Positions 1 to 64,000 of a stretch of DNA of 64,000 nucleotides are shown piece after piece. The stretch covers positions 1,021,530 through 1,085,529 of the forward strand of contig NZ_JAPHEH010000001.1 in NCBI RefSeq assembly GCF_029607905.1. Reading direction: 5' to 3'. Under the pieces are notes generated by a model. The model had not been told where the DNA came from. It made no database searches and saw only the letters and a list, made by a program, of their open reading frames with translations. This DNA comes from Thiovibrio frasassiensis. Its GTDB lineage: Bacteria > Desulfobacterota > Desulfobulbia > Desulfobulbales > Desulfurivibrionaceae. The stretch's first letter is position 1, and every line of letters begins with the position of its first letter. The position numbers and the translations under genes were made by a program.

Positions 1-125
1 GGTCGGACCTGAAAGCCACGGCGGACAACACCTATTACTGTTCCGTCTGCAACAAGTACATGAATGTGAAACAGGGCAGCGAGATCCCCAAATGCTGCGG
101 CAGAGACATGGAAACCATGGACTGA
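1..125 (+). CDS. Desulforedoxin-like iron domain protein, C-terminal part
   Basis: The left edge cuts this gene; an open frame runs from base 3 to a TGA at 123-125, leaving 40 residues. They hold a CSVC pair followed 14 residues later by CCGRDM, which is the CxxC...CC pattern of desulforedoxin, a small domain binding one iron through four cysteines. The same domain forms the N-terminus of desulfoferrodoxin and the C-terminus of some rubrerythrin-like proteins, so the parent could be any rubredoxin-type redox protein carrying it at the C-terminus. A rubredoxin gene follows 42 bases downstream on the same strand, which suggests a redox or oxidative-stress operon. The domain call is firm; the identity of the whole protein is unknown. 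Confidence 0.6.
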   Translation, partial: SDLKATADNTYYCSVCNKYMNVKQGSEIPKCCGRDMETMD

Positions 126-167
126 TCCATCCCCTGAGTCTTGGAAGGCAAAAAAAGGAGAGCTATT

Positions 168-323
168 ATGGACAAGTATGAATGCCCCTGCGGATATGTG
201 TATGACCCGGCGGAAGGCGATTACGAAAACGGCATTGAGCCGGGCACTGCCTTTGCCGATCTTCCCGATGACTGGGTCTGCCCCAAGTGCGGCGCGGAAA
301 AGGAAAATTTTTATAAGGTGTAA
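168..323 (+). CDS. Rubredoxin
   Basis: A 51-residue protein with the complete rubredoxin pattern: CPCGYVYDP near the N-terminus and CPKCGAEK near the C-terminus, giving four cysteine ligands for one iron, plus the conserved core PDDWVCP. Rubredoxins are cytoplasmic one-electron carriers; in sulfate reducers they feed superoxide reductase, rubrerythrin or oxygen reductase. The ATG at 168 is preceded by AAAAAAGGAGAG at a good distance, so it is preferred over upstream non-ATG codons. It lies just downstream of a desulforedoxin-domain gene and ends at a strong terminator, so the two probably share a transcript. Confidence 0.95.
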
Positions 324-353
324 ACCGACCCCAGCTCGATCCCCGGACCATCC

Positions 354-397
354 ACCCCCTGAAGCCACGCACTCTGGTCTTCAGGGGGTATTTTTTT
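354..397 (+). terminator. Rho-independent terminator after rubredoxin
   Basis: A perfect 11-bp stem (ACCCCCTGAAG at 354-364 with CTTCAGGGGGT at 379-389) encloses a 14-base loop and is followed by a run of seven T. It sits 30 bases after the rubredoxin stop codon and should end that transcript. Confidence 0.9.
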
Positions 398-506
398 CTC
401 GCCCTTGCCAATCCCGCCAATTGCCTGCATACTCTTTACAGAGCCAGAGCGGATTCTCCCCTTTTTAGACAGATGTTGCGTACACAGGCGAGCGAGGTCG
501 TGCCCC

Positions 507-1586
507 ATGGCCAAAACCATAAAAATTCTCGGCGGTGGGCCCTCAGGACTCACGGCCGCCATCGTCCTGCAAAAGGCTGGGTACCAGGCCCAGGTCCATG
601 AGAAAAACCATGATGTGGGGAGGGTGTTTTACGGCGACCTGCAGGGGCTGGAAAACTGGTCGGAAGAACGCGACGTACTCGACGAGTTCCAAGCCCTTGG
701 TCTGGCGATCAACTTTGACTGCACCCCCTTTTCCGCCCTCACCGTCTTCAATGGCGAAAAAGCTTGGCCCTTCACCTCTTCGCGCCCCGGCTTTTATCTG
801 ATCCGGCGCGGAGCCATGGCGGGCAGCCTGGACCAGGGTCTCAAGGAGCAGGCCCTGGCGGCCGGGGTCGACATTTTCTTTAACCAGCCCCTCGCCCCCG
901 CAGAGGCGGATATCGTCGCCAGCGGCCCCCTGGTGCACCACCGCTTTGCCATCGACAAGGGGTTCGTCTTCAAGACCTCTCTGCCCGATGCGGCCTACGG
1001 CTTGGTCAATGACCGGGCGGCGTACAAGGGGTATGCCTACCTCCTGGCCGCCAAGGGGTATGGCTGCCTCTGCACCGTCCTCTTTGACAACTTTTCCGAG
1101 GTAAACCGCTGCCTGGCCGAAACGGAACGACTCTTCAAGAAATTTGTCGACTTCGACATGGAAGAACCAAAACCGGTGGGCGGGCTGGGCGGTTTTCTCC
1201 TGGCCCCTGTTTTTCAAGACAAACAGCAGTTGCTGGTCGGGGAGGCGGCAGGGCTGCAGGATATGCTTTGGGGTTTCGGCATCCGCACCGCCGTGCTTTC
1301 CGGCGCTCTGGCGGCGCAAAGCCTCATCGAGGGTACGAGCTACCAGGAGTTAGCCCGTCGCCGATTCTTAGACAAACAGAAAGCCAGCTTCGTCAACCGC
1401 TATCTCTGGGAGCGATTCGGCCGCAACAACTACAGCCACATCATGGACCGGATCGACCGCAGCCGAGACCATCGTAAATTTTTTCATGATTGCTACAACC
1501 TGAACCTTCTGCACCGTCTCGCCTATCCTTTTGCTTTTCATTCTTTGAAAAAGAGGTACAATCTCTTCTCTAACGATGTCCAATGA
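507..1586 (+). CDS. FAD-dependent oxidoreductase, geranylgeranyl-reductase-like
   Basis: 359 residues starting MAKTIKILGGGPSGLTAA, a Rossmann fold with the GxGxxG dinucleotide signature for FAD at residues 8-13. A second conserved segment near residue 260 (LLVGEAAGLQDMLWGFGIRT) matches the FAD-contacting GD/GEAAG region of the geranylgeranyl reductase/PHBH-like flavoproteins, where the flavin diphosphate and ribityl groups bind. Substrate is not predictable. The ATG at 507 begins directly at the Rossmann strand; an extended start at 405 would add a proline- and cysteine-rich stretch unlike the family. The stop overlaps the next gene by 11 bases, suggesting co-transcription with the small genes downstream. 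Confidence 0.8.
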   Translation: MAKTIKILGGGPSGLTAAIVLQKAGYQAQVHEKNHDVGRVFYGDLQGLENWSEERDVLDEFQALGLAINFDCTPFSALTVFNGEKAWPFTSSRPGFYLIRRGAMAGSLDQGLKEQALAAGVDIFFNQPLAPAEADIVASGPLVHHRFAIDKGFVFKTSLPDAAYGLVNDRAAYKGYAYLLAAKGYGCLCTVLFDNFSEVNRCLAETERLFKKFVDFDMEEPKPVGGLGGFLLAPVFQDKQQLLVGEAAGLQDMLWGFGIRTAVLSGALAAQSLIEGTSYQELARRRFLDKQKASFVNRYLWERFGRNNYSHIMDRIDRSRDHRKFFHDCYNLNLLHRLAYPFAFHSLKKRYNLFSNDVQ

Positions 1587-1857
1587 TCCGCACAGCGATT
1601 CATTGCAAATTTCAGCCCCAACGCGACAGAATAACCCGCCCATGAACATCAACAGCGAAGACCAGGCCCGTGAGGCCATCGCCCTTTGGCAGACAGACCC
1701 GGCCAGAGCCCAGCTCAAAAACCTGAGGCTTGCCCTGGAATCCCTGGAACTCAGTCAGATGTACTATGAGCAGAAGGGCAACGAGCAAGGCATGACACGT
1801 GCCGGTGCCTGTGTGGCCATCCTCACCAATCGCATCGCCGAAATTGAAAGCGAATAG
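1576..1857 (+). CDS. Small conserved hypothetical protein
   Basis: 93 residues, soluble, mostly helical by composition, no recognised domain. The segment around residues 25-90 (DQAREAIALW, LRLALESLEL, MYYEQKGNEQG) has the helix-turn-helix spacing of a TPR-like repeat but is too short to call. An internal ATG at 1642 gives a 71-residue version starting MNINSEDQAR, which is where the regular helical part begins; neither start has a convincing ribosome binding site. The 5' end overlaps the flavoprotein gene by 11 bases and a small membrane-protein gene starts 15 bases after the stop, so it is probably a middle gene of one operon. Confidence 0.6.
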   Translation: MSNDPHSDSLQISAPTRQNNPPMNINSEDQAREAIALWQTDPARAQLKNLRLALESLELSQMYYEQKGNEQGMTRAGACVAILTNRIAEIESE

Positions 1858-1872
1858 CCCCTAAACCGAGCC

Positions 1873-2079
1873 ATGCATACCATTCTTGCCACCACCGGTC
1901 TTATTCTTGCCATTGTCGGGTTCTTCATCTCCGTGGCCTTCTGGTTTCCCAGGCTCTGCAACAGGGCACGACTCAGGGAGATGCTCGGCTCGAAATACCC
2001 CATCCTCTATGTGGTCTATATTGCCAACGGCCCGTTTCTTCTCGCCCTTGGCCTGATTCTGCTCTGGAAATTCCACTGA
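1873..2079 (+). CDS. Small membrane protein, two transmembrane helices
   Basis: 68 residues with two hydrophobic segments, about residues 5-26 (ILATTGLILAIVGFFISVAF) and 44-64, joined by a short positively charged linker containing RLCNRARLRE. That is a helical hairpin in the inner membrane. No family recognised. It sits 15 bases after the preceding hypothetical gene and 13 bases before a cytochrome-like gene, so it may serve the same complex or be co-expressed with it. Confidence 0.6.
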   Translation: MHTILATTGLILAIVGFFISVAFWFPRLCNRARLREMLGSKYPILYVVYIANGPFLLALGLILLWKFH

Positions 2080-2092
2080 CCGGGAGCGTGCC

Positions 2093-2383
2093 ATGAAACC
2101 CTTCGCCCTTCTTGCCCTTCTGCTCTTGTTTTCCCTTGGTGCAACCACCGCTGCCTTTGCCGGCGGTACACAATGTACGGAACTTCTCAACAGCCGCTGT
2201 CAGGTCTGCCATTACAAATCGCGCATCTGCCAAAGGCTTGGACAAAAAAGCAAGGGAGAATGGAAAAGAAGTATCGGGAATATGATGCGTTACGGCGCCA
2301 AGATTACCGAGGCGGAAGGAAAAATTCTCGCACAATGCCTCAACGCAGCCCCGGTCGGCGCCGAGTTTGTCTGTAAAAATTAA
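2093..2383 (+). CDS. Small periplasmic monoheme cytochrome c-like protein
   Basis: 96 residues with a clear signal peptide (MKPFALLALLLLFSLG, cleavage likely after AFA near residue 23) followed by a single CQVCH heme c attachment motif at about residues 37-41. The rest is about 55 residues and contains W, M and further cysteines (ICQRLG, AQCLNA, FVCKN). Candidate distal heme ligands are the methionines in SIGNMMRYG. Export plus CxxCH implies covalent heme attachment in the periplasm and an electron-transfer role. It is short for a class I cytochrome c, and the extra cysteines could form a disulfide. Partner proteins are not evident from the neighbours. Confidence 0.7.
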   Translation: MKPFALLALLLLFSLGATTAAFAGGTQCTELLNSRCQVCHYKSRICQRLGQKSKGEWKRSIGNMMRYGAKITEAEGKILAQCLNAAPVGAEFVCKN

Positions 2384-2398
2384 GAACGAGGAAGATTT

Positions 2399-2893
2399 AT
2401 GAGTGCGGAGAGCGATTACGGCTGGAACGCGGCCATGGGCATGACCCTGCTGGCCAAACTGAAAAGCGACCTGAAAAATGCCATGCTGAAAAAAGATGCG
2501 GTGGCCAAGGGCGCTCTTCGCATCATCATCAGCGAATTTCCCACCAAGATCACCACCCCCATCACCCTGGAGAGCGGCAAAAAAAGCACCCGGGCCAAGC
2601 GGGACGACGAGATCACCGACGACGACATCATCAGCCTGATCATGGGGTTGTGCAAGTCGGAACGGCAGACCCTGGAGTACAAAAAAGAGACCAGCTCCGA
2701 GTACCTTGAGATCCTGGAGGCATACCTGCCCAAGATGGCCACGGAAGAGGAGATCGCCGCCTGGGCCAAGGAAAACATCGACCTCTCCCAGTTCAAGAGC
2801 GCCATGCAGGCCATGGGCCCGATCATGAAGCATTTCGGCAAGGCAGCGGACGGCAATGTGGTGAAAAAGGTGCTGGCGGATCTGGCGGGCTAA
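2399..2893 (+). CDS. GatB/YqeY domain-containing protein
   Basis: 164 residues matching the YqeY family: LLAKLKSDLKNAMLKKD at the N-terminus, then a conserved helical region (SERQTLEYKK, LEILEAYLPKMATEEEI) and the C-terminal GPIMKHFGKAADGNVVKKVL that aligns with the tail domain of GatB. YqeY proteins resemble the tRNA-interacting tail of the amidotransferase GatB; their function is not settled. The family is usually about 150 residues, so this is full length. The ATG at 2399 follows GAACGAGGAAGA. The gene converges with ftsH, the two 3' ends overlapping by 4 bases. Confidence 0.88.
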   Translation: MSAESDYGWNAAMGMTLLAKLKSDLKNAMLKKDAVAKGALRIIISEFPTKITTPITLESGKKSTRAKRDDEITDDDIISLIMGLCKSERQTLEYKKETSSEYLEILEAYLPKMATEEEIAAWAKENIDLSQFKSAMQAMGPIMKHFGKAADGNVVKKVLADLAG

Positions 2894-4704
2894 ACCCCTT
2901 CCCCCACCAGGGCCTTGAACTCTTCATCGTCCAGGGCTTCTTTCTCAAGCAGGACCTTGGCGATCTTTTCCAGCAAGGGGCGCTGTTCGGCTAGGGTCTC
3001 TTCCACCAACACCATGCGCGCATCGATGATCTTGCGCACCTCCTCGTCAATGAGCAGGGCGGTCTGATCGCTGAACTCCTTCTGCTGAAACAAACCCTGA
3101 CCCTGCTGCAGAAACTGGTTGGCCTGCTGCAGGTAGGTTACCTGGCCGAGCTTTTCGTTCATCCCATACATGGCCACCATGCTGCGGGCGATATCCGTGG
3201 CCCGCTGCAGATCGTTCTGGGCGCCGGTGGTGATCTCGTTGAAAACAATCTTTTCCGCGGCCCTGCCCCCCAGCAGCACATCGATCTTCTCCAGCAGCTC
3301 GGTCTTGGACATCAGAAAACGGTCCTCGGTGGGCAGCTGCATGGTGTAGCCCAGGGCGCCGATCCCGCGGGGCACGATGCTGATCTTGTGCACCTTTTCC
3401 GCGGTCTTGCGGAAGGTGGCCACCAGGGCATGCCCGGTTTCGTGATAGGCAACGGTCTTCTTCTCGGTCTCGTTGAGCACCCGATTTTTCTTCTCCAAGC
3501 CGGCCACGATCCGGTCGATGGCCTCTTCAAATTCCGTCGCCTCCACCTGCTCCTTGCCCTTGCGCACCGCGAGCAGGGTCGCCTCGTTGACCAGATTGGC
3601 CAGATCCGCCCCGGTAAACCCCGGGGTGCGGCGGGCGATGATCTCAAGATCGACCTCCAGGTCCAGCTTGATTCCCTTGGCATGCACCGCCAGAATCGCC
3701 ACCCGCTCCTTGAGGTCGGGCCGGTCCACCAGGATATGCCGGTCGAAGCGGCCCGGCCGCAGCAGGGCCGGATCCAGGATCTCCGGCCGGTTGGTGGCGG
3801 CCAGGATCACCACCCCCTTGTTCACCTCAAAGCCGTCCATCTCGGCGAGCAGCTGGTTGAGGGTCTGTTCCCGCTCATCATGCCCCCCCATCATGCCGCT
3901 GCCCCTGGCCTTGCCCAGGGAATCCAGCTCGTCGATGAAGACGATGCAGGGCGCCTTGGCGTTGGCCTGCTCGAAAAGATCCCGCACCCTGGCCGCGCCC
4001 AACCCCACGAACATCTCGATGAAATCCGAACCGCTGATCGAGAAAAACGGCACCCCGGACTCCCCGGCCACCGCCTTGGCCAGCAGGGTCTTGCCCGTGC
4101 CCGGAGGGCCGACCAGGAGGATGCCCTTGGGAATCTTGGCCCCCAGACGGGTGAACTTCTCCGGGGTCTTCAAGAATTCGATCACCTCGGCCAATTCCAC
4201 CTTGGCCTCGTCCTGCCCGGCCACCGAGTTAAAATCAACGCCCAGATCGGTCTGGGCGATGATCTTGGCCTTGGACTTGCCCAGGGTCATCATGCCTCCG
4301 CCCGCCTGACCCATGCGTTTCATCATGAACATCCAGATCCCGACAAAAAAGAGGGTGGGCAGAATCCAGGAGAGCAGGGTGCGGAGAAAGGTATTTTCAT
4401 TGGCCGCAATGATGTCGACCCCATATTTTTCCAAAAAATCCACAAGGTTACGGTCATCAATGCGCGGGGTCACATACAGCGCCTTGGGAAACATGGGCTC
4501 CTTCATGTCCGTCTCAACCTTTTCATACCCCTTGAGCAGGGTCGAGGAAATGACCACGGAATTGATCTTTTTATCCGCCACGTAGCTCTTGAACTGGGTG
4601 TAGGAAACATTGTTGATCTGCGGAGAAAGCCAGTTCTGGAGCAGGATGAAGATGGCCAGGGCGATGAAGAGATAGCTGAGAGAAAACTGGAATTTTTTTT
4701 CCAT
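2890..4704 (-). CDS. ftsH: ATP-dependent zinc metalloprotease FtsH (copy 1)
   Basis: 604 residues, membrane-anchored AAA+ protease that degrades misfolded and regulatory membrane and cytosolic proteins. Order of features: N-terminal transmembrane helix (residues 8-26), short periplasmic domain, second helix (about 109-127), Walker [10 protein letters not shown] at 198-206, Walker B IVFIDE at 254-259, the second region of homology with PGRFDR near 317-322, and the zinc-binding HETGH at 421-425. All catalytic elements are intact and the length is usual for the family. The gene is monocistronic on the minus strand, convergent with yqeY and divergent from the Nudix gene. A second ftsH begins at 62979. 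Confidence 0.97.
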
Positions 4705-4797
4705 GCCGACGGTGTCCTTTAGATTATGGTTCCTCCGGCAGCAGCATGCGTGATCTTCCCTGCCCCGGCTTCGCTTTTCATGGTATACAAGAGTTAG

Positions 4798-4828
4798 GTG
4801 GTGTGGTGCACAGGTGCCTACACACCAC
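4798..4828. other. Intergenic stem-loop between ftsH and the Nudix gene
   Basis: GTGGTGTG at 4798-4805 pairs perfectly with CACACCAC at 4821-4828 around a 15-base loop. It lies in the 213-base divergent region between ftsH and the Nudix gene. No T-run follows, so it is not a simple terminator; it could be an operator or an mRNA leader structure. Nothing else recognisable is in this gap. Confidence 0.35.
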
Positions 4829-4917
4829 TGTTGCCGTACCTACCTCTCAATGGTACCGTTATTTTAGCGCAACAGCCTATTTTTTTTTGCACAGCCGCGG
4901 AGTGGAGCCCTTGAAAA

Positions 4918-5415
4918 ATGAATCCAGGTGATGAAATTGTTCTGATCGTTGATGAGCTGAACCACGAGGTGGCGCATGTGCCCCGACGGGTGATGCGGGA
5001 GGGGGGCCTCATCCACCGGGCCTGCTACATCCTGGTCTTTAACCGGAAGCAGGAAATCTTTGTCCAGAAACGGACCATGAGCAAGGATATCTATCCCGGT
5101 TACCTGGATGTCGCCACCGGCGGCGTGGTCCTGGCCGGGGAATCCTACGAGCAATCGGCAAAACGCGAACTGGCCGAAGAGCTGGGCGTGCACAAGGTTG
5201 GTCTGACCAGCCATTTCGATTTTTATCATGAAGCCGACAACAACCGGGTCTGGGGTCGCGTCTTTTCCTGCTTGGCAGAGGGCCCCTTCGTCCTGCAGCC
5301 GGAAGAGGTGGAAGACGGGTTTTTTCTCGGGATGGATGAGCTGCAATCCCTCGCCGCTGCCGCACAATTTACCCCGGATGGCCTGATGGTGCTCAAAAGA
5401 TTTATGGCCGAATGA
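4918..5415 (+). CDS. Nudix hydrolase
   Basis: 165 residues with a complete Nudix box around residues 65-88: GVVLAGE, then seven residues, then RELAEELGV (pattern Gx5Ex7REUxEExGU), which binds the metal and cleaves a nucleoside diphosphate linked to another moiety. The N-terminal part (LNHEVAHVPRRVM, LIHRACYILVFN) and the layout resemble the YfcD/isopentenyl-diphosphate-isomerase-like branch of Nudix proteins. The ATG at 4918 has a GGAG about 12 bases upstream. It is followed 28 bases later by a ComF-type gene on the same strand. Confidence 0.9.
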   Translation: MNPGDEIVLIVDELNHEVAHVPRRVMREGGLIHRACYILVFNRKQEIFVQKRTMSKDIYPGYLDVATGGVVLAGESYEQSAKRELAEELGVHKVGLTSHFDFYHEADNNRVWGRVFSCLAEGPFVLQPEEVEDGFFLGMDELQSLAAAAQFTPDGLMVLKRFMAE

Positions 5416-5443
5416 ACCCTGCTGCTCTCCTGAAAAGGAAACG

Positions 5444-6112
5444 ATGACACAGGTCCGCAACAGAAATTCCAGAAGTTACCAAGCAACCGCTGTTGCACTC
5501 GCAGCTTTTTGCCATTGCGGCAAACGGTTTTTTCAATCCCTCCTCGATCTCCTGCTTCCCTCGTTTTGTCTTGCCTGCACCAAACCGCTGGGTTTCTCGC
5601 CGGAGCTCCTCTTCTGTCCGGACTGTCTGGGGAAGATTCATGTTATCCAGAGCCCGCTCTGCCCCTGTTGCGGCCGCACCTTTCTCGTGGCCGCCGGCCC
5701 CGATCACCACTGCGGCCACTGCCTCATGCCCCAACTGGCGGCGGTGGCTGGGGCCGACTGGATCGTACCCGTGCCGTTGCACCCGAAACGTCTGCGGGAG
5801 CGCGGCTTCAACCAGGCCCTGCTCCTGGCCCGCGCCTTCTTCCCAAAAGACCGACGGATCACCCACGATCTCCTGGTCCGAACCAGGGTGACCGAGCCGC
5901 AGACCCGTTTCAACGGGAAGGCCCGCCGCACCAATCTCAAAAATGCCTTTGGGGTTGTAAAACCTCAACACATTCCCGGGAAAAAGATTCTCCTCATCGA
6001 TGATGTCTTCACCACCGGCACCACGGTGAACGAATGCGCCAGGGTTTTGAAAAAAGCGGGTGCGGCCGATGTGATGGTGCTGACGTTGGCCAGGGTCAAG
6101 GAGGACTACTAG
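5444..6112 (+). CDS. ComF-family phosphoribosyltransferase-like protein
   Basis: 222 residues. The N-terminal half carries cysteine pairs typical of the ComF double zinc ribbon (CLAC, CPDC, CPCC, CGHC between residues 39 and 87). The C-terminal half is a type I phosphoribosyltransferase fold with the PRPP-binding motif ILLIDDVFTTGTT near residue 186 and the usual PVPLHPKRLRERGFNQA upstream. ComF proteins take part in DNA uptake in competent bacteria, but the family is widespread in non-competent species with an unclear role. It may be co-transcribed with the Nudix gene. A repeat element begins exactly at its stop codon. Confidence 0.88.
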   Translation: MTQVRNRNSRSYQATAVALAAFCHCGKRFFQSLLDLLLPSFCLACTKPLGFSPELLFCPDCLGKIHVIQSPLCPCCGRTFLVAAGPDHHCGHCLMPQLAAVAGADWIVPVPLHPKRLRERGFNQALLLARAFFPKDRRITHDLLVRTRVTEPQTRFNGKARRTNLKNAFGVVKPQHIPGKKILLIDDVFTTGTTVNECARVLKKAGAADVMVLTLARVKEDY

Positions 6113-6232
6113 TAACTAATCAGCAACACCGCATCTACTTTGTCATAGACCTGTTCACATAGCTTGGCTATTGCTCACAGGCCTATTCCTCGCATCTGCA
6201 GCAGCAGCAAAGCGGCGCTGCTGAATAGTTAC
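6112..6232. repeat. Palindrome-ended intergenic repeat, copy A (121 bp)
   Basis: The element starts GTAACTAATCAGCAACACCG and ends with a matching inverted sequence finishing GCTGCTGAATAGTTAC; 18 of 21 terminal positions pair. A second, longer copy lies at 39333-39478 with 20 of 21 pairing. The interiors align only in part, sharing CGCATCTGC, GCAGCAG and AAAGCGGCGCTGCTGAA. No transposase is encoded. It looks like a non-autonomous, MITE- or REP-like element. This copy abuts the stop codon of the ComF-type gene. Confidence 0.75.
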
Positions 6233-6354
6233 AATTCCGGGGAATGTGGCTCGCTTTTATCTTATTTGGCTATCTTGTTAAGACTACTAAATCCTTGGCA
6301 GCGGAAAAATTCCCGATTACCCTGTGGTCACCATAAACCTAAGGAACCAAGCCC

Positions 6355-6456
6355 ATGAATCTCCATACCCTTGCCACTATCGCCTCCCTGGTTGTCGCCG
6401 GTCTGACCTTTGCCTTTATGGTAAAAAAACAGCGGGAAAGCGATTGCCCCTCCTGA
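6355..6456 (+). CDS. 33-residue single-pass membrane peptide
   Basis: A short open frame encodes MNLHTLATIASLVVAGLTFA followed by FMVKKQRESDCPS. It has one hydrophobic helix of about 17 residues and a positively charged then polar tail, a classical small bacterial membrane protein layout with an inside C-terminus. AAGGAA lies 7-13 bases before the ATG. It is between the repeat element and mtnA. No family recognised; the reading frame could be fortuitous, but hydrophobic pattern and ribosome binding site both favour a real gene. Confidence 0.45.
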   Translation: MNLHTLATIASLVVAGLTFAFMVKKQRESDCPS

Positions 6457-6537
6457 CTGCTGATCTACGCAACCATTGGTATGGGTCTCATATCATATTA
6501 TCTTTTCACCTTTTTTCTTTGATTTCCCGGAGCTGAA

Positions 6538-7644
6538 ATGCGCGTTGCCGACACACCCCACCGAACCATCTGGCCTTCTCCCACAGAGCCAGCCGTGGTC
6601 AAGATTATCGACCAGCGTCACCTGCCCCACCGTTTTGTGATCGAGGAGCTGCGCACGGTTACCGAGGTCTGCACAGCCATCCGGGAGATGCATGTCCGCG
6701 GGGCCGGGCTCATCGGCGCCACGGCGGGTTTCGGCATGCACCTTGCGGCCCTGAGCGCGCCGGAGCATGATTTTGCCGGGTTTCTGCGGAAGGCGGCCGA
6801 GGATCTGATCCGGACCCGGCCCACCGCCAGCAACCTGGCCTGGGCTGTGAACCGGCAGCTTGACGCCATCGGCCAGGAAACCACCCTGGCCGCGAAACGG
6901 GCCCGAGCCTTTGCGGTTGCCTGCGAGATTGCCGACGAGGATGCGGAGTTCTGCCGGAGGCTCGGCGAGCACGGCAAGGAGATCATTGCCGAGATCAGCC
7001 GGAAGAAAAAAGGGGGAGTGGTGCATATCCTCACCCACTGCAATGCGGGCTGGCTCGCCTTTGTGGATTACGGCTCCGCCACCGCTCCCATCTATGCCGC
7101 CCATCGCGAAGGGATTAAGGTGCATGTCTGGGTGGATGAAACCCGCCCCTGGCTGCAGGGGGCCAAGCTCACCGCCTGGGAGCTGAAAGAGGAAGGGATA
7201 CCCCACACCCTGATCGCCGACAATACCGGCGGCCATCTCATGCAACACGGGATGGTGGATCTGGTCATCGTCGGCACGGACCGCACCACCCGCCGCGGCG
7301 ATGTGGCCAACAAGATCGGCACCTACCTCAAGGCTCTGGCCGCCCACGACAACGGAATCCCTTTTTATGTGGCCCTGCCCTCCTCCACCTTTGACTGGAC
7401 GATTCGAGACGGTCTTACTGAAATTGCCATCGAAGAGCGGAGCGGCGAGGAGATCACCCATATCCGGGGCTTGAGCGAGACGGCGGAAATGACCACCATC
7501 GCCATTGCCCCGCCGGATACACCTACCTTGAACTATGGCTTCGACGTCACCCCGGCCCGCTTGATCACAGGGTTGATCAGCGAACGCGGGATCATGGCGG
7601 CCAACGAAGAGGATATCCTGCGGTTGTACCCGGAACAGAGGTGA
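6538..7644 (+). CDS. mtnA: S-methyl-5-thioribose-1-phosphate isomerase
   Basis: 368 residues of the eIF2B-alpha-like/MtnA family, which converts methylthioribose-1-phosphate to methylthioribulose-1-phosphate in methionine salvage. Recognisable signatures: VRGAGLIGATAGFG near residue 58, the catalytic cysteine in THCNAGWLA (about residue 168), the catalytic aspartate in IVGTDRTTRRGDVANKIGTY (about residue 250) and NGIPFYVALPSSTFD. The usual GADR appears here as GTDR. Length is typical. The ATG at 6538 follows CCCGGAGCTGAA. No other methionine-salvage gene is adjacent. Some family members act on other ribose-1-phosphates, so substrate is probable rather than certain. Confidence 0.9.
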   Translation: MRVADTPHRTIWPSPTEPAVVKIIDQRHLPHRFVIEELRTVTEVCTAIREMHVRGAGLIGATAGFGMHLAALSAPEHDFAGFLRKAAEDLIRTRPTASNLAWAVNRQLDAIGQETTLAAKRARAFAVACEIADEDAEFCRRLGEHGKEIIAEISRKKKGGVVHILTHCNAGWLAFVDYGSATAPIYAAHREGIKVHVWVDETRPWLQGAKLTAWELKEEGIPHTLIADNTGGHLMQHGMVDLVIVGTDRTTRRGDVANKIGTYLKALAAHDNGIPFYVALPSSTFDWTIRDGLTEIAIEERSGEEITHIRGLSETAEMTTIAIAPPDTPTLNYGFDVTPARLITGLISERGIMAANEEDILRLYPEQR

Positions 7645-7657
7645 AACAGCGCTTGAG

Positions 7658-8788
7658 TTACACCAAACCCAGACTCTCCATCACCGTCTCGTGAAACAGA
7701 GGGCGAAACTGCTTAATCCGAATATTCTCCCGGCTGGGATGCACCCGATTGCTCAAGAGCACCATGACCAGATCACGGGTCGGGTCGATCCACAAGGAGG
7801 TTCCGGTAAAGCCGAGATGGCCGACGCTGGTGGGAGCAAGATATCTGCCCCCGCTGGAACCTGTGGCGGATGGGGTATCAAAGCCGAGGGCCCAGGTGGA
7901 GCCCGGGATATTCCGAGGGATTAAAAATCGCTGCAGATCGCTTGCCCGGTAGCTGGAATGCTCCTTGCGCCCCTGCCATTGCTCGAGCAGCTGCACCCCC
8001 ATCTCCAACACCCCCTCGATGGTACCGAACAACCCAGCATGCCCTGCCACCCCTCCCAGGGCATGACAGTTCTCATCGCTCACCTCTCCACAGAGAAGCC
8101 GCTTCCGAAAAGGACACTCCTCCGTGGGGGCATAGAGTGCTTTAGAGATCTCCCCTTTTCCCTCTGGCCCTGTGGTGCCATAGAAGATCTTTTCCGCAAT
8201 CCCCAACGGCTCGGCGATCTTTTCTCGAAAAAAATGGTCCAGCCTGCAACCGCTTTTCTTCTCCACAATCAATCCGAGCAACATAAAACCAAGATCGCTG
8301 TAAACGGAGGCAGTGCCTGTTTCATAGGCCGGTGCTTCCGTAAAAAGCAGATTGAGAAGCATCTCTTTTCTTTTTTCCGCAGGCAGCCGGATCAATTCGA
8401 GATAATAGGGTTTATGGGCAGGAAAACCCGAGCAATGACAGAGAAGATCTTTAATCGAGACCCTGTGCAGAAAGGAATTGCTTGCCTGGGGGAAGATGTC
8501 CGAGACCAGGTCGGAAATTTGCAGCCGCTGCTCTTGCAACAAGGTGAGCACCGCCAAGACTGTAGCCAGCGGTTTGGTCAAGGAGGCCAGGTCGTAAACC
8601 GTGACAGCAGTAACCCGTTTTTCCTGGCTATAATCGGTGTATCCGTACGGCTGGATCAGGCTCTTTCTTTTCTCCCCCAATCCCCAGGCAACACCCATTG
8701 CAGCCCCGGGAAACGTATGAAGCTCTATCGCCTTGGCAAATATCTCATAACATCTTGTTATTAATATATTTTTTTTATTATTTTCCAT
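7658..8788 (-). CDS. Serine hydrolase, class C beta-lactamase/PBP4*-like
   Basis: 376 residues of the beta-lactamase-related serine hydrolase family. The nucleophile motif SLTK is at residues 69-72, a tyrosine motif YSD at 163-165 stands where YxN is usual, and GHLGFTGTS near residue 325 replaces the KTG/HTG box. No signal peptide is seen at the start MENNKKNILITRC, so the protein is predicted cytoplasmic, unlike true beta-lactamases. Such proteins include esterases, D-aminopeptidases and cell-wall hydrolases; substrate unknown. It converges with mtnA (13-base gap) and its 5' end faces the AT-rich region before dnaN. Confidence 0.85.
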   Translation of the reverse strand: MENNKKNILITRCYEIFAKAIELHTFPGAAMGVAWGLGEKRKSLIQPYGYTDYSQEKRVTAVTVYDLASLTKPLATVLAVLTLLQEQRLQISDLVSDIFPQASNSFLHRVSIKDLLCHCSGFPAHKPYYLELIRLPAEKRKEMLLNLLFTEAPAYETGTASVYSDLGFMLLGLIVEKKSGCRLDHFFREKIAEPLGIAEKIFYGTTGPEGKGEISKALYAPTEECPFRKRLLCGEVSDENCHALGGVAGHAGLFGTIEGVLEMGVQLLEQWQGRKEHSSYRASDLQRFLIPRNIPGSTWALGFDTPSATGSSGGRYLAPTSVGHLGFTGTSLWIDPTRDLVMVLLSNRVHPSRENIRIKQFRPLFHETVMESLGLV

Positions 8789-9262
8789 ATAATATACGCA
8801 TATTCCTCTTTCTCCACCCCACCATCAACAAAAGAGGTGTTTTGGCGGCTCGAAAATTCCCATAATACAGTATCTTTTTATTTATTATCATTGAATTTTT
8901 TTTGATTTTGCACTATCTTTTTGTAGTTGTTTTTTAAAAAATTCAGTCCGCAGTCTTATTTTTTATATTTTATAATAAAATCAATAAATTAAAGAGGTTT
9001 TATTATCTTGTTTCCGTCAAGGCCCGGACAATCTTTTTTCAACACCTTTTCAACCCTTTTTCCCGGTATGCTGTTCATTCTATTTTTAAAACCTGTTGAT
9101 AACTTGTTTTTTAATTTTTTCCAGTTTTTCTCCATCCCTGGTGAATGAAAAAATAGTTAAAATATTCAGGAGGTTAATGTCTTTTTCAACATATCAACAC
9201 CCCTAATAACCATAATCTTTTAAAAATAAAGAAAACAACTACTACTCTATGGAGTGCCTCTT
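8789..9262. other. AT-rich non-coding region, candidate replication origin
   Basis: The longest gene-free stretch here (474 bases) is strongly AT-rich against its surroundings and lies directly upstream of dnaN. It contains long T- and A-rich tracts (8876-9000) and four 9-mers one or two changes from the DnaA box TTATCCACA: TTTTCAACA at 9036-9044 and 9183-9191, TTATCAACA on the minus strand at 9094-9102, and ATATCAACA at 9191-9199. AT-rich DNA next to dnaN and gyrB with clustered box-like sites is typical of oriC. No dnaA or recF is present, and no perfect consensus box was found, so this is a candidate only. The dnaN promoter must also lie here. Confidence 0.4.
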
Positions 9263-10393
9263 ATGTCCCTTATTTTTAATATCTCCCGAGATGATTTTTT
9301 AGCAGGCCTTGCTTCCCTGCAAAATGTAACCGGTAAAAAGGGAAATATTGCTATTCTCTCCAACATCCTGATCGAGTCAAAAACCGACTCACTTCTTTTA
9401 ACCGCCACGGATCTTGAAATAGGCATTCGCAACTCCCTGCCTGCAGAGATTCTCTCCCCCGGTTCCATTACTCTCCCTGCGAAAAAGATTTTTGAAATCG
9501 TAAGGGAATCCGGTGCGGATCAGATCCATATCGAAATATTGGAAAACAATTGGGCAAAGATCACTGCCGATTCAACGGACTATAAGCTGGCCGGTATGCC
9601 CAGTGAAGAATTTCCCGCTTTTCCGGAATACGATGAAAACAATCTTGTTTCCCTGGCAAGCGACAAAATTAAGGAACTCATCGATAAAACGATTTTTTCC
9701 GTGGCCCCGGAAGGAGAATCCCAATTCAACCTCACCGGTATTCTGGTGGAAAAGGATGTTGCGGACGGAAAAAACATGCTCCGTATGGTTTCCTCGGACG
9801 GCCATCGCCTCTCCCTGTGTGAAACCACGGTGGAGAATGATTTAAGCGGCCTAAAAATGGAAAAGATCATTCTTATCCCCCGGAAGGGGATGCAGGAGAT
9901 CCGTAAATTTTCCGAAAACGCAGCAGAGATACAAATATCATTTGAAGAAAAACAGGCAGTTATAAAAACAGATCATTCTCTCATCGTTGTCCGTTTGATG
10001 AATGGTGATTTCCCTGATTATAAAAATATCTTCAATATGATTAAAAAAGAAAAATTTATTGCATTAAAAAGAATTCAATTCATGAATTCGATGAAGAAAA
10101 TGAATCTTTTTACGGAAGATCGTTACAATGCGGTCCAGTTTCACATTAAACCAGATAAATTGGTTCTTTCTTCACAAAGCATGGATATAGGCAGCGCCAA
10201 GGATGAAATAGAGATAAGTTATGATGCTTCTCCATTAAAACTCGGTTTCAATGGCAAATATTTCATTGAAACCATGCAGGTCATGTCCAGTGACATTATC
10301 AAGGCGTATATCAATTCCGAAGAAAGCCCCTGTATGATTCAAGGCGACGATGATCCAGGTTTTGCCAGTATCATCATGCCCATGAAGATATAG
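9263..10393 (+). CDS. dnaN: DNA polymerase III beta sliding clamp
   Basis: 376 residues with the three-domain clamp layout; recognisable features are the N-terminal FNISRDDFLAGLASLQNVTG, KGNIAILSNILIE, TATDLEIGIRN, SSDGHRLSLCE in domain 2 and the closing IIMPMKI, where the C-terminal tail packs on the ring. The clamp encircles DNA and tethers polymerase III and repair factors. The ATG at 9263 is 8 bases after GGAG; a GTG at 9254 overlaps that site and is less likely. The gene is visibly richer in A+T than gyrB and gyrA. Order dnaN-gyrB-gyrA without dnaA or recF is a shortened version of the classical origin cluster. Confidence 0.97.
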   Translation: MSLIFNISRDDFLAGLASLQNVTGKKGNIAILSNILIESKTDSLLLTATDLEIGIRNSLPAEILSPGSITLPAKKIFEIVRESGADQIHIEILENNWAKITADSTDYKLAGMPSEEFPAFPEYDENNLVSLASDKIKELIDKTIFSVAPEGESQFNLTGILVEKDVADGKNMLRMVSSDGHRLSLCETTVENDLSGLKMEKIILIPRKGMQEIRKFSENAAEIQISFEEKQAVIKTDHSLIVVRLMNGDFPDYKNIFNMIKKEKFIALKRIQFMNSMKKMNLFTEDRYNAVQFHIKPDKLVLSSQSMDIGSAKDEIEISYDASPLKLGFNGKYFIETMQVMSSDIIKAYINSEESPCMIQGDDDPGFASIIMPMKI

Positions 10394-10455
10394 AGGAGTC
10401 GTAGAAAAGAAGTCACAGGTCCGCGAAATAAGTAAAGATATACAAAGTGGCAACC

Positions 10456-10485
10456 GTTGAAATCGCGGTTGTAAGCGATTTCAAC
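10456..10485 (+). promoter_or_regulatory. Perfect stem-loop in the dnaN-gyrB spacer
   Basis: GTTGAAATCGC at 10456-10466 pairs base for base with GCGATTTCAAC at 10475-10485 around an 8-base loop. No T-run follows, so it is not a standard terminator. Located about 70 bases before the gyrB start, it could be an mRNA leader structure or processing site, or a protein-binding dyad. Confidence 0.5.
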
Positions 10486-10536
10486 AAGATACAGTATGTG
10501 CCATCCCGGGCCACAGTGCATTTTAAGATAAACTAG

Positions 10537-12948
<2,412 letters not shown>

Positions 12949-12953
12949 CAATA

Positions 12954-13033
12954 CTCCCCCTCCCTCTCCCTAACCCTCCCCCGCGAGGGGGGAGGGAATT
13001 ATTGAAGTTTTTGCAACATGGCTCAGTTGAAAC
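12954..13033. repeat. GC-rich intergenic repeat between gyrB and gyrA
   Basis: CCCTCTCCCTAACCCTCCCC leads into an inverted repeat, CCCTCCCCC at 12974-12982 against GGGGGGAGGG at 12987-12996. It is followed by AAGTTTTTGCAACATGGCTC. The same core and the TTTTGCAA...TGGCTCAG flank recur at 48221-48360, and the core alone at 17348 and 61261. No coding capacity. It probably folds into a hairpin within the gyrB-gyrA transcript. Confidence 0.7.
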
Positions 13034-13075
13034 ACATTCAGGATGGTCTCCATCCACTGAACAAGGATTTTTAAT

Positions 13076-15568
13076 ATGGCGGAAGAAACGACCCAAGAAT
13101 TGCCGATCTCCTCTATTTCCATCGAAAAGGAACTCAAAAAATCCTATCTCGATTACGCCATGAGCGTCATCATCGGCCGGGCCCTGCCGGATGTTCGGGA
13201 TGGTCTCAAACCCGTGCATCGCCGCGCCCTCTTTGCCATGCGGGAACTGAGCAATTTCCACAACCGGCCCCATCTCAAGTCGGCCCGTATTGTCGGTGAT
13301 GTTATCGGTAAGTACCATCCGCACGGCGATACCGCGGCCTACGACACCATCGTCCGCATGGCCCAGGATTTTTCCATGCGCTACCCGTTGGTCGACGGCC
13401 AGGGCAACTTTGGTTCGGTGGACGGTGATTCCCCTGCGGCCATGCGGTATACCGAAGCGCGGATGACCAAGATCGATCAGGAGATCATTGCCGATCTGGA
13501 AAAGGAGACGGTTGATTTTGTTCCCACCTACGACAACTCCCACATGGAGCCGGTGGTTTTCCCCTCCAAGATCCCCAATCTGTTGATCAACGGCTCCTCC
13601 GGTATTGCCGTGGGCATGGCCACCAATATTCCCCCCCATAATCTGGTGGAGGTGATGAACGGCCTCATCGCCATGATCGACGACCCGAACATCACGGTCA
13701 ATCAGCTCATGGACCATATCACCGGTCCGGATCTCCCCACCGGCGCCTTTATCTGCGGCCGGGCCGGGATCCGCGAGGCGTATGAAACCGGGCGCGGCTC
13801 CATCCTCATGCGCTCCAAGACCGAGGTGGAGAAGAACAAGAACGGCCGGGAATCCATCATCATCACCGAGATTCCCTACCAGCAGAACAAGGCGTTCCTC
13901 ATCGAGAAGATCGTCCTCCTGGTCAAGGATAAGCGGATCGAGACCATCGCCGAGGTGCGCGACGAGTCCGACCGCCACGGCATGCGCATCGTTCTGGATC
14001 TGAAAAAGGACGCCATCGCCGAGGTGGTGATCAACCAGTTGTACAAGCTGACCCCGCTCCAGCGGAGCATGGGCATCATCCTGCTCTCCATCGTCAACAA
14101 CCGGCCCGAGATCTTGAATCTGCGGCAGATTTTGGAATATTTCCTCCTGCACCGCAAGACCATCGTCTACCGCCGCACCGCCTATGATCTCAAAAAGGCC
14201 GAGGAAAAGGCCCATATCCTGGAAGGGCTCAAGATCGCCATCACCAACCTCGACGAGGTGGTGGAGCTGATCAAACAGTCGGCTAACCCGCAGGAAGCGA
14301 GGATTGGGCTGATCGCCCGCTTCTCCCTCTCCGAGATCCAGGCCCAGTCTATTTTGGAGATGCGGTTGCACCGGCTCACCGGCTTGGAGCGGGAAAAGAT
14401 CGTCAGCGAATACGAGGAGCTGATGCGGCAGATCACCTGGTTCAAGCAGGTGCTGGCTGACCAGCATCTGGTGATGAAGATCATCCGCGACGAGTTCACC
14501 GAGATCATCGAGCAGTACGGCGATGAGCGGCGCACCGAGATCATCGAGGCCCCGGACGAGATCCTCCCCGAAGACATGATCATGCAGGAAGAGATGGTGG
14601 TAACCGTAACGCACGAGGGGTACATCAAGCGCAACCCGGTGGACCTCTACCGCTCCCAGCGGCGCGGCGGCAAGGGGGTCAAGGGGGCCAACACCATCGA
14701 GGATGATTTCGTCTCCAACATGTACACGGCCTCCACCCACGATACCTTCCTCTTCTTCACCAGCTACGGCAAGGTCTTCTGGCGCAAGGTCTACGAGATC
14801 CCGCAGGCTGGCCGCATCGCCCGTGGCAAGGCAGTGGTCAATCTCCTGGAGCTCACCGAGGGCGAGAAGGTAGCGGCCATCCTGCCGGTATCAAGCTTTG
14901 ATATCCCAGAGGGTCAGGAATGCCATGTGATGATGATCACCAAGAAGGGCATCGTCAAGAAAACCGTGCTCTCCGAGTTCCGCCGCCCCATCCGGCGCGG
15001 CAAGATCGCCCTCACCATCCGCGAGGACGACGAGATCTTGGGCGCGGTGCTGACCAACGGCACCAACGATATCCTGGTCGTAACGAGAAAGGGCATGTCG
15101 GTCCGCTTCAACGAGCAGAACGTCCGCAGCATGGGCCGCACGGCGACCGGGGTTAAGGGCATCAATCTGGCCGAGGGCGACGAGGTGGTCTCCGTGGATG
15201 TGGTGCACGAGGGCTCCTCGGTGGTGGTGGTCACGGAAAACGGCTACGGCAAGCGGAGCGAGGTCGATGAATACCGGCTGATCAAGCGCGGCGGCAAGGG
15301 CGTTTTCGCCATCAAGGCCAGCGAGCGCAACGGCCTGGTGGTCGGGGCCATGCAGGTGACCGACGAAGACGAGTTGATGATGATCACCAACGGCGGCAAG
15401 ATCATCCGTATCTCCATGCGCGATCTGCGGGTCATCGGCCGTAACACCCAGGGTGTACGGCTCTTCAAGTTGGATGAGGGTGAGAAGGTCATGGCGGTTG
15501 ATCGCATGGCTGAGATTATTTCCGAGGATGAGGAAGGCGAGGACGAAGAAGGCGGTGCTGAGGAGTAG
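13076..15568 (+). CDS. gyrA: DNA gyrase subunit A
   Basis: 830 residues. The catalytic tyrosine is Tyr125 in [10 protein letters not shown], preceded by the quinolone-pocket region [19 protein letters not shown] (Thr86 where E. coli has Ser83, Asp90 for Asp87). The C-terminal beta-pinwheel carries the GyrA-box [13 protein letters not shown] near residue 525, which wraps DNA and distinguishes GyrA from ParC. The C-terminus ends in an acidic tail rich in E, D and G, as in many gyrases. With GyrB it introduces negative supercoils. Thr at this site occurs naturally in several lineages. The next gene begins 2 bases after its stop. Confidence 0.97.
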
Positions 15569-15570
15569 AA

Positions 15571-16119
15571 ATGGGCTGGGGTGGCGAATACAACATTGGA
15601 TCGTTTAAATTCCATTGCGGTTTCTGTGGAAGCATCGTTGCTTCTGACAGAGGGTTCCAAGATAATCAAGCTATAAAAAGGATATTTCTCTGCCCTCATT
15701 GTGACAAACCGTCTTTCTTCGATGGATTTGGTTCTCAAGTTCCTGGTGTTGCACCTGGCAATAATATTGGGCATCTTCCTTCGGAGTTGGAAACCCTTTA
15801 TAACGAGGCAAGGCAGTGTGTTTCTGTAACGGCCTATACCGCTTCGGTTTTAGCCTGTCGAAAATTGCTCATGCATATAGGAGTCGAGCAGAAAGCGGAT
15901 CAAGGGAAGAACTTTATATATTACGTGGAATATCTAGCCAACAATGGTTTTGTCCCTCCAAATGGAAAAGGTTGGGTAGACCACATTCGAAAGAAAGGGA
16001 ATGAGGCCACGCACGAAATCGTTCTTATGAAAAAAGAAGATGCTGAGGAACTAATTTCTTTTGCTGAAATGCTCTTGAAATTTATTTATGAATTTCCTGC
16101 TCGCATTCCGACCGTATAG
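15571..16119 (+). CDS. DUF4145-type protein with N-terminal zinc ribbon
   Basis: 182 residues. The N-terminus carries two cysteine pairs (CGFCGS near residue 16 and CPHCDKP near 42), a treble-clef or zinc-ribbon arrangement. The C-terminal part (LETLYNEARQCVS, TASVLACRKLLMHIGVEQ, HIRKKGNEATHEIVLMKKED) matches DUF4145, an all-helical domain often found in or near restriction and other defence proteins. Function unproven. The gene starts 2 bases after the gyrA stop but is visibly AT-richer, with codons unlike gyrA, suggesting later insertion into the gyrase transcript. A transcriptional read-through arrangement is likely, since no promoter can fit between. Confidence 0.75.
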   Translation: MGWGGEYNIGSFKFHCGFCGSIVASDRGFQDNQAIKRIFLCPHCDKPSFFDGFGSQVPGVAPGNNIGHLPSELETLYNEARQCVSVTAYTASVLACRKLLMHIGVEQKADQGKNFIYYVEYLANNGFVPPNGKGWVDHIRKKGNEATHEIVLMKKEDAEELISFAEMLLKFIYEFPARIPTV

Positions 16120-16234
16120 CCGGCCAAATAAGGTTTTGTATCGGACGGAGATTTTTCCGCGCTTCATTGTCACAGATGAACTTAGTTGTTATCTCCACTG
16201 ATGATTATATACAGCAAATACCCACAGGATTCCC

Positions 16235-17263
16235 ATGACCCCTCCTGAAAACATAGCCGTAATCGGTGCCGGCAGTTGGGGCACTGCCCTGGCCAAGCTC
16301 CTTGGCGACAAGGGGTTCAGCGTGGATCTTTGGGCCCATCGTCCGGACCATGTGGCCGGGCTCCTGCGGGATCGGGAGAACACCGCCTACCTGCCCGGCT
16401 TTCCCCTGCCCGCAACGGTGCACCCCACCGCGGATCTACCCCAGGCTGTTTCCGGGAAAGCGGTGGTGGTCATGGTGGTTCCCTCCCATGTCTACCGGGA
16501 GGTGTTCACCCTCCTTGCCCCCCATCTGTCTTCCAATGCTGCGATCATCTCCGCCACCAAGGGGGTGGAGAACGAGACCCTGCTCACCATGAACCAGGTG
16601 ATGGTGGAGGTCTTGGGTAAGGAAAACCCCGGCTTCAAGGGGCAGCTCGGGGTGCTGGCCGGTCCCAGCTTTGCCAAGGAGGTGGCCGCCGGTATCCCTA
16701 CGGCAGTAACGGTCGCCGCCCCCACCATGGAGGGAGCCAAGTTTTTTCAGGATATCTTTCACACCGAGCGCTTCCGGGTCTATGCGGGCACCGATGTGAT
16801 CGGCATGGAGCTGGGGGGGGCGCTGAAGAACATTGTCGCCATCGCCGCCGGCATCTGTGACGGTCTGGGCTACGGCACCAACACCCGCGCCGCCCTCATC
16901 ACCCGGGGGCTGGCTGAGATCACCCGCCTCGGGGTGGCCATGGGCGCCAACCCCCTCACCTTTTCCGGCTTGGCGGGGATGGGCGATCTGGTCCTCACCT
17001 GCACCGGGGATCTGAGCCGCAATCGTCAGGTGGGCCTCAAACTTGGGCAGGGCAAGACCTTGCAGCAGATCCTTGCCGAGATGAAGATGGTTGCCGAGGG
17101 TATTAAAACCACCCGTTCCGCCATGGCCCTAGCGAAAAAGATCGGGGTTGAGATGCCCATTCTGGAGCAGGTCTATGCCATGATCTACGAGGACAAGCCC
17201 TGTGGTGAGGCGGTTCAATCCCTGCTGAGCCGGGATCAGAAAGAGGAAATTGCAGAGGGTTGA
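16235..17263 (+). CDS. gpsA: Glycerol-3-phosphate dehydrogenase [NAD(P)+]
   Basis: 342 residues. N-terminal Rossmann fold with IAVIGAGSWGTALAKLL (residues 7-23), then SATKGVENETL, the conserved GVLAGPSFAKEVAAGIPTA, and the catalytic region ELGGALKNIVAIAAGICDGL with the active-site lysine. C-terminal signatures GLAGMGDLVLTCTGDLSRNR and VAEGIKTTRSA are intact. The enzyme makes sn-glycerol-3-phosphate from dihydroxyacetone phosphate for phospholipid synthesis. Length and motif order are standard. It is separated from DUF3343 and selD by a GC-rich repeat, so it may be transcribed alone. Confidence 0.96.
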   Translation: MTPPENIAVIGAGSWGTALAKLLGDKGFSVDLWAHRPDHVAGLLRDRENTAYLPGFPLPATVHPTADLPQAVSGKAVVVMVVPSHVYREVFTLLAPHLSSNAAIISATKGVENETLLTMNQVMVEVLGKENPGFKGQLGVLAGPSFAKEVAAGIPTAVTVAAPTMEGAKFFQDIFHTERFRVYAGTDVIGMELGGALKNIVAIAAGICDGLGYGTNTRAALITRGLAEITRLGVAMGANPLTFSGLAGMGDLVLTCTGDLSRNRQVGLKLGQGKTLQQILAEMKMVAEGIKTTRSAMALAKKIGVEMPILEQVYAMIYEDKPCGEAVQSLLSRDQKEEIAEG

Positions 17264-17347
17264 TTGACCCGCCTCTGATTTTTTTGTGTCCCCATGAAGA
17301 CAACAACCACCCATTGTTCGGTAAGAAAATTGCAGAAACCAAGAAAG

Positions 17348-17444
17348 TCCCCTCTCCCCTGGCGGGAGAGGGTTAGGGTGAGGGGGAATATGCTGGATGT
17401 GCGGTCACCCGCCCCCCAACCCCCTCCCATCGAGGGAGGGGGAG
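17348..17444. repeat. GC-rich intergenic repeat between gpsA and DUF3343 gene
   Basis: Two hairpin-forming units are adjacent: CCCCTCTCCCCTGGCGGGAG with AGGGTTAGGGTGAGGGGG, then CCCCCTCCCATCGAGGGAGG. The TTAGGG/CCCTAA-flanked stem is shared with the repeats at 12954 and 48221. It ends just before the DUF3343 start codon at 17449. Confidence 0.65.
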
Positions 17445-17448
17445 TCTG

Positions 17449-17712
17449 ATGGAAGCGTATGTGGCTATTTTTTTTTCCATCCACTACGTGCTCAAGGCGG
17501 AACAGCTTTTGAAAGCCGCTAACATCTCTCTGGATGTGGTGCCGGTGCCCCGGGAAATCAGCGGGGATTGCGGCATGGCCATCACCTTTGCCCCGGAGCA
17601 ATTGGCAGCGGTGCAGTCTATTTTGGCTGCGGCTGATATCGCTATTGCCCGGATTTTTTGTAAGGATGCGGAAGGGGTTTTTCGCGAGATCCCTTGGAAG
17701 ACGGATTCGTAA
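17449..17712 (+). CDS. DUF3343 protein, putative Se/S carrier-like
   Basis: 87 residues matching the DUF3343 family: it begins with a hydrophobic strand (YVAIFFSIHYVLKAEQLLKA), then VPVPREISGDCGMAITF with the single conserved cysteine in GDCGMA. This small family is commonly annotated as a putative selenium or sulfur carrier and is often found near selD, yedF or cysteine desulfurase genes. Here selD starts 288 bases downstream on the same strand, which supports a part in selenium handling. The proposed carrier role is inference; the family assignment is good. Confidence 0.75.
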   Translation: MEAYVAIFFSIHYVLKAEQLLKAANISLDVVPVPREISGDCGMAITFAPEQLAAVQSILAAADIAIARIFCKDAEGVFREIPWKTDS

Positions 17713-17741
17713 GAATTTTGGAATGCTTTAGGCGTGTATTC

Positions 17742-17840
17742 CGGTAACTCGGTCTTTGTTCATTTCTTTGCTTGCCCAAAGAAACGAACCAGCAGCGAAG
17801 CGGCGAAGAAAGGGCACCCCGCCACTTGTCCCGCCTGAGG
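17742..17840. repeat. Putative dispersed intergenic repeat before selD
   Basis: The stretch holds TTTCTTTGCTTGCCCAAAGA followed by AACGAACCAGC and GAAAGGGCACCCCGCC. From memory, nearly the same string (a TTTGC/GCAAA-type hairpin followed by AAGAAA and GGGCACCCC) is scattered through intergenic regions of many proteobacterial genomes. It continues into a hairpin CCCGCCTGAGGCGGG at 17829-17843. No gene is evident between 17713 and 18000 apart from this sequence. Confidence 0.45.
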
Positions 17841-18000
17841 CGGGATGCCCTGTGCTCCTCGATGCTGCCGGGGCTTTGCAAACTCGGCTGCGCCTCAAAC
17901 AGTGCAAAGCCCTTTTTCGGCAGCCTCTCCGGTGCTCGGCTGCGTGACAATGGGGCAAATGGAGGGACGGCTTGCGCCGCCCCAATTTACGGAAGGAACA

Positions 18001-19044
18001 ATGACCAAACTGAAACTGACCAGCACCGTTAAAGCCGCCGGTTGAGCTGCCAAATTGAGTCCGGGGGACCTGGACCAATTACTGTGCGGCCTTGACCTGC
18101 CCACCGATCCGAATCTGATCGCGGGCGCGGCAACGGGCGAGGATGCCGGGGTGTACCGTCTCAACGACGATACCGCCCTCATCCAGACGGTGGATTTTTT
18201 CACCCCCATTGTCGACGACCCCTACCAGTTCGGGCAGGTGGCCGCGGCCAATGCGCTCTCCGACGTCTACGCCATGGGCGGCAAACCGCTCCTGGCCATG
18301 AACCTAGTGGCCTTTCCCATCAAGGAGCTGGGCCGTGCCGTCCTGCAGGAGATTCTCCGCGGCGGGCTGGACAAGATCAAGGAGGCCGGGGCCTTGCTGG
18401 TGGGTGGCCACTCCATCGAAGACGCCGAATTGAAATACGGGCTCTCCGTAACCGGGGTGGTCCATCCTAACCGGGTGGTTCTCAATGCCGGGGCCCGGGT
18501 GGGCGATCTTCTCCTCCTGACCAAGCCGTTGGGCACCGGGATCCTCTCCACCGCCCTCAAAGGCGGTCTGGCGGCAAAAGGCACCGAGGCCATGATCACC
18601 CAGGTCATGGCCACCCTGAACCGGGAGGCGTCCCAGCTCATGCAGACCGTGGGGGCTCATGCCTGCACCGACATCACCGGCTTCGGCTTGGTGGGGCATC
18701 TCCACGAGATGGCGTGTGCCTCGGGCGTGGCCATCCGCATCGATTCCCGCTCCGTTCCCATATTGCCCGAAACCCTGCACCACGCCTCCATGGGCATCAT
18801 CCCGGAGGGGGCCCATAAAAACAAGGCCTTCTACGCGCCGCACATGAAAAGCGCGTTGGAGGAGATGGATCCCATGGAGATGGTCCTCCTCGATCCGCAA
18901 ACCTCCGGCGGGCTGCTCATTGCCGCCTCCGCCGAGGGGGTCAACTCCATTGCCGAGCGGCTGGGCAAACGCGATTATCCCTTGGATTTCGGCATCATCG
19001 GCGAGGTGGTGGCGGGTAGGCCGGGAACCATTGAAATCATCTGA
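18001..19044 (+). CDS. selD: Selenide, water dikinase with selenocysteine (SelD)
   Basis: Makes selenophosphate from selenide and ATP, the selenium donor for selenocysteine and 2-selenouridine. The frame starts at ATG 18001 (after GGAAGGAAC) and runs through an in-frame TGA at 18043-18045 to the stop at 19042; 347 residues with selenocysteine at position 15. The context AAG-U-AAKLSPGDL is the catalytic Cys/Sec site of SelD, next to the conserved lysine. Downstream motifs are intact: GEDAGVYRL, DFFTPIVDDPYQFG, ANALSDVYAMGGKPL, GGHSIEDAE, TDITGFGLVGHL and DPQTSGGLL. Conventional gene finding would start at 18055 and lose the active site. A matching bSECIS hairpin follows the UGA. Confidence 0.95.
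18043..18080 (+). promoter_or_regulatory. UGA selenocysteine codon and bSECIS hairpin in selD
   Basis: After the UGA (18043-18045), AATTG (18053-18057), a bulged A and GTCC (18059-18062) pair with GGAC (18072-18075) and CAATT (18076-18080). The stem has nine pairs with one bulge and a 9-base apical loop GGGGGACCT. Loop distance from the UGA is 17 bases, in the range known for bacterial SECIS elements that recruit SelB. Confidence 0.85.
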
Positions 19045-19066
19045 TGGACAGGGTATAGCATCAGGT

Positions 19067-20950
<1,884 letters not shown>

Positions 20951-21100
20951 TCTTCGTAAATGCTTGTCATTATGTGTTAAATTGTGAAAAAGCTTGAGTG
21001 TTTACCCCAATCCGTGCTATAAGGCAGGTTCGGTTCTGGATTGTTTCCTGTTTTTCGAGGTGCCAGAGCCCCCTGTGAGATTACCTGAAGATGTGTGAAG

Positions 21101-21131
21101 AGGGACCGCGCACCGGTCCCTTAATTTTTTT
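21101..21131 (+). terminator. Terminator-like hairpin upstream of RRM gene
   Basis: AGGGACC (21101-21107) pairs with GGTCCCT (21115-21121) around a 7-base loop, followed by TAATTTTTTT. It lies 150 bases after the hybrid kinase stop and 109 bases before the RRM gene. It could end the kinase transcript or act as an attenuator in the RRM leader. Confidence 0.65.
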
Positions 21132-21239
21132 ACACGTCTCCTGATGGGCCAATCGTTGGCCGGGGCGCTATCCGCCAACTCTGTGCGTTGGGTTTTTTGA
21201 TAGCGGTTGTTATGTATGCACATGAGGGAGGATGGATCA

Positions 21240-21515
21240 ATGAATATGTATATCGGCAATCTTGCTTTTGGGGTCACCGAAGAAGAGCTGAAAGAACTTT
21301 TTTCCGCATATGGCGAGGTCGCCAGCATCAGTCTGGTCAAAGATCGCTTTTCCGGGCAGTCCAAGGGGTTTGGTTTTATCGAAATGCCCAGCAACTCCGA
21401 GGCGGATAAGGCGATCAAGGCCCTGAACAAGACGATGCTCAAGAATCGCGAACTGAAGGTGAATCAGGCCGAGGTGAAGAAGAAAGACAAAAAGCGGCGT
21501 CGTCCCAGCTATTGA
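21240..21515 (+). CDS. Single-RRM RNA-binding protein
   Basis: 91 residues consisting of one RNA recognition motif: RNP2 is MYIGNLAF at the N-terminus and RNP1 is KGFGFIEM around residues 41-48, the aromatic residues that stack on RNA bases. The C-terminus is a short lysine/arginine tail (KKKDKKRRRPSY). Bacterial RRM proteins of this size bind single-stranded RNA and are often cold-induced. The ATG at 21240 follows GGGAGGATGGATCA; a second ATG two codons later is equally placed. The gene has a terminator on each side and is monocistronic. Confidence 0.93.
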   Translation: MNMYIGNLAFGVTEEELKELFSAYGEVASISLVKDRFSGQSKGFGFIEMPSNSEADKAIKALNKTMLKNRELKVNQAEVKKKDKKRRRPSY

Positions 21516-21555
21516 TCTGGAAACGGAAACGCAGTTTGGTGAGATATCACGGAAA

Positions 21556-21590
21556 GCAGGTAGGGCCAATTGGTCCACCTGCTTTTTTTT
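21556..21590 (+). terminator. Rho-independent terminator after RRM gene
   Basis: GCAGGT (21556-21561) pairs with ACCTGC (21577-21582); the inner GG...CC and the CCAATTGG palindrome extend the hairpin. Eight T follow at 21583-21590. It lies 41 bases after the RRM stop. Confidence 0.85.
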
Positions 21591-21639
21591 GTGTTTTGTG
21601 TGGGGTATGCGCGGAATATACTAGGTGCACGGGAGAGCG

Positions 21640-22242
21640 ATGGATACCAGAATAGCGGAACTGCTTGCGGCGATTAAGAAGCTGCAACAAGAGCTTTTGC
21701 TCGAAATAGAAAAAAAAGAAGCGGATTTTTATTATACGGTTATCGGCAAAAAGGTTCGGTTTGAGGCGGAGGTCAAAAAACAGCATCGGGCTCTGATGCA
21801 GCAATTGTCCCCGTATCTCTCCGAAGCCTCGCTCTTCAATCTCCTTACCGCGCCGTTTATTTGGTTCATGCTGATTCCGGCCCTGTTTCTCGACCTGTCG
21901 GTCACGGCTTTTCAGGCTACGTGCTTTAGGATTTACGGCATTCCCAGGGTGAAGCGGAGCCTTTACATCGTTATCGACCGCCATTCCCTGGCTTATCTGA
22001 ACATCATCGAAAAAATCAACTGCATGTACTGCGGCTATTTCAACGGGTTGGTCGCTTATGTTCAGGAGGTGGCGGCTCGCACCGAGCAGTTTTGGTGTCC
22101 GATCAAACATGCCCGACGGCTGGCCGCCATGCACAGCCGTTATGGAAAATTTATGGAGTACGGCGATGCCGAAGGGTATCGGAGGCATCAGGAGGAGGTG
22201 CGGCGAGCCTTTGCCGACCTTGAAAAAGACGAGGCCCCATGA
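21640..22242 (+). CDS. Conserved hypothetical membrane-associated protein
   Basis: 200 residues. An N-terminal helix rich in charged residues (RIAELLAAIKKLQQELLLEI) is a likely coiled coil; residues about 72-100 are hydrophobic (LFNLLTAPFIWFMLIPALFL) and form one or two membrane helices. The C-terminal half has a conserved-looking segment, IIEKINCMYCGYFNGLVAYV, then ARTEQFWCPIKHARR, with three cysteines. I recall similar uncharacterised proteins in many proteobacteria but know no function. The ATG at 21640 is preceded by GGGAGAGCG. It overlaps the next gene by 4 bases, so it heads a three-gene operon. Confidence 0.7.
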   Translation: MDTRIAELLAAIKKLQQELLLEIEKKEADFYYTVIGKKVRFEAEVKKQHRALMQQLSPYLSEASLFNLLTAPFIWFMLIPALFLDLSVTAFQATCFRIYGIPRVKRSLYIVIDRHSLAYLNIIEKINCMYCGYFNGLVAYVQEVAARTEQFWCPIKHARRLAAMHSRYGKFMEYGDAEGYRRHQEEVRRAFADLEKDEAP

Positions 22243-22844
22243 GAACCATTGCCTGGGTAGGCATATATCTGGCGGCCTTGGTTTGTTCGGCCATTGGGCC
22301 AAAAGATTTTTTCACCTGGCTTTTGGAGGTCTTGCCCGCGCTGCTCGCAGCCGGGCTGCTTGCCTCCACCCGCCGCCGCTTTCCGTTGACGCCCCTTGTC
22401 TATGGTCTTATTCTGATTCATTGTCTGATTCTCATGCAGGGCGGCCATTACACCTATGCCGAGGAGCCTTTTTTTAACGGGCTCAAGGAGGTGTTCGGCT
22501 GGTCGCGCAACAACTACGACAAGTTGGGCCATTTTGCCCAAGGGTTTATCCCGGCCATGGTGGCCAGGGAAATCCTGCTCCGCAAGGCGGTGGTTTGCGG
22601 ACGCGGCTGGCTCCATTTTCTGGTGGTCTGTGTCTGTCTGGCGATCAGCGCTGTGTATGAATTGATCGAGTGGTGGGTGGCAGTCCTTTCCGGCACGGGG
22701 GCGGATGCTTTTCTCGCCACCCAGGGTTATGTCTGGGACACCCAGTCGGATATGGCTTTTGCCTTGCTGGGCGCCCTGCTGGCCCTGCTTCTGCTGGCAA
22801 AAACCCATGATCGGCAATTGGCGGAACTGAGGAGGCAAGGATGA
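22239..22844 (+). CDS. DUF2238 family membrane protein
   Basis: 201 residues, about six hydrophobic segments. Signatures of the DUF2238/YjdF family are present: GGHYTYAEEPFFN, RNNYDKLGHFAQGFIPA, the membrane-embedded AVYELIEWWVA and the closing TQGYVWDTQSDMAFALLGAL. Conserved H, D, E and W residues within the membrane suggest an enzyme or channel, but no activity is established. It starts within the preceding gene (4-base ATGA overlap) and its last codons overlap the next, so translation of the three is probably coupled. Confidence 0.85.
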   Translation: MRTIAWVGIYLAALVCSAIGPKDFFTWLLEVLPALLAAGLLASTRRRFPLTPLVYGLILIHCLILMQGGHYTYAEEPFFNGLKEVFGWSRNNYDKLGHFAQGFIPAMVAREILLRKAVVCGRGWLHFLVVCVCLAISAVYELIEWWVAVLSGTGADAFLATQGYVWDTQSDMAFALLGALLALLLLAKTHDRQLAELRRQG

Positions 22845-23203
22845 ACTGCGATCGATGTAAGGATGTTATCCCGCAAGGCGAAGCAGAGGATTTTTGTGGA
22901 CAGACTCTGTGCGAGGATTGCTTTATGGACGCCTTTTCTCCGGTCCGCACCTGTGATCCTTGGGCGGTACGCAGTGCCAGCCGGTTTGGGGAGGCAGGTG
23001 GCTGCGCGGCACCCAGCCTTACGGTGCGGCAAGGCGGAATCCTTGCTATCCTTTCGGAAACCGGCGGGGTAAGCATGCGCACCCTTGCGGAGCGGCTTGC
23101 GCTGAAAGAGGCCGATGTGCAGCGGGAGATCGCCACCCTGCGCCACATGGAAAAGATCCGGGGGGATATGCAGGACGGTCAGAAGGTGTTTCGCCTCTGG
23201 TGA
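22841..23203 (+). CDS. Zinc-binding protein with winged-helix-like domain
   Basis: 120 residues. The N-terminal 30 residues carry CDRCKDVI, FCGQTLCEDCF, a LIM-like four-cysteine zinc site. Residues 60-118 look like a winged helix: GGILAILSETGGVSMRTLAERLALKEADVQREIATLRHMEKI, a helix-turn-helix with a recognition helix near EADVQREIATL, ending in a beta wing (GQKVFRLW). It might regulate its own operon or sense a metal or redox state. The ATG overlaps the end of the DUF2238 gene by 4 bases. Domain boundaries are by eye; function inferred. Confidence 0.6.
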   Translation: MNCDRCKDVIPQGEAEDFCGQTLCEDCFMDAFSPVRTCDPWAVRSASRFGEAGGCAAPSLTVRQGGILAILSETGGVSMRTLAERLALKEADVQREIATLRHMEKIRGDMQDGQKVFRLW

Positions 23204-23370
23204 AGGGGGAAAGCAGCCGGAGTTCCTCTCCCATTTTTTGCCTGCGCTCTTTTGTAATCGAAGAGACAGGGCGGCTCTCCAGAAATCGGCTTAGGCCTGG
23301 CGTTGATTCTTGCTTTTTTCCGCCGGATTCGCGAAGATAGAGGTATCCCCGGTTGCAGCAAGCCAAGTCA

Positions 23371-25890
23371 ATGGAGGTCCATGAGGTGATTTCGATACCC
23401 CGGCGCGACAGATTGTTGCGGAGTCTTTTTTCATGCCTTCTCCTGCTCTTCCTTTTTTTCACCTCTGTTCCCCTATCCCAGGCAGGCCTTGCCGATGGCA
23501 CGGTGCGGGTCGGTCTCTTTGAAAACAAGCCGATGTGCTACACCGATGCTGCCGGGAAACCCGCAGGCATCTTCGTTACCGTGCTGGAGTATGCGGCCAA
23601 GCAGGAGGGGTGGCGGGTAGAATATGTGCGGGGAACCTTTCCTGAGCTTTTCACCAGGCTTGCCCGGGGAGAAATCGATATCTTTCTTTCCATGGCGGTA
23701 TCAGAAGAACGATCCCAGTTCTACGCCTTTAACAAAAGCAATGTCTTTAATAATTGGGCGGTGGTCTACGCGAAAAATGGCGCGGACATCCATTCCCTCC
23801 TCGACCTCAAGGGAAAGCGGGTTGCCGGCCTTGCCCGGGGTATCTTCACCAGCGGCCCCGAAAGCATCATGAGCCTGAGCGATCGCTTTCAGCTGAAGAT
23901 AGAGCTGCTGCCTCTGGCGGAATATGGGCTGGCCTTGAAGGCGGTGCGGCAAGGGCGGGCCGATGCGGCGGTGGTCAATCGCCTCACTGGTCTCAACTCC
24001 GCGGCGGCGGAAGGGCTGGTGCAGACCGGTATCGTCTTTGCCCCGGTGAATGTCCGTTTTGCCCTCAATAAAAACAGCCCCGACACCCCCGCCCTGATCC
24101 GGGCCCTGGACCGTCATTTCAAAACCCTGCAGGAGACGCCCAATTCCAGCTACCATAAGGCCGTTGCCCAAGCGATTGGCGCAGATGCTCACGCGGTTCG
24201 GGTGCCTGAGTGGATCAAGGTCGCTTTTTTCGGGTTCTGCGGGGTTATTACGGTGCTGGCGATTTTTGCCATTTTTCTCCGTTGGCAGATCAACCGGAAA
24301 ACCGTGGAGCTGCGCGAGGCCAATGCCAGGATGAGCGCCGACATGGAGCAGCGGCGGGCTGTGGAAATGGCCCTGCTCCAAAGCGAGGAGCGGTTTCGTT
24401 CCCTGGTGGAGAACTCCAGCGATTGGATCTGGGAGTTCGATGAAAACGAGATCTTCACCTTTTCCAGCCCCCGGGTGCGGGAGCTGCTCGGCTACGAACC
24501 GGATGAGGTCATCGGCAAATCCGCTTTTTTCTTTATTCCAGAGGGGGAGCGGGAAGCGGTGGCCCGGGATTTTTTGCTGGCAAAGGAGGCGCGCCTTCCC
24601 TTCAGCAACCTGTTGAACGTCAACCGGCACAAGGATGGACATCTGGTCAGCATCGAGTCCAGTGGGGTGCCGGTTTTTGACGGGGAGGGTACTTTCCGCG
24701 GCTATCGCGGTATAGATCGGGACATCTCCGAGCGGAAAAACATGGAGGCGCAGCTCTGTCAGGCCTACAAGATGGAGGCCATCGGCACCTTGGCCGGCGG
24801 CATCGCCCATGATTTCAATAACATTCTCGCGGCCATATTGGGCTACACCGAGCTCGCCCGCCTGGAGATCGGCAAGGCGGAGCATCCGGCCCAGCAATCG
24901 TTGCAGGAGGTGCTCAAGGCCGGGTTGCGGGCCAAGGATTTGGTGCAGCAGATCCTTGCCTTCAGCCGCAAGAGCGAGCAGGAGATGGGTGGCGTGCAGA
25001 TCGCCCCCTTGGTCAAGGAGGCCTTGAAGCTGCTCCGCGCCTTGATTCCTACCACCATCGAGATGAAGCAGGAAATTTCCGAGGATCTCTGGGATATCCT
25101 TGCCGATCCAACCCAGATCCATCAGGTGATCATGAATCTCTGCACCAATGCGGTCCAGGCCATGGAGCCGGACGGCGGCGTTCTTTTTGTCCGGCTGCAG
25201 AATGTGGACAACACCTCTACAGGAAGAAGAGATCTTGGTCCGGGCTGTTATGTGCAGCTCTCGGTCAGCGACAGCGGCATGGGCATCGAGCCGGAGCTGC
25301 AGAAAAGGATTTTTGATCCCTATTTTACCACCAAGGGTTTGGGTAGGGGCACGGGCATGGGGCTGGCCGTGGTGCATGGCATTGTCAAGAGCCATCACGG
25401 TCTGATCCAGATGGAGAGCGTACCCGGCCAGGGCACCACCTTTCAGGTTTTTTTCCCCCGGGCGGAAAAGACGAGTACGGTGGAGTGCGTTTCTACAGCA
25501 GAAATTCCCACCGGCACGGAAAGAATCTTGCTGGTGGATGATGAGCCATCCCTTGCCGACGTGGGCAAGCGTCTCCTGGAAAAATACGGCTATGCGGTGA
25601 CGGCAAAATACTCCAGTCTGGAAGCGTATGAGGCATTCCGGTGCAACCCGGCCGATTTTGATCTGCTCATCACCGATCTCACCATGCCCGATCTCACCGG
25701 TCTGGAGTTGGCCCGGGAGGTGCGAGCCATCAGTCCGCAGATGCCGATTATCCTCTGCAGCGGGAACAACCAGAAGGTTGAGGATGCGGTATTGCAGGAG
25801 GCGGGCATTTCCGCCAGTGTCCTGAAGCCCCTGACCGGCGTTGACTTGGCCTGCCAAGCGCGCAGGATTTTGGATGCAGCAGCCCTTTAG
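23371..25890 (+). CDS. Hybrid kinase with periplasmic SBP3 sensor and PAS domain
   Basis: About 839 residues. A hydrophobic N-terminal segment (LFSCLLLLFLFFTSVPLSQA) exports a solute-binding-protein family 3 domain (residues about 45-275; VRVGLFENKPMCYTD, GEIDIFLSMAVSEER). A transmembrane helix (VAFFGFCGVITVLAIFAIFL) leads to a PAS domain (RFRSLVENSSDWIWEFDEN), a HisKA of the HDFNN type ([20 protein letters not shown]), a HATPase (GRGTGMGLAVVHGI) and a C-terminal receiver (VDDEPSLAD, LLITDLTMPDLTG). The sensor probably binds an amino acid or similar small ligand. The start at 23371 is uncertain; a TTG at 23353 is also possible. Its 3' end faces another hybrid kinase of the same architecture class. 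Confidence 0.9.
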   Translation: MEVHEVISIPRRDRLLRSLFSCLLLLFLFFTSVPLSQAGLADGTVRVGLFENKPMCYTDAAGKPAGIFVTVLEYAAKQEGWRVEYVRGTFPELFTRLARGEIDIFLSMAVSEERSQFYAFNKSNVFNNWAVVYAKNGADIHSLLDLKGKRVAGLARGIFTSGPESIMSLSDRFQLKIELLPLAEYGLALKAVRQGRADAAVVNRLTGLNSAAAEGLVQTGIVFAPVNVRFALNKNSPDTPALIRALDRHFKTLQETPNSSYHKAVAQAIGADAHAVRVPEWIKVAFFGFCGVITVLAIFAIFLRWQINRKTVELREANARMSADMEQRRAVEMALLQSEERFRSLVENSSDWIWEFDENEIFTFSSPRVRELLGYEPDEVIGKSAFFFIPEGEREAVARDFLLAKEARLPFSNLLNVNRHKDGHLVSIESSGVPVFDGEGTFRGYRGIDRDISERKNMEAQLCQAYKMEAIGTLAGGIAHDFNNILAAILGYTELARLEIGKAEHPAQQSLQEVLKAGLRAKDLVQQILAFSRKSEQEMGGVQIAPLVKEALKLLRALIPTTIEMKQEISEDLWDILADPTQIHQVIMNLCTNAVQAMEPDGGVLFVRLQNVDNTSTGRRDLGPGCYVQLSVSDSGMGIEPELQKRIFDPYFTTKGLGRGTGMGLAVVHGIVKSHHGLIQMESVPGQGTTFQVFFPRAEKTSTVECVSTAEIPTGTERILLVDDEPSLADVGKRLLEKYGYAVTAKYSSLEAYEAFRCNPADFDLLITDLTMPDLTGLELAREVRAISPQMPIILCSGNNQKVEDAVLQEAGISASVLKPLTGVDLACQARRILDAAAL

Positions 25891-25947
25891 AATCCCGGCG
25901 GTCCCAATCCTGCTCTCTTGTGCTTGAGGCGGTCCCTTTCTTTCTCG

Positions 25948-28900
25948 TTACTCTTCCAGATTCTGCAGGATTTTGGTCAGCTCGCTGCCGGAAAACGGCT
26001 TCATGAGAAATGCCTTGATCCCCAGTTCAGCGGCCTGCTTTTCGTCAATGCTCTCACTGTATCCGGTGGTGAGAATGATGGGAATCTCCGGGCGGATGGC
26101 CAGGATTTTCCGTGCCAGATCGGCGCCGGTCAGTTGCGGCATGGTTTGATCGGTCATGATGAGATCGAAGCGGGAGGGGTTTTTTTCAAAGGCGGCCAGG
26201 GCCTCAGTGCTGCTGGCAAAGGAGGAAACCCGCCAGCCCAGGTTTTCGAGGATTTTTTTCTCAAGATTCATCAGGGCGTTCTCGTCATCCACCACCATGG
26301 CGTGCCCGGATTGTTCCGGTAATGGCAGTTGTGGAAGCGGTTCCGCTTCGGGTTCACTCGCTATGGTGATCGGCAGGTAGATCTCCATGGTGGTGCCCTG
26401 GCCAAGGGTGCTCTGCACCCGGATGGAGCCGCGGTGGCTTTTGACGATGCCCTGAACCGTGGCCAACCCCAGACCGGTGCCCCGTCCCAGCTCCTTGGTG
26501 GTGAAGTAGGGTTCAAAGATTCGTTTCAGGTTTTCCGGGGAGATGCCGGTACCGCTATCGGTTACGGAGAGTTTCGCATAAGGTCCCGGCTCAAGTTCGA
26601 CACTGGCGGCAAGGTCGGCATCGAGTTGCACCTCGCCAAGGCTCATCTCGAGGGTGCCTCCTTTTTCCTGCATGGCATGGGAGGCATTGGTGCAGAGATT
26701 CATGATGACCTGATGGATCTGAGTGGCGTCGGCGAGAATGGGCCTGCAGCTGTTGTCGATGCTCGAGCGTATGGTAATGGTGGATGGCAGCGTGGCTCGG
26801 AGCAGCTTCAGGGATTCCTTGGCAAGAGAGTGCAGGGAAAGGGGTTTTTTTTCCGGAGTCATTTGTCGGCTGAAGGTGAGGATTTGTTTGACCAGTTCGG
26901 CTGCCCGTCTGGATGCCGTGATGATTTCCTGAAGGTTGCTCCTGTTGACCCCGTCGGGAGGGGTCATGGCCAGCGACAGCTCCCCGTACCCCTGGATGGC
27001 ACAGAGCAGGTTGTTGAAATCGTGGGCAATGCCGCCGGCCAAGGTGCCGATGGCCTCCATCTTTTGCGCCTGCCGCAGCTGCTCTTCATGGCGTTTCCGT
27101 TCGCTGATATCCTGGGCAATAATGGCCAGGGAAACGGGGCGTCCATCTCCCTGCTTGAGGGTGAAGGCGTTCATTGTCACCGGAATCATCCGGTTGTCCC
27201 GGCGGTGGACGAGTTCCGTTTCCTTCTGCCAGCCGGGGCTATTCAGGCTTGTCGGAAGGATCGTTTGGCTGAAGAGAATTTCGCCATTGTCGGGGAGCAG
27301 TTGGCCAAGGGTTATCTCCGGTTTTTCTGAATCCGCCAGACCTATCAGGTCGCGGCCGGCCCGGTTGAGGTACTGGATTTCTCCCGTTAGCGAGCAGATG
27401 GCGATCAAGGAGGTGCTGTGCTCGATGATGGCGGCAAGCTTGGTCCTTTGCTCTTCCGACTGTTTTCGGGCGGAGATATCCGTGGCGATTTCCATGCGGA
27501 CGATGCGGCCGTCCATCCAGGTGATTGCCCGGTCGACGCAGTGAAACCAGCGATCAAGCTGTTCGTTGAAGTGATCCCAGGCATATGGGGGCTGCAATTC
27601 CCCCGCGGCATTCACCAGCCGGTTGTTGGTGCAGAAGGGGCAGGGACCGCTCTGTCCCTTCTGGATGGTCTGCCAGCAGGTCTTGCCGATGATATCCCCC
27701 AGTTTTTCCCGGGTTTCCCGGTTGGTGTAGAGCACTTCGAAGGTCTCCATGTCAGCGACATAGACAATGGCCTCGAGTCCGTCGAGAATGGTCAGCAGCC
27801 TCTCATGGGCCTCGCTGATCTCTTTGCTTCGGTCATGGAGTTGGTCCACCATGTGGTTGAAGGAGCGGGAGACAATGCCCAGCTCATTCTCCTCCCGGTA
27901 CTCCATCCGGGTGTTCCAGTCCCCGGCGGAGAGCTGCTCGGCTTTGTCGCTGATGATTTTCAGGGGGTGGGTCGCCCGGCGGGCGGTGAGTACCGAGATG
28001 GTGGCGAGCAGGCCAAGGGCCAGGAGTGAAATGGCGCTCAGGATCGTGTAAAAATGGTAGAGTGGCGCCAGAACCACCTCCATGGGGACGATGACGCCAA
28101 GTCCGTAATTGGCCGCGGGTACCGGAGCATAGAAGAGATGATGCTCCGGTGCGCCCTTCGCGTTGCGGAGGTGGATATGGCCGCTTCTGCCGGCCAGCAT
28201 CTCTGCGCCGGCCATGACCAGTTCCGGAGACTTTTCGTCGTTGATCCTATGGGTTACGGTGGTTTTTTCCCCGATTTTATTGAGGATTGGCCGGTTGTTT
28301 TCGTCGCTGAGCAGGTGGATCGCTTTTTTCGGGTCATGGTGATAGACATAGGTGCCGTCCCGGGAAACAAGGAAGACCTTGGCCTCCTGGCCGAAGTTGG
28401 TGAGAACCGTGGCCTTGATTGCATTGATGACCCGTTCCAGCTCGCTCCACTCGATGGAGCCCGAGACCATGATTTGCCGCACCCCGGTAAAGTAGGAGAC
28501 CATGGGGTTTGAAACATAGACCCGCGCTTCGGCTGCCGGGTTGTTGCCGGCCGTGTACAGCCAGTAGTCGCGCTTCGCAATGGATTTGAGCTTGGCGGTG
28601 GGCGAGAGGTTGTCAAAGGAGAGCAAGCCGCCGAAATGGGGATTGCCCTCGGTGGTGATGTAATAGTTGCCAGGATAGTCGGGCAGCCCCAGCAGCATCT
28701 TTTCGTAGATCCCCTTGTGCCGCTCCTCTTCCTGTTTGAGAAATGGTCCGATCCTCCGCCAGTCCATGGAGCGGACGATGGGGGTATGGGCGTAGGTGGA
28801 GATTTCCGCCTTACGGGTCTGCAGGTATCCGGAAAGTTCCCTGGCGCAGGAGATGGTCATCTCATTGCCCAGCTTCAGCGCATCCTCTTCGATTTGTTGG

Positions 28901-28992
28901 GCATTGAAGAAGATGGAAACCCCAACGAGCAGGGCGATGGAAAAAAGCCCGGTGCCGAAAAGAAGGAGGGTTATCTGGGTCTTAAATTTCAT
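25948..28992 (-). CDS. Large hybrid kinase: Cache, HAMP, two PAS, receiver
   Basis: 1014 residues starting [18 protein letters not shown], first transmembrane helix. A periplasmic dCache-like sensor follows ([33 protein letters not shown]), then a second helix and HAMP domain ([20 protein letters not shown]), two PAS domains, a HisKA of the HDFNN type ([20 protein letters not shown]), HATPase ([14 protein letters not shown]) and a receiver ([24 protein letters not shown]). The first PAS has cysteines ([16 protein letters not shown]) as seen in PAS domains that may hold a metal or heme. The more upstream start would add residues ahead of the helix and lacks support. Ligand unknown. Convergent with the preceding kinase, 57 bases apart. 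Confidence 0.9.
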
Positions 28993-29173
28993 TCGGAACC
29001 CCGATTCGGGTTGGAGGAGGAAGCATCCCTGCCTGCCGGGCATGCTGTTGTAAGCGGGGCGGCCATCCTAAATAATTTTCATTATCCAGGACAGCCGCGA
29101 AATAAAATATAACCGGTTCCCCCCCGCCAAGCAATGCTGCCCGTTGATACACCGGCCCGTCGGTTGGCCCTGA

Positions 29174-30289
29174 CTATTCCCCCGAGAGCGCCAGGGGTTC
29201 CCAGCTCAGCTGCTGCGCTTCGCCCACCTCGCGGTTGACCAGTTTCCCTTGCCAGACATTGATGCCCCGCGCCAGGGCCGGGTCTGCGGCTGCTGCCTTG
29301 GTAAGCCCTTTGTTGGCCATGGCCAGGCAGTAAGGCAGGGTGGCGTTGGTCAGGGCAAAGGTGGAGGTGCGCGGCACCGCGCCGGGCATGTTGGCCACGC
29401 AGTAATGGATGATGTTGTCCACGGTATAGACCGGGTCGGAATGATAGGTGGGGCGGGAGGTTTCCGCGCAGCCGCCCTGGTCGATGGCCACATCGACGAT
29501 GACCGAGCCCGGCCGCATCAGGGCGAGCATCCCCCGGCGGATCAGCTTGGGAGCCCTGGCCCCGGGAGAGAGCACCGCGCCGACCACCAGATCGGCTTGA
29601 CCCAGCTCTGCTTCGATGGTGTGCTGGCTGGAGGCCAGGGTTGTGATTCGGCCCCGGAAGAGGTCGTCCAGCTCAGCCAGACGGCGCAGATTGCGGCCCA
29701 GCATGGTCACTTCCGCACCCAGCCCCACCGCCATCTGGGCCGCGTTGGTCGCCACGGTGCCGCTCCCCAGGATGGTCACATGCCCAGGCGCCACGCCGGG
29801 CACTCCGGCCAGCAGCACCCCCCGCCCGCCTGCTTCTTTTTCGAGAAAATGGGCTCCCACCTGAATGGCCATGCGCCCCGCCACCTGGCTCATGGGAATG
29901 AGGAGCGGAAGTGCGCCGTTTTCAAGCTGCACGGTCTCGTAGGCCACTCCGGTCACCTGGGCGTCGAGGAGCACCTGGGTCAGCTCCGGGAGCGGGGCCA
30001 GATGCAGATAGGTGTAAAGGATCAACCCCGGGCGCAGCAGCGGATATTCCGGGGGTAACGGTTCCTTGACCTTCATGAGCAGCTCGGCTTTTGCCCAGAC
30101 CTCGGCGGCTGAAGAGGCCACCCCTGCCCCGGCCTCGAGGTACTGCCTATCGGGAATGCCGCTGCCGAGGCCGGCGCCCTGCTCGATGAGCACCGTATGC
30201 CCTGCCAGGACCAGCGCCTTGACCCCGGAGGGCACGATCCCCACCCGGAACTCCTTTTCCTTGATCTCCTTCGGTACACCGACGATCAT
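29174..30289 (-). CDS. ald: Alanine dehydrogenase
   Basis: 371 residues. N-terminal catalytic half begins MIVGVPKEIKEKEFRVGI, with the substrate lysine in LLMKVKEPLP and histidine in YTYLHLAP. The NAD-binding Rossmann half has HVTILGSGTVATNAAQMAVG followed by GAEVTMLGRN. The tail VANMPGAVPRTSTFALTNAT is diagnostic for alanine dehydrogenase as opposed to transhydrogenase alpha. The enzyme interconverts alanine with pyruvate and ammonia using NAD. The upstream DUF523 gene overlaps its start by 4 bases, so they are translationally coupled. Confidence 0.96.
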   Translation of the reverse strand: MIVGVPKEIKEKEFRVGIVPSGVKALVLAGHTVLIEQGAGLGSGIPDRQYLEAGAGVASSAAEVWAKAELLMKVKEPLPPEYPLLRPGLILYTYLHLAPLPELTQVLLDAQVTGVAYETVQLENGALPLLIPMSQVAGRMAIQVGAHFLEKEAGGRGVLLAGVPGVAPGHVTILGSGTVATNAAQMAVGLGAEVTMLGRNLRRLAELDDLFRGRITTLASSQHTIEAELGQADLVVGAVLSPGARAPKLIRRGMLALMRPGSVIVDVAIDQGGCAETSRPTYHSDPVYTVDNIIHYCVANMPGAVPRTSTFALTNATLPYCLAMANKGLTKAAAADPALARGINVWQGKLVNREVGEAQQLSWEPLALSGE

Positions 30290-30807
30290 CTCGGTTTCTC
30301 CCGGGTGTTCTTTTTTTCTGCCGTTACGTGTTTGAGAAAATCCGCCAGCCGGGCTGGGTCGCGCAGCTCTTCCTCATCGGCGATGGGCAGGTCGGGAAAG
30401 CGCGCCATAACCCCGTGGGCAAAGAGTCCTGGGCTGTATCCATTTTTCCCTGCTCCGTGTACCGGCACTCGTTTGCCGCAGGAAGGGGAGCGGGCCTTGA
30501 GGATCAAGCCCACGATGGACTCCTTGCCGAGGGTCTCCAGCCTCCGTGTCGTCCAAGCCAGCATCTCTTCGCTTCGGTCGCATCGGCTGGTGATGGTGAT
30601 CAGCCTCGGGTTTTCCGGCTTTCCCTCAAGCTGCATGGGCTCGCGGGGGATGCCCAGGCCGCACTCCGCCTCCGGGCAGAGCGGTATCAGTGTCACCTTT
30701 CCGGCCAAGAACTCCATCAGTCCCTGCTCACGCCGATGGCCGCCATCGTAGCGGGTTTTGAGGCCAATCAGGCAGGCGCTGATTCCGATTGTAGTTGGGG
30801 TGTCCAT
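30286..30807 (-). CDS. DUF523 family protein
   Basis: 173 residues matching DUF523: ISACLIGLKTRYDGGHR at the N-terminus, IPLCPEAECGLGIPREPM, then GLILKARSPSCGKRVPVHG. Three conserved cysteines (ACL, LCPE, PSCG) and acidic residues could bind a metal or Fe-S cluster. Family members occur alone or fused to DUF1722; a role in thiol or sulfur-compound metabolism has been guessed, none proven. Overlaps the start of ald by 4 bases on the same strand. Confidence 0.88.
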   Translation of the reverse strand: MDTPTTIGISACLIGLKTRYDGGHRREQGLMEFLAGKVTLIPLCPEAECGLGIPREPMQLEGKPENPRLITITSRCDRSEEMLAWTTRRLETLGKESIVGLILKARSPSCGKRVPVHGAGKNGYSPGLFAHGVMARFPDLPIADEEELRDPARLADFLKHVTAEKKNTREKPR

Positions 30808-30953
30808 GGAGGTATTGTAGCATAAAAAATATCAGTCGGTATTGTGAAAGCCTTGAAACCCGGAAGGGTGTGATAAAAAATCAACACGCCATGTTGTCGG
30901 AGCTGTTGCATCGTGTCTTTTCGATGACAGCAAAAATTAGGAGGTTTCAAAAG

Positions 30954-31808
30954 ATGTCTCATGGATTCAGTCTTGGTGCCTTTACAGTCCACTGGTTGCA
31001 AGGCGGGGAGTTCGAGATCGACGGCGGCTCGATGTTTGGCGTGGTGCCGCGGCTGCTCTGGGAGAAGAAATGCGCCTCCACCGAGGATAATTACGTGCAT
31101 CTGGCGGATTCGCCCATGCTGGTGCAAACTCCCCACGGCATGGTGCTTATTGAGACGGGGTTAGGCAATAAGCTGACCCCAAAGCAGAAAGCGATCTTCC
31201 GACTGCGCAGGGAATGGGATGTTTTGGGCGGCTTGGCCCGGCTGGGAATGTCCCGCGAGGCCATTACGCATGTCGTCCTCACCCACGGCGATTTTGACCA
31301 TGCCGGAGGGGTGACCATGCTGAACGGCTCAGGCGGGTTGGAGCTCACCTTTCCCGCGGCCATGCACTACCTTCAGCGTCGGGAATGGGAGGATGTGCTG
31401 GCCCCCAATAAACGGTCGGCCAGTGCCTATTGGCCGGAGAATTTCTCGGGGTTGGTCGAGGGGAAGAACCTGCGCTTGATCGATGGGGAGGAGGAAATTC
31501 TTCCGGGCGTCCGCTTGGTGCGCACCGGTGGCCACACCAGGGGCCACCAGGCCGTGTGGCTTGAGTCGGGGGGAGAGTCGGCCCTGCATCTGGGCGATCT
31601 CCTGCCCATGCCAGCCTACGGCAATCCGCTCTGGATTACGGCCTACGATAATTTTCCCCTGGATTCCGTTGTGGCCAAGGAGCAGTTTTTGGAGGAGGCG
31701 CTTGGCAAGGATGCCTGGTTTCTTTTCTATCATGATCCGGAAATCCTGGCCTGCAAGCTTGACGGGGACGGAGCGGTGCGGGAAACCTTGTGTGCCGATG
31801 ACGATTAG
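30954..31808 (+). CDS. Metallo-beta-lactamase fold hydrolase
   Basis: 284 residues. The metal-binding motif is THGDFDHAGG at residues 110-119, with aspartate where the second histidine of HxHxDH is usual; further ligands are GGHTRGHQ near 190, LHLGD near 208 and FYHDPE near the C-terminus. This layout fits the lactonase/YtnP-like branch of the fold, which includes N-acyl-homoserine lactonases and organophosphate hydrolases, though substrate cannot be told. The ATG at 30954 is preceded by a strong TTAGGAGG, so longer upstream starts are rejected. No signal peptide. Divergent from DUF523 and ald. Confidence 0.87.
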   Translation: MSHGFSLGAFTVHWLQGGEFEIDGGSMFGVVPRLLWEKKCASTEDNYVHLADSPMLVQTPHGMVLIETGLGNKLTPKQKAIFRLRREWDVLGGLARLGMSREAITHVVLTHGDFDHAGGVTMLNGSGGLELTFPAAMHYLQRREWEDVLAPNKRSASAYWPENFSGLVEGKNLRLIDGEEEILPGVRLVRTGGHTRGHQAVWLESGGESALHLGDLLPMPAYGNPLWITAYDNFPLDSVVAKEQFLEEALGKDAWFLFYHDPEILACKLDGDGAVRETLCADDD

Positions 31809-31872
31809 GGCCAGAGGCGCGAGACCGTGGCTCGGTTCCGACTCGCATGTGGCTGGCGTTGATAAATACGGC

Positions 31873-31900
31873 TTGCCTTTGCGAAAAAAAGAGGCATAAT
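31873..31900 (+). promoter_or_regulatory. Candidate sigma-70-type promoter for the lone receiver gene
   Basis: TTGCCT at 31873-31878 and CATAAT at 31895-31900 are separated by 16 bases, 84 bases upstream of the receiver gene start. Two or three positions per hexamer differ at most from consensus. Assigned by eye only. Confidence 0.35.
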
Positions 31901-31983
31901 CGCCCGATGGTTTTCCCAAAAAAAAAGAGGCGGCCGCCCCACCTTTTTTATAACGCTGTTTTGGCTGCCGGAGTTGCAGGAAG

Positions 31984-32385
31984 ATGCCTGAAAAATTGAA
32001 AATTCTGATCGCCGAAGACGAAGAAGTAACCCGGCAGCTTTTCCAGATCGCCTTCCGCGACGGGGAGCTGTTTGAAACCCGGCTGGCCACCGACGGCGAG
32101 GATGCCTTGGCCGCCTTCAAGGCGTGGCAGCCCGATATCCTCTTAATGGATATCATGATGCCGCACATGAATGGTTTCACCGCCCTCAAGACCATCCGCC
32201 AGACCCTGAAAGACACCGCGACCACCGTGATCATGGTCAGCTCCGTTGCCGACAAGCAGGATATCATGGCCTGTCTCAAGCTCGGCATCCAGGGCTATGT
32301 GCTCAAGCCCTTTCAGGTAAAAACCCTGGCCGAGACCGTGGTCGGGTATCACCGCCAGCACAAAAAAGTCAAAAAACTCTCCTAG
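31984..32385 (+). CDS. Stand-alone response-regulator receiver
   Basis: 133 residues forming one CheY-like receiver: acidic pocket AEDEE near residue 11, phospho-acceptor aspartate in DILLMDIMMPHMNG (about residue 56), conserved Ser in VMVSSVADK and Lys in YVLKPFQ. There is no output domain, so it acts by protein-protein interaction or as a phosphorelay intermediate. Its stop overlaps the end of the convergent PPDK-like gene by 4 bases. It could accept phosphate from any of the hybrid kinases nearby, but no cognate kinase is adjacent. Confidence 0.92.
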   Translation: MPEKLKILIAEDEEVTRQLFQIAFRDGELFETRLATDGEDALAAFKAWQPDILLMDIMMPHMNGFTALKTIRQTLKDTATTVIMVSSVADKQDIMACLKLGIQGYVLKPFQVKTLAETVVGYHRQHKKVKKLS

Positions 32386-35300
32386 AGCGGCAGGATCTGC
32401 ACCTCCTCCCTGATGGGGTGGCCGCCCTCTAAAAACATCCCCTTGCGGCCGTCAATGCTGATGGGATCCCCGAAACGGATCTCGCGGCCATTGATCTCGC
32501 ACCGCTCCTCCGCCTCGTATACCTTCAGGGCGTTACAGCCCACCACACACGTTTTTTCCAGACGGATGGTGACCACCGCCGCATGGGAGGTCTGACCGCC
32601 GCGCGCGGTGAGCAGCCCTTCGGCCATGGCGATCTCCTTGATATCCTCGGGCACGGTGTCCTGGCGGATCAGGATGAGCGGGGTTTCGGGGTCTTCTTCC
32701 TTGAGCCGGAGGATATTGGCCGCGGTGAATACGGCACGTCCCGAGAGGGCGCTGCCGGAAACGCCGATTCCGTAGCCGAGCAAGGCTTTCTTGAACCCCT
32801 TGCCTTCCTTGAAGACCGCAAATTTTTCCCGCTTCTTGATGGTGATCATATCCCGGGTCTGGAGGAGAAAGAGATCCTCTTCCGCCGGGCCTTCGAAGGT
32901 GAACTCGATCTCCTGGGGGTTCCAGCGTTTTTCATAGACCAGCTCCCGGGAAATGGCGAGCAGCCGCTCATAGACCTTGGGAAACCTTCGTTCCAGGCTG
33001 TTTTCTTCGGAGCGGCCGTCCAGTTCCGCCTGTTCCACCGAGATGGGCTGGGTGGCGACCAGGCCGCTGACGATATCCTCGCCTTGATCGCCCGGGGCAT
33101 AATCGCCCCACAGGGCCACCCGGCTCACCTTGCGGTAGGGATGGGCGGTGAAGAGCACGCCGCTGCCCGATTCCGGCCCCAGATTGCCGTAAACCATGGC
33201 CTGGACGATGACCGCCGTGCCCCAAGCCTCGGAGACATTCATCAGGCTCCGGTATTCCTGGGTCTTTTCAGTATACCAGGAGTTGAGCACCAGCTCCACG
33301 GCGCCGGTCAGCTGCTGCCAAGGATCGGCGGGAATTGCGATGCCCTCCTCCCGGATCTTTTTCTCATAATCAAGGGCCAGTTCCTGCATCTGGGCGGCGG
33401 AAAAATCCTTTTTCACCAAAACTCCATACCGGGTCTTGGTCTCGTCCATCAGGGTCTGGAAGATCTCGCGGGCCATGCCCTCGGCCATGGCCCAGGACTG
33501 GAGAAAGCGGCGGTAGTTGTCCCAGGCCAGGTAATCGATCTGGCAGGAGGCGGGATAGCCCTCGCCCGAAGAGCCGGCAAAGCCCCGGCTGATCTCGGTA
33601 TTGAGCCCCACGTTGTGGATGGTGGCCATCATCCCCGGCATGGAGATGGCTGCGCCGCTGCGCACGGAAAGAAGCAGCGGGTTGTTCGGGTCGCCGAAGC
33701 GCCGGCCGGTCTTTTTTTCCAACTCGGACAGGGAATCTCTGATCCGGGCCATGAACTCGTCGCGGGCCTTGTAAAAATCCTTGATCACCGGCCAGCAGCG
33801 GAAGATCTCGGTGGTGATGATGAAGCCCGGCGGTACCGGGTTGTTGTCCGTGGCCAGGACGGTCAGGTTGAACCCCTTGTTGCCGAGGAGGATCAGGTTG
33901 TTGGTGTGGTGGTTCTTGATATGCAGACTGCTCACCGCCCGGTCCGGGTTATAGGTCATCAAAAGGTCGAGATCCTCTTCGCTCAGGATCTCCTTCTGGT
34001 GCTCCAGGGTCTGGTAGATGCGGGTGATGAAGTTGTCCAGATGCTGGAGGCCGAAGGTGGTGGCGATGAGATCCCGCATGAAAGACTCGGAAAGGCGCAT
34101 GATATTGCCGGAGAGATCCTTCTTTTCCCAGAGAGAGCGGTGTTTGGGGAGCAGATTGGCCTCGCCGATCTTGGGGATGATGATGGAGAGGTTGTTTTCG
34201 TGGATGTTGGTGTAATAGGTGTAGATGATGTCCTTCACCCCCTCGGTGAAGCCCCGGAAGATGTCGAGGTACTGGGTGTAGGAGAACCGTTTGATATTAA
34301 AAGAGCTGGTCAGGAGCGACATGTAGGTTTCCAGCCGCCGACTGGTGATGCCGTCGATTTTCAGGGCCCGGAGATAGAGGCGCAAACATTTGATGATCCG
34401 GATGAAGGTGGCCTTGGTGATGAAGGAGAGGTTGACGGTCTCGGGCAGTTTTTCCAGATAGACGTTGGCCAGGTTTTCCAAGCGGAAGGTGAGGCCCAGG
34501 GCGTCGAATTTTTTCTCCCGGTAACGGCCGTAGACCGAGGGGATGTCCACGGCGATGTGCCGTTTGTAGTAGATATCCTCCTTGGCCTCGAAGGATTCCG
34601 GGCTCTGGATGGTTTCCTTCAGGTTCTCCAGGGTATCGAGCAGGGCCTCCAGGCACTGGAAGGTGTCGCAGATCTCCAGATCCCCCAAGAGCTGCTCCAT
34701 TTCCGGAAAGCCGGAGTTGGCCGCCAGATGGAGCTGATGGCGGATCTCCTCCACCCCCAGATTGTATTTCTGATGGCAGAGCCGGTACATCTCGATGAGC
34801 AGGGTGAAGCGCCGGACCTCCTGAGGCCGGAGATCCTGCTGGGCTGCCAGCCAGGCCTCCCGGCGGCGGTCGTCCCAGGTCAGCAGCTCTTCGATCGTTC
34901 GGATGGGACCATCGCGCAACAGTCGCTCCATCAGGGTATGGAGATCGTCGACAAACAGTCCCGTGGTCGTCACCTCCCGGAGCACCTCCTCGGGCAGATA
35001 CCCTTCCAAAATGGATTTGTCCAGGGTCTGCCAGAAGCGGAAGATCGCCTCGATGAAATCGACGATCAGGTTGCTCGACTCCACATGGCTCTGTTTGCGC
35101 AGGAAATGGATGAGCCGATCATGGCGTTTGTGCATCTCGTCGAGTTCGGTGGAGACATCGCGGAGCTGTCCTTCCGCCCCGATTTCATTAAAGAAAACCG
35201 GCATCAGCTTGGCAAACTGTTTGGCCAGGTTGTAGATGGGTTCGATGGGGTGGTTCAAGAGTTGGGTGATGTCGCGCTGAAAGAGATCGGTATCCTTGAC

Positions 35301-36650
35301 GCAGGTCCCCGAGAGCTTGAGATTGATGATCAGGGCGGAAAACAGGGTGGAGCACCACTTGGGCTCCTGCATGATCAGGCTGAGCCAGACCCGGATGTTG
35401 TCCAGATGGGCTGGATTGGTAATGGGCTGCCAGTCATCGTTGAGCCCCTGAAAATTGGCGTACTGAAAGCCGAAGCGCACCGTTTCAAAGAGGAAGGTTT
35501 CCACCAGCCGGCTGTTGCCGCGCTGGAAGACCTCGCTGCCCAGAACCTGGATGCATTGCAGTGAGGTGTGCGGGTATTTTTTAACATTGCTCTTGAGGAG
35601 CTGGAGGGTGGTGAGCAGGAAGCGCTCGATCTCCTCAAAGGTCTGCTGGCGGATGAGCTGGACCAGCCCCCGGTTGATCTCGCGCAGGGTTTCCTCGTGG
35701 ATCAGTCCCAGTCCCGCCGTATCCATGATCCGGAAAAGAAAGAGCAGCTTGCGGTTTTCGGCAAAGCGGTCCACGGCCAGGGCGTCGCTGGCGATCTCTT
35801 CCCCGAGGTGATCCGGCGCCTGTTTGTAGAGGCGGACGATATCCATGTGGTTGGGCAGGGCAAGCAGCGCAGACAAAGCTCCCGGAGCGGCCGGATCAAT
35901 CCGGGTGGCCGCCTGCAGATGCTCGTCCAGCCTCTGGTGGGAAATGGCGTTGAACAGGGAACCGGCGCGCCAGCCGGTACAGAGATCGCCGCATTGTTCG
36001 GTAAACCAGGTGAGCGGATCTTCCTCGCCCAGCCAGTACCGGTAATTGAGGGTGAGCACCCGCTGCAGAAGGCGGGCGGCGCTGGCTTCAACGGTACAAC
36101 CCGGCAGGGCAAGAGAGAGCTCATGCAGCCGGGTCAGGATCTTGCCCAGGGGATGGTGGCCCTGCACCAGAAAAAGCAGGGTCTCGTCATCGAGCGCATG
36201 GAGCCGGGCGAAACACTCTCCCAGGGCGTCCTCATAACGGGGCAGGCTCTCGCTGGTGAGCAGGGAGGTCTCTTTGTCCAGGTAGGCCAACAACCCTTCC
36301 ATGGCTGTGGCCATCAGCTCCTCGTTCTTGCGACAGTCCTCCACCGCCGTGAGAAAGATGGCGGAAAAAAGGCTGAATGCCGTCGGTCCTTGCGCATGCC
36401 GGAAATAATGGTCGATATTCTTGAGGACAAAGGAGCGGAGCCTGGGCAGGATCATCTTCCAGTTGCGGAAGGGATGGCTGATCTCGTAAAGCAGGGTCTC
36501 GATGTTTTTGCTTATCCCCCTGTAATTGTTGACGATATCAAGGAGCGGCAGCAAGGAATCATCGATGGTCACCGAATCCACCGCGGTTTCAAGGAGATTG
36601 GCCTTGAGCGCGTCCGATTCCAGTTCCGGCGGGGTGTGGTCAGTGGTCAT
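32382..36650 (-). CDS. Giant PPDK-like protein lacking the PEP-binding barrel
   Basis: 1422 residues. About 870 N-terminal residues are helix-rich with no recognised domain. Then comes a pyruvate-phosphate-dikinase nucleotide-binding domain (LILLGNKGFNLTVLATDN, VPPGFIITTEIF, LLSVRSGAAISMPGMM, GPESGSGVLFTAHPY, GDYAPGDQGEDIVSG), and a swivelling phosphohistidine domain with ARGGQTSHAAVVTIRLEK, catalytic histidine about residue 1356. The protein ends soon after, so the TIM barrel that binds pyruvate/PEP in true PPDK and PEP synthase is absent. It may transfer phosphate from ATP to histidine and on to a partner or another small molecule, as in rifampin phosphotransferase-type relatives. Monocistronic. 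Confidence 0.85.
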   Translation of the reverse strand: MTTDHTPPELESDALKANLLETAVDSVTIDDSLLPLLDIVNNYRGISKNIETLLYEISHPFRNWKMILPRLRSFVLKNIDHYFRHAQGPTAFSLFSAIFLTAVEDCRKNEELMATAMEGLLAYLDKETSLLTSESLPRYEDALGECFARLHALDDETLLFLVQGHHPLGKILTRLHELSLALPGCTVEASAARLLQRVLTLNYRYWLGEEDPLTWFTEQCGDLCTGWRAGSLFNAISHQRLDEHLQAATRIDPAAPGALSALLALPNHMDIVRLYKQAPDHLGEEIASDALAVDRFAENRKLLFLFRIMDTAGLGLIHEETLREINRGLVQLIRQQTFEEIERFLLTTLQLLKSNVKKYPHTSLQCIQVLGSEVFQRGNSRLVETFLFETVRFGFQYANFQGLNDDWQPITNPAHLDNIRVWLSLIMQEPKWCSTLFSALIINLKLSGTCVKDTDLFQRDITQLLNHPIEPIYNLAKQFAKLMPVFFNEIGAEGQLRDVSTELDEMHKRHDRLIHFLRKQSHVESSNLIVDFIEAIFRFWQTLDKSILEGYLPEEVLREVTTTGLFVDDLHTLMERLLRDGPIRTIEELLTWDDRRREAWLAAQQDLRPQEVRRFTLLIEMYRLCHQKYNLGVEEIRHQLHLAANSGFPEMEQLLGDLEICDTFQCLEALLDTLENLKETIQSPESFEAKEDIYYKRHIAVDIPSVYGRYREKKFDALGLTFRLENLANVYLEKLPETVNLSFITKATFIRIIKCLRLYLRALKIDGITSRRLETYMSLLTSSFNIKRFSYTQYLDIFRGFTEGVKDIIYTYYTNIHENNLSIIIPKIGEANLLPKHRSLWEKKDLSGNIMRLSESFMRDLIATTFGLQHLDNFITRIYQTLEHQKEILSEEDLDLLMTYNPDRAVSSLHIKNHHTNNLILLGNKGFNLTVLATDNNPVPPGFIITTEIFRCWPVIKDFYKARDEFMARIRDSLSELEKKTGRRFGDPNNPLLLSVRSGAAISMPGMMATIHNVGLNTEISRGFAGSSGEGYPASCQIDYLAWDNYRRFLQSWAMAEGMAREIFQTLMDETKTRYGVLVKKDFSAAQMQELALDYEKKIREEGIAIPADPWQQLTGAVELVLNSWYTEKTQEYRSLMNVSEAWGTAVIVQAMVYGNLGPESGSGVLFTAHPYRKVSRVALWGDYAPGDQGEDIVSGLVATQPISVEQAELDGRSEENSLERRFPKVYERLLAISRELVYEKRWNPQEIEFTFEGPAEEDLFLLQTRDMITIKKREKFAVFKEGKGFKKALLGYGIGVSGSALSGRAVFTAANILRLKEEDPETPLILIRQDTVPEDIKEIAMAEGLLTARGGQTSHAAVVTIRLEKTCVVGCNALKVYEAEERCEINGREIRFGDPISIDGRKGMFLEGGHPIREEVQILPL

Positions 36651-36798
36651 GAAAATCCTTGGGGAGAGGAGACAGGGAAGGCAGAGCGCGCTCTGCTGCG
36701 GTACGGGTTCCTGCCTTGGGGGATAAGTATCTTGGCTTTTCTTGCTACTGGTTGCATGAGATGCCCACGGTCGAAGTGCTTTGGTGGCAGAGTTGTTC

Positions 36799-37638
36799 CT
36801 ATTCAGGGTAGTGCGTTTTCAGGCAATCCGGGCAAATGCTATGGCTTATATCGGCCTCTGAATGTTTATAGATGTACACATCAACGTCTTCCCAGTTCCC
36901 CTTGGCATCACGGATTTTCTTGCAATGGGAACAGAGAGGCAGGATGCCCTTGAGAGCCTTTATTTCAGCGAGGGATTTTTGTAGTTCCGTGATAAGAGCC
37001 TCTCGGGATTCTTCCAATTTCTTTTGTTGGGTGATGTCTTGCACCGAGCCTGTTCTTTTTGTGACTTGCCGAAGTGCCTCGTCATATACAGCTTGTGATT
37101 CTTCATGAAGATATCGGATATCACCATTCGGCAAAACAATTCTATAATCAATTTTTAAAGGGGCACCTTCTTGAATCGCTCGATTGATCATCTCCGCAAA
37201 AATGTGTTTATCTTCCGGGTGGATTGACTGTTTAAATTTTTCAAATAATTTGGAGACATCCCCTTTTGTGAAGCCAAACAGCCGATAGGTTTCATCCGAC
37301 CACCAGAGCTTGTTTTTGCCAACATCCAGCTCCCAGCTTCCTACACCCGCAATCCGTTCTGTTTTGTTGAGTCGTGCCTCATTTTTTCTTAATAAAATTT
37401 CTATCACAAGCTGTTTTCGGATCTCTTTTTGGAAAAGAAAAAACAAAAGAAGTGCGGTGAAAAAAACAAAAAACCAACCTTTAATACTTTGGAGCTTGGT
37501 TAATTCCTGTGGGTCACGTGCCAGTAATAATAAAAGCTGGTCCGAAAAAAAGATCCAGCATAGGGCAATCACGGCATAGGTGAGTGAAATTTTCAGGGCA
37601 ATTTTTTTGTCGCAAGAAAATATTGGTAAAATCGCCAT
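36799..37638 (-). CDS. Membrane PAS sensor protein with C-terminal cysteine motif
   Basis: About 279 residues from ATG 37638; TTG 37647 or GTG 37674 are alternatives, the former better spaced from GGGAGG. Two transmembrane helices (YAVIALCWIFFSDQLLLLL and WFFVFFTALLLFFLF) precede a PAS domain with PAC tail (WSDETYRLFGFTKGD, GDIRYLHEESQAVYDE, KRTGSVQDITQQKKLEE). A coiled coil leads to LPLCSHCKKIRDAKGNWEDV and SHSICPDCLKTHYPE, a four-cysteine motif that recurs at the end of many PAS/receiver proteins in this group. It has no kinase, cyclase or methyl-accepting domain, so output must go through the cysteine module. Ligand unknown. Confidence 0.75.
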   Translation of the reverse strand: MAILPIFSCDKKIALKISLTYAVIALCWIFFSDQLLLLLARDPQELTKLQSIKGWFFVFFTALLLFFLFQKEIRKQLVIEILLRKNEARLNKTERIAGVGSWELDVGKNKLWWSDETYRLFGFTKGDVSKLFEKFKQSIHPEDKHIFAEMINRAIQEGAPLKIDYRIVLPNGDIRYLHEESQAVYDEALRQVTKRTGSVQDITQQKKLEESREALITELQKSLAEIKALKGILPLCSHCKKIRDAKGNWEDVDVYIYKHSEADISHSICPDCLKTHYPE

Positions 37639-37729
37639 GGATGCCAAGTCTCTCGTTACCTCCCGATGGACCACAGGGTGAGGCTGGATGCGTGAAAGGC
37701 GCGTGCTTTGTCAACAAGCGATGCCCGCT

Positions 37730-38236
37730 TCAATAGCCTTTGCTGAACAGGGTGCCTGTGCATTTTGGGCAAGGCGGGACGTGGCCTGTTTTTTTAAGCT
37801 GCATTTTCTCTCCGCACGCCTGGCAGGTCAAGGTGCCGGCGGAGGTCATCTCCCCGGTCTTGTAGGTAAGCGTTTCTTTTGTTTTGTCACTCAGGGAATG
37901 CAGGGCATTGCCGGTCAATTCCAGGACGGTGGCGAGGGAGGCAAGCGCGCCTGCGCCCAGGCGGGAGGGGTGAAACCGCTCTTTGGCTTCTTCCCCCAGC
38001 CTCTGGGCATCGGCTATGGTCTGGTCCAGGTCGCGGGCCAGGAATTGTTTCAATTCTTCCCCCTGTTCGGCGCTGAACTCCCCGAGGCTGGTCAATTTCT
38101 CCTGGGCTTTTTCCAGCGCCGCGGACATTGATTCGCGCCCCCGTTGCTTTCCCGCCAGGTAGAATTCATGGAATTTACTGGCCAGCATATCGTATTTCTG
38201 GGCCAGTTTGTCTTTTTCCTGATCGTTGTTTTCCAT
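37730..38236 (-). CDS. Zinc-ribbon domain protein
   Basis: 168 residues from ATG 38236, which follows ACAGGAGGG. Long N-terminal helical part with charged heptad-like segments (MSAALEKAQEKLTSLGEFSA, DLDQTIADAQRLGEEAKERF) and a C-terminal rubredoxin-like zinc ribbon: LTCQACGEKMQLKKTG and PPCPKCTGTLF. Such proteins are annotated as zinc ribbon-containing (YfgJ/DUF1451-like) and are uncharacterised; they may bind membranes or proteins through the helical part. Sits 74 bases downstream of gap's stop on the same strand. Confidence 0.7.
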   Translation of the reverse strand: MENNDQEKDKLAQKYDMLASKFHEFYLAGKQRGRESMSAALEKAQEKLTSLGEFSAEQGEELKQFLARDLDQTIADAQRLGEEAKERFHPSRLGAGALASLATVLELTGNALHSLSDKTKETLTYKTGEMTSAGTLTCQACGEKMQLKKTGHVPPCPKCTGTLFSKGY

Positions 38237-38310
38237 GGGAACCCTCCTGTAAAGGCGGCATGGAAGTCCATGCCGCAATGCAATGATTCGGCCGTTCCGG
38301 ATAGTATCGC

Positions 38311-39315
38311 TTACAGTGGTTTTTGGCTCTCCATCATCAGGATCAGGTCCAGGACCCGGTTGGAGTAGCCCCATTCGTTGTCGTACCAGGAGAGGACCTT
38401 GACCGAGGTGCCGATCACCTTGGTGGAGAGGGCATCAACCACCGAGGAATGCGGGTTGCCCTGGTAATCGATGGAGACCAGGGGTTCTTCGGAATAGCCG
38501 AGATAGCGGTTGGCCGCCTCTTTGAGGGCCTGATTCACCTCGGGCACCGTGGTCGGCCGTTCCACCTCCATGACCGCATCCACCAGAGAGACGTTGGGGG
38601 TGGGGACCCGTACCGCCAAGCCGTCGAACTTGCCCTTGAGCTCGGGGATTACCAGGGAGACCGCCGCCGCGGCTCCGGTTTTGGTGGGGATCATGGAAAG
38701 CGCCGCCGCCCTGGCCCTGCGCAGGTCGCCGTGGGGGAAATCAAGAATGGACTGGTCGTTGGTGTAGGCGTGCACCGTGGTCATCAAGCCGGTTTTGATC
38801 CCGAAGCGGTCGAGAATGACCTTGGCCATGGGGGCCAGGCAGTTGGTGGTGCAGGAGGCGTTGGAGATAATGTGGTCTTCGGTGGGGTCGTATTCGTCTT
38901 CGTTGACTCCCATGACGATGGTCTTGACCTTGCCCTTGGCCGGGGCCGAGATCACTACTTTTTTGGCGCCGGCCTCAAGGTGCAGGGAGGCTTTTTCTCC
39001 GTCGGTGAAGAGGCCGGTGGATTCGACCACATACTCGACTCCCAGCTCGCCCCAAGGAATATCGGCGGGGTTGCGGTGGTTGAAGATCTTGACCGAGCGG
39101 CCGTTGACCACGATGCCATCCTCGGCGGCGAGCACGCTTTTATCGTAGACGCCCATGATCGAGTCGTATTTGAGCAGATGGGCCAGGGTGGCATTGTTGG
39201 TCAGGTCATTGATGGCAATGACCTCGATATCGGCAAAGAGGGGGTCCTTGTCAATGGCCCGAAAGATGTTGCGGCCAATGCGGCCAAAACCGTTGATGCC
39301 TATCCGTATCGCCAT
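38311..39315 (-). CDS. gap: Glyceraldehyde-3-phosphate dehydrogenase
   Basis: 334 residues, full length. NAD-binding start MAIRIGINGFGRIGRNIFRA, catalytic cysteine in SNASCTTNCLAPMAKV (about residue 151) with histidine in TTVHAYTNDQ, and the tail WYDNEWGYSNRVLDL. Oxidises glyceraldehyde-3-phosphate with NAD and phosphate in glycolysis/gluconeogenesis. ATG 39315 follows AAAGGAGACCGGC. A palindrome-ended repeat lies 17 bases upstream of the start codon, between it and glgA, so the native promoter may be within or beyond the repeat. Confidence 0.97.
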   Translation of the reverse strand: MAIRIGINGFGRIGRNIFRAIDKDPLFADIEVIAINDLTNNATLAHLLKYDSIMGVYDKSVLAAEDGIVVNGRSVKIFNHRNPADIPWGELGVEYVVESTGLFTDGEKASLHLEAGAKKVVISAPAKGKVKTIVMGVNEDEYDPTEDHIISNASCTTNCLAPMAKVILDRFGIKTGLMTTVHAYTNDQSILDFPHGDLRRARAAALSMIPTKTGAAAAVSLVIPELKGKFDGLAVRVPTPNVSLVDAVMEVERPTTVPEVNQALKEAANRYLGYSEEPLVSIDYQGNPHSSVVDALSTKVIGTSVKVLSWYDNEWGYSNRVLDLILMMESQKPL

Positions 39316-39332
39316 GCCGGTCTCCTTTCTGT

Positions 39333-39478
39333 GTAACTGTTCAGCAGCACCGCACCTGCTTCGCAGTCTCGCTGTGCTTCGCTTAGCTGTCATCGGCCTG
39401 CTCATGTGCAATAGCACACTTCGCAGTCCTCTTTCGCGCATCTGCGGCAGCAGTAAAGCGGCGCTGCTGAACAGTTAC
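39333..39478. repeat. Palindrome-ended intergenic repeat, copy B (146 bp)
   Basis: Starts GTAACTGTTCAGCAGCACCG and ends with the inverted copy finishing GCGCTGCTGAACAGTTAC; 20 of 21 terminal bases pair. Homologous to the copy at 6112-6232 but about 25 bases longer through extra sequence rich in CTTCGC in its left half. Lies in the glgA-gap intergenic region just upstream of the gap ribosome binding site. Confidence 0.8.
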
Positions 39479-39519
39479 GGTTCGTGGTTTTTCCTGTCGT
39501 TTTTCCCGAAGGCACGAAA

Positions 39520-41133
39520 TTATTGTACCTGGGAAAGTGCCTCGCGATAAAGCGATAAATAATGGGTCAGCACTTTATCCCAGGTGTAAGTCTCGTGGAT
39601 CGTACGAACGGCGGCCTGTTGCATGGCCTGGATTTTTTTGGGATTGGTCCGGAAGGTGTGCAGGGCTGTCTGCATGGCGCCCATTAGGGCAGCGGACTTG
39701 TGTTCCGGATAGGAAAAGCCGGTTTTTCCGTCCTTCACCTTGACCAACCCGCCGATGTGATGGACGATGGGTAGGTTGCCGAAGAGTTGAGCGATATAGT
39801 CGGTAAGGCCGCAGGGCTCGTAGCGGGAGGGGATGAGAAAGAAGTCGCCGGCCGCGTAAATGCGGTTGGCAAGCTGCTGGTCGTAGCCCCGGAGCAGGCA
39901 GATGCGTCCCTGGTTTTTTGGAGAAGCGGTCAAACCGGCCAGGGCCTTCTCAATTTCCTTGCTGCCCGAGCCCTGGATCAGAACCTGGAAGTTCTGGTCC
40001 AGGGGCAGCAGGGTTTCCAGCGCCCCCAAGAGCTTGTCCACCCCCTTTTGGGAGGAGAAGCGGCCGACAAAGGTGAAGAGGGGGTTGTCGGGCCGGTCGT
40101 CCAGGGTGCCGGTCTGGCGCACCGTTTTCAGGCTGCGGCGGTTCAGTTCCTTGATCAGGCTCTGGCGGCATTTTGCCTTGCCGGCCAGATCGCCGCTTGC
40201 TGGGTCAAATCCGGCGGCAAGGCCCAATTCCTTTGGTTTGCGCGGGTCAAAATCCGCCGGGTTGATGCCGTTGGTCACGCCCTTGAGTACCACGCCCCGC
40301 GCCAGGAGCCGGTGGCCGAGGAAGCCGGTAAGCGCATCGTCGTCGGTTTCCCGCAGTTCCCGGGCGTAGTTTTCGCTCACCGTGTTCAGGACCGCATAGG
40401 GCGAAGCGGCAAGAAAGGGGTCGAATTTCTCGTCCAGCAGATTGTTGGTGATCAGCGTGGTGGGCAAGCCGGTGATCGCCTCGGCAAAGGGCAGGTCGCC
40501 CACCTCTTGGTGGTAGCCGATGCCGGCGTTGTGGATGGTGACCACGCAGCCGGTTTTGGCAAAATAATGGCGGAAGCCTTCGTTTTCGCGGAGGATGGCC
40601 GGCAGGATAGCGGTGTGGCCGTCGTGGCAGTGGATGATCTCGGGGTGTTCGGCCAGCCGGATCATCAGGGCGGCGGCGGCCTTTTGCAGGAGGACGTTCA
40701 TGGCGAAGTAGTCAAAATGACCGGAGCCCTGCTGGTGGAAAGGGTTTGCCGCCTCGTCCTCGGCGGTATAGGTGTAAACGCTCTTTTTTTCCAGATAGCG
40801 GGCCGCATCGATCAGGTAGATGGTGAGCGCCCCTTTTTTTGCGGTCGGTTTTTCCGTTTTGGCAAAGATCCGCACATATTCCCGGCGCGGTTCCCCGGTA
40901 TAGTCCAGATCGATGTCAAAGGAGAGATCCAGGGGGTTGAAGCCCAGCAGGGTTGGGTCCATGAAGCCGTAGCGCGGCAGAACCACGCTGACCTTGCACC
41001 CGGAGCGCGCCAGGGCCTCGGCCAGCTGCCGGGCCACATCCTTGACGCCGCCGGCCCCGGCCAGGCCGTCGTATTCGCGGGTCAGCATCCAGACGTTGTT
41101 GATTTTTTTGTCAGCGCGAGATTGAGGGGCCAT
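39520..41133 (-). CDS. glgA: Glycogen/starch synthase-type glycosyltransferase (GT5)
   Basis: 537 residues from ATG 41133, which follows GGAGAAGAC. Family GT5 features: the N-terminal VWMLTREYDGLAGAGGVKDV (the usual KxGGL site reads GAGGV here), IIHCHDGHTAILPAIL, KGVTNGINPADFDPR, FTFVGRFSSQKGVDKLL and the C-terminal donor-site region PSRYEPCGLTDYIAQLFGNL. It elongates alpha-1,4-glucan from ADP- or UDP-glucose. The altered N-terminal donor loop (lysine replaced) leaves sugar donor and exact product open. Neighbours gap and aroCK do not form a glycogen operon. Confidence 0.85.
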   Translation of the reverse strand: MAPQSRADKKINNVWMLTREYDGLAGAGGVKDVARQLAEALARSGCKVSVVLPRYGFMDPTLLGFNPLDLSFDIDLDYTGEPRREYVRIFAKTEKPTAKKGALTIYLIDAARYLEKKSVYTYTAEDEAANPFHQQGSGHFDYFAMNVLLQKAAAALMIRLAEHPEIIHCHDGHTAILPAILRENEGFRHYFAKTGCVVTIHNAGIGYHQEVGDLPFAEAITGLPTTLITNNLLDEKFDPFLAASPYAVLNTVSENYARELRETDDDALTGFLGHRLLARGVVLKGVTNGINPADFDPRKPKELGLAAGFDPASGDLAGKAKCRQSLIKELNRRSLKTVRQTGTLDDRPDNPLFTFVGRFSSQKGVDKLLGALETLLPLDQNFQVLIQGSGSKEIEKALAGLTASPKNQGRICLLRGYDQQLANRIYAAGDFFLIPSRYEPCGLTDYIAQLFGNLPIVHHIGGLVKVKDGKTGFSYPEHKSAALMGAMQTALHTFRTNPKKIQAMQQAAVRTIHETYTWDKVLTHYLSLYREALSQVQ

Positions 41134-41243
41134 GTCTTCTCCGGCCAAAAGTGGGTAAGTGTGTTTCTGTACAGGCAGAATGCATTATTGCGCGAAGTCC
41201 ATTGGCGGAGGCGGCTCCGGCTTGCGAGCAGATTCCTTTCTCC

Positions 41244-42299
41244 TTAGGCGATGGCTTTCTGGCGCAGGAGATGATCGGCCAGGGTCAGAGCCACCATGGC
41301 CTCACAGACCGGGATGATCCGGGGAATGGCGGAGATATCGTGCCGGCCGCCGATGCTGACCGTGACCGGCTCGTGGGCCAGGTTGATGGTCTGCTGCTCC
41401 CGGCTGATGGAGGGGATGGGCTTGACCGCGACCCGGGCGACGATGGCGTCGCCGTTGGAGATCCCGGCCAGGATGCCGCCGCTGTTGTTGCTGGCAAAAC
41501 CCTCGGGCAGGATGACATCGTTGTTCTCCGAACCCCGCATCTCGGCGGCACTAAAGCCGGCGCCGATCTCCACGCCCTTGACCGCGCCGATGGACATCAG
41601 CGCCCCGGCCAGGGCGGCATCGAGCTTTTCAAACACCGGTTCGCCCAAGCCCGGCGGGCAGCCGGTGGCGAGAATTTCGACAATGCCGCCCAGGGTGTCG
41701 CCCTCTTTGCGAACCGCCTCGATATGGGTGATCATCTTGACCGCCGCCTCGTTGTCCGGGCAGAACAGCGGGTTGTCGTTGATCTCAGCCAGATTCCGTT
41801 TGCCGGTGCTGATCTCGCCCAAGGCCACGGTGTAGGCCCTGACCGTGATGCCGTGCAGGGAGAGGAGCTTTTTGGCCACCGCCCCGGCGGCCACCCTGCC
41901 TGCGGTTTCCCGAGCCGAGGCCCGGCCGCCGCCCCGGTGGTCGCGGAGGCCGTATTTGGCGAGATAGCTGATGTCGCCATGCCCCGGCCGGAAGATATCC
42001 TTGAGGTTGTCGTAGGATTTGCTGTGGGCATCCTTGTTGAAGATCGCCAGGGCAATGGGGGTGCCGGTGGTTTTCCCTTCAAAGAGTCCGGAAAGGATCT
42101 CCACCGCATCCGGCTCTTTTCTGGGGCTCGCGGCAGGTCCCCCCTTGCCGGGCCGTCTGCGGTCGAGCTCCGCCTGGATATCCTGGGGGGTGAGCGGGAG
42201 TCCGGGAGGGCAGCCGTCGATGGTGGCGCCCACTGCGGTGCCGTGGGATTCGCCCCAGGTGGTTACGCGAAAAACAGAGCCAAAGGTATTTCCTGCCAT
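41244..42299 (-). CDS. aroC: Chorismate synthase
   Basis: 351 residues. Signatures: FRVTTWGESHGTAVGATIDG at the N-terminus, GHGDISYLAKYGLRDHRGGG, SARETAGRVAAGAVAKKLL and RGSENNDVI. It uses reduced FMN to eliminate phosphate from EPSP, the last common step of aromatic amino acid synthesis. All FMN and substrate motifs are intact. aroK precedes it by 11 bases on the same strand, so two shikimate-pathway steps are co-transcribed. Confidence 0.97.
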   Translation of the reverse strand: MAGNTFGSVFRVTTWGESHGTAVGATIDGCPPGLPLTPQDIQAELDRRRPGKGGPAASPRKEPDAVEILSGLFEGKTTGTPIALAIFNKDAHSKSYDNLKDIFRPGHGDISYLAKYGLRDHRGGGRASARETAGRVAAGAVAKKLLSLHGITVRAYTVALGEISTGKRNLAEINDNPLFCPDNEAAVKMITHIEAVRKEGDTLGGIVEILATGCPPGLGEPVFEKLDAALAGALMSIGAVKGVEIGAGFSAAEMRGSENNDVILPEGFASNNSGGILAGISNGDAIVARVAVKPIPSISREQQTINLAHEPVTVSIGGRHDISAIPRIIPVCEAMVALTLADHLLRQKAIA

Positions 42300-42310
42300 G
42301 ATATTCGTCC

Positions 42311-42895
42311 CTAACAGTATATGGGGTCTTTGGGAAGCGAGGCTTCGACTGCGCGAAGAAAGGCATCGTCTCCCAAGGCCGTTTCAATAATATGCACGAT
42401 CTCGCCCGCGCTTTTGTTGCTGGTATCCACGGCGAGGTGCGATCCTTTTTCGTAGAGTGGGTCCCGTTCGGCCAGGACCTGGGCCACCTCGGCATAGATG
42501 TCCGAATCGGTGAGGGTTGGCCGCTGGGCCGAGCTGTTTGGGTCTTCGGAGAGGCGTCGGCAGATGGTGTCGATATCCGCCGTGAGCCAGACGACAAGGC
42601 CGGTCTGTCGCAAGAGGTTCCAGATATCCTGATGGAGGATCGCTCCGCCTCCGGTGGAGAGGACCACGTCCTTGCGGCAGACCATTTCCGCCAGCAGGTC
42701 GCGTTCAAGGAGGCGGAACTGTCCCCACCCCTGTTGGGCGACGATCTGACGGATGGACTTCCCTGCCCTGGCCACGAGCAGCTCGTCCATGTCGATAAAT
42801 TCCAAGCCCAGGTGCTCGGCCAGGGTCAAGCCGACGAGGGTTTTGCCGGTGGCCCGGTAGCCGGTCAGGATAATTTTTCTTTTGGGTATAAACAT
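42311..42895 (-). CDS. aroK: Shikimate kinase
   Basis: 194 residues. P-loop ILTGYRATGKTLVG near residues 10-23, substrate-binding EFIDMDELLVARAGKSIRQI, and LSTGGGAILHQ matching the GGG shikimate site. Adenine/lid region contains RPTLTD. Phosphorylates shikimate at the 3-OH. Slightly longer than the usual about 170 residues because of a C-terminal extension. ATG 42895 heads the aroK-aroC unit; 284 bases separate it from the divergent peroxiredoxin gene. Confidence 0.95.
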   Translation of the reverse strand: MFIPKRKIILTGYRATGKTLVGLTLAEHLGLEFIDMDELLVARAGKSIRQIVAQQGWGQFRLLERDLLAEMVCRKDVVLSTGGGAILHQDIWNLLRQTGLVVWLTADIDTICRRLSEDPNSSAQRPTLTDSDIYAEVAQVLAERDPLYEKGSHLAVDTSNKSAGEIVHIIETALGDDAFLRAVEASLPKDPIYC

Positions 42896-43095
42896 ATAGT
42901 AAATTTACGGGAAAGAGAGGGAGGGTGTCAAGGGCGGCCTCGGTTTCTTTTCCGTGATAGACCGCGAAGCAGGAAAAAGCACAAGCGTTTTATCCGGCTG
43001 GAGAGCAGGTTTTGCATTTCAGTCAATAGAGTTATCTCGTAACCTGTTGAAATACAAACATAATTTACTTTCTTGTCAAATAGGACAAAAAAGGT

Positions 43096-43130
43096 TTGAC
43101 TTTGCTTTTTTAAAATGATAATTTTTATCA
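43096..43130 (+). promoter_or_regulatory. Peroxiredoxin promoter with Fur/PerR-like operator
   Basis: TGATAATTTTTATCA at 43116-43130 differs at one position from the 7-1-7 Fur consensus TGATAATnATTATCA and also resembles PerR boxes. It overlaps GATAAT (43117-43122), a likely -10; TTGACT at 43096-43101 is a candidate -35 with a short 15-base spacer. Repression relieved by peroxide or iron loss is the inferred logic. Confidence 0.6.
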
Positions 43131-43179
43131 AATACGAGGTGCTTTCTTTGCTAATTCCTTTTGAGAATGGAGATATGTC

Positions 43180-43791
43180 ATGGGTGAGAATTGTTGCGGT
43201 TGTTTGCAGGTTGGGCAGAATGTTCCCGATTTTACTATGGATACCTATGAGCCGACCGATTACGGCTTCGCGACCACGTCCTTGGAGCAGCTGAAAAAAG
43301 CAGGCAAGTGGACTGTGCTGGTTTTTTATCCGGCGGACTTTACCTTTGTCTGCTCCACCGAATTGGGCGACCTGGCTGATGAATATGACAATATCAAGGC
43401 AGCCGGCGCTGAGGTGGTCACGGTGAGCACCGATACCGTTTACACCCATCTCGCCTGGAAGCGGGAAGAGAAATTTCTCGAAAACGCCAAATACCCCATG
43501 GCGGCCGACCCAACCGGCGCGGTGTCCAAGCTGTTCGGGGTCTACGATTACGGAACAGGTCTGGCGTTGCGCGGCACCTTTATCATCAGCCCCGAGGGCA
43601 AACTGGTCGCCTCCGAGGTGAATTTTTACAACGTCGGCCGCAGTGCCAAGGAGCTTTTGCGAAAACTCAAAGCCAGCGTTTATGTGGCCGCCCATCCTGC
43701 CGAGGCCTGTCCGGCCCGCTGGGAAGCAGGCGACAAGACCCTGACTCCTGGGGCCAAACTGGTGGGCAAGGTGTACGACGCCCTGAAGTAA
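43180..43791 (+). CDS. AhpC-type 2-Cys peroxiredoxin
   Basis: 203 residues. Peroxidatic cysteine is Cys58 in YPADFTFVCSTEL, with the resolving cysteine in the C-terminal EACPARWEAG. It reduces peroxides using a thiol donor. The N-terminus MGENCCGCLQVGQ has three extra cysteines. Both active-site codons are ordinary cysteine (TGC/TGT), not UGA, so this is not a selenoprotein. ATG 43180 follows GAATGGAGATATGTC. The promoter carries a Fur/PerR-like box, in line with an oxidative-stress role. Monocistronic, ending at a strong bidirectional terminator. Confidence 0.95.
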   Translation: MGENCCGCLQVGQNVPDFTMDTYEPTDYGFATTSLEQLKKAGKWTVLVFYPADFTFVCSTELGDLADEYDNIKAAGAEVVTVSTDTVYTHLAWKREEKFLENAKYPMAADPTGAVSKLFGVYDYGTGLALRGTFIISPEGKLVASEVNFYNVGRSAKELLRKLKASVYVAAHPAEACPARWEAGDKTLTPGAKLVGKVYDALK

Positions 43792-43903
43792 TGCAGTAAG
43801 CCCGTTGCAATCGCGGGTTGATTGATTGCCAAAACACGGAACACCCTCTCCTCCGCTGCAACTCCAGCAGAGGGGGAGAGTTGCTTTTCTTCCTCCTCCC
43901 CTT

Positions 43904-43949
43904 GAAGCCCCCCATTCCTCCCTCCCTTGGAATGGGGGGCTTCTTTTTT
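43904..43949. terminator. Bidirectional terminator between peroxiredoxin and fusion gene
   Basis: GAAGCCCCCCATTCC (43904-43918) pairs perfectly over 15 bases with GGAATGGGGGGCTTC (43929-43943), followed by six T on the plus strand. It sits between two convergent genes, though the minus-strand side lacks a long T-run (reads GGGGAGGAGG). Confidence 0.85.
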
Positions 43950-43955
43950 CCCTTC

Positions 43956-45704
43956 TCAGCGGCGATTGTTTCCGTGCATGCCCGTCCAGAGGCCGAGAAA
44001 AAAATGGCGGGCATTGGTCCCCAGGGAGCGGGTCCGGTAGCCGCCTTCCTGCACGACCAGGGTGGGTAACCGCAGGTTGCCGAGCATCCGGCCGTTTTCC
44101 TCAAAATCCGCGCCAGAGAGCGACCAGGTGCCGGTGGGGTCATTTTTCGCCGGATCAAGTCCCAGAGCCACCACGAGAAAATGCGGCTTAAAGGCGCGGA
44201 TCCGCTTGAGAGCCCGCGCCAGCACCGGCCGGTAGCCGATGCCGTCCAGCGCTTCCGGCAGAGGATAGTTGCGATTAAATCCCCTGCCTGCCCCCTCCCC
44301 CACCTCTTCACTGAAACCGGAAAAATAGGGATAGGCAAAGCTGGGGTGTCCGTGGATCGAAAGGGTCAGGACATCGTTGCGCTGATAAAAGATATCCTGG
44401 GTGCCGTTGCCGTGGTGGTAATCGATATCGAGCACCGCCACCCTGCCTTCGCGGCTGAGATAATTGGCGGCGATCCCGGCCGAGTTGAAATAGCAGAAAC
44501 CGCCGAATACCCTGCTTTCGGCATGATGCCCCGGCGGTCGGACCAGGGCGTAGCTCAAGCGGTAGCCCTTTTCCAGGAGCTGGGCCGCAGTCAAGGCGCA
44601 GTCCACCGCGCCCTTGGCTGCCCGGTAGGCGTTGCGGTTCAGGGGGGTAAAGGTATCGATGCAGTAATACCCTGCCCGCACCGGCAGATCCTTGGGCGGT
44701 CTGGCCGCGTTGCGGATGGGGAAGACATAGGGGTAGACCGATTTCCCGGGCTCAAGGCTGGTGCAGACCTGATTGAGGTAATCGACAAATTTCGGGTCAT
44801 GGACCTTTTTGATGTGCCGCTCGGAAAAATGACGGGCCGGCAGCCGCTCGAATAAGCCGGTGGGCTCAATGCCCTTGAGGATGGAGGCAATGCGCACCGG
44901 CGCCTCCACGTAGCCCCGCTCGCGGATATGGTGGATATCGTGCTTTTCGTTGACGATGAGCCCGATCAATTTTTCCAGGGACTTGACGGGATGGACCTTG
45001 ATCGGCTCTTTCTTGATATAGCGGGGTCCACGGCGCTGTACCGGGTCGTCGGCAAACGATGCCACCACCATCTCGATGTAGCCGGCGGGGCAAGCCTTGC
45101 CGTACTTGCGGATCAGGATGGCGCGCACCACCTCGCGGGCCGTGGCCCGGGCCAGGGGTTGGCCGCTGCCCAGATCGTCGAAAACCAGATAGGGCGGGCA
45201 ATCGTACTCCGGCTTGAGCGGGGTTTCGTAGGCGGTATGGATGATGGGCAGGGCGCCGTAGCGTTCGTAAAATCTCAGCCGCGCCCGGCTTTGTTTCACC
45301 GTGGCCTCTTCTTGGCAGATCTTCGGGTCATCGGGCAAACATTCCATGAAGATCCCGTTGTCCCCGAGGGTGCGGGCCTCATCGCGAACCCGCTCGTAGA
45401 GGGCGCCGCCGACCCCGCTGGCTGCGGCTTTCGGGTCCACCGAGATGAAGTCGAGAAAGCAGAAACCAAGATCCGGAGCATGGTTGAGCAGGGCAAACCC
45501 CTTGACCCGGAGCTTCATGTCGTCGGCAATGAAGAGAATGGTGCGGAAGCGGTATTTTAAGGGGTTGGAAAGCTTCTGGGCAAGGCTGGTGATCTCGCTT
45601 TCCGAGATGGCTGAAAACTGGCTGCGCAGGATCTGCTGCACCTGCTCGATGGCCTCGCGGTCGATGGCCAGGGTATTGTCATAGATTCTGCGGATGCGAA
45701 ACAT
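43956..45704 (-). CDS. GNAT acetyltransferase fused to acetylpolyamine-type deacetylase
   Basis: 582 residues in two enzymes. Residues about 1-160 are GNAT-like, with the acetyl-CoA loop region SVDPKAAASGVGGALYERV near 88-106. Residues about 250-582 are a class II HDAC/acetylpolyamine amidohydrolase: active-site RPPGHHAES (histidines 393-394), zinc ligands D428 and H430 in DIDYHHGNGTQDIF, D517 in GLDPAKNDP, and GYYCIDTFTPLNRN, an APAH-type feature. All zinc ligands are present, so the deacetylase should be active. It is the last gene of the kamA operon, 21 bases after the GNAT gene. One polypeptide could both add and remove acetyl groups on an amine such as a beta-lysine derivative. Confidence 0.88.
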   Translation of the reverse strand: MFRIRRIYDNTLAIDREAIEQVQQILRSQFSAISESEITSLAQKLSNPLKYRFRTILFIADDMKLRVKGFALLNHAPDLGFCFLDFISVDPKAAASGVGGALYERVRDEARTLGDNGIFMECLPDDPKICQEEATVKQSRARLRFYERYGALPIIHTAYETPLKPEYDCPPYLVFDDLGSGQPLARATAREVVRAILIRKYGKACPAGYIEMVVASFADDPVQRRGPRYIKKEPIKVHPVKSLEKLIGLIVNEKHDIHHIRERGYVEAPVRIASILKGIEPTGLFERLPARHFSERHIKKVHDPKFVDYLNQVCTSLEPGKSVYPYVFPIRNAARPPKDLPVRAGYYCIDTFTPLNRNAYRAAKGAVDCALTAAQLLEKGYRLSYALVRPPGHHAESRVFGGFCYFNSAGIAANYLSREGRVAVLDIDYHHGNGTQDIFYQRNDVLTLSIHGHPSFAYPYFSGFSEEVGEGAGRGFNRNYPLPEALDGIGYRPVLARALKRIRAFKPHFLVVALGLDPAKNDPTGTWSLSGADFEENGRMLGNLRLPTLVVQEGGYRTRSLGTNARHFFLGLWTGMHGNNRR

Positions 45705-45725
45705 GATACCCCTGTTAAAAAATGG

Positions 45726-46199
45726 TCAGAGTTCTTTTAGGTAGACGACCTTGTCATCACCGTCCCGGTAAAAATCAGGGAAAACGCAGGCCACCCGATA
45801 GCCGTTTTTTTCATAAAATCCACGGGCCGAATCATAGCCCGGGGTGGATGAGGTGTCCACGTAAACCTTGGCCGATCCTTGGCCGGTAAGCTCGGTCTCC
45901 ATCTGCGTGAGCAGCAGCAGCCCGATCCCCTGTCTGCCAAGGTGTGGGTCCACGGCGACCCAATAGAGGTCAAAGCGGCGGTCGGTCATGGGGATCTCCC
46001 CGTAACAGATAAAGCCGACCACCTTATCTTCGCCGGTCTTGGCAATCAGGATTTGATAGTCATTCTTTTCCGGATTCAAGGTGTCGTCGATGACCTCGAT
46101 GGCCACCTCCACCTCCTGGGCATTGAAATTTTTTTGCTTGCGGACCAGTGCGAGCAATTGGCTGCGGTCTTTGGCTGCAATGGGCTGGATGGTGATCAT
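45726..46199 (-). CDS. GNAT-family N-acetyltransferase
   Basis: 157 residues. Motif A of GNAT fold: LYWVAVDPHLGRQGIGLLLL, with RQGIG as the acetyl-CoA pyrophosphate loop, and motif B YDSARGFYEKNGYRV. Acetylates a primary amine on a small molecule or protein. It starts inside the end of ligase 2 (4-base ATGA overlap) and is followed after 21 bases by the GNAT-deacetylase fusion. In known acetyl-beta-lysine synthesis the acetyltransferase AblB acts with the aminomutase AblA; this gene holds a comparable position but is shorter and not obviously AblB. Confidence 0.88.
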   Translation of the reverse strand: MITIQPIAAKDRSQLLALVRKQKNFNAQEVEVAIEVIDDTLNPEKNDYQILIAKTGEDKVVGFICYGEIPMTDRRFDLYWVAVDPHLGRQGIGLLLLTQMETELTGQGSAKVYVDTSSTPGYDSARGFYEKNGYRVACVFPDFYRDGDDKVVYLKEL

Positions 46200-47197
46200 A
46201 GGGGTACTCGCAGGGCGACCAGCCGGATGAATTCGCCGACCATCTCCGTATAGTTCATCTTGTTTTCGGCCACGGCTGCGGCAAAACCTCCATCCGGACT
46301 GAGGCAGGGGTTGGCATTGATCTCAAGGATGTACAGACCCCCCTGGTCGTCGAGGCGCAGATCAACCCGGGCGTAATCGCGCAGACCGAAGAGAGTAAAG
46401 CACTCCTGGGACATGCTCCGCATGGCCTGTTGCACGGGCGCGGGCAGGTTGTTGGGGAAGCAGCGGGGAGAATGGTTGTATTCAAAGGATTCCTCGTCCC
46501 ATTTACCCTTGTAGCTGACAATGCGGTGCAGATCGGCGGGAAATTCGGAAAAATCGATCTCCGCCAGGGGCATGACCCGGGGCTGGGGATAGCCGAAAAG
46601 CGAGATATTGAACTCTCTTCCGGCGATATACTCTTCCACCAGGATGGCGCCGTACTGTCCATAGAGTGCTTCCAGTCGGGGAAGCAGGTCGGCGATTTCC
46701 GCAACCACCGATTCCTGCTCGATGCCGATGGAGGCATCCTGGAAGCGGGGCTTGAGGATCACCGGGAAATGAAGGCCTGCGGGCCGCAGTACCTCACCGC
46801 CCTCGTAGAGGAAAAAGGCGGGGGTGTGCAGCCCCGAGGCACCGAGGAGTCGTTTGAGGGTGAGTTTGTCCGTGGAGAGCAGCAATGCCATGGCCGAGGA
46901 GCCGGTGAAGGGAATCCCCAGCAGTTCGAGGACTGCGGCCGGGTGGCCGATGAGGAGCGGATCTTCGTCCACCGACTCGCAGAGGTTGAAGGCAAGGTCT
47001 ATCCCTTCTTCTTTTACGGTGGCGACAAAAGCGGCCAGATCGCGGCTGAAGGGGATGCGCACCCGGGGCTGGCCCAGTTCGGTGAGCGCGGTCTCGATGG
47101 CCTCCACCTGGGCCAGGACATCGACGGAGGATTCCCAGTTCGGCTCACCCTTGGGGATGGGCTGGTTATGGATGATCCCGACTTTGAGGTGTTTCAT
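46196..47197 (-). CDS. D-Ala-D-Ala-ligase-like ATP-grasp ligase 2
   Basis: 333 residues from ATG 47197. ATP-grasp architecture: N-terminal VGIIHNQPIPKGEPNW and DLAFNLCESVDEDPLLIGH, central HFPVILKPRFQDASIGIEQE with the ATP-binding lysine, EEYIAGREFNISLFGYP, and the metal/ATP site VDLRLDDQGGLYILEINANP. Such enzymes form an amide via an acyl phosphate; relatives include D-Ala-D-Ala ligase and many peptide ligases of small-molecule pathways. Overlaps ligase 1 and the GNAT by 4 bases each, so stoichiometric production is likely. The substrate cannot be read from sequence. Confidence 0.9.
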   Translation of the reverse strand: MKHLKVGIIHNQPIPKGEPNWESSVDVLAQVEAIETALTELGQPRVRIPFSRDLAAFVATVKEEGIDLAFNLCESVDEDPLLIGHPAAVLELLGIPFTGSSAMALLLSTDKLTLKRLLGASGLHTPAFFLYEGGEVLRPAGLHFPVILKPRFQDASIGIEQESVVAEIADLLPRLEALYGQYGAILVEEYIAGREFNISLFGYPQPRVMPLAEIDFSEFPADLHRIVSYKGKWDEESFEYNHSPRCFPNNLPAPVQQAMRSMSQECFTLFGLRDYARVDLRLDDQGGLYILEINANPCLSPDGGFAAAVAENKMNYTEMVGEFIRLVALRVPL

Positions 47198-48177
47198 GGG
47201 GCCAGCCCGAGCCGGGCAATGGCGGCTTCGACGATCTCGCTGAGCAGCTCCTGGTAGGTGATGCCGTATTTGGCGGCGATGATGCAGAGGTCGGAATGCT
47301 CGGGATGCAGCCCGGCCAGGGGGTTGACCTCGATGAAATTGGGGATGCCGTTGGCGTCGGAGCGCAGGTCCACCCTCCCCCCGTCCCGGCAATCCAGAGC
47401 CTGCCAAGCGGCCAGGGCGGTTGCTTCCGCCTGGTGCGCTTCCGCATCGTCCACCTTGCGGTATTCCACCAGCTCTTCGCAGAACTCCTTGTTGTGATAC
47501 GAATAGACCTCCGGCTCGGAGTCGGGCAGCAGCACCACCTCCATGACCCCGATGGAGCGGGCTTTCGCGCCGTTGCCCACGATGCCTACGGTGAACTCCC
47601 TCCCCGGCAGATAGGCCTCCACCAGTACCGGCTGGTGGAAGGTTTGCAAGAGCTCGGCACAGACCACGTGCAGCTCTTCGCCGGTGCTGATCTTGGAGGC
47701 AGGGGTCACGCCCTTGCCGGTGCCCTCGGCCACCGGCTTGGCAAAGACCGGATAGGGCAGCGTCACCCCAGCCACGTCTTCGCTGCTTTTCACCACACTG
47801 AAGGCGGGGGTGGGGATGCCGAGATCCCGGACCACGTGTTTGCTCATTCCCTTGTGCAGGGTCAACCCCAGGACCAGAGGGTCGGAAAAGACGTAGGGAA
47901 TCCGGTGCGCCTCCAACAGGGCGGGCACCAGAGCTTCCCGGCCGAAGCCGTACAGCCCTTCGCAGATATTAAAAACCAGATCCCAGCGTTCCCCCCCGAG
48001 CAGCCGGGGCATGAGGCTCATGAAATTGCCGATGGGCACGGTTTCGTGGCCCATATCCCGCAGGGCCTGGTCAATGGCCGCGATGGTTGATTCCCGGTCG
48101 AACTCGGCGGTTTCTTCTTCCCCGTAGCCAGCGGCGAGATAGTCGCTCCGCAGGTCGTAGGTCATTCCAATCAGCAT
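47194..48177 (-). CDS. D-Ala-D-Ala-ligase-like ATP-grasp ligase 1
   Basis: 327 residues from ATG 48177, which follows CAAGGAACTCTC. ATP-grasp signatures: FNICEGLYGFGREALVPALL, GLTLHKGMSKHVVRD, LPYPVFAKPVAEGTGKGV, VLVEAYLPGREFTVGIVGNG and the metal-site RVDLRSDANGIPNFIEVNP. Only distantly similar to ligase 2, so the pair is likely to act on different substrates or in succession. It is the second gene of the kamA operon, downstream of a GC-rich repeat, and overlaps ligase 2 by 4 bases. A role in peptidoglycan synthesis is unlikely given the neighbours. Confidence 0.9.
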   Translation of the reverse strand: MLIGMTYDLRSDYLAAGYGEEETAEFDRESTIAAIDQALRDMGHETVPIGNFMSLMPRLLGGERWDLVFNICEGLYGFGREALVPALLEAHRIPYVFSDPLVLGLTLHKGMSKHVVRDLGIPTPAFSVVKSSEDVAGVTLPYPVFAKPVAEGTGKGVTPASKISTGEELHVVCAELLQTFHQPVLVEAYLPGREFTVGIVGNGAKARSIGVMEVVLLPDSEPEVYSYHNKEFCEELVEYRKVDDAEAHQAEATALAAWQALDCRDGGRVDLRSDANGIPNFIEVNPLAGLHPEHSDLCIIAAKYGITYQELLSEIVEAAIARLGLAP

Positions 48178-48220
48178 GAGAGAGTTCCTTGTTTTCAGGG
48201 CGATTAGCAAATGGCTAACA

Positions 48221-48360
48221 AGTTCCCTCCCCCCGAGGGGGGAGGGTTAGGGAGAGGGGGAAATAGCTGGACCGCTGGGTTGCAGCTTCACCCGCCCCCT
48301 GGCCCCTCCCGTCAAGGGAGGGGGGATTCAATTTGGCAGAATTTTGCAAGTGGCTCAGGG
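48221..48360. repeat. GC-rich intergenic repeat between kamA and ligase 1
   Basis: Contains two hairpins: CCCTCCCCCCGAGGGGGGAG (48225-48244) with GGTTAGGGAGAGGGGG, and CCCCTCCCGTCAAGGGAGGG (48303-48322). The right flank TTTTGCAAGTGGCTCAG matches the flank of the repeat at 12954. It interrupts the kamA operon and could act as an mRNA stability or processing hairpin giving different levels of kamA and the downstream genes. Confidence 0.7.
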
Positions 48361-48388
48361 CTAGGCGAAACATGGTAACCGTTTACGC

Positions 48389-49606
48389 TCAGCTTGCCCG
48401 GCTTGCCGCGCCGATCACGTCGGGGTAGCGGTAGACCTTGCCTTCGTAATTCCTGATCAAAAGATCGTTGCCCTCCCGGCCAACCACGGTTTCGGGAATG
48501 AGCGGGATCTTGCCGCCGCCGCCCGGCGCGTCGATCACATAGTTGGGCACGGCATAGCCGGAGGTGTGGCCTCGCAACCCTTGGTACATCTCCAACCCCT
48601 TGGAAACCGGGGTGCGGAAATGGGCCGAGCCGATGATGGGATCGCACTGGTACAGGTAATAGGGCTTGACCCGGATCTTGACCAAGCCGTGCATGAGCGT
48701 GCGCATGGTGTCCAGGGAATCGTTGATCCCGGAAAGGAGCACGGTCTGGCTGCCCAGGGGGATGCCTGAGTCGGCGAGCATGGCGCAGGCCTTGGTCGCT
48801 TCCGGGGTGAGTTCGTCGGGGTGGGTGCAGTGGATGCTCATCCACAGCGGGTGATATTTTTTCAGCATGGCTACCAGTTCCGGGGTGATGCGCTGGGGCA
48901 GCACCATGGGGGCCTTGGTGCCGATGCGGATCATCTCCACGTGCGGGATCCGGCGCAACCGGCTCAGCAGCCATTCGATCTGCTCGTCACCCATGGTCAG
49001 CGGATCGCCGCCGGAAAGGAGGACATCGCGGATCCCCGGGTTGGCGGCGATATAGGCGATGGCTTTCTGCCAGCGGGCCGGGCTGTGGCTCTTGCGCCGG
49101 CCGACCATGCGGGAGCGGGTGCAGTAGCGGCAGTAGCTCGAACAGTAGTCGGTGACCAGAAAGAGGACCCGGTCGGGATAGCGGTGCACCAAGCCCGGCA
49201 CCGGAGAGTGATTGTCCTCGCCCAGGGGATCGTGTTCCTCGCCCTGGGAAACCAGCAACTCACTCAAGGTCGGCACCATGGTGCGCCGGAGCGGCTGCTG
49301 CGGATTGTCAGGGGAAATGAGGCTGGCGTAGTAGGGAGTAATGGCCAGGGGCAGAGTGGCGCCATTAAAGGCCATGGCCTGCCGCTCGCTGTCCGAGAGG
49401 TCTATGAGCTTGCCGAGTTTTTTGAGGCTGGTGATGCGGTTGCGGAGCTGCCAGTGCCAGTCGTGCCAGTCGTCATCGGTGGCGAGGGGGAAATGGCGTT
49501 GCCGGAAGGTGGGGCTGGGGGGGTGGTTGGAAAAGGGAAAGGCGTTGGTGGGGCAACAACCTGGAGGTTCCTCTTGCTCCTCAATGTGGACAACCTTTTG
49601 CTGCAT
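48389..49606 (-). CDS. kamA: Lysine 2,3-aminomutase-family radical SAM enzyme
   Basis: 405 residues from ATG 49606 (after AAGGAGACGCACA). The radical-SAM cluster cysteines are C155, C159 and C162 in TDYCSSYCRYCTR; the PLP lysine is K366 in DAPGGGGKIP. D322 (in YQCDPIIG) and D359 lie exactly 37 apart and 44/7 residues before the PLP lysine, matching D293 and D330 of Clostridium lysine 2,3-aminomutase that bind the epsilon-amine. Glutamate 2,3-aminomutases have Lys and Asn there. So conversion of L-lysine to L-beta-lysine is the prediction. It heads the operon of two ATP-grasp ligases, a GNAT and a GNAT-deacetylase. Expressed from the 246-base upstream gap. Confidence 0.9.
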   Translation of the reverse strand: MQQKVVHIEEQEEPPGCCPTNAFPFSNHPPSPTFRQRHFPLATDDDWHDWHWQLRNRITSLKKLGKLIDLSDSERQAMAFNGATLPLAITPYYASLISPDNPQQPLRRTMVPTLSELLVSQGEEHDPLGEDNHSPVPGLVHRYPDRVLFLVTDYCSSYCRYCTRSRMVGRRKSHSPARWQKAIAYIAANPGIRDVLLSGGDPLTMGDEQIEWLLSRLRRIPHVEMIRIGTKAPMVLPQRITPELVAMLKKYHPLWMSIHCTHPDELTPEATKACAMLADSGIPLGSQTVLLSGINDSLDTMRTLMHGLVKIRVKPYYLYQCDPIIGSAHFRTPVSKGLEMYQGLRGHTSGYAVPNYVIDAPGGGGKIPLIPETVVGREGNDLLIRNYEGKVYRYPDVIGAASRAS

Positions 49607-49852
49607 TGTGCGTCTCCTTGCTGGATGGTCGATGGATCCATTAAAAAGATTAAATAATTTCAAAAGGATACCGCTGATCCCCGCAAGCGGGTCAGTGTAT
49701 TTGATGGAACCAGTTTATGCTCATTGCGCAAGAAAGTGTCAAGAAAAAAAGCAGGAGGGGTATTTTTTTTAACTTATTGTTTTTACGTAAATTTTTGTCG
49801 GTCTCTGTTTGCCCGTGCCGTTGTCGGAGCGGGGGTGGAAGGAGGATGCAGG

Positions 49853-50206
49853 TTAACTACCTAAAATAATTTGTAATAATTCAGAGAGGTCTCGGAAGCT
49901 GAAGGGCTTGGGGGTAACCCCACAAAAGCCATGTTCGCTGAAGTTGGCCATGCTCGGATCATCGGCATATCCGCTGGAGACAACGGCTTTTACTTGGGGG
50001 TCGAGCTGGCGGAGCCGGGCAATGGCTTCCTTGCCGCCCATGCCGCCGGGCACGGTCAGATCCATAATGACCAGATCGAAGGGCTGTCCGTTGGCCTCCA
50101 GGTAAAGGGTAATGGCTTCTGCCCCGTCCTTGGCGGTGTGGGGTCCATAGCCGAGTTTCTGGCGCCTGGCGGTGGAAACATTGCGGATGAGTTCTTCATC
50201 GTCCAT
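49853..50206 (-). pseudogene. Detached receiver domain, probably truncated at its 5' end
   Basis: 117 residues from ATG 50206. It is a receiver with acidic pocket DDEE, phospho-aspartate in FDLVIMDLTVPGGMGG and lysine in VTPKPFSF. The first ATG falls inside the first beta strand: in-frame codons just upstream read GKILI directly before MDDEE, and the frame stays open towards the preceding kinase gene without an ATG, GTG or TTG that is convincing. It therefore looks like the tail of a hybrid kinase whose body is lost, or a second receiver moved out of frame from the kinase at 50295. Still possibly translated from a rare start. Confidence 0.6.
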
Positions 50207-50294
50207 GATCAGAATTTTGCCTGGCCTTTGTTGAGCGGTGCCCCCTGTTGTGTTGCGATGCTCTCTTCTGCGCGGGAGGAGGCCTGTGTCAGCG

Positions 50295-52649
50295 TTATTC
50301 CCCGGACTGGGGGAAAGAGAAGTGGTCTAACCGCTCCATGAGACTGGCGATGGTGAAGGGTTTTGAGACATAATCGTCCATGCCCGCGGCCAGGCATTTC
50401 TCGCTATACCCCTTCATGGCATGGGCGGTTAAGGCGATGATCGGAATATGGCGCGTTGTTCCTTGTTCCAGGGCGCGGATTTTTTCGGTTGCCTCAAAGC
50501 CGTCCATTTCCGGCATCTGCACATCCATTAGAATCAGGTCGAAATGTTCGGCCCCATATTTTTCCAAGGCATCCAGCCCATTATTGGCGATCACCACGGA
50601 ATGCCCCTCCTTCTCCAGCAGTTTTTGCGCCACCTTTTGGTTCACAAGGTTGTCTTCCGCCAGCAGGATATGGAGTTTTTCCTTCTTTCCCGCCTGTGGT
50701 GTTGCCTGTTGGGGGGCAGGGTGTTCCGCCTGGACAAAAACGGTGGAGATACTCCTGAGCAGATCCTTTTGCCGACAGGGTTTGAGCAGATAGGCGTGCA
50801 CCCCGAGGCGCTGGCTTCTAACCTTATCTTCCGGCAGACCGGCGGAGGTGAGGATGATCACCGGCAGCTCAGCCAGCTGTTGCTGTTGGCGGATTTTTTC
50901 AATCAGGGTGAAACCGTCCATTTCCGGCATCTGGATATCGATAATGGCAAGGGCAAAGGGGTCTGCCGCCGCAAGGTGCTTCTGCAACATCTCCAGCGCC
51001 TCTGCCCCGCCGGAAGCAGCCTGTGCCTGCATGTTCAATTGCCCCAGTTTCTGGAGCAGGATTTTTTGGTTGATGGGGTTGTCGTCCACAACCAGAACGG
51101 ATTTTCCTGCCAAAAAGGCCGGAGAGGCTTGGGGGATGACTTTTGCTTGCGATTGTTTCTCGCAGAGGATGGTGAAGTAAAAGGTGGAGCCGACATTGGG
51201 TGTGCTTTCCAGCCAGATGCGCCCTCCCATGAGATGAACAAGGCGGGACGAGATGGAGAGTCCCAGACCGGTGCCACCAAATTTTCTTGCCATGGAGCTG
51301 TCTACCTGGCTGAAGGCCTCAAAAATCCGTTGCTGCTGCTCTTCGGGTATGCCGATGCCTTTGTCGGAGACCGCAAAGAGTAATTCAACCACGCCGTCGT
51401 ACTCCGCTTTTCGCTGTACCTTCAGCAGAATCTGGCCGGATTCGGTGAATTTAATGCTGTTTCCCATGAGGTTGGTAATAATCTGCTGGAGACGAAAGGC
51501 ATCGCCAACCAGAAATTCCGGGACATCCTCCTCGATCTGGCACAACAGCTCCAGTTTTTTCTCGTGTGCCCGGACCGCTTGTTCTTGCGTGGTATCCTCG
51601 ACGGTTTCCCGAAGATTGAAGTCGTTGTAAGTGATGTCCAGCTTCTGCGCCTCGATTTTGGAAAAATCCAGGATATCGTTAATGACCTGGATGAGGCGGT
51701 TGGCCGAAAGGTCGATGGTTTCCAGGAAATCCCGCTGTTCTTCCGTCAGTTCCGTTTGCAGGGCCAGCTGGGTCATGCCGATGACCCCGTTCATGGGGGT
51801 GCGGATTTCATGGCTCATGTTGGCAAGAAATTCTGATTTTGCCCGGCTTGCCGCCTCGGCGGCCTCTTTCGCCAGGACAAGGTCTTTGGTCCGTTCCTCA
51901 ATTTTTTCTTCAAGATCGCTATGTGCTTGGATGAGGGCGTGATCCCGGAGTTCAATCTCACCAAGCATTTCGTTAAAGCCCATGGTCAGCGCGCCGATCT
52001 CGTCCTTGTTTTTCACCGAGGCCCGCAGAGAGTAATCCTGATTGCGCGTAATCCCGCGGATGGTTGCGGCAAGCTGTTCAATGGGGCGGGTGAAGACCCG
52101 TTGCAGTTTTCCGGTGATAAGCCAGACGAGAAAAAAGGTTACTCCCATGACCAGGAGGGCGACCAGGAGATACCGTTGGAGCAGGAGTGGTTCATCATGG
52201 CGATCGGAGCGGGCAAAGACCATCCCCACCGTTTTATCCTGGAGCTTTATTTCCGTAAGAAAATCGATGGAATCGTTGCCAAAGACCGGGGTATTGAGCG
52301 GGATGGTCGGTGGTTGAAACTCGGTTTCGGTCATCGCCTTGTTCGTGGTATAGGTGGCAAAGACTCGGTGGTCCGGGGTGAGGATGGCAGCATATACGAT
52401 ACACGGTTCGGCGCGCAACGCCAGCAGGGTTTCCCTGGCGGCGTCCTGATCGGAAAAAACCACGGTGGATTTTGCATTGTCGGCGATGGCTTTGGTCAAG
52501 ACAGCCAGGTTTTTTATCAGGAGATGACGCAAGGTGAAAAAATCATAGGCGCACATGACGCTGTTGACAAAAATCAACACCCCGCCGGTAACCAGCATGA
52601 TTATCAGCAGGAGCTTTTTTCTGATCGGGAGCGCGTTAAAGTATTCCAT
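50295..52649 (-). CDS. Hybrid histidine kinase, HAMP and two receivers
   Basis: 784 residues. N-terminal helix ([20 protein letters not shown]), a periplasmic region of about 120 residues of the CHASE8 kind ([20 protein letters not shown]), second helix ([19 protein letters not shown]), HAMP, coiled coil, HisKA with [17 protein letters not shown], HATPase ([22 protein letters not shown]) and two tandem receivers ([46 protein letters not shown]). BarA-like layout. The start overlaps the YfiR-like gene by 14 bases, and a TonB receptor precedes that. The three form a sensing cassette seen repeatedly in proteobacteria. Confidence 0.92.
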
Positions 52650-53310
52650 CTTCCTTTGTTGTTTCCTGGTTTAGGTCTGAGGTCATGGTGTTTGGCGCGG
52701 TCACGCGGATGGGTCTGTTCTCCTCGATGGCCGACTGGTCAGGGCCAACGGCAAGCATGAGAAGCCGGGAGCTGATTTTGAGGTCTCCTTTTTCGGTTGC
52801 AGCCGGATTGATTTGAAACTTGATCTTTGCTCCTTTTCGGACAAAATTAATATCGCCGCCCAGGGAAATGAAGTTTTTTCCTTCCCCCACGGTGATCACC
52901 GGTTTTCCCTGGAGTTGGGCCAGGATCTTCGGCAGGTCCGAATTTTTATACGATTCCATGAAAAAGATCATGTGTGCCTTGTCGAGATCCTCGGCAGAGC
53001 TGGTGACGATAACCTTGAGGGGGCGTGCGCCGATAACGCTGTTTTGCAAGGCATGTTCAATGGTGCGGTCTTTTTCCCCGCCACCGACAATAACCAGAAC
53101 AAAAGGACTCTTGGCGGAGTCAAAAGAGCGCTCTGGCCACTTGATGAAATTGAAAAAATTATAGAGAAAGCCGGCCTTGAGCTCGTACTCTTCATAGTTT
53201 GCGCCGGAGGCCTTGTCACAAGGCAGGCAAAAGAGGCAGAGGAGCGCGAAAAGCGCGAAGACGCGCTTGCGGCCAGGGATACTTTTTTTTTGTAAAATCT
53301 CAGGCTTCAT
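52636..53310 (-). CDS. YfiR-family (DUF4154) periplasmic protein
   Basis: 224 residues. Signal peptide ([19 protein letters not shown], cleaved about residue 36), then the YfiR pattern: [69 protein letters not shown] and [11 protein letters not shown]. YfiR in Pseudomonas is a periplasmic repressor of the diguanylate cyclase YfiN; here it sits between a TonB receptor and a hybrid kinase, suggesting it passes a signal to that kinase's periplasmic domain. Inferred from context. Confidence 0.9.
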
Positions 53311-53321
53311 GGAACCCTTGC

Positions 53322-55394
53322 CTAAAAGGTCATGCGTACTTGCGCATAGACGCTGCGCTCAATTTCCGAGGGGATGGTGTTGATGAACAACGAACCGAAT
53401 TCGGGTTGGGCGTTATCGAGCAGATTCTGGCCTACCAGGGAGAGTTCGACCTGGGGGTTGAGCTGCCAGCCGATTCTGGCATCGAGGGTGACATAGCTGG
53501 CGATGCCATAGGTCGGGAGATTGTCCACATAGCGCAGCCAGGTGTCCAGGGTGAGGCGGGAGCCGAGATCCATCATGGACCTGAGCGATACCTGATTGCG
53601 GGGGCTCTCCCCTTCGGCATCCTCGCTTGCATAAAGCCCCTGGCCGGTTTCCTGCAAATCCAGGCGCAGGAAGGTGTAGGCCAATTGCAAACGCCACCAT
53701 TCCAAGGGCTTGGCGTCTGCGACCAGCTCGAAGCCGTAGGTTTGTCCTTCCATGGTGTTGCCGGCTTCATAGTTGAGCTGATAGAGTATGCCAGGGGTGC
53801 TGTTGGCGGTTATAAAATTTGCTGCCGGAAACGGAGGGGTGGTCCGCAATCGGCTGTAGTCGTTGAGAAAGGCGGTCAGATCAAAGGCGAGTTTTTCGTG
53901 GACCTGGGTTCGGTAGCCGATCTCGTAGGCCGTGAGTTTTTCGGATTTGTACTCCTCGTTGCCGTTGATGACAAACTCCGCCAAGCCAGCAGGAAAAAGT
54001 GAAAGTTGGGGAATATATGTGCTGGGAACAATGGCGCTGCTGATCCGGATGTCGTGCTCTGCCTGGGAGGGGGTGCGCACCGCCTGGCTCACCGCACCCC
54101 AGAAGGTATGGTGCTTGTGCGGGGTGTAGAGTAACCGAGCGTTGGGTTGGGCCTCATAGCCGGTGAAGTCATTGTGCTCGAACTTGGAGCCCAAGGTGAG
54201 CCGGAGCAGGTCATCGATCAGGGTGATTTCATCCTGGACAAAGGCGCTGAGCAGTTGATCGGTTCTGCTGGCTGGAGCAAAGGAGAAGGTCGCGCTGTTT
54301 TCCAAAGTATCATGGCTATAGCGGTAGCCCAACCCCCAGGTCAGTTCCTGTCTCTCCGTGGCCTGAAAGCGGTGTTGGAATTCGATGTCACCCGTACCCC
54401 GGTCGTCGCCCAAAAGCCGGTCGTTGCTTTTGGCCAGGTCGTAATACCCCTGGAGTGACATCTCCGAGTTGTTGGGACCTTTTCTGGTCAACCGGCCCAG
54501 GAGATTCCCGCCCCGGATGTGGCTTGGGTTGCTGATGTCGGTAGTGAAGGGTGGGATTAGTGTGGGGATGTTGGTTGCGGCGTCGGCATAGCCGTTGTAT
54601 CCGTCTCCTTGGATGGTATAGGAATAGGGGGAATCGGGGGCTGCGCTGTCCAGTCGAAAGCCGCCGCGGGCTTGGTGCCAGTCGTCATTGGCCTCGCTGC
54701 CGTTAGCGAATTCCAGGTCGTCGCGATAGAAATTTTTTCCGTATACCCGGTAGGTAGTATGCTCATTGATCTTGGTGCCATAGCGAACGGACCCGAACCC
54801 TTTTTCCTCGCTGCCGGTTCCGGCGGTGAGCAACCCGCCCTGGGTATCCGCCGAGTGCTTGGTGATGATATTGATGACGCCGTTGACCGCATTGGCCCCC
54901 CAGAGGCTGGCTCCAGGACCGCGGATCACCTCGATCCGCTCGATGTCATCGAGCATGGTGTCCTGGGCATTCCAAAGGACGCCGGAAAAAAGCGGATTGT
55001 ACAGGGTGCGGCCATCCATGAGCACCAGCAGTTTGTTGGAGGAAAAGGCGTTGAACCCTCTGCTGCTTACTGCCCATTTGTTGGCGTCTATCCGGGCCAC
55101 CTGCAGGCCGGGTACCATGCGCAGTACTTCCGGAATGGAGGTGGCACCCGAGCGTTTTATGTCTTCCTGGCTGACCACGAAAACGGCGGCTGCCGCATCG
55201 CTGGCCTTTTCGGTTTTTTTGGAAACCGAGGTGATGTCCACGGAAAGCAGCTCTTCAAGGGAAAGCGCGGTGATTTTGGGGTGTGCCGCCCAGCAAGGCT
55301 GGCTGCTGGCCATCAGGATGGAGATGGCTGTAAGGGTAGTTGCTTTGCGGGATAGGCTCGGTTTTCTTTTTTTGGCTGAGCGGAAAGCTGCCAT
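53322..55394 (-). CDS. TonB-dependent outer membrane receptor
   Basis: 690 residues. Signal peptide at the N-terminus (cleavage near CWA, residue 36), a TonB-box-like LEELLSVDITSVSKKTEKAS, plug domain (VFVVSQEDIKRSGATSIPEV, RIEVIRGPGASLWGANAVNG) and a beta barrel ending in the aromatic-terminated YAQVRMTF. Plug and barrel are complete. It resembles vitamin B12/siderophore-type receptors that pair with YfiR proteins; substrate unknown. It is the first gene of the receptor-YfiR-kinase cassette, ending 11 bases before the YfiR gene. Confidence 0.95.
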   Translation of the reverse strand: MAAFRSAKKRKPSLSRKATTLTAISILMASSQPCWAAHPKITALSLEELLSVDITSVSKKTEKASDAAAAVFVVSQEDIKRSGATSIPEVLRMVPGLQVARIDANKWAVSSRGFNAFSSNKLLVLMDGRTLYNPLFSGVLWNAQDTMLDDIERIEVIRGPGASLWGANAVNGVINIITKHSADTQGGLLTAGTGSEEKGFGSVRYGTKINEHTTYRVYGKNFYRDDLEFANGSEANDDWHQARGGFRLDSAAPDSPYSYTIQGDGYNGYADAATNIPTLIPPFTTDISNPSHIRGGNLLGRLTRKGPNNSEMSLQGYYDLAKSNDRLLGDDRGTGDIEFQHRFQATERQELTWGLGYRYSHDTLENSATFSFAPASRTDQLLSAFVQDEITLIDDLLRLTLGSKFEHNDFTGYEAQPNARLLYTPHKHHTFWGAVSQAVRTPSQAEHDIRISSAIVPSTYIPQLSLFPAGLAEFVINGNEEYKSEKLTAYEIGYRTQVHEKLAFDLTAFLNDYSRLRTTPPFPAANFITANSTPGILYQLNYEAGNTMEGQTYGFELVADAKPLEWWRLQLAYTFLRLDLQETGQGLYASEDAEGESPRNQVSLRSMMDLGSRLTLDTWLRYVDNLPTYGIASYVTLDARIGWQLNPQVELSLVGQNLLDNAQPEFGSLFINTIPSEIERSVYAQVRMTF

Positions 55395-55680
55395 CGGTGC
55401 GCCTCTTTTTTTCGTGAGCCTTGCGGCAGAAGGAAGTTGCGGCCATACTTGCTGGAAGCAATTATTGTAATTCTACTTTTTTCCCCTATCATAGGCAAGT
55501 AGTAGAATGTTGGCTTATGGTTTTCCAAGTGTCGCCGGGAAAGAAAATCTCCACTGTGTTTGGATCCCGCATTTATCCTTTAAGCGTATCAGAAGTTGGG
55601 CGCAAATGGAAAAATAAAGCCTGGCTTTTTGTCCGGGGTTTTGAGTACCTTGTTTTCCACGCAGAGCAGACGGGAGAGAC

Positions 55681-56985
55681 ATGCAACAGAAAGCTTCGGT
55701 TATCAATATTATCTGGTTGTCCCTGGTCGTTTTGGCCACGGTAACCGCCGCCTATACCAATCGGATGGACGCCCTTACCAGGGCTTCGTTCGAGTCGGCC
55801 AAGGACGCGGTTGTTCTGGCCATCGGCCTGATCGGCCCCATGGCCCTGTGGCTGGGGATCATGAAGGTGGCCGAAGCGGGGGGGCTCATGCGGATAGTGG
55901 CCCGCTGGGTGCGCCCCCTGATGGTTCGTCTCTTTCCGGACGTGCCCCACGATCACCCGGCCATGAGCGCCATGATCATGAACATGGCGGCCAACGCCCT
56001 GGGTTTGGGCAATGCGGCCACGCCCATGGGGATCAAGGCCATGCAGGAGCTGGACAAGCTTGCCCCGGAAAAGGGGACGGCCACCAACGCCATGTGCCTG
56101 TTCCTGGCGATCAACACCTCCTGCGTCACTCTCCTGCCCCTGGGGGTGATCACCATCCGGGCCGCTGCGGGTGCCGCCAGCCCGGCCGCCATTTTCATCC
56201 CCTCCCTCATCGCCACCACCTGCTCCACCATCACGGCCATCGTGGCGGCCAAGATGCTGGTCCGCAGAAACAGCGGGCTGGAATCGGCCGCTGTCCAGCA
56301 AATCCGCGAGGCTGCAACACTCGAGCCCGAGGTCTGTGTTGCGCCGGAGTTGTTTCCGCCGAGCGCGGCCGGGAAATGGTTCATCTGGCTGCTGATCGCC
56401 GCCTTTTTCGGAGGGGCGCTCTATCAGCTGGCCACCGCTTCCGAGCCGCTGGCCTTTTCCGCCGCCAGCCTCAACAGCGTGTCGAGTTGGCTGATTCCTG
56501 CCTTGATTTCCGGCTTGCTCATCTTCGGCTATCTTCGGGGGGTGCGGATCTATGAAACCCTGACCGACGGGGCCAAGGAGGGCTTCACCACTGCGATTCG
56601 GATCATCCCCTTCATGGTGGCGATCTTTGTCGCCATCGGCATGTTTCGGGCCAGCGGCGCCATGGATATTCTGGTTTCCGTCCTCTCGCCCCTGACCTCC
56701 GCCGTGGGTATGCCGGCCGAGGCTTTGGCCATGGGGCTTCTCCGGCCCCTCTCCGGCAGCGGTTCCTTTGCCTTCATGAGCGAGATCATCCAGCAGTCGC
56801 CGGACAGTCTCCTTTCCGCCATGGTTTCGGTTATCCAGGGTTCCAGCGAAACCACCCTCTATGTCTTGGCCGTGTATTTCGGCGCCGTCGGCGTCCGGCG
56901 GACGCGGCATGCCCTGCCTGCCGCGCTCTGTGGCGAGATGGCCGGGCTCATTGCTGCGGTGACGGTTTGCAACCTCTGGTTTTAG
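55681..56985 (+). CDS. SpmA-SpmB fusion (nucleoside-recognition-domain membrane protein)
   Basis: 434 residues. The first half matches spore maturation protein A (SVINIIWLSLVVLATVTAAY, MNMAANALGLGNAATPMGIK, FLAINTSCVTLLPLGVITIR), the second half matches SpmB (GAKEGFTTAIRIIPFMVAIF, RPLSGSGSFAFMSEI, VIQGSSETTLYVLAVYFGAV). Both contain the nucleoside recognition (Gate) domain; about ten membrane helices in total. In Bacillus the two act as separate proteins in spore-core dehydration; in Gram-negatives the fusion is common and its role unknown, possibly transport. ATG 55681 follows CGGGAGAGAC. Confidence 0.92.
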   Translation: MQQKASVINIIWLSLVVLATVTAAYTNRMDALTRASFESAKDAVVLAIGLIGPMALWLGIMKVAEAGGLMRIVARWVRPLMVRLFPDVPHDHPAMSAMIMNMAANALGLGNAATPMGIKAMQELDKLAPEKGTATNAMCLFLAINTSCVTLLPLGVITIRAAAGAASPAAIFIPSLIATTCSTITAIVAAKMLVRRNSGLESAAVQQIREAATLEPEVCVAPELFPPSAAGKWFIWLLIAAFFGGALYQLATASEPLAFSAASLNSVSSWLIPALISGLLIFGYLRGVRIYETLTDGAKEGFTTAIRIIPFMVAIFVAIGMFRASGAMDILVSVLSPLTSAVGMPAEALAMGLLRPLSGSGSFAFMSEIIQQSPDSLLSAMVSVIQGSSETTLYVLAVYFGAVGVRRTRHALPAALCGEMAGLIAAVTVCNLWF

Positions 56986-57066
56986 AGCGGAGCCCAGATA
57001 CACTTTTCACAACGTGTCACCCGTAAAGGGACACAAAAAAAGCATGGTGCAAAGGGAGGTCTGCGT

Positions 57067-57651
57067 ATGGGCGGGATAGTCTTTTTGGTAGTGTTTGTGG
57101 TGCTGGTTTTGCTGGTGGTCGGGATCTACAACCGGCTGGTGGGGTTGCGGAACCGTTTCAAAAACAGCTTTGCCCAAATCGATGTGCAGCTGAAGCGGCG
57201 GTACGATCTCATCCCCAATCTGGTGGCCGTGGCCAAGGAGTACATCAAGCACGAACGGGAAACCCTGGAGGCGGTCATTGGTGCTCGCAATCAGGCCTCG
57301 GGTGCGGTGCAACAGGCCGCGGCCGATCCGGGCAACGCTGCGGCGATCCAGGGGGTGATTGCGGCGGAGGGCGCACTCTCCGCCACCTTGGGGCGTCTTT
57401 TCGCCCTGGTGGAAAACTATCCCGACCTTAAGGCCAACCAGAACATGATGCAGCTCAGCGAGGAACTGAGTTCCACGGAAAACCGGATCGCCTTTGCCCG
57501 TCAGGCCTTCAACGACGCGGTCATGACTTACAATACCGGCCGAGAGCTGTTTCCCGCCGTGCTCTTTGCCGGGATCTTCGGTTTTCTCCCCGCGCAGTTC
57601 CTGGAGCTCGAGGAGAAAAATGAGCGCGAAGCCCCCAAGGTCGCCTTCTGA
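57067..57651 (+). CDS. LemA family membrane protein
   Basis: 194 residues: an N-terminal helix (VFLVVFVVLVLLVVGIYN-like) and an extended helical domain with YDLIPNLVAVAKEYIKHERE, ARNQA and FNDAVMTYNTGRELFPAVL, the LemA core. Orientation of LemA is N-out with a cytosolic four-helix body. Function is unclear, but LemA genes are typically adjacent to an HtpX-like M48 peptidase, as here (18 bases upstream of it), pointing to membrane protein quality control. ATG 57067 follows GGGAGGTCTGCGT. Confidence 0.92.
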   Translation: MGGIVFLVVFVVLVLLVVGIYNRLVGLRNRFKNSFAQIDVQLKRRYDLIPNLVAVAKEYIKHERETLEAVIGARNQASGAVQQAAADPGNAAAIQGVIAAEGALSATLGRLFALVENYPDLKANQNMMQLSEELSSTENRIAFARQAFNDAVMTYNTGRELFPAVLFAGIFGFLPAQFLELEEKNEREAPKVAF

Positions 57652-57669
57652 ACATCCCAGGGTAAGACG

Positions 57670-59682
57670 ATGCGGGATTTTTTTGCACAGCAGTACATGG
57701 CCCGGAGGAACACCTTCTGGCTGATCCTCTATTTTACCGCGGCGGTGGCGGTGATTGTTGCTCTGGTCACGGTTTTCCTTTATGTGTTGACCACCTTCAA
57801 TCTCGGCCGTCTCTATGTTTCGCTGACCCCCTTCAACCTCTCTCCGCGCCAGTGGAATCTTGCCATCATGGGCAAAATCGCCGGTGTTGTTCTGGCCCTG
57901 ATTCTGGTGGGCACTGGTTATAAGTACCTGCGGTTGCGCAGCGGCGGCGGCAGCCTCATCGCCCAGCTCTTGGGTGGGCGGGTCATCTATCCCGATACCC
58001 GCGATTTTTACGAACGCCGCCTGCTGAATATCATCGAGGAGATGGCCATTGCCTCGGGGGTTACGGTGCCCACCGTCTATCTGCTCGACCGGGAAGGCGG
58101 GATCAACGCCTTTGCCGCCGGTTTTTCGCGCGAGGACGCGGTGCTCGGCGTCACCAGAGGGGCGGTGCAGTATCTCACCCGGGAAGAGTTGCAGGGGGTG
58201 ATCGCCCATGAGTTCAGCCATATCCTCAATGGCGATATGCTGATCAACGTTCGGTTGCAGGGCATCCTGCACGGCATTCTGGTCATCGGTCTCTTGGGCG
58301 AGATCCTGCTCAAAAGCGGGTTTGCGTCGGATCAGGGTCGGGATCGGGGCAAAGGGGGCGGTTTTTATGCGGTGCTGGTCGGCCTGGTTCTCCTTGTTGT
58401 CGGTTACACCGGGGTGTTTGTTGCCAGGCTGATCAAAAGCGCGGTGGCGCGGCAGCGGGAATTTCTCGCGGATGCCTCGGCGGTGCAGTTCACCCGAAAT
58501 CCCCTGGGGCTCGCCGGGGCGCTCAAAAAGATCGGCGGCTTGGCTGCCGGTTCGAAAATCCGGGATCCGCACGCCTCCGAGATCAGCCATATGTTTTTCG
58601 GCAATGGGTTGCAGGAAAGTTGGTTCAACGTCTTTTCCACCCACCCCCCCCTGCTGTCTCGAATCCAGAAGCTCGATCCGGAATTTAAGGGGGATTTCCC
58701 GGCGCGGGTAGAATTTGCGCCGGTCAGCGAGGAAGAGGCCATGATGTATGCGGCTTCAGCCGGTCAGCCAGGGTCACTGCCCGGCGAAATACCGGCCGGG
58801 GGAGAGGGGCGGCATGTTTTCATCCACTCCTTGGCCGCCGGCCGCCCCCTAAGGGAGGTAATTGTTGGCCCGCACGGGGATCACCTGCGCCTGGCCCGGG
58901 AGATGATCGTCTCCCTCCCGCCCCCGATCCGGGATGCGGCCAGGAATGGCTTCGGGGCCAGGGCGATGGTTTTCGGCCTTCTCCTCGACGGGGATCCCGC
59001 CATCCGGGCAAAACAGCTTGGCCTGCTGGAAAGGGAAACGGATCCGGAGGTGCGGCAGGAGTTGGCGCGGCTGCTCCCCGACTTTGCAGAGCTTTTCCCG
59101 GAGATGCGGTTGCCCTTGGTGGATATGGCCATGCCCGCCTTAAAAAGTCTTTCTCCTGATCAGTATGCAGCGTTTAAACGGGGGGTGGATCAGTTGATGG
59201 GGGCCGACGGCAGGATCGACCTGTTCGAGTACGCCCTGCGCCATGTGCTGTTGCGGCATCTGGAGCCGCGCTTCCACCCGCACCCCCCCTCCCTGGCGCT
59301 GTCCCGCCCGCTCGCCCAGATGGGCGACGAGATCTCCTGCGTGCTCTCTCTGCTCTCCCGATTGGGCCATGGGGACGAGAATCTGGCCCGCAAGTCGCTG
59401 ATGCAGGCGGTGCGGGTTTTCGGCAAGGAGATGAAGCGGTTCAGCTACCGGCCCGCCCGGGAGTGTTCGCTGAAGGGGTTTGATAATGCCCTGAAAATTC
59501 TGGCTCAGGGTGGGATTGAAACCAGACAGCTGGTTCTTGCTGCCGCCTTGGACTGCATTACCTATGATGAAAAGATAACCATTCGCGAGGCGGAGCTCTT
59601 CCGGGCCATTGCCGAGGCGCTCAGCTGCCCGGTGCCGCTCTGGCTCACCGGGCACAGCGACGAGGGTGCGCCGGAAGCGTGA
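57670..59682 (+). CDS. M48-family membrane metallopeptidase with long C-terminal extension
   Basis: 670 residues. Zinc site HEFSH at 180-184 in VIAHEFSHILNGDM, with the distal ligand in RQREFLADASAVQFTRNP. Two N-terminal helices (about 17-40 and 67-88) and two more after HEFSH (about 199-217 and 237-255) give the HtpX topology. Residues after about 370 add some 300 residues without a clear domain, far longer than HtpX (about 290). Probably degrades damaged membrane proteins with LemA as its partner. Start ATG 57670 lies 19 bases after LemA's stop. Confidence 0.9.
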   Translation: MRDFFAQQYMARRNTFWLILYFTAAVAVIVALVTVFLYVLTTFNLGRLYVSLTPFNLSPRQWNLAIMGKIAGVVLALILVGTGYKYLRLRSGGGSLIAQLLGGRVIYPDTRDFYERRLLNIIEEMAIASGVTVPTVYLLDREGGINAFAAGFSREDAVLGVTRGAVQYLTREELQGVIAHEFSHILNGDMLINVRLQGILHGILVIGLLGEILLKSGFASDQGRDRGKGGGFYAVLVGLVLLVVGYTGVFVARLIKSAVARQREFLADASAVQFTRNPLGLAGALKKIGGLAAGSKIRDPHASEISHMFFGNGLQESWFNVFSTHPPLLSRIQKLDPEFKGDFPARVEFAPVSEEEAMMYAASAGQPGSLPGEIPAGGEGRHVFIHSLAAGRPLREVIVGPHGDHLRLAREMIVSLPPPIRDAARNGFGARAMVFGLLLDGDPAIRAKQLGLLERETDPEVRQELARLLPDFAELFPEMRLPLVDMAMPALKSLSPDQYAAFKRGVDQLMGADGRIDLFEYALRHVLLRHLEPRFHPHPPSLALSRPLAQMGDEISCVLSLLSRLGHGDENLARKSLMQAVRVFGKEMKRFSYRPARECSLKGFDNALKILAQGGIETRQLVLAAALDCITYDEKITIREAELFRAIAEALSCPVPLWLTGHSDEGAPEA

Positions 59683-59697
59683 GTCCGGATGGTTCGG

Positions 59698-60339
59698 CTA
59701 CCCGGCCTGCACTGCTCCCTTGAACTGGGCGAGATCGGTGCGTTCCATGAAGCGGGCGGATCGTTCCTTGTTCCTGGCGTTTGCCGCGTAGTACTCCAGA
59801 CACCGTTTCGCCAGGGAGATTACTTCCTCATCATTCAAGTCCTGGGCGATGATGTCGCCGATTCTTGGCAACCCCCCGCCGTTGCCGCCAAAGATCAGGG
59901 TCCAGCCGTTCTTCTTGCCGAACACTCCGATGTCGCGGACAAAGCTCTCACAGCAGTTCATGGGGCAGCCGGAGATGCCGACCTTGGTTTTGGCCGGCAA
60001 AGGCATGGAGAGCAGCGCCGCACCGATTTTTTCTCCCAGGGCCAGGGAATCCTGGCGCCCGAACTTGCACCATTTCATCCCGGGACAGGACTTGATGTAA
60101 TGGATGCCCACCGGTTTCTGCGGCCCCGCCTCCAGGCCCAGCTCCTGCCAGATCTGCGCCACCTGTTCCGGATCATGGCCGAGCAGGGCAAGCCGCTGCG
60201 CCTCGGTGATCTTCAGCATGGGAATGCTGTGCTTTCTGGCGATGGCCGCTATTTTTTCTAGGAACTCCGGGGTGACAACCCCCATTTTCGGGCCGGGGAC
60301 GACATTATAGCTCTTGGGTCTCTCGTTTTCTGTAGTCAT
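59698..60339 (-). CDS. Assimilatory-type siroheme sulfite/nitrite reductase (single-polypeptide)
   Basis: 213 residues, far smaller than dissimilatory DsrA/B. One ferredoxin-like half domain (PGPKMGVVTPEFLEKI) precedes the siroheme-[4Fe-4S] ligand set: C85 and C91 in CPGMKWCKF and C125 and C129 in GCPMNCCES (pattern Cx5C...Cx3C). This matches the 27-kDa low-spin sulfite reductase of Desulfovibrio and related anaerobes. It reduces sulfite to sulfide in vitro; its physiological role is debated. Cytoplasmic. ATG 60339 follows AAGGAAGATCGCT. Monocistronic and convergent with the peptidase. Confidence 0.9.
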   Translation of the reverse strand: MTTENERPKSYNVVPGPKMGVVTPEFLEKIAAIARKHSIPMLKITEAQRLALLGHDPEQVAQIWQELGLEAGPQKPVGIHYIKSCPGMKWCKFGRQDSLALGEKIGAALLSMPLPAKTKVGISGCPMNCCESFVRDIGVFGKKNGWTLIFGGNGGGLPRIGDIIAQDLNDEEVISLAKRCLEYYAANARNKERSARFMERTDLAQFKGAVQAG

Positions 60340-60544
60340 AGCGATCTTCCTTGTTTATTGAAAAAGGGGGGCTGGATTGCCTCTTTTTTTTTACCCCTTT
60401 AGTTTGCTTGGGTCCTTGACCTAGGACAAGTATCCGCCGAAATAGTTTCCTGTCGCCGCCTGTCTTGACTTCCCGGCGCGCAGGGTTTAAATGTGTCTCT
60501 TATCGATACTATCAGGCCACAGATTTTTTGTGAGGAGAAAAAGT

Positions 60545-61240
60545 ATGTTCAATATATTGGTTTTGGCCACCACGAATAAGGGCAAACTCAAGGAGTTTAA
60601 GGAGTTGCTTAAGGATTTTCCGGTGGAGATCCGCAGCCTGGCCGATTTCGGCCCCATCCCCGAGGTGGTTGAAGACGGGGAAACCTTTGATGACAATGCC
60701 TACAAAAAGGCGCATTTTACCGCCAAGGTTCTGGGGCTCCCCTGCATTGCCGATGATTCCGGGCTGGCGGTGGAGGCGCTGGGTGGTGCGCCCGGGGTGT
60801 ATTCCGCCCGCTATGCCGGGGATAATGCCAGCGATGCGGAGAATAGCGCCAAGTTGCTCAAGGAGATGGAAGGGGTGAGCAACCGCAAGGCCGCCTTCCA
60901 CTGTGTCATCTCCATCGCCGTGCCTTCCGGCCCGGCCTTGACCTATGAGGGAACCTGCCAAGGGGAGCTGCTCACCGCCCCACGGGGCGAGGATGGTTTT
61001 GGCTATGATCCGATTTTTTATTATCCGGAGCTGGGCAAGACCTTTGCCGAATTGTCCATGGCGGAAAAAAACAAGGTGAGTCACCGGGGGAAGGCCATGG
61101 CCGAGATGGCCGCTGAATTCGAGCAGGTGCTCAAGTGGGTGAAGCAGCGGCTGACCGAGGCAAAACCTGCCAAACCGGAGCATGAGCAGTTTGAACACAA
61201 TGATTGGTCTGAAGAGATCATGGTGCGGGAGGTGAAGTAA
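60545..61240 (+). CDS. rdgB: XTP/dITP diphosphatase (RdgB/HAM1)
   Basis: 231 residues from ATG 60545 (after GAGGAGAAAAAGT). Starts with ILVLATTNKGKLKEFKELL (substrate phosphate site) and contains ADDSGLAVEALGGAPGVYSA, FHCVISIAVP, GEDGFGYDPIFYYPELG and the S-H-R-G-K-A segment. It removes non-canonical purine nucleotides from the pool. The last about 30 residues (AKPAKPEHEQFEHND) extend beyond the family norm. The longer upstream start at 60491 adds a hydrophobic segment with no family support. Confidence 0.96.
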   Translation: MFNILVLATTNKGKLKEFKELLKDFPVEIRSLADFGPIPEVVEDGETFDDNAYKKAHFTAKVLGLPCIADDSGLAVEALGGAPGVYSARYAGDNASDAENSAKLLKEMEGVSNRKAAFHCVISIAVPSGPALTYEGTCQGELLTAPRGEDGFGYDPIFYYPELGKTFAELSMAEKNKVSHRGKAMAEMAAEFEQVLKWVKQRLTEAKPAKPEHEQFEHNDWSEEIMVREVK

Positions 61241-61260
61241 GGGATCGCTTCCCTTCCTTG

Positions 61261-61310
61261 CCCAACCCTCCCCTCAGGTCCGCGTTATCCGCCGAGGGGG
61301 AGGGAAATTG
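61261..61310. repeat. GC-rich intergenic repeat between rdgB and YkgJ-type gene
   Basis: CCCAACCCTCCCCTCAGG and CCGAGGGGGAGGGAAATT, with the CCCTCCCC/GGGGGAGGG stem interrupted by GTCCGCGTTATCC. It is a divergent member of the family at 12954, 17348 and 48221, and lies between convergent genes, where it could act as a weak terminator. Confidence 0.55.
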
Positions 61311-61338
61311 TGTGCACGTACTCCATGTTCGCCTCGTT

Positions 61339-61995
61339 TCACGATGACTTGTTTCGCCTCTGCAAACGGAGCTCTCCGTTTTCTTCAACACATGCTATCC
61401 CATACCCAGCCAGCTGCTTGAACAGTGGCCTGCCAAAAAGAAAAAATTCCATCTCCAGCGAAAGTCCGAACTTGTGGGCAGCCTCTTTTCTGATGGCGAG
61501 ATCCGTGCGCACCAGTTCGGTGAGTCGCAAGAGATCTTCCGGTTTCCCTGAGGCCGCGAGTTGACCGGTAAGGTGGCCGGGACATGCTTGTTCGTGGCGC
61601 GCGATCTCCGCAAGGATCGGGTCGTTGGGGTTGATCAGGTCGGTGCGGCGCAGGGTGTTCCGGTAGATGGTGGCCAGGAGCGCTTCCGGCTGCCAGCACT
61701 GGAGAATCCGGCAGGTTGTTGGGCGGTGTGCATAGATGGAGCAGCTGTTTGCTTCTTCATTGAAGAAAAGGCAGGTCCAGCCGTTGGCGGTGCCTCGGAT
61801 CTTCAGGAGCTCCACCGGAACCGGCTCAAGCTTACCGGTGGCCGGATTGTACCCTGTCTCCCCGCGCCGAACGGTGGCCAGCTGATCGTGGTGAATAACC
61901 CCTTGGCGGACCAGATCGAGATCCCCCCGGCTCAGGGCTGGTCCGCCTTTCCGGCAACAGGTGCCGCATTGCTTGCACTGTTTGGGATCGCTCAT
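61339..61995 (-). CDS. YkgJ-family cysteine-cluster protein
   Basis: 218 residues. CKQCGTCCRKGGPAL at residues 7-21 and CSIYAHRPTTCRILQCWQPE around residue 86 give the multi-cysteine UPF0153/YkgJ signature, thought to bind zinc or iron. Family members are small soluble proteins with no settled function. Here there is an additional C-terminal 90 residues. It converges with rdgB and diverges from the 65-aa gene; transcription presumably starts in the 301-base gap at 61996. Confidence 0.9.
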   Translation of the reverse strand: MSDPKQCKQCGTCCRKGGPALSRGDLDLVRQGVIHHDQLATVRRGETGYNPATGKLEPVPVELLKIRGTANGWTCLFFNEEANSCSIYAHRPTTCRILQCWQPEALLATIYRNTLRRTDLINPNDPILAEIARHEQACPGHLTGQLAASGKPEDLLRLTELVRTDLAIRKEAAHKFGLSLEMEFFLFGRPLFKQLAGYGIACVEENGELRLQRRNKSS

Positions 61996-62296
61996 GGTTC
62001 AGGGGCGAAGGGCGTAAGGGTAGTTTGGGCGCAAGATGATCCTTGCCGGCCATGAGATGGGAGCATTGTTAGTCTGTTTGTCCATGATAAATTACGTTAT
62101 TCTATGGCAGGATACCATATAAATAGTTTTTTATACATCCAGCATGGTGTTGTTTTTATACGAAAAAAATGACCTGTGCGCTGCTCCCTTGATTTGCTTC
62201 CGTCTCCCATGGCATACCCCTTGCGTATACATCAAGACAAAGCGGCGCATGAAATGATTCTGCGCCGCCCAGGACATCCGAGACAGGAGGTCGGCC
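61996..62296. promoter_or_regulatory. Leader region of the 65-aa gene, merR and ftsH2
   Basis: Within this 301-base gap no gene is seen. CTTGATT at 62188-62194 and TCCCATGG at 62205-62212 resemble a sigma-32 heat-shock promoter but with a short spacer (10-11 bases). CTTG at 62220-62223 and CAAG at 62233-62236 flank GTATAC, a candidate operator dyad. A perfect hairpin (GCGGCGCA 62242-62249 with TGCGCCGC 62261-62268) lies in the leader. ACAGGAGGTCGGCC precedes the ATG at 62297. All sites are by eye. Confidence 0.35.
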
Positions 62297-62494
62297 ATGA
62301 AGAAAACATTCCGCAGCGAAAAAAGATCCGCAGCCCCAATCCTTGCCGAGACCACTGGCAAGCTAGCCGAAACCTTCTGGTTTGTCAGCTCCTTTGTCAT
62401 GTCCCTTCTCATGGGCCCTTTTGCCGCCTTGCCTGCCATCATCGCGATTTTTTCGCTGAAGATTGACGGGCCCATGCCTTTGGAACTCTCTTGA
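62297..62494 (+). CDS. 65-residue membrane protein upstream of merR-ftsH
   Basis: Begins MKKTFRSEKRSAAPILAETT and then has a hydrophobic stretch of about 27 residues (FWFVSSFVMSLLMGPFAALP, AIIAIFSL) that can span the membrane once or as a hairpin. An excellent ribosome binding site (AGGAGG) is at the proper distance. No family recognised. The MerR regulator starts 17 bases after its stop, so they are co-transcribed; it may be a small regulator or adaptor of FtsH, by analogy with other small proteins of protease operons. That role is inference. Confidence 0.65.
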   Translation: MKKTFRSEKRSAAPILAETTGKLAETFWFVSSFVMSLLMGPFAALPAIIAIFSLKIDGPMPLELS

Positions 62495-62511
62495 TTGCGG
62501 AGGAACACGCC

Positions 62512-62916
62512 ATGAACGCACCTTCCTTGACACCCGAGCCTTTTGCAAAGCCATTGCTGGCCGATGACCAGGCTGTCTTCACCATCGGCGCCGCGGCCGA
62601 GATGCTGTCCGTTACCCCGCGCACCCTGCGGAGCTATGAGCAAGATGGCTTGCTTGCCCCGGTCCGGCATGGCAAGTGGCGTTATTACAGCCTGGACAAC
62701 CTGAAATGGGTTTCCTGTCTGCGCAGTATGATCCACGAGCACGGGATCAGCCTGGCCGCCATCCGTAAATTGCTGCAATATACCCCCTGCTGGAACATTG
62801 CCGGCTGTTCTTTTGAAAAACGCAAGCTCTGCACGGCTTTCATGTCCAGCGGTCTGGTGCCGAAAAAGATCGAGCGGCGCAGCGGATTGTCCGGCGACCA
62901 GTCGATCTCTGCCTGA
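62512..62916 (+). CDS. MerR-family regulator, HspR-like
   Basis: 134 residues from ATG 62512 (after GGAGGAACACGCC). Helix-turn-helix of the MerR kind: FTIGAAAEMLSVTPRTLRSY, EQDGLLAPVR and the wing residues RYYSLDNLKWV. The C-terminal effector part carries a cysteine cluster CWNIAGCSFEKRKLC (spacing C-x5-C-x7-C), which could bind a metal or sense redox state. HspR repressors have this organisation near heat-shock genes. Located between a small membrane protein gene and ftsH, so a candidate regulator of that operon. Confidence 0.9.
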   Translation: MNAPSLTPEPFAKPLLADDQAVFTIGAAAEMLSVTPRTLRSYEQDGLLAPVRHGKWRYYSLDNLKWVSCLRSMIHEHGISLAAIRKLLQYTPCWNIAGCSFEKRKLCTAFMSSGLVPKKIERRSGLSGDQSISA

Positions 62917-62978
62917 TCGCTTGCGTCTTTCTCCCCGCATCGTGTACAACATGGTAAAATCCAACCCGGAGGTACCCC

Positions 62979-64000
62979 TTGAACCAATTTTATAAGAACC
63001 TGTCCATCTGGCTGGTCATTGCCCTGGTGGGCCTGGTGCTGGTCAATCTTTTTAGTCCCAAGGACGAGCCCGTCAATCAGATCAGCTACAACGATTTTCT
63101 CGACAGCGTCAACTCGGGCAAGGTGAGCCGGATCACCATCAGGGAAAATGTGGCCGAGGCCAAGGATCTGGTGGGCAACCGCTTTCAGACCGTGCTGCCG
63201 GACAATCTGGATCAGGTGAAGCCCTTCTTGAAAGAGGGAATTGCCCTGCGGGTGGAAAAGAAGAAAGAGCCGCACTGGCTGGCGAGTATTATCGGCTCCT
63301 GGCTACCCATGATCGTCCTGGTAGGCCTTGGCATTTATTTCATGCGTCAGCAGCAGGGCGGAGGCGGCAAGGGGTTGATGACCTTCGGCAAGAGCCGGGC
63401 CCGCCTCATCGAGGGTGAGGAGTCCAAGCTCACCTTTGCCGATGTGGCCGGGATTGAGGAGGCCCGTGAGGAGTTGGGCGAGATTGTGGATTTCCTCCGC
63501 GACCCGGGGATCTTCACCCGGGTGGGCGCCAGGATTCCCAAGGGGGTGCTGCTCTCCGGTGAGCCGGGCACGGGCAAGACCTTGCTGGCCAGGGCCATTG
63601 CCGGAGAGGCCCAGGTGCCGTTTTTCTCCATCAGCGGCTCGGATTTTGTCGAGATGTATGTGGGGGTCGGCGCCAGCCGGGTGCGGGATCTTTTCAAGGA
63701 GGCCAAGAAAAAGGCGCCCTGTATCGTTTTCATCGATGAGATCGACGCGGTGGGTCGGCAGCGCGGAGCAGGAAGCGGCGGCGGCAACGATGAGCGCGAA
63801 CAGACCCTGAACCAGCTGCTGGTCGAAATGGACGGCTTCGAGGCCAATGCGGGGGTCATCATCATCGCCGCCACCAACCGCCCCGATATCTTGGATCCGG
63901 CCCTCAAGCGGCCGGGCCGCTTCGACCGGCAGATCATCGTGCCCCTGCCCGATGTGCGGGGCAGGGAGAAGATCCTCAAGGTCCATGCCGCCAAGGTTCA
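62979..64000 (+). CDS. ftsH: ATP-dependent zinc metalloprotease FtsH (copy 2), partial
   Basis: The right edge cuts this gene; 340 residues are visible. N-terminal helix ([18 protein letters not shown]), periplasmic domain, second helix ([18 protein letters not shown]), then the AAA domain with Walker [10 protein letters not shown] at residues 193-201 and Walker B IVFIDE at 249-254 and PGRFDRQI. The Walker A loop reads GEPGTGKT where FtsH almost always has GPPGTGKT. The start is a TTG at 62979, 7 bases after CCGGAGG; no ATG is available nearby. Only distantly similar to the copy at 2890, so this is a diverged paralogue. Protease domain lies beyond the window. Confidence 0.95.

Follow-up and report, generated by a model that had tools for sequence, protein, structure and literature searches.

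The locus and its genes

The genes described here lie in a 64,000-nucleotide stretch of DNA from Thiovibrio frasassiensis, referred to below as the window. The features of the locus, from the start of the operon to its end, are as follows:

48389..49606, minus strand: KamA-type lysine 2,3-aminomutase (radical SAM) of a subfamily of its own; 405 amino acids; Pfam Radical_SAM and LAM_C
48215..48350, minus strand: dispersed hairpin-rich repeat in the gap between kamA and AG1; 10 genomic matches when this copy is counted
47194..48177, minus strand: AG1, an ATP-grasp ligase with the D-Ala-D-Ala ligase fold; 327 amino acids; Pfam Dala_Dala_lig_C
46196..47197, minus strand: AG2, a second ATP-grasp ligase; 333 amino acids; Pfam Dala_Dala_lig_C
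45726..46199, minus strand: small GNAT acetyltransferase, a relative of 2r7h; 157 amino acids; Pfam Acetyltransf_7 and Acetyltransf_1
43956..45704, minus strand: GNAT-deacetylase of two domains; 582 amino acids; Pfam Hist_deacetyl and a weak N-terminal GNAT match
45225..45704, minus strand: N-terminal GNAT domain of the GNAT-deacetylase (residues ~1-160), from PF00583 and secondary structure
43986..44960, minus strand: C-terminal deacetylase domain of the GNAT-deacetylase (residues 249-573), closest to acetylpolyamine amidohydrolases
43904..43943, unstranded: strong hairpin (z -4.4) between the operon end and a convergent AhpC/TSA-family gene (43180-43791)

All five genes reported by the initial annotation are present on the minus strand and belong to matching Pfam families, and their spacing is also as it had described: AG1 and AG2, and AG2 and the small GNAT, overlap by 4 bases, 21 bases separate the small GNAT from the GNAT-deacetylase, and kamA lies across a repeat, with the hairpin-rich dispersed element lying inside the 211-base gap to AG1. 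The kamA start codon is ATG and is preceded by AAGGAG. A promoter scan gave no match upstream of kamA, and a search of 43000-50400 for known RNA families found none at gathering thresholds. The hairpin beyond the operon carries a T run on the plus strand, which fits the end of the AhpC/TSA-family gene, and it may act as terminator of both convergent transcripts. Upstream of the operon the window encodes a receiver-domain protein and a hybrid histidine kinase. A role in antiphage defence was rejected, as none of the five proteins had a PADLOC match at E 0.001.

Aminomutase and ligase residues

The window KamA has an intact CxxxCxxC cluster motif (155-162), and its residues R164, D322 and D359 correspond to the substrate residues R134, D293 and D330 of 2a5h. 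The motif and substrate residues are invariant in set A3, and R134, D293 and D330 (2a5h numbers) are kept in all 71 proteins of a KamA tree, in which members of the cassette fall on more than one branch; this FastTree tree is arbitrarily rooted, carries no support values, and leaves out close relatives (L053-L058, L061, L062), rows outside 330-520 residues and gene-caller misses. Judged by these lysine-binding residues the window KamA is a lysine 2,3-aminomutase, as had been proposed. Its score of 486 bits falls below the cut-off of the AblA equivalog TIGR03820 (525.4), which the genome's own AblA passes at 775.7. EpmB, and with it beta-lysylation of EF-P, was also rejected, with 254 bits against a TIGR03821 cut-off of 369.3.

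Although AG1 and AG2 are related to D-Ala-D-Ala ligase (Ddl), they are not Ddl enzymes. Against TIGR01205 they score 107.4 and 105.4 bits, far below the cut-off of 245.65, whereas a true Ddl encoded elsewhere in the genome scores 291.3. Sixteen of 16 Ddl controls have the substrate-loop tyrosine and both residues of the acceptor Ser-Leu pair, positions at which the window AG1 has E231 and S295-D296 and the window AG2 has W233 and G303-G304. Across the AG2 set the serine is kept in 8/26 sequences and the leucine in 0/26; N71, E74, K232, W233, N296, P297 and G304 are invariant (26/26). We therefore reject the idea that these are peptidoglycan ligases, a possibility that the initial annotation had raised against its own proposal.

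The window AG1 has the acidic residues E25, D27 and E73 on its donor side, and its acceptor region contains E231 and D296. In 87 AG1 proteins, close relatives of the window among them, the donor-side acids are nearly constant (E25 in 86, D or E at 27 in 86, E73 in 87), and the insertion that carries E25 and D27 aligns only near the amine-binding glutamate of Ddl. Residues 231 and 296 differ by subtype in these 87 proteins. The acidic acceptor pocket of the window subtype points to a basic acceptor, for instance lysine or another beta-lysine; as E231 occurs in 18/26 AG1 sequences and in 48/87 of the larger set, this would at best be a subtype feature. AG1 also keeps the positions with which Ddl binds the acceptor carboxylate (R268 in 87/87, S295 in 82/87), and an amino acid thus fits better than a polyamine as acceptor.

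Putative acetylation and deacetylation

The small GNAT belongs to the same family as PDB 2r7h (198.9 bits over 156 residues), which was deposited as a D-alanine N-acetyltransferase under a merely putative name. A literature text search for the code 2r7h returned, by title, no paper on this protein; one of the papers listed, PMC4942678, is on another GNAT. In the GNAT-deacetylase, the N-terminus matches PF00583 at 21.4 bits (cut-off 20.7), with which the predicted secondary structure agrees. Its deacetylase domain contains RPPGHH (389-394), D428, H430, D517 and EGGY (553-556), so that both motifs and the zinc and tyrosine residues of cluster 4 acetylpolyamine amidohydrolases are present, and the best fold match is acetylpolyamine amidohydrolase 6pi8 (37% identity). 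The region of the extended L2 specificity loop can be aligned to that of PsApaH; the predicted model has low confidence there. The gatekeeper position reads PTG in the window protein, against PIS in the bacterial acetylpolyamine enzymes that PMC11532494 compares.

A deacetylase domain of this small-molecule type makes reversible acetylation, as initially suggested, plausible. However, recycling is not an integral step, since many carriers of AG1 do without the GNAT-deacetylase (it occurs in 18 of the phylum's 198 genomes, against 70 for AG1).

We also considered that the operon modifies macromolecules, the ligases having the cell wall as their target, or the GNAT-deacetylase regulating proteins through lysine acetylation. 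This would be compatible with the Ddl fold of AG1, with the Pfam domain that AG2 shares, and with the activity of PsApaH, a cluster 4 deacetylase, on lysine peptides as well, according to PMC11532494. It appears very improbable, however, in view of the Ddl scores and residues described above, of an alignment that runs across the polyamine-type access loop, and of the way the GNAT-deacetylase tracks the ligase core.

More serious, if still unlikely, is the alternative that the ligases couple a polyamine to beta-lysine or to some other amino acid, the deacetylase then acting on the acetylated polyamine end of the conjugate. Its domain is indeed closest to acetylpolyamine amidohydrolases, and in four loci (L152, L154, L155 and L156) AG1-AG2 are preceded by homologues of agmatinase and of pyruvoyl arginine decarboxylase, joined in L152, L154 and L156 by a deoxyhypusine synthase homologue; gene identities here come from Pfam for L156 and from similarity clusters for the other three. 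The small GNAT stands directly behind AG1-AG2 in L154-L156, and in L067 a deoxyhypusine synthase relative lies near a lone GNAT-deacetylase, on the opposite strand. Set against this are the conserved carboxylate-binding positions of AG1 and the neighbour clusters of the other loci, which contain none of these three kinds of polyamine gene (the Pfam search covered part of the neighbours). In the polyamine-linked loci KamA is located elsewhere, a point against the four-gene unit proposed below.

Conservation, proposed pathway and known systems

The five families are linked beyond chance, as the initial annotation had supposed. Among 80 loci, the best found with a GNAT-deacetylase and inclusive of close relatives of the window, 38 contain all five genes, in several orders and phyla; so do 30 of the 40 loci with long flanks, and gene order varies between loci. 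The GNAT-deacetylase stands alone in 29 of the 80, some of them on short contigs. Thirty genomes in which no ligase was found beside the GNAT-deacetylase were tested; 27 of these encode AG1 elsewhere, AG1 fragments are present in one, and two, including a record of 0.7 Mb, lack AG1. Dasania sp. GY-MA-18, Ancylomarina sp. 16SWW S1-10-2 and Pseudodesulfovibrio pelocollis SB368 are among the carriers, and the record titles point both to marine samples and to the freshwater lake Lac Pavin.

Co-occurrence is also strong at the level of whole genomes. With thresholds set by eye at 270 bits for AG1 and 498 bits for KamA, AG1 is found in 70 of 198 genomes of the phylum, of which 66 have KamA and 63 the small GNAT, counts that carry no correction for shared ancestry. 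The four without a KamA of at least 498 bits comprise two with cut copies and two with copies of 410-413 bits; seven are without the small GNAT. Of the 18 genomes with a GNAT-deacetylase, 17 have AG1 and the other has AG1 fragments, and the GNAT-deacetylase is an add-on to the core. Fusions of the small GNAT, each in a single open frame, occur with AG2 (3 loci) and with the GNAT-deacetylase (7 loci). In Bacteroidota the order AG1-AG2-GNAT-KamA was seen in 7 of 14 loci read. AG1-like genes occur without the others in 8 of the 56 loci of an AG1-anchored set (40 + 16), hand-picked from hits and hence non-random.

The sole neighbour group common to many loci consists of two-component regulators (28 proteins in 20 loci). 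Eight of the 28 were tested and turned out to be histidine kinases and a PAS sensor; since their distance and their strand both vary, we take the group to be common genes and reject it as a partner. In two tested Bacteroidota loci the upstream genes are recG (L211, L212) and gpsA (L212), which we judge incidental.

The initial annotation had derived the product from the solute N-epsilon-acetyl-beta-lysine, and the operon could be viewed as a variant of that osmolyte pathway, as it combines a lysine 2,3-aminomutase, by residues, with a GNAT. However, the genome carries a separate ablAB (AblB at C1:701335-702135), the window KamA stays under the AblA cut-off, the small GNAT has no TIGR03827 (AblB) match at E 0.001, and both ligases would be left unexplained. 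AblB occurs in 8 of the 198 genomes and in just 2 of the 70 with AG1. Since ablAB lies apart and its distribution does not follow that of AG1, the pathway is not that of AblAB, and we reject the osmolyte account as the main reading, considering it improbable.

We propose instead, with a probability of roughly 0.55, that KamA, AG1, AG2 and the small GNAT form one unit for the synthesis of an acetylated beta-lysine peptide, with deacetylation optional. KamA would convert L-lysine to beta-lysine, whose carboxyl AG1 would phosphorylate and link to another amino acid through the latter's amine; AG2 would add a third unit, and the small GNAT would acetylate one amine of the product. In some lineages, that of the window included, the deacetylase domain of the GNAT-deacetylase would remove the acetyl group, either to change the product's charge or to recycle it. 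Each of these substrates, the sequence of steps and the site of acetylation are inferred, and the product may have a cytoplasmic role as a charged or polyamine-like compound. More tentatively, the cassette might represent a new, phylum-spanning class of small peptides of beta-lysine inside the cell. A pair of dedicated ATP-grasp ligases would build them, a writer-eraser fusion would toggle their acetylation, and they would act as a charge-tunable polyamine-like metabolite; Bacteroidota would have sister systems with other acceptors and also one based on an arginine-like aminomutase. An open-access literature search returned no description of such a system.

AG1 is present in about one third of the sampled phylum genomes, and in nearly all of these a lysine 2,3-aminomutase and the small GNAT accompany it. 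Going by family names, one would expect an enzyme of osmolyte synthesis, ligases of the cell wall and a histone deacetylase, and all three labels are probably misleading. Our proposal offers a testable role for 2r7h, a solved but uncharacterised acetyltransferase structure, and for the GNAT-deacetylase fusion, and the predicted metabolite is within reach of mass spectrometry on cultured bacteria.

Several known systems are close to the cassette. Cluster 4 acetylpolyamine amidohydrolases (PMC11532494) share RPPGHH and EGGY with the window deacetylase, whose L2 region can be aligned with that of PsApaH and which differs in its additional N-terminal GNAT domain, in PTG for PIS, and in tracking the ligase core. 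AG1 and AG2 share homology and fold with Ddl. Nevertheless, histidine 63 is replaced by E in both, tyrosine 216 by E (AG1) or W (AG2), and leucine 282 by D (AG1) or G (AG2), in E. coli DdlB numbering. AblA-AblB (TIGR03820, TIGR03827) likewise pairs a lysine 2,3-aminomutase with a subsequent GNAT acetyltransferase. In the cassette KamA is of a different subfamily, the GNAT does not match AblB, and two ligases and an optional deacetylase are present. The synthesis of N-acetylglutaminylglutamine amide (ngg, asnO), another acetylated solute of dipeptide type, relies on the joint action of an ATP-grasp enzyme and a GNAT, which also occur fused; that system differs from the cassette in having neither aminomutase nor deacetylase and in using different substrates.

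Operon layout and conservation across phyla

The five minus-strand genes were confirmed in the sequence as the initial annotation had placed them. The features discussed below are as follows:

49606-48389, minus strand: KamA, lysine 2,3-aminomutase
48177-47194, minus strand: AG1, ATP-grasp ligase
47197-46196, minus strand: AG2, ATP-grasp ligase
46199-45726, minus strand: small GNAT
45704-43956, minus strand: GNAT-deacetylase
49853-52649, minus strand: receiver-domain gene and hybrid histidine kinase with a CHASE8 sensor, directly upstream of kamA
12962-12998 and 17345-17442: further copies of the hairpin-rich repeat between kamA and AG1

The last four genes of the operon are closely packed, and 211 bases that include a hairpin-rich stretch separate kamA from the downstream AG1. 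This stretch has 10 matches, itself among them, in the 2.84 Mb genome, which marks it as a dispersed repeat that does not belong to the system. A strong hairpin separates the end of the GNAT-deacetylase gene from a convergent AhpC/TSA-family gene.

A scan with the GNAT-deacetylase gave at least 591 relatives, of which the best 80 loci were analysed. These include several close relatives of the window; at 85-91% identity the record titles name, for example, Desulfurivibrio, Desulfobulbaceae and Deltaproteobacteria metagenome bins, and across the 80 loci they extend, with the caveat that metagenome titles may err, to Deltaproteobacteria, Bacteroidetes, Planctomycetes and Phycisphaerae, Spirochaetes, Dehalococcoidia, Ignavibacteria, Gammaproteobacteria, Rhodospirillaceae, Acidobacteria and others. 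Six-frame profile searches found all five families in 38 of the 80, as the proposed conserved linkage had anticipated, at least one partner beside the GNAT-deacetylase in 51 and no partner in 29; where the flanks are long (40 loci), 30 carry the full set and eight hold the GNAT-deacetylase alone. Within the best 80 the order KamA-AG1-AG2-GNAT-deacetylase occurs in 15 loci, KamA-AG1-AG2-deacetylase-GNAT in 12 (plus four in which the final pair is fused), KamA-deacetylase-AG1-AG2-GNAT in five and deacetylase-AG1-AG2-GNAT-KamA in two; this shuffling speaks against mere common descent of one stretch of DNA. Where no ligase was detected next to the GNAT-deacetylase (30 genomes), 27 encode a strong AG1 (>290 bits) elsewhere, mostly with a second ligase of the same fold about 1 kb away; one of the remaining three has AG1 fragments and two lack AG1.

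Co-occurrence was checked in 198 genomes of the phylum, a sample not conditioned on the deacetylase, with presence set at ≥270 bits for AG1 and ≥498 bits for KamA. AG1 was found in 70 genomes, KamA in 77, small GNAT in 65, the full GNAT-deacetylase in 18 and AblB, of the N-epsilon-acetyl-beta-lysine osmolyte pathway, in eight. The association held, with KamA in 66 and small GNAT in 63 of the 70 AG1 genomes (Fisher tests extreme for both, uncorrected for phylogeny). In a separate reading of 53 loci with AG1, the same stretch holds AG2 in 41, KamA in 39, small GNAT in 35 and all of them in 31. AG1 is present in 17 of the 18 GNAT-deacetylase genomes, the 18th having AG1 fragments beside KamA. On these counts and locus contents the core is KamA, AG1, AG2 and small GNAT, and the GNAT-deacetylase is an addition; its presence in just 18 of 198 genomes, against 70 for AG1, does not support the integral role first supposed. 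Among 148 Bacteroidota genomes around one GNAT-deacetylase carrier, 40 have AG1 relatives (E 1e-60), and of 14 loci seven carry AG1-AG2-GNAT-KamA without the deacetylase, two AG1-KamA and five AG1 alone.

The pathway is real and widely conserved and, as far as the literature was searched, undescribed: searches of an open-access library turned up no description of the cassette, and a bacterial deacylase survey (PMC11532494) shows no such GNAT-deacetylase fusion around its three mentions of GNAT.

KamA and the osmolyte pathway

The window KamA scores best with the AblA model (486 bits, under the 525.4-bit cut-off) and retains three residues, R134, D293 and D330, of 2a5h, a lysine enzyme of solved structure; the same three are present in all 71 KamA proteins of our tree. 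The same genome carries a canonical ablA-ablB elsewhere (C1:700017-702135; AblA scores 775.7 bits and AblB 346.9 bits, the AblB cut-off being 205.1), and AG1 shows no association with AblB in the 198-genome sample, the two coinciding in just 2 of 70 AG1 genomes. We therefore reject, as the main reading, the known osmolyte pathway, in which the operon had originally been framed. In the KamA tree, whose root is arbitrary, AblB-linked and fermentation KamAs branch separately from the main cassette group, and the cassettes of L085, L102, L161 and L164, and of L150 and L160, carry KamA from other branches, which looks like repeated recruitment of one activity. A third KamA paralogue of the window's own genome (L174:6031-7113; C1:1929033-1930070) scores 445 bits with AblA, under equivalog cut-offs, and none of the ligases covered by the five profiles lies close to it.

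The ligases and their putative substrates

AG1 and AG2 share the Pfam domain Dala_Dala_lig_C. With the model for D-Ala-D-Ala ligase (Ddl), whose cut-off is 245.65, they reach 107 and 105 bits; a true Ddl (291 bits) lies elsewhere in the genome. The predicted AG1 structure (pLDDT 94.9) matches DdlB of Pseudomonas most closely. In an alignment to 16 Ddl sequences, glutamate replaces the HG-motif histidine of Ddl in AG1 and, in the window AG1, the substrate-loop tyrosine also, with aspartate there in place of the acceptor leucine; in the numbering of E. coli DdlB the three Ddl residues are 63, 216 and 282. Y216 is also named in the title of PDB 1iow.

Across 87 AG1 proteins, E73, R80, E81 and R268 are invariant, and E25 and an acid (D or E) at 27 each occur in 86. 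Positions 231 and 296 vary with subtype: the window type has E/D, the Bacteroidota and polyamine-linked types have W/C, and a third type pairs G with either T or S, with a minority showing other letters. From this pattern we read the constant acids as the place where a donor carrying two amines, beta-lysine, would bind, and the variable residues as the acceptor site. Two AG1-linked KamAs (L217, L220; a small sample of one subtype) have glutamine at position 293, and that of L220 scores highest with arginine 2,3-aminomutase, yet under that model's cut-off; these may possibly belong to a parallel pathway built on beta-arginine.

Elsewhere, L166:2143-4335 encodes a 731-residue protein with a methyltransferase domain and an AG2-like ligase domain. 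AG1 relatives at L210, L213 and L215 have no AG2, KamA or GNAT nearby, and those at L210 and L213 directly precede an rsmB-like gene.

Acetylation, deacetylation and the polyamine alternative

The small GNAT groups with PDB 2r7h, deposited as a putative D-alanine N-acetyltransferase. It shares a single open frame with AG2 in three loci (L140, L142, L163) and is fused to the C-terminus of the GNAT-deacetylase in seven (L088, L099, L111, L113, L123, L126, L161); fusion to either partner strongly indicates that a single compound is the target of ligation, acetylation and deacetylation alike.

In four loci (L152, L154-L156) agmatinase-type and pyruvoyl arginine decarboxylase genes, called by Pfam for L156 and by similarity clusters for the others, stand ahead of AG1-AG2; a deoxyhypusine synthase-type gene also precedes the ligases in three of them, and the small GNAT lies directly behind in L154-L156. 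KamA in genomes with polyamine-linked ligases lies elsewhere, adjoining a small gene, which in six such genomes (L175-L180) has 84-106 codons and by eye the look of a MerR-type regulator. Since the ligases follow polyamine-synthesis genes in these loci and the deacetylase is of polyamine type, a polyamine conjugate is the main rival for the product. The initially proposed amide-joined, reversibly acetylated beta-lysine product stands as an idea, shorn of the osmolyte framing and of an integral deacetylase.

Residues 1-160 of the GNAT-deacetylase form a GNAT domain by a weak Pfam match and predicted secondary structure. The zinc ligands and catalytic tyrosine of the deacetylase are invariant across 22 sequences, and its L2 loop region can be aligned to PsApaH, a cluster 4 acetylpolyamine-type deacetylase. 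The nearest solved relatives of this domain are acetylpolyamine amidohydrolases (34-38% identity), HDAC6-type enzymes being more distant (about 26%). With the acetylpolyamine amidohydrolases it has the RPPGHH and EGGY motifs in common, although the window enzyme has PTG where they have PIS.
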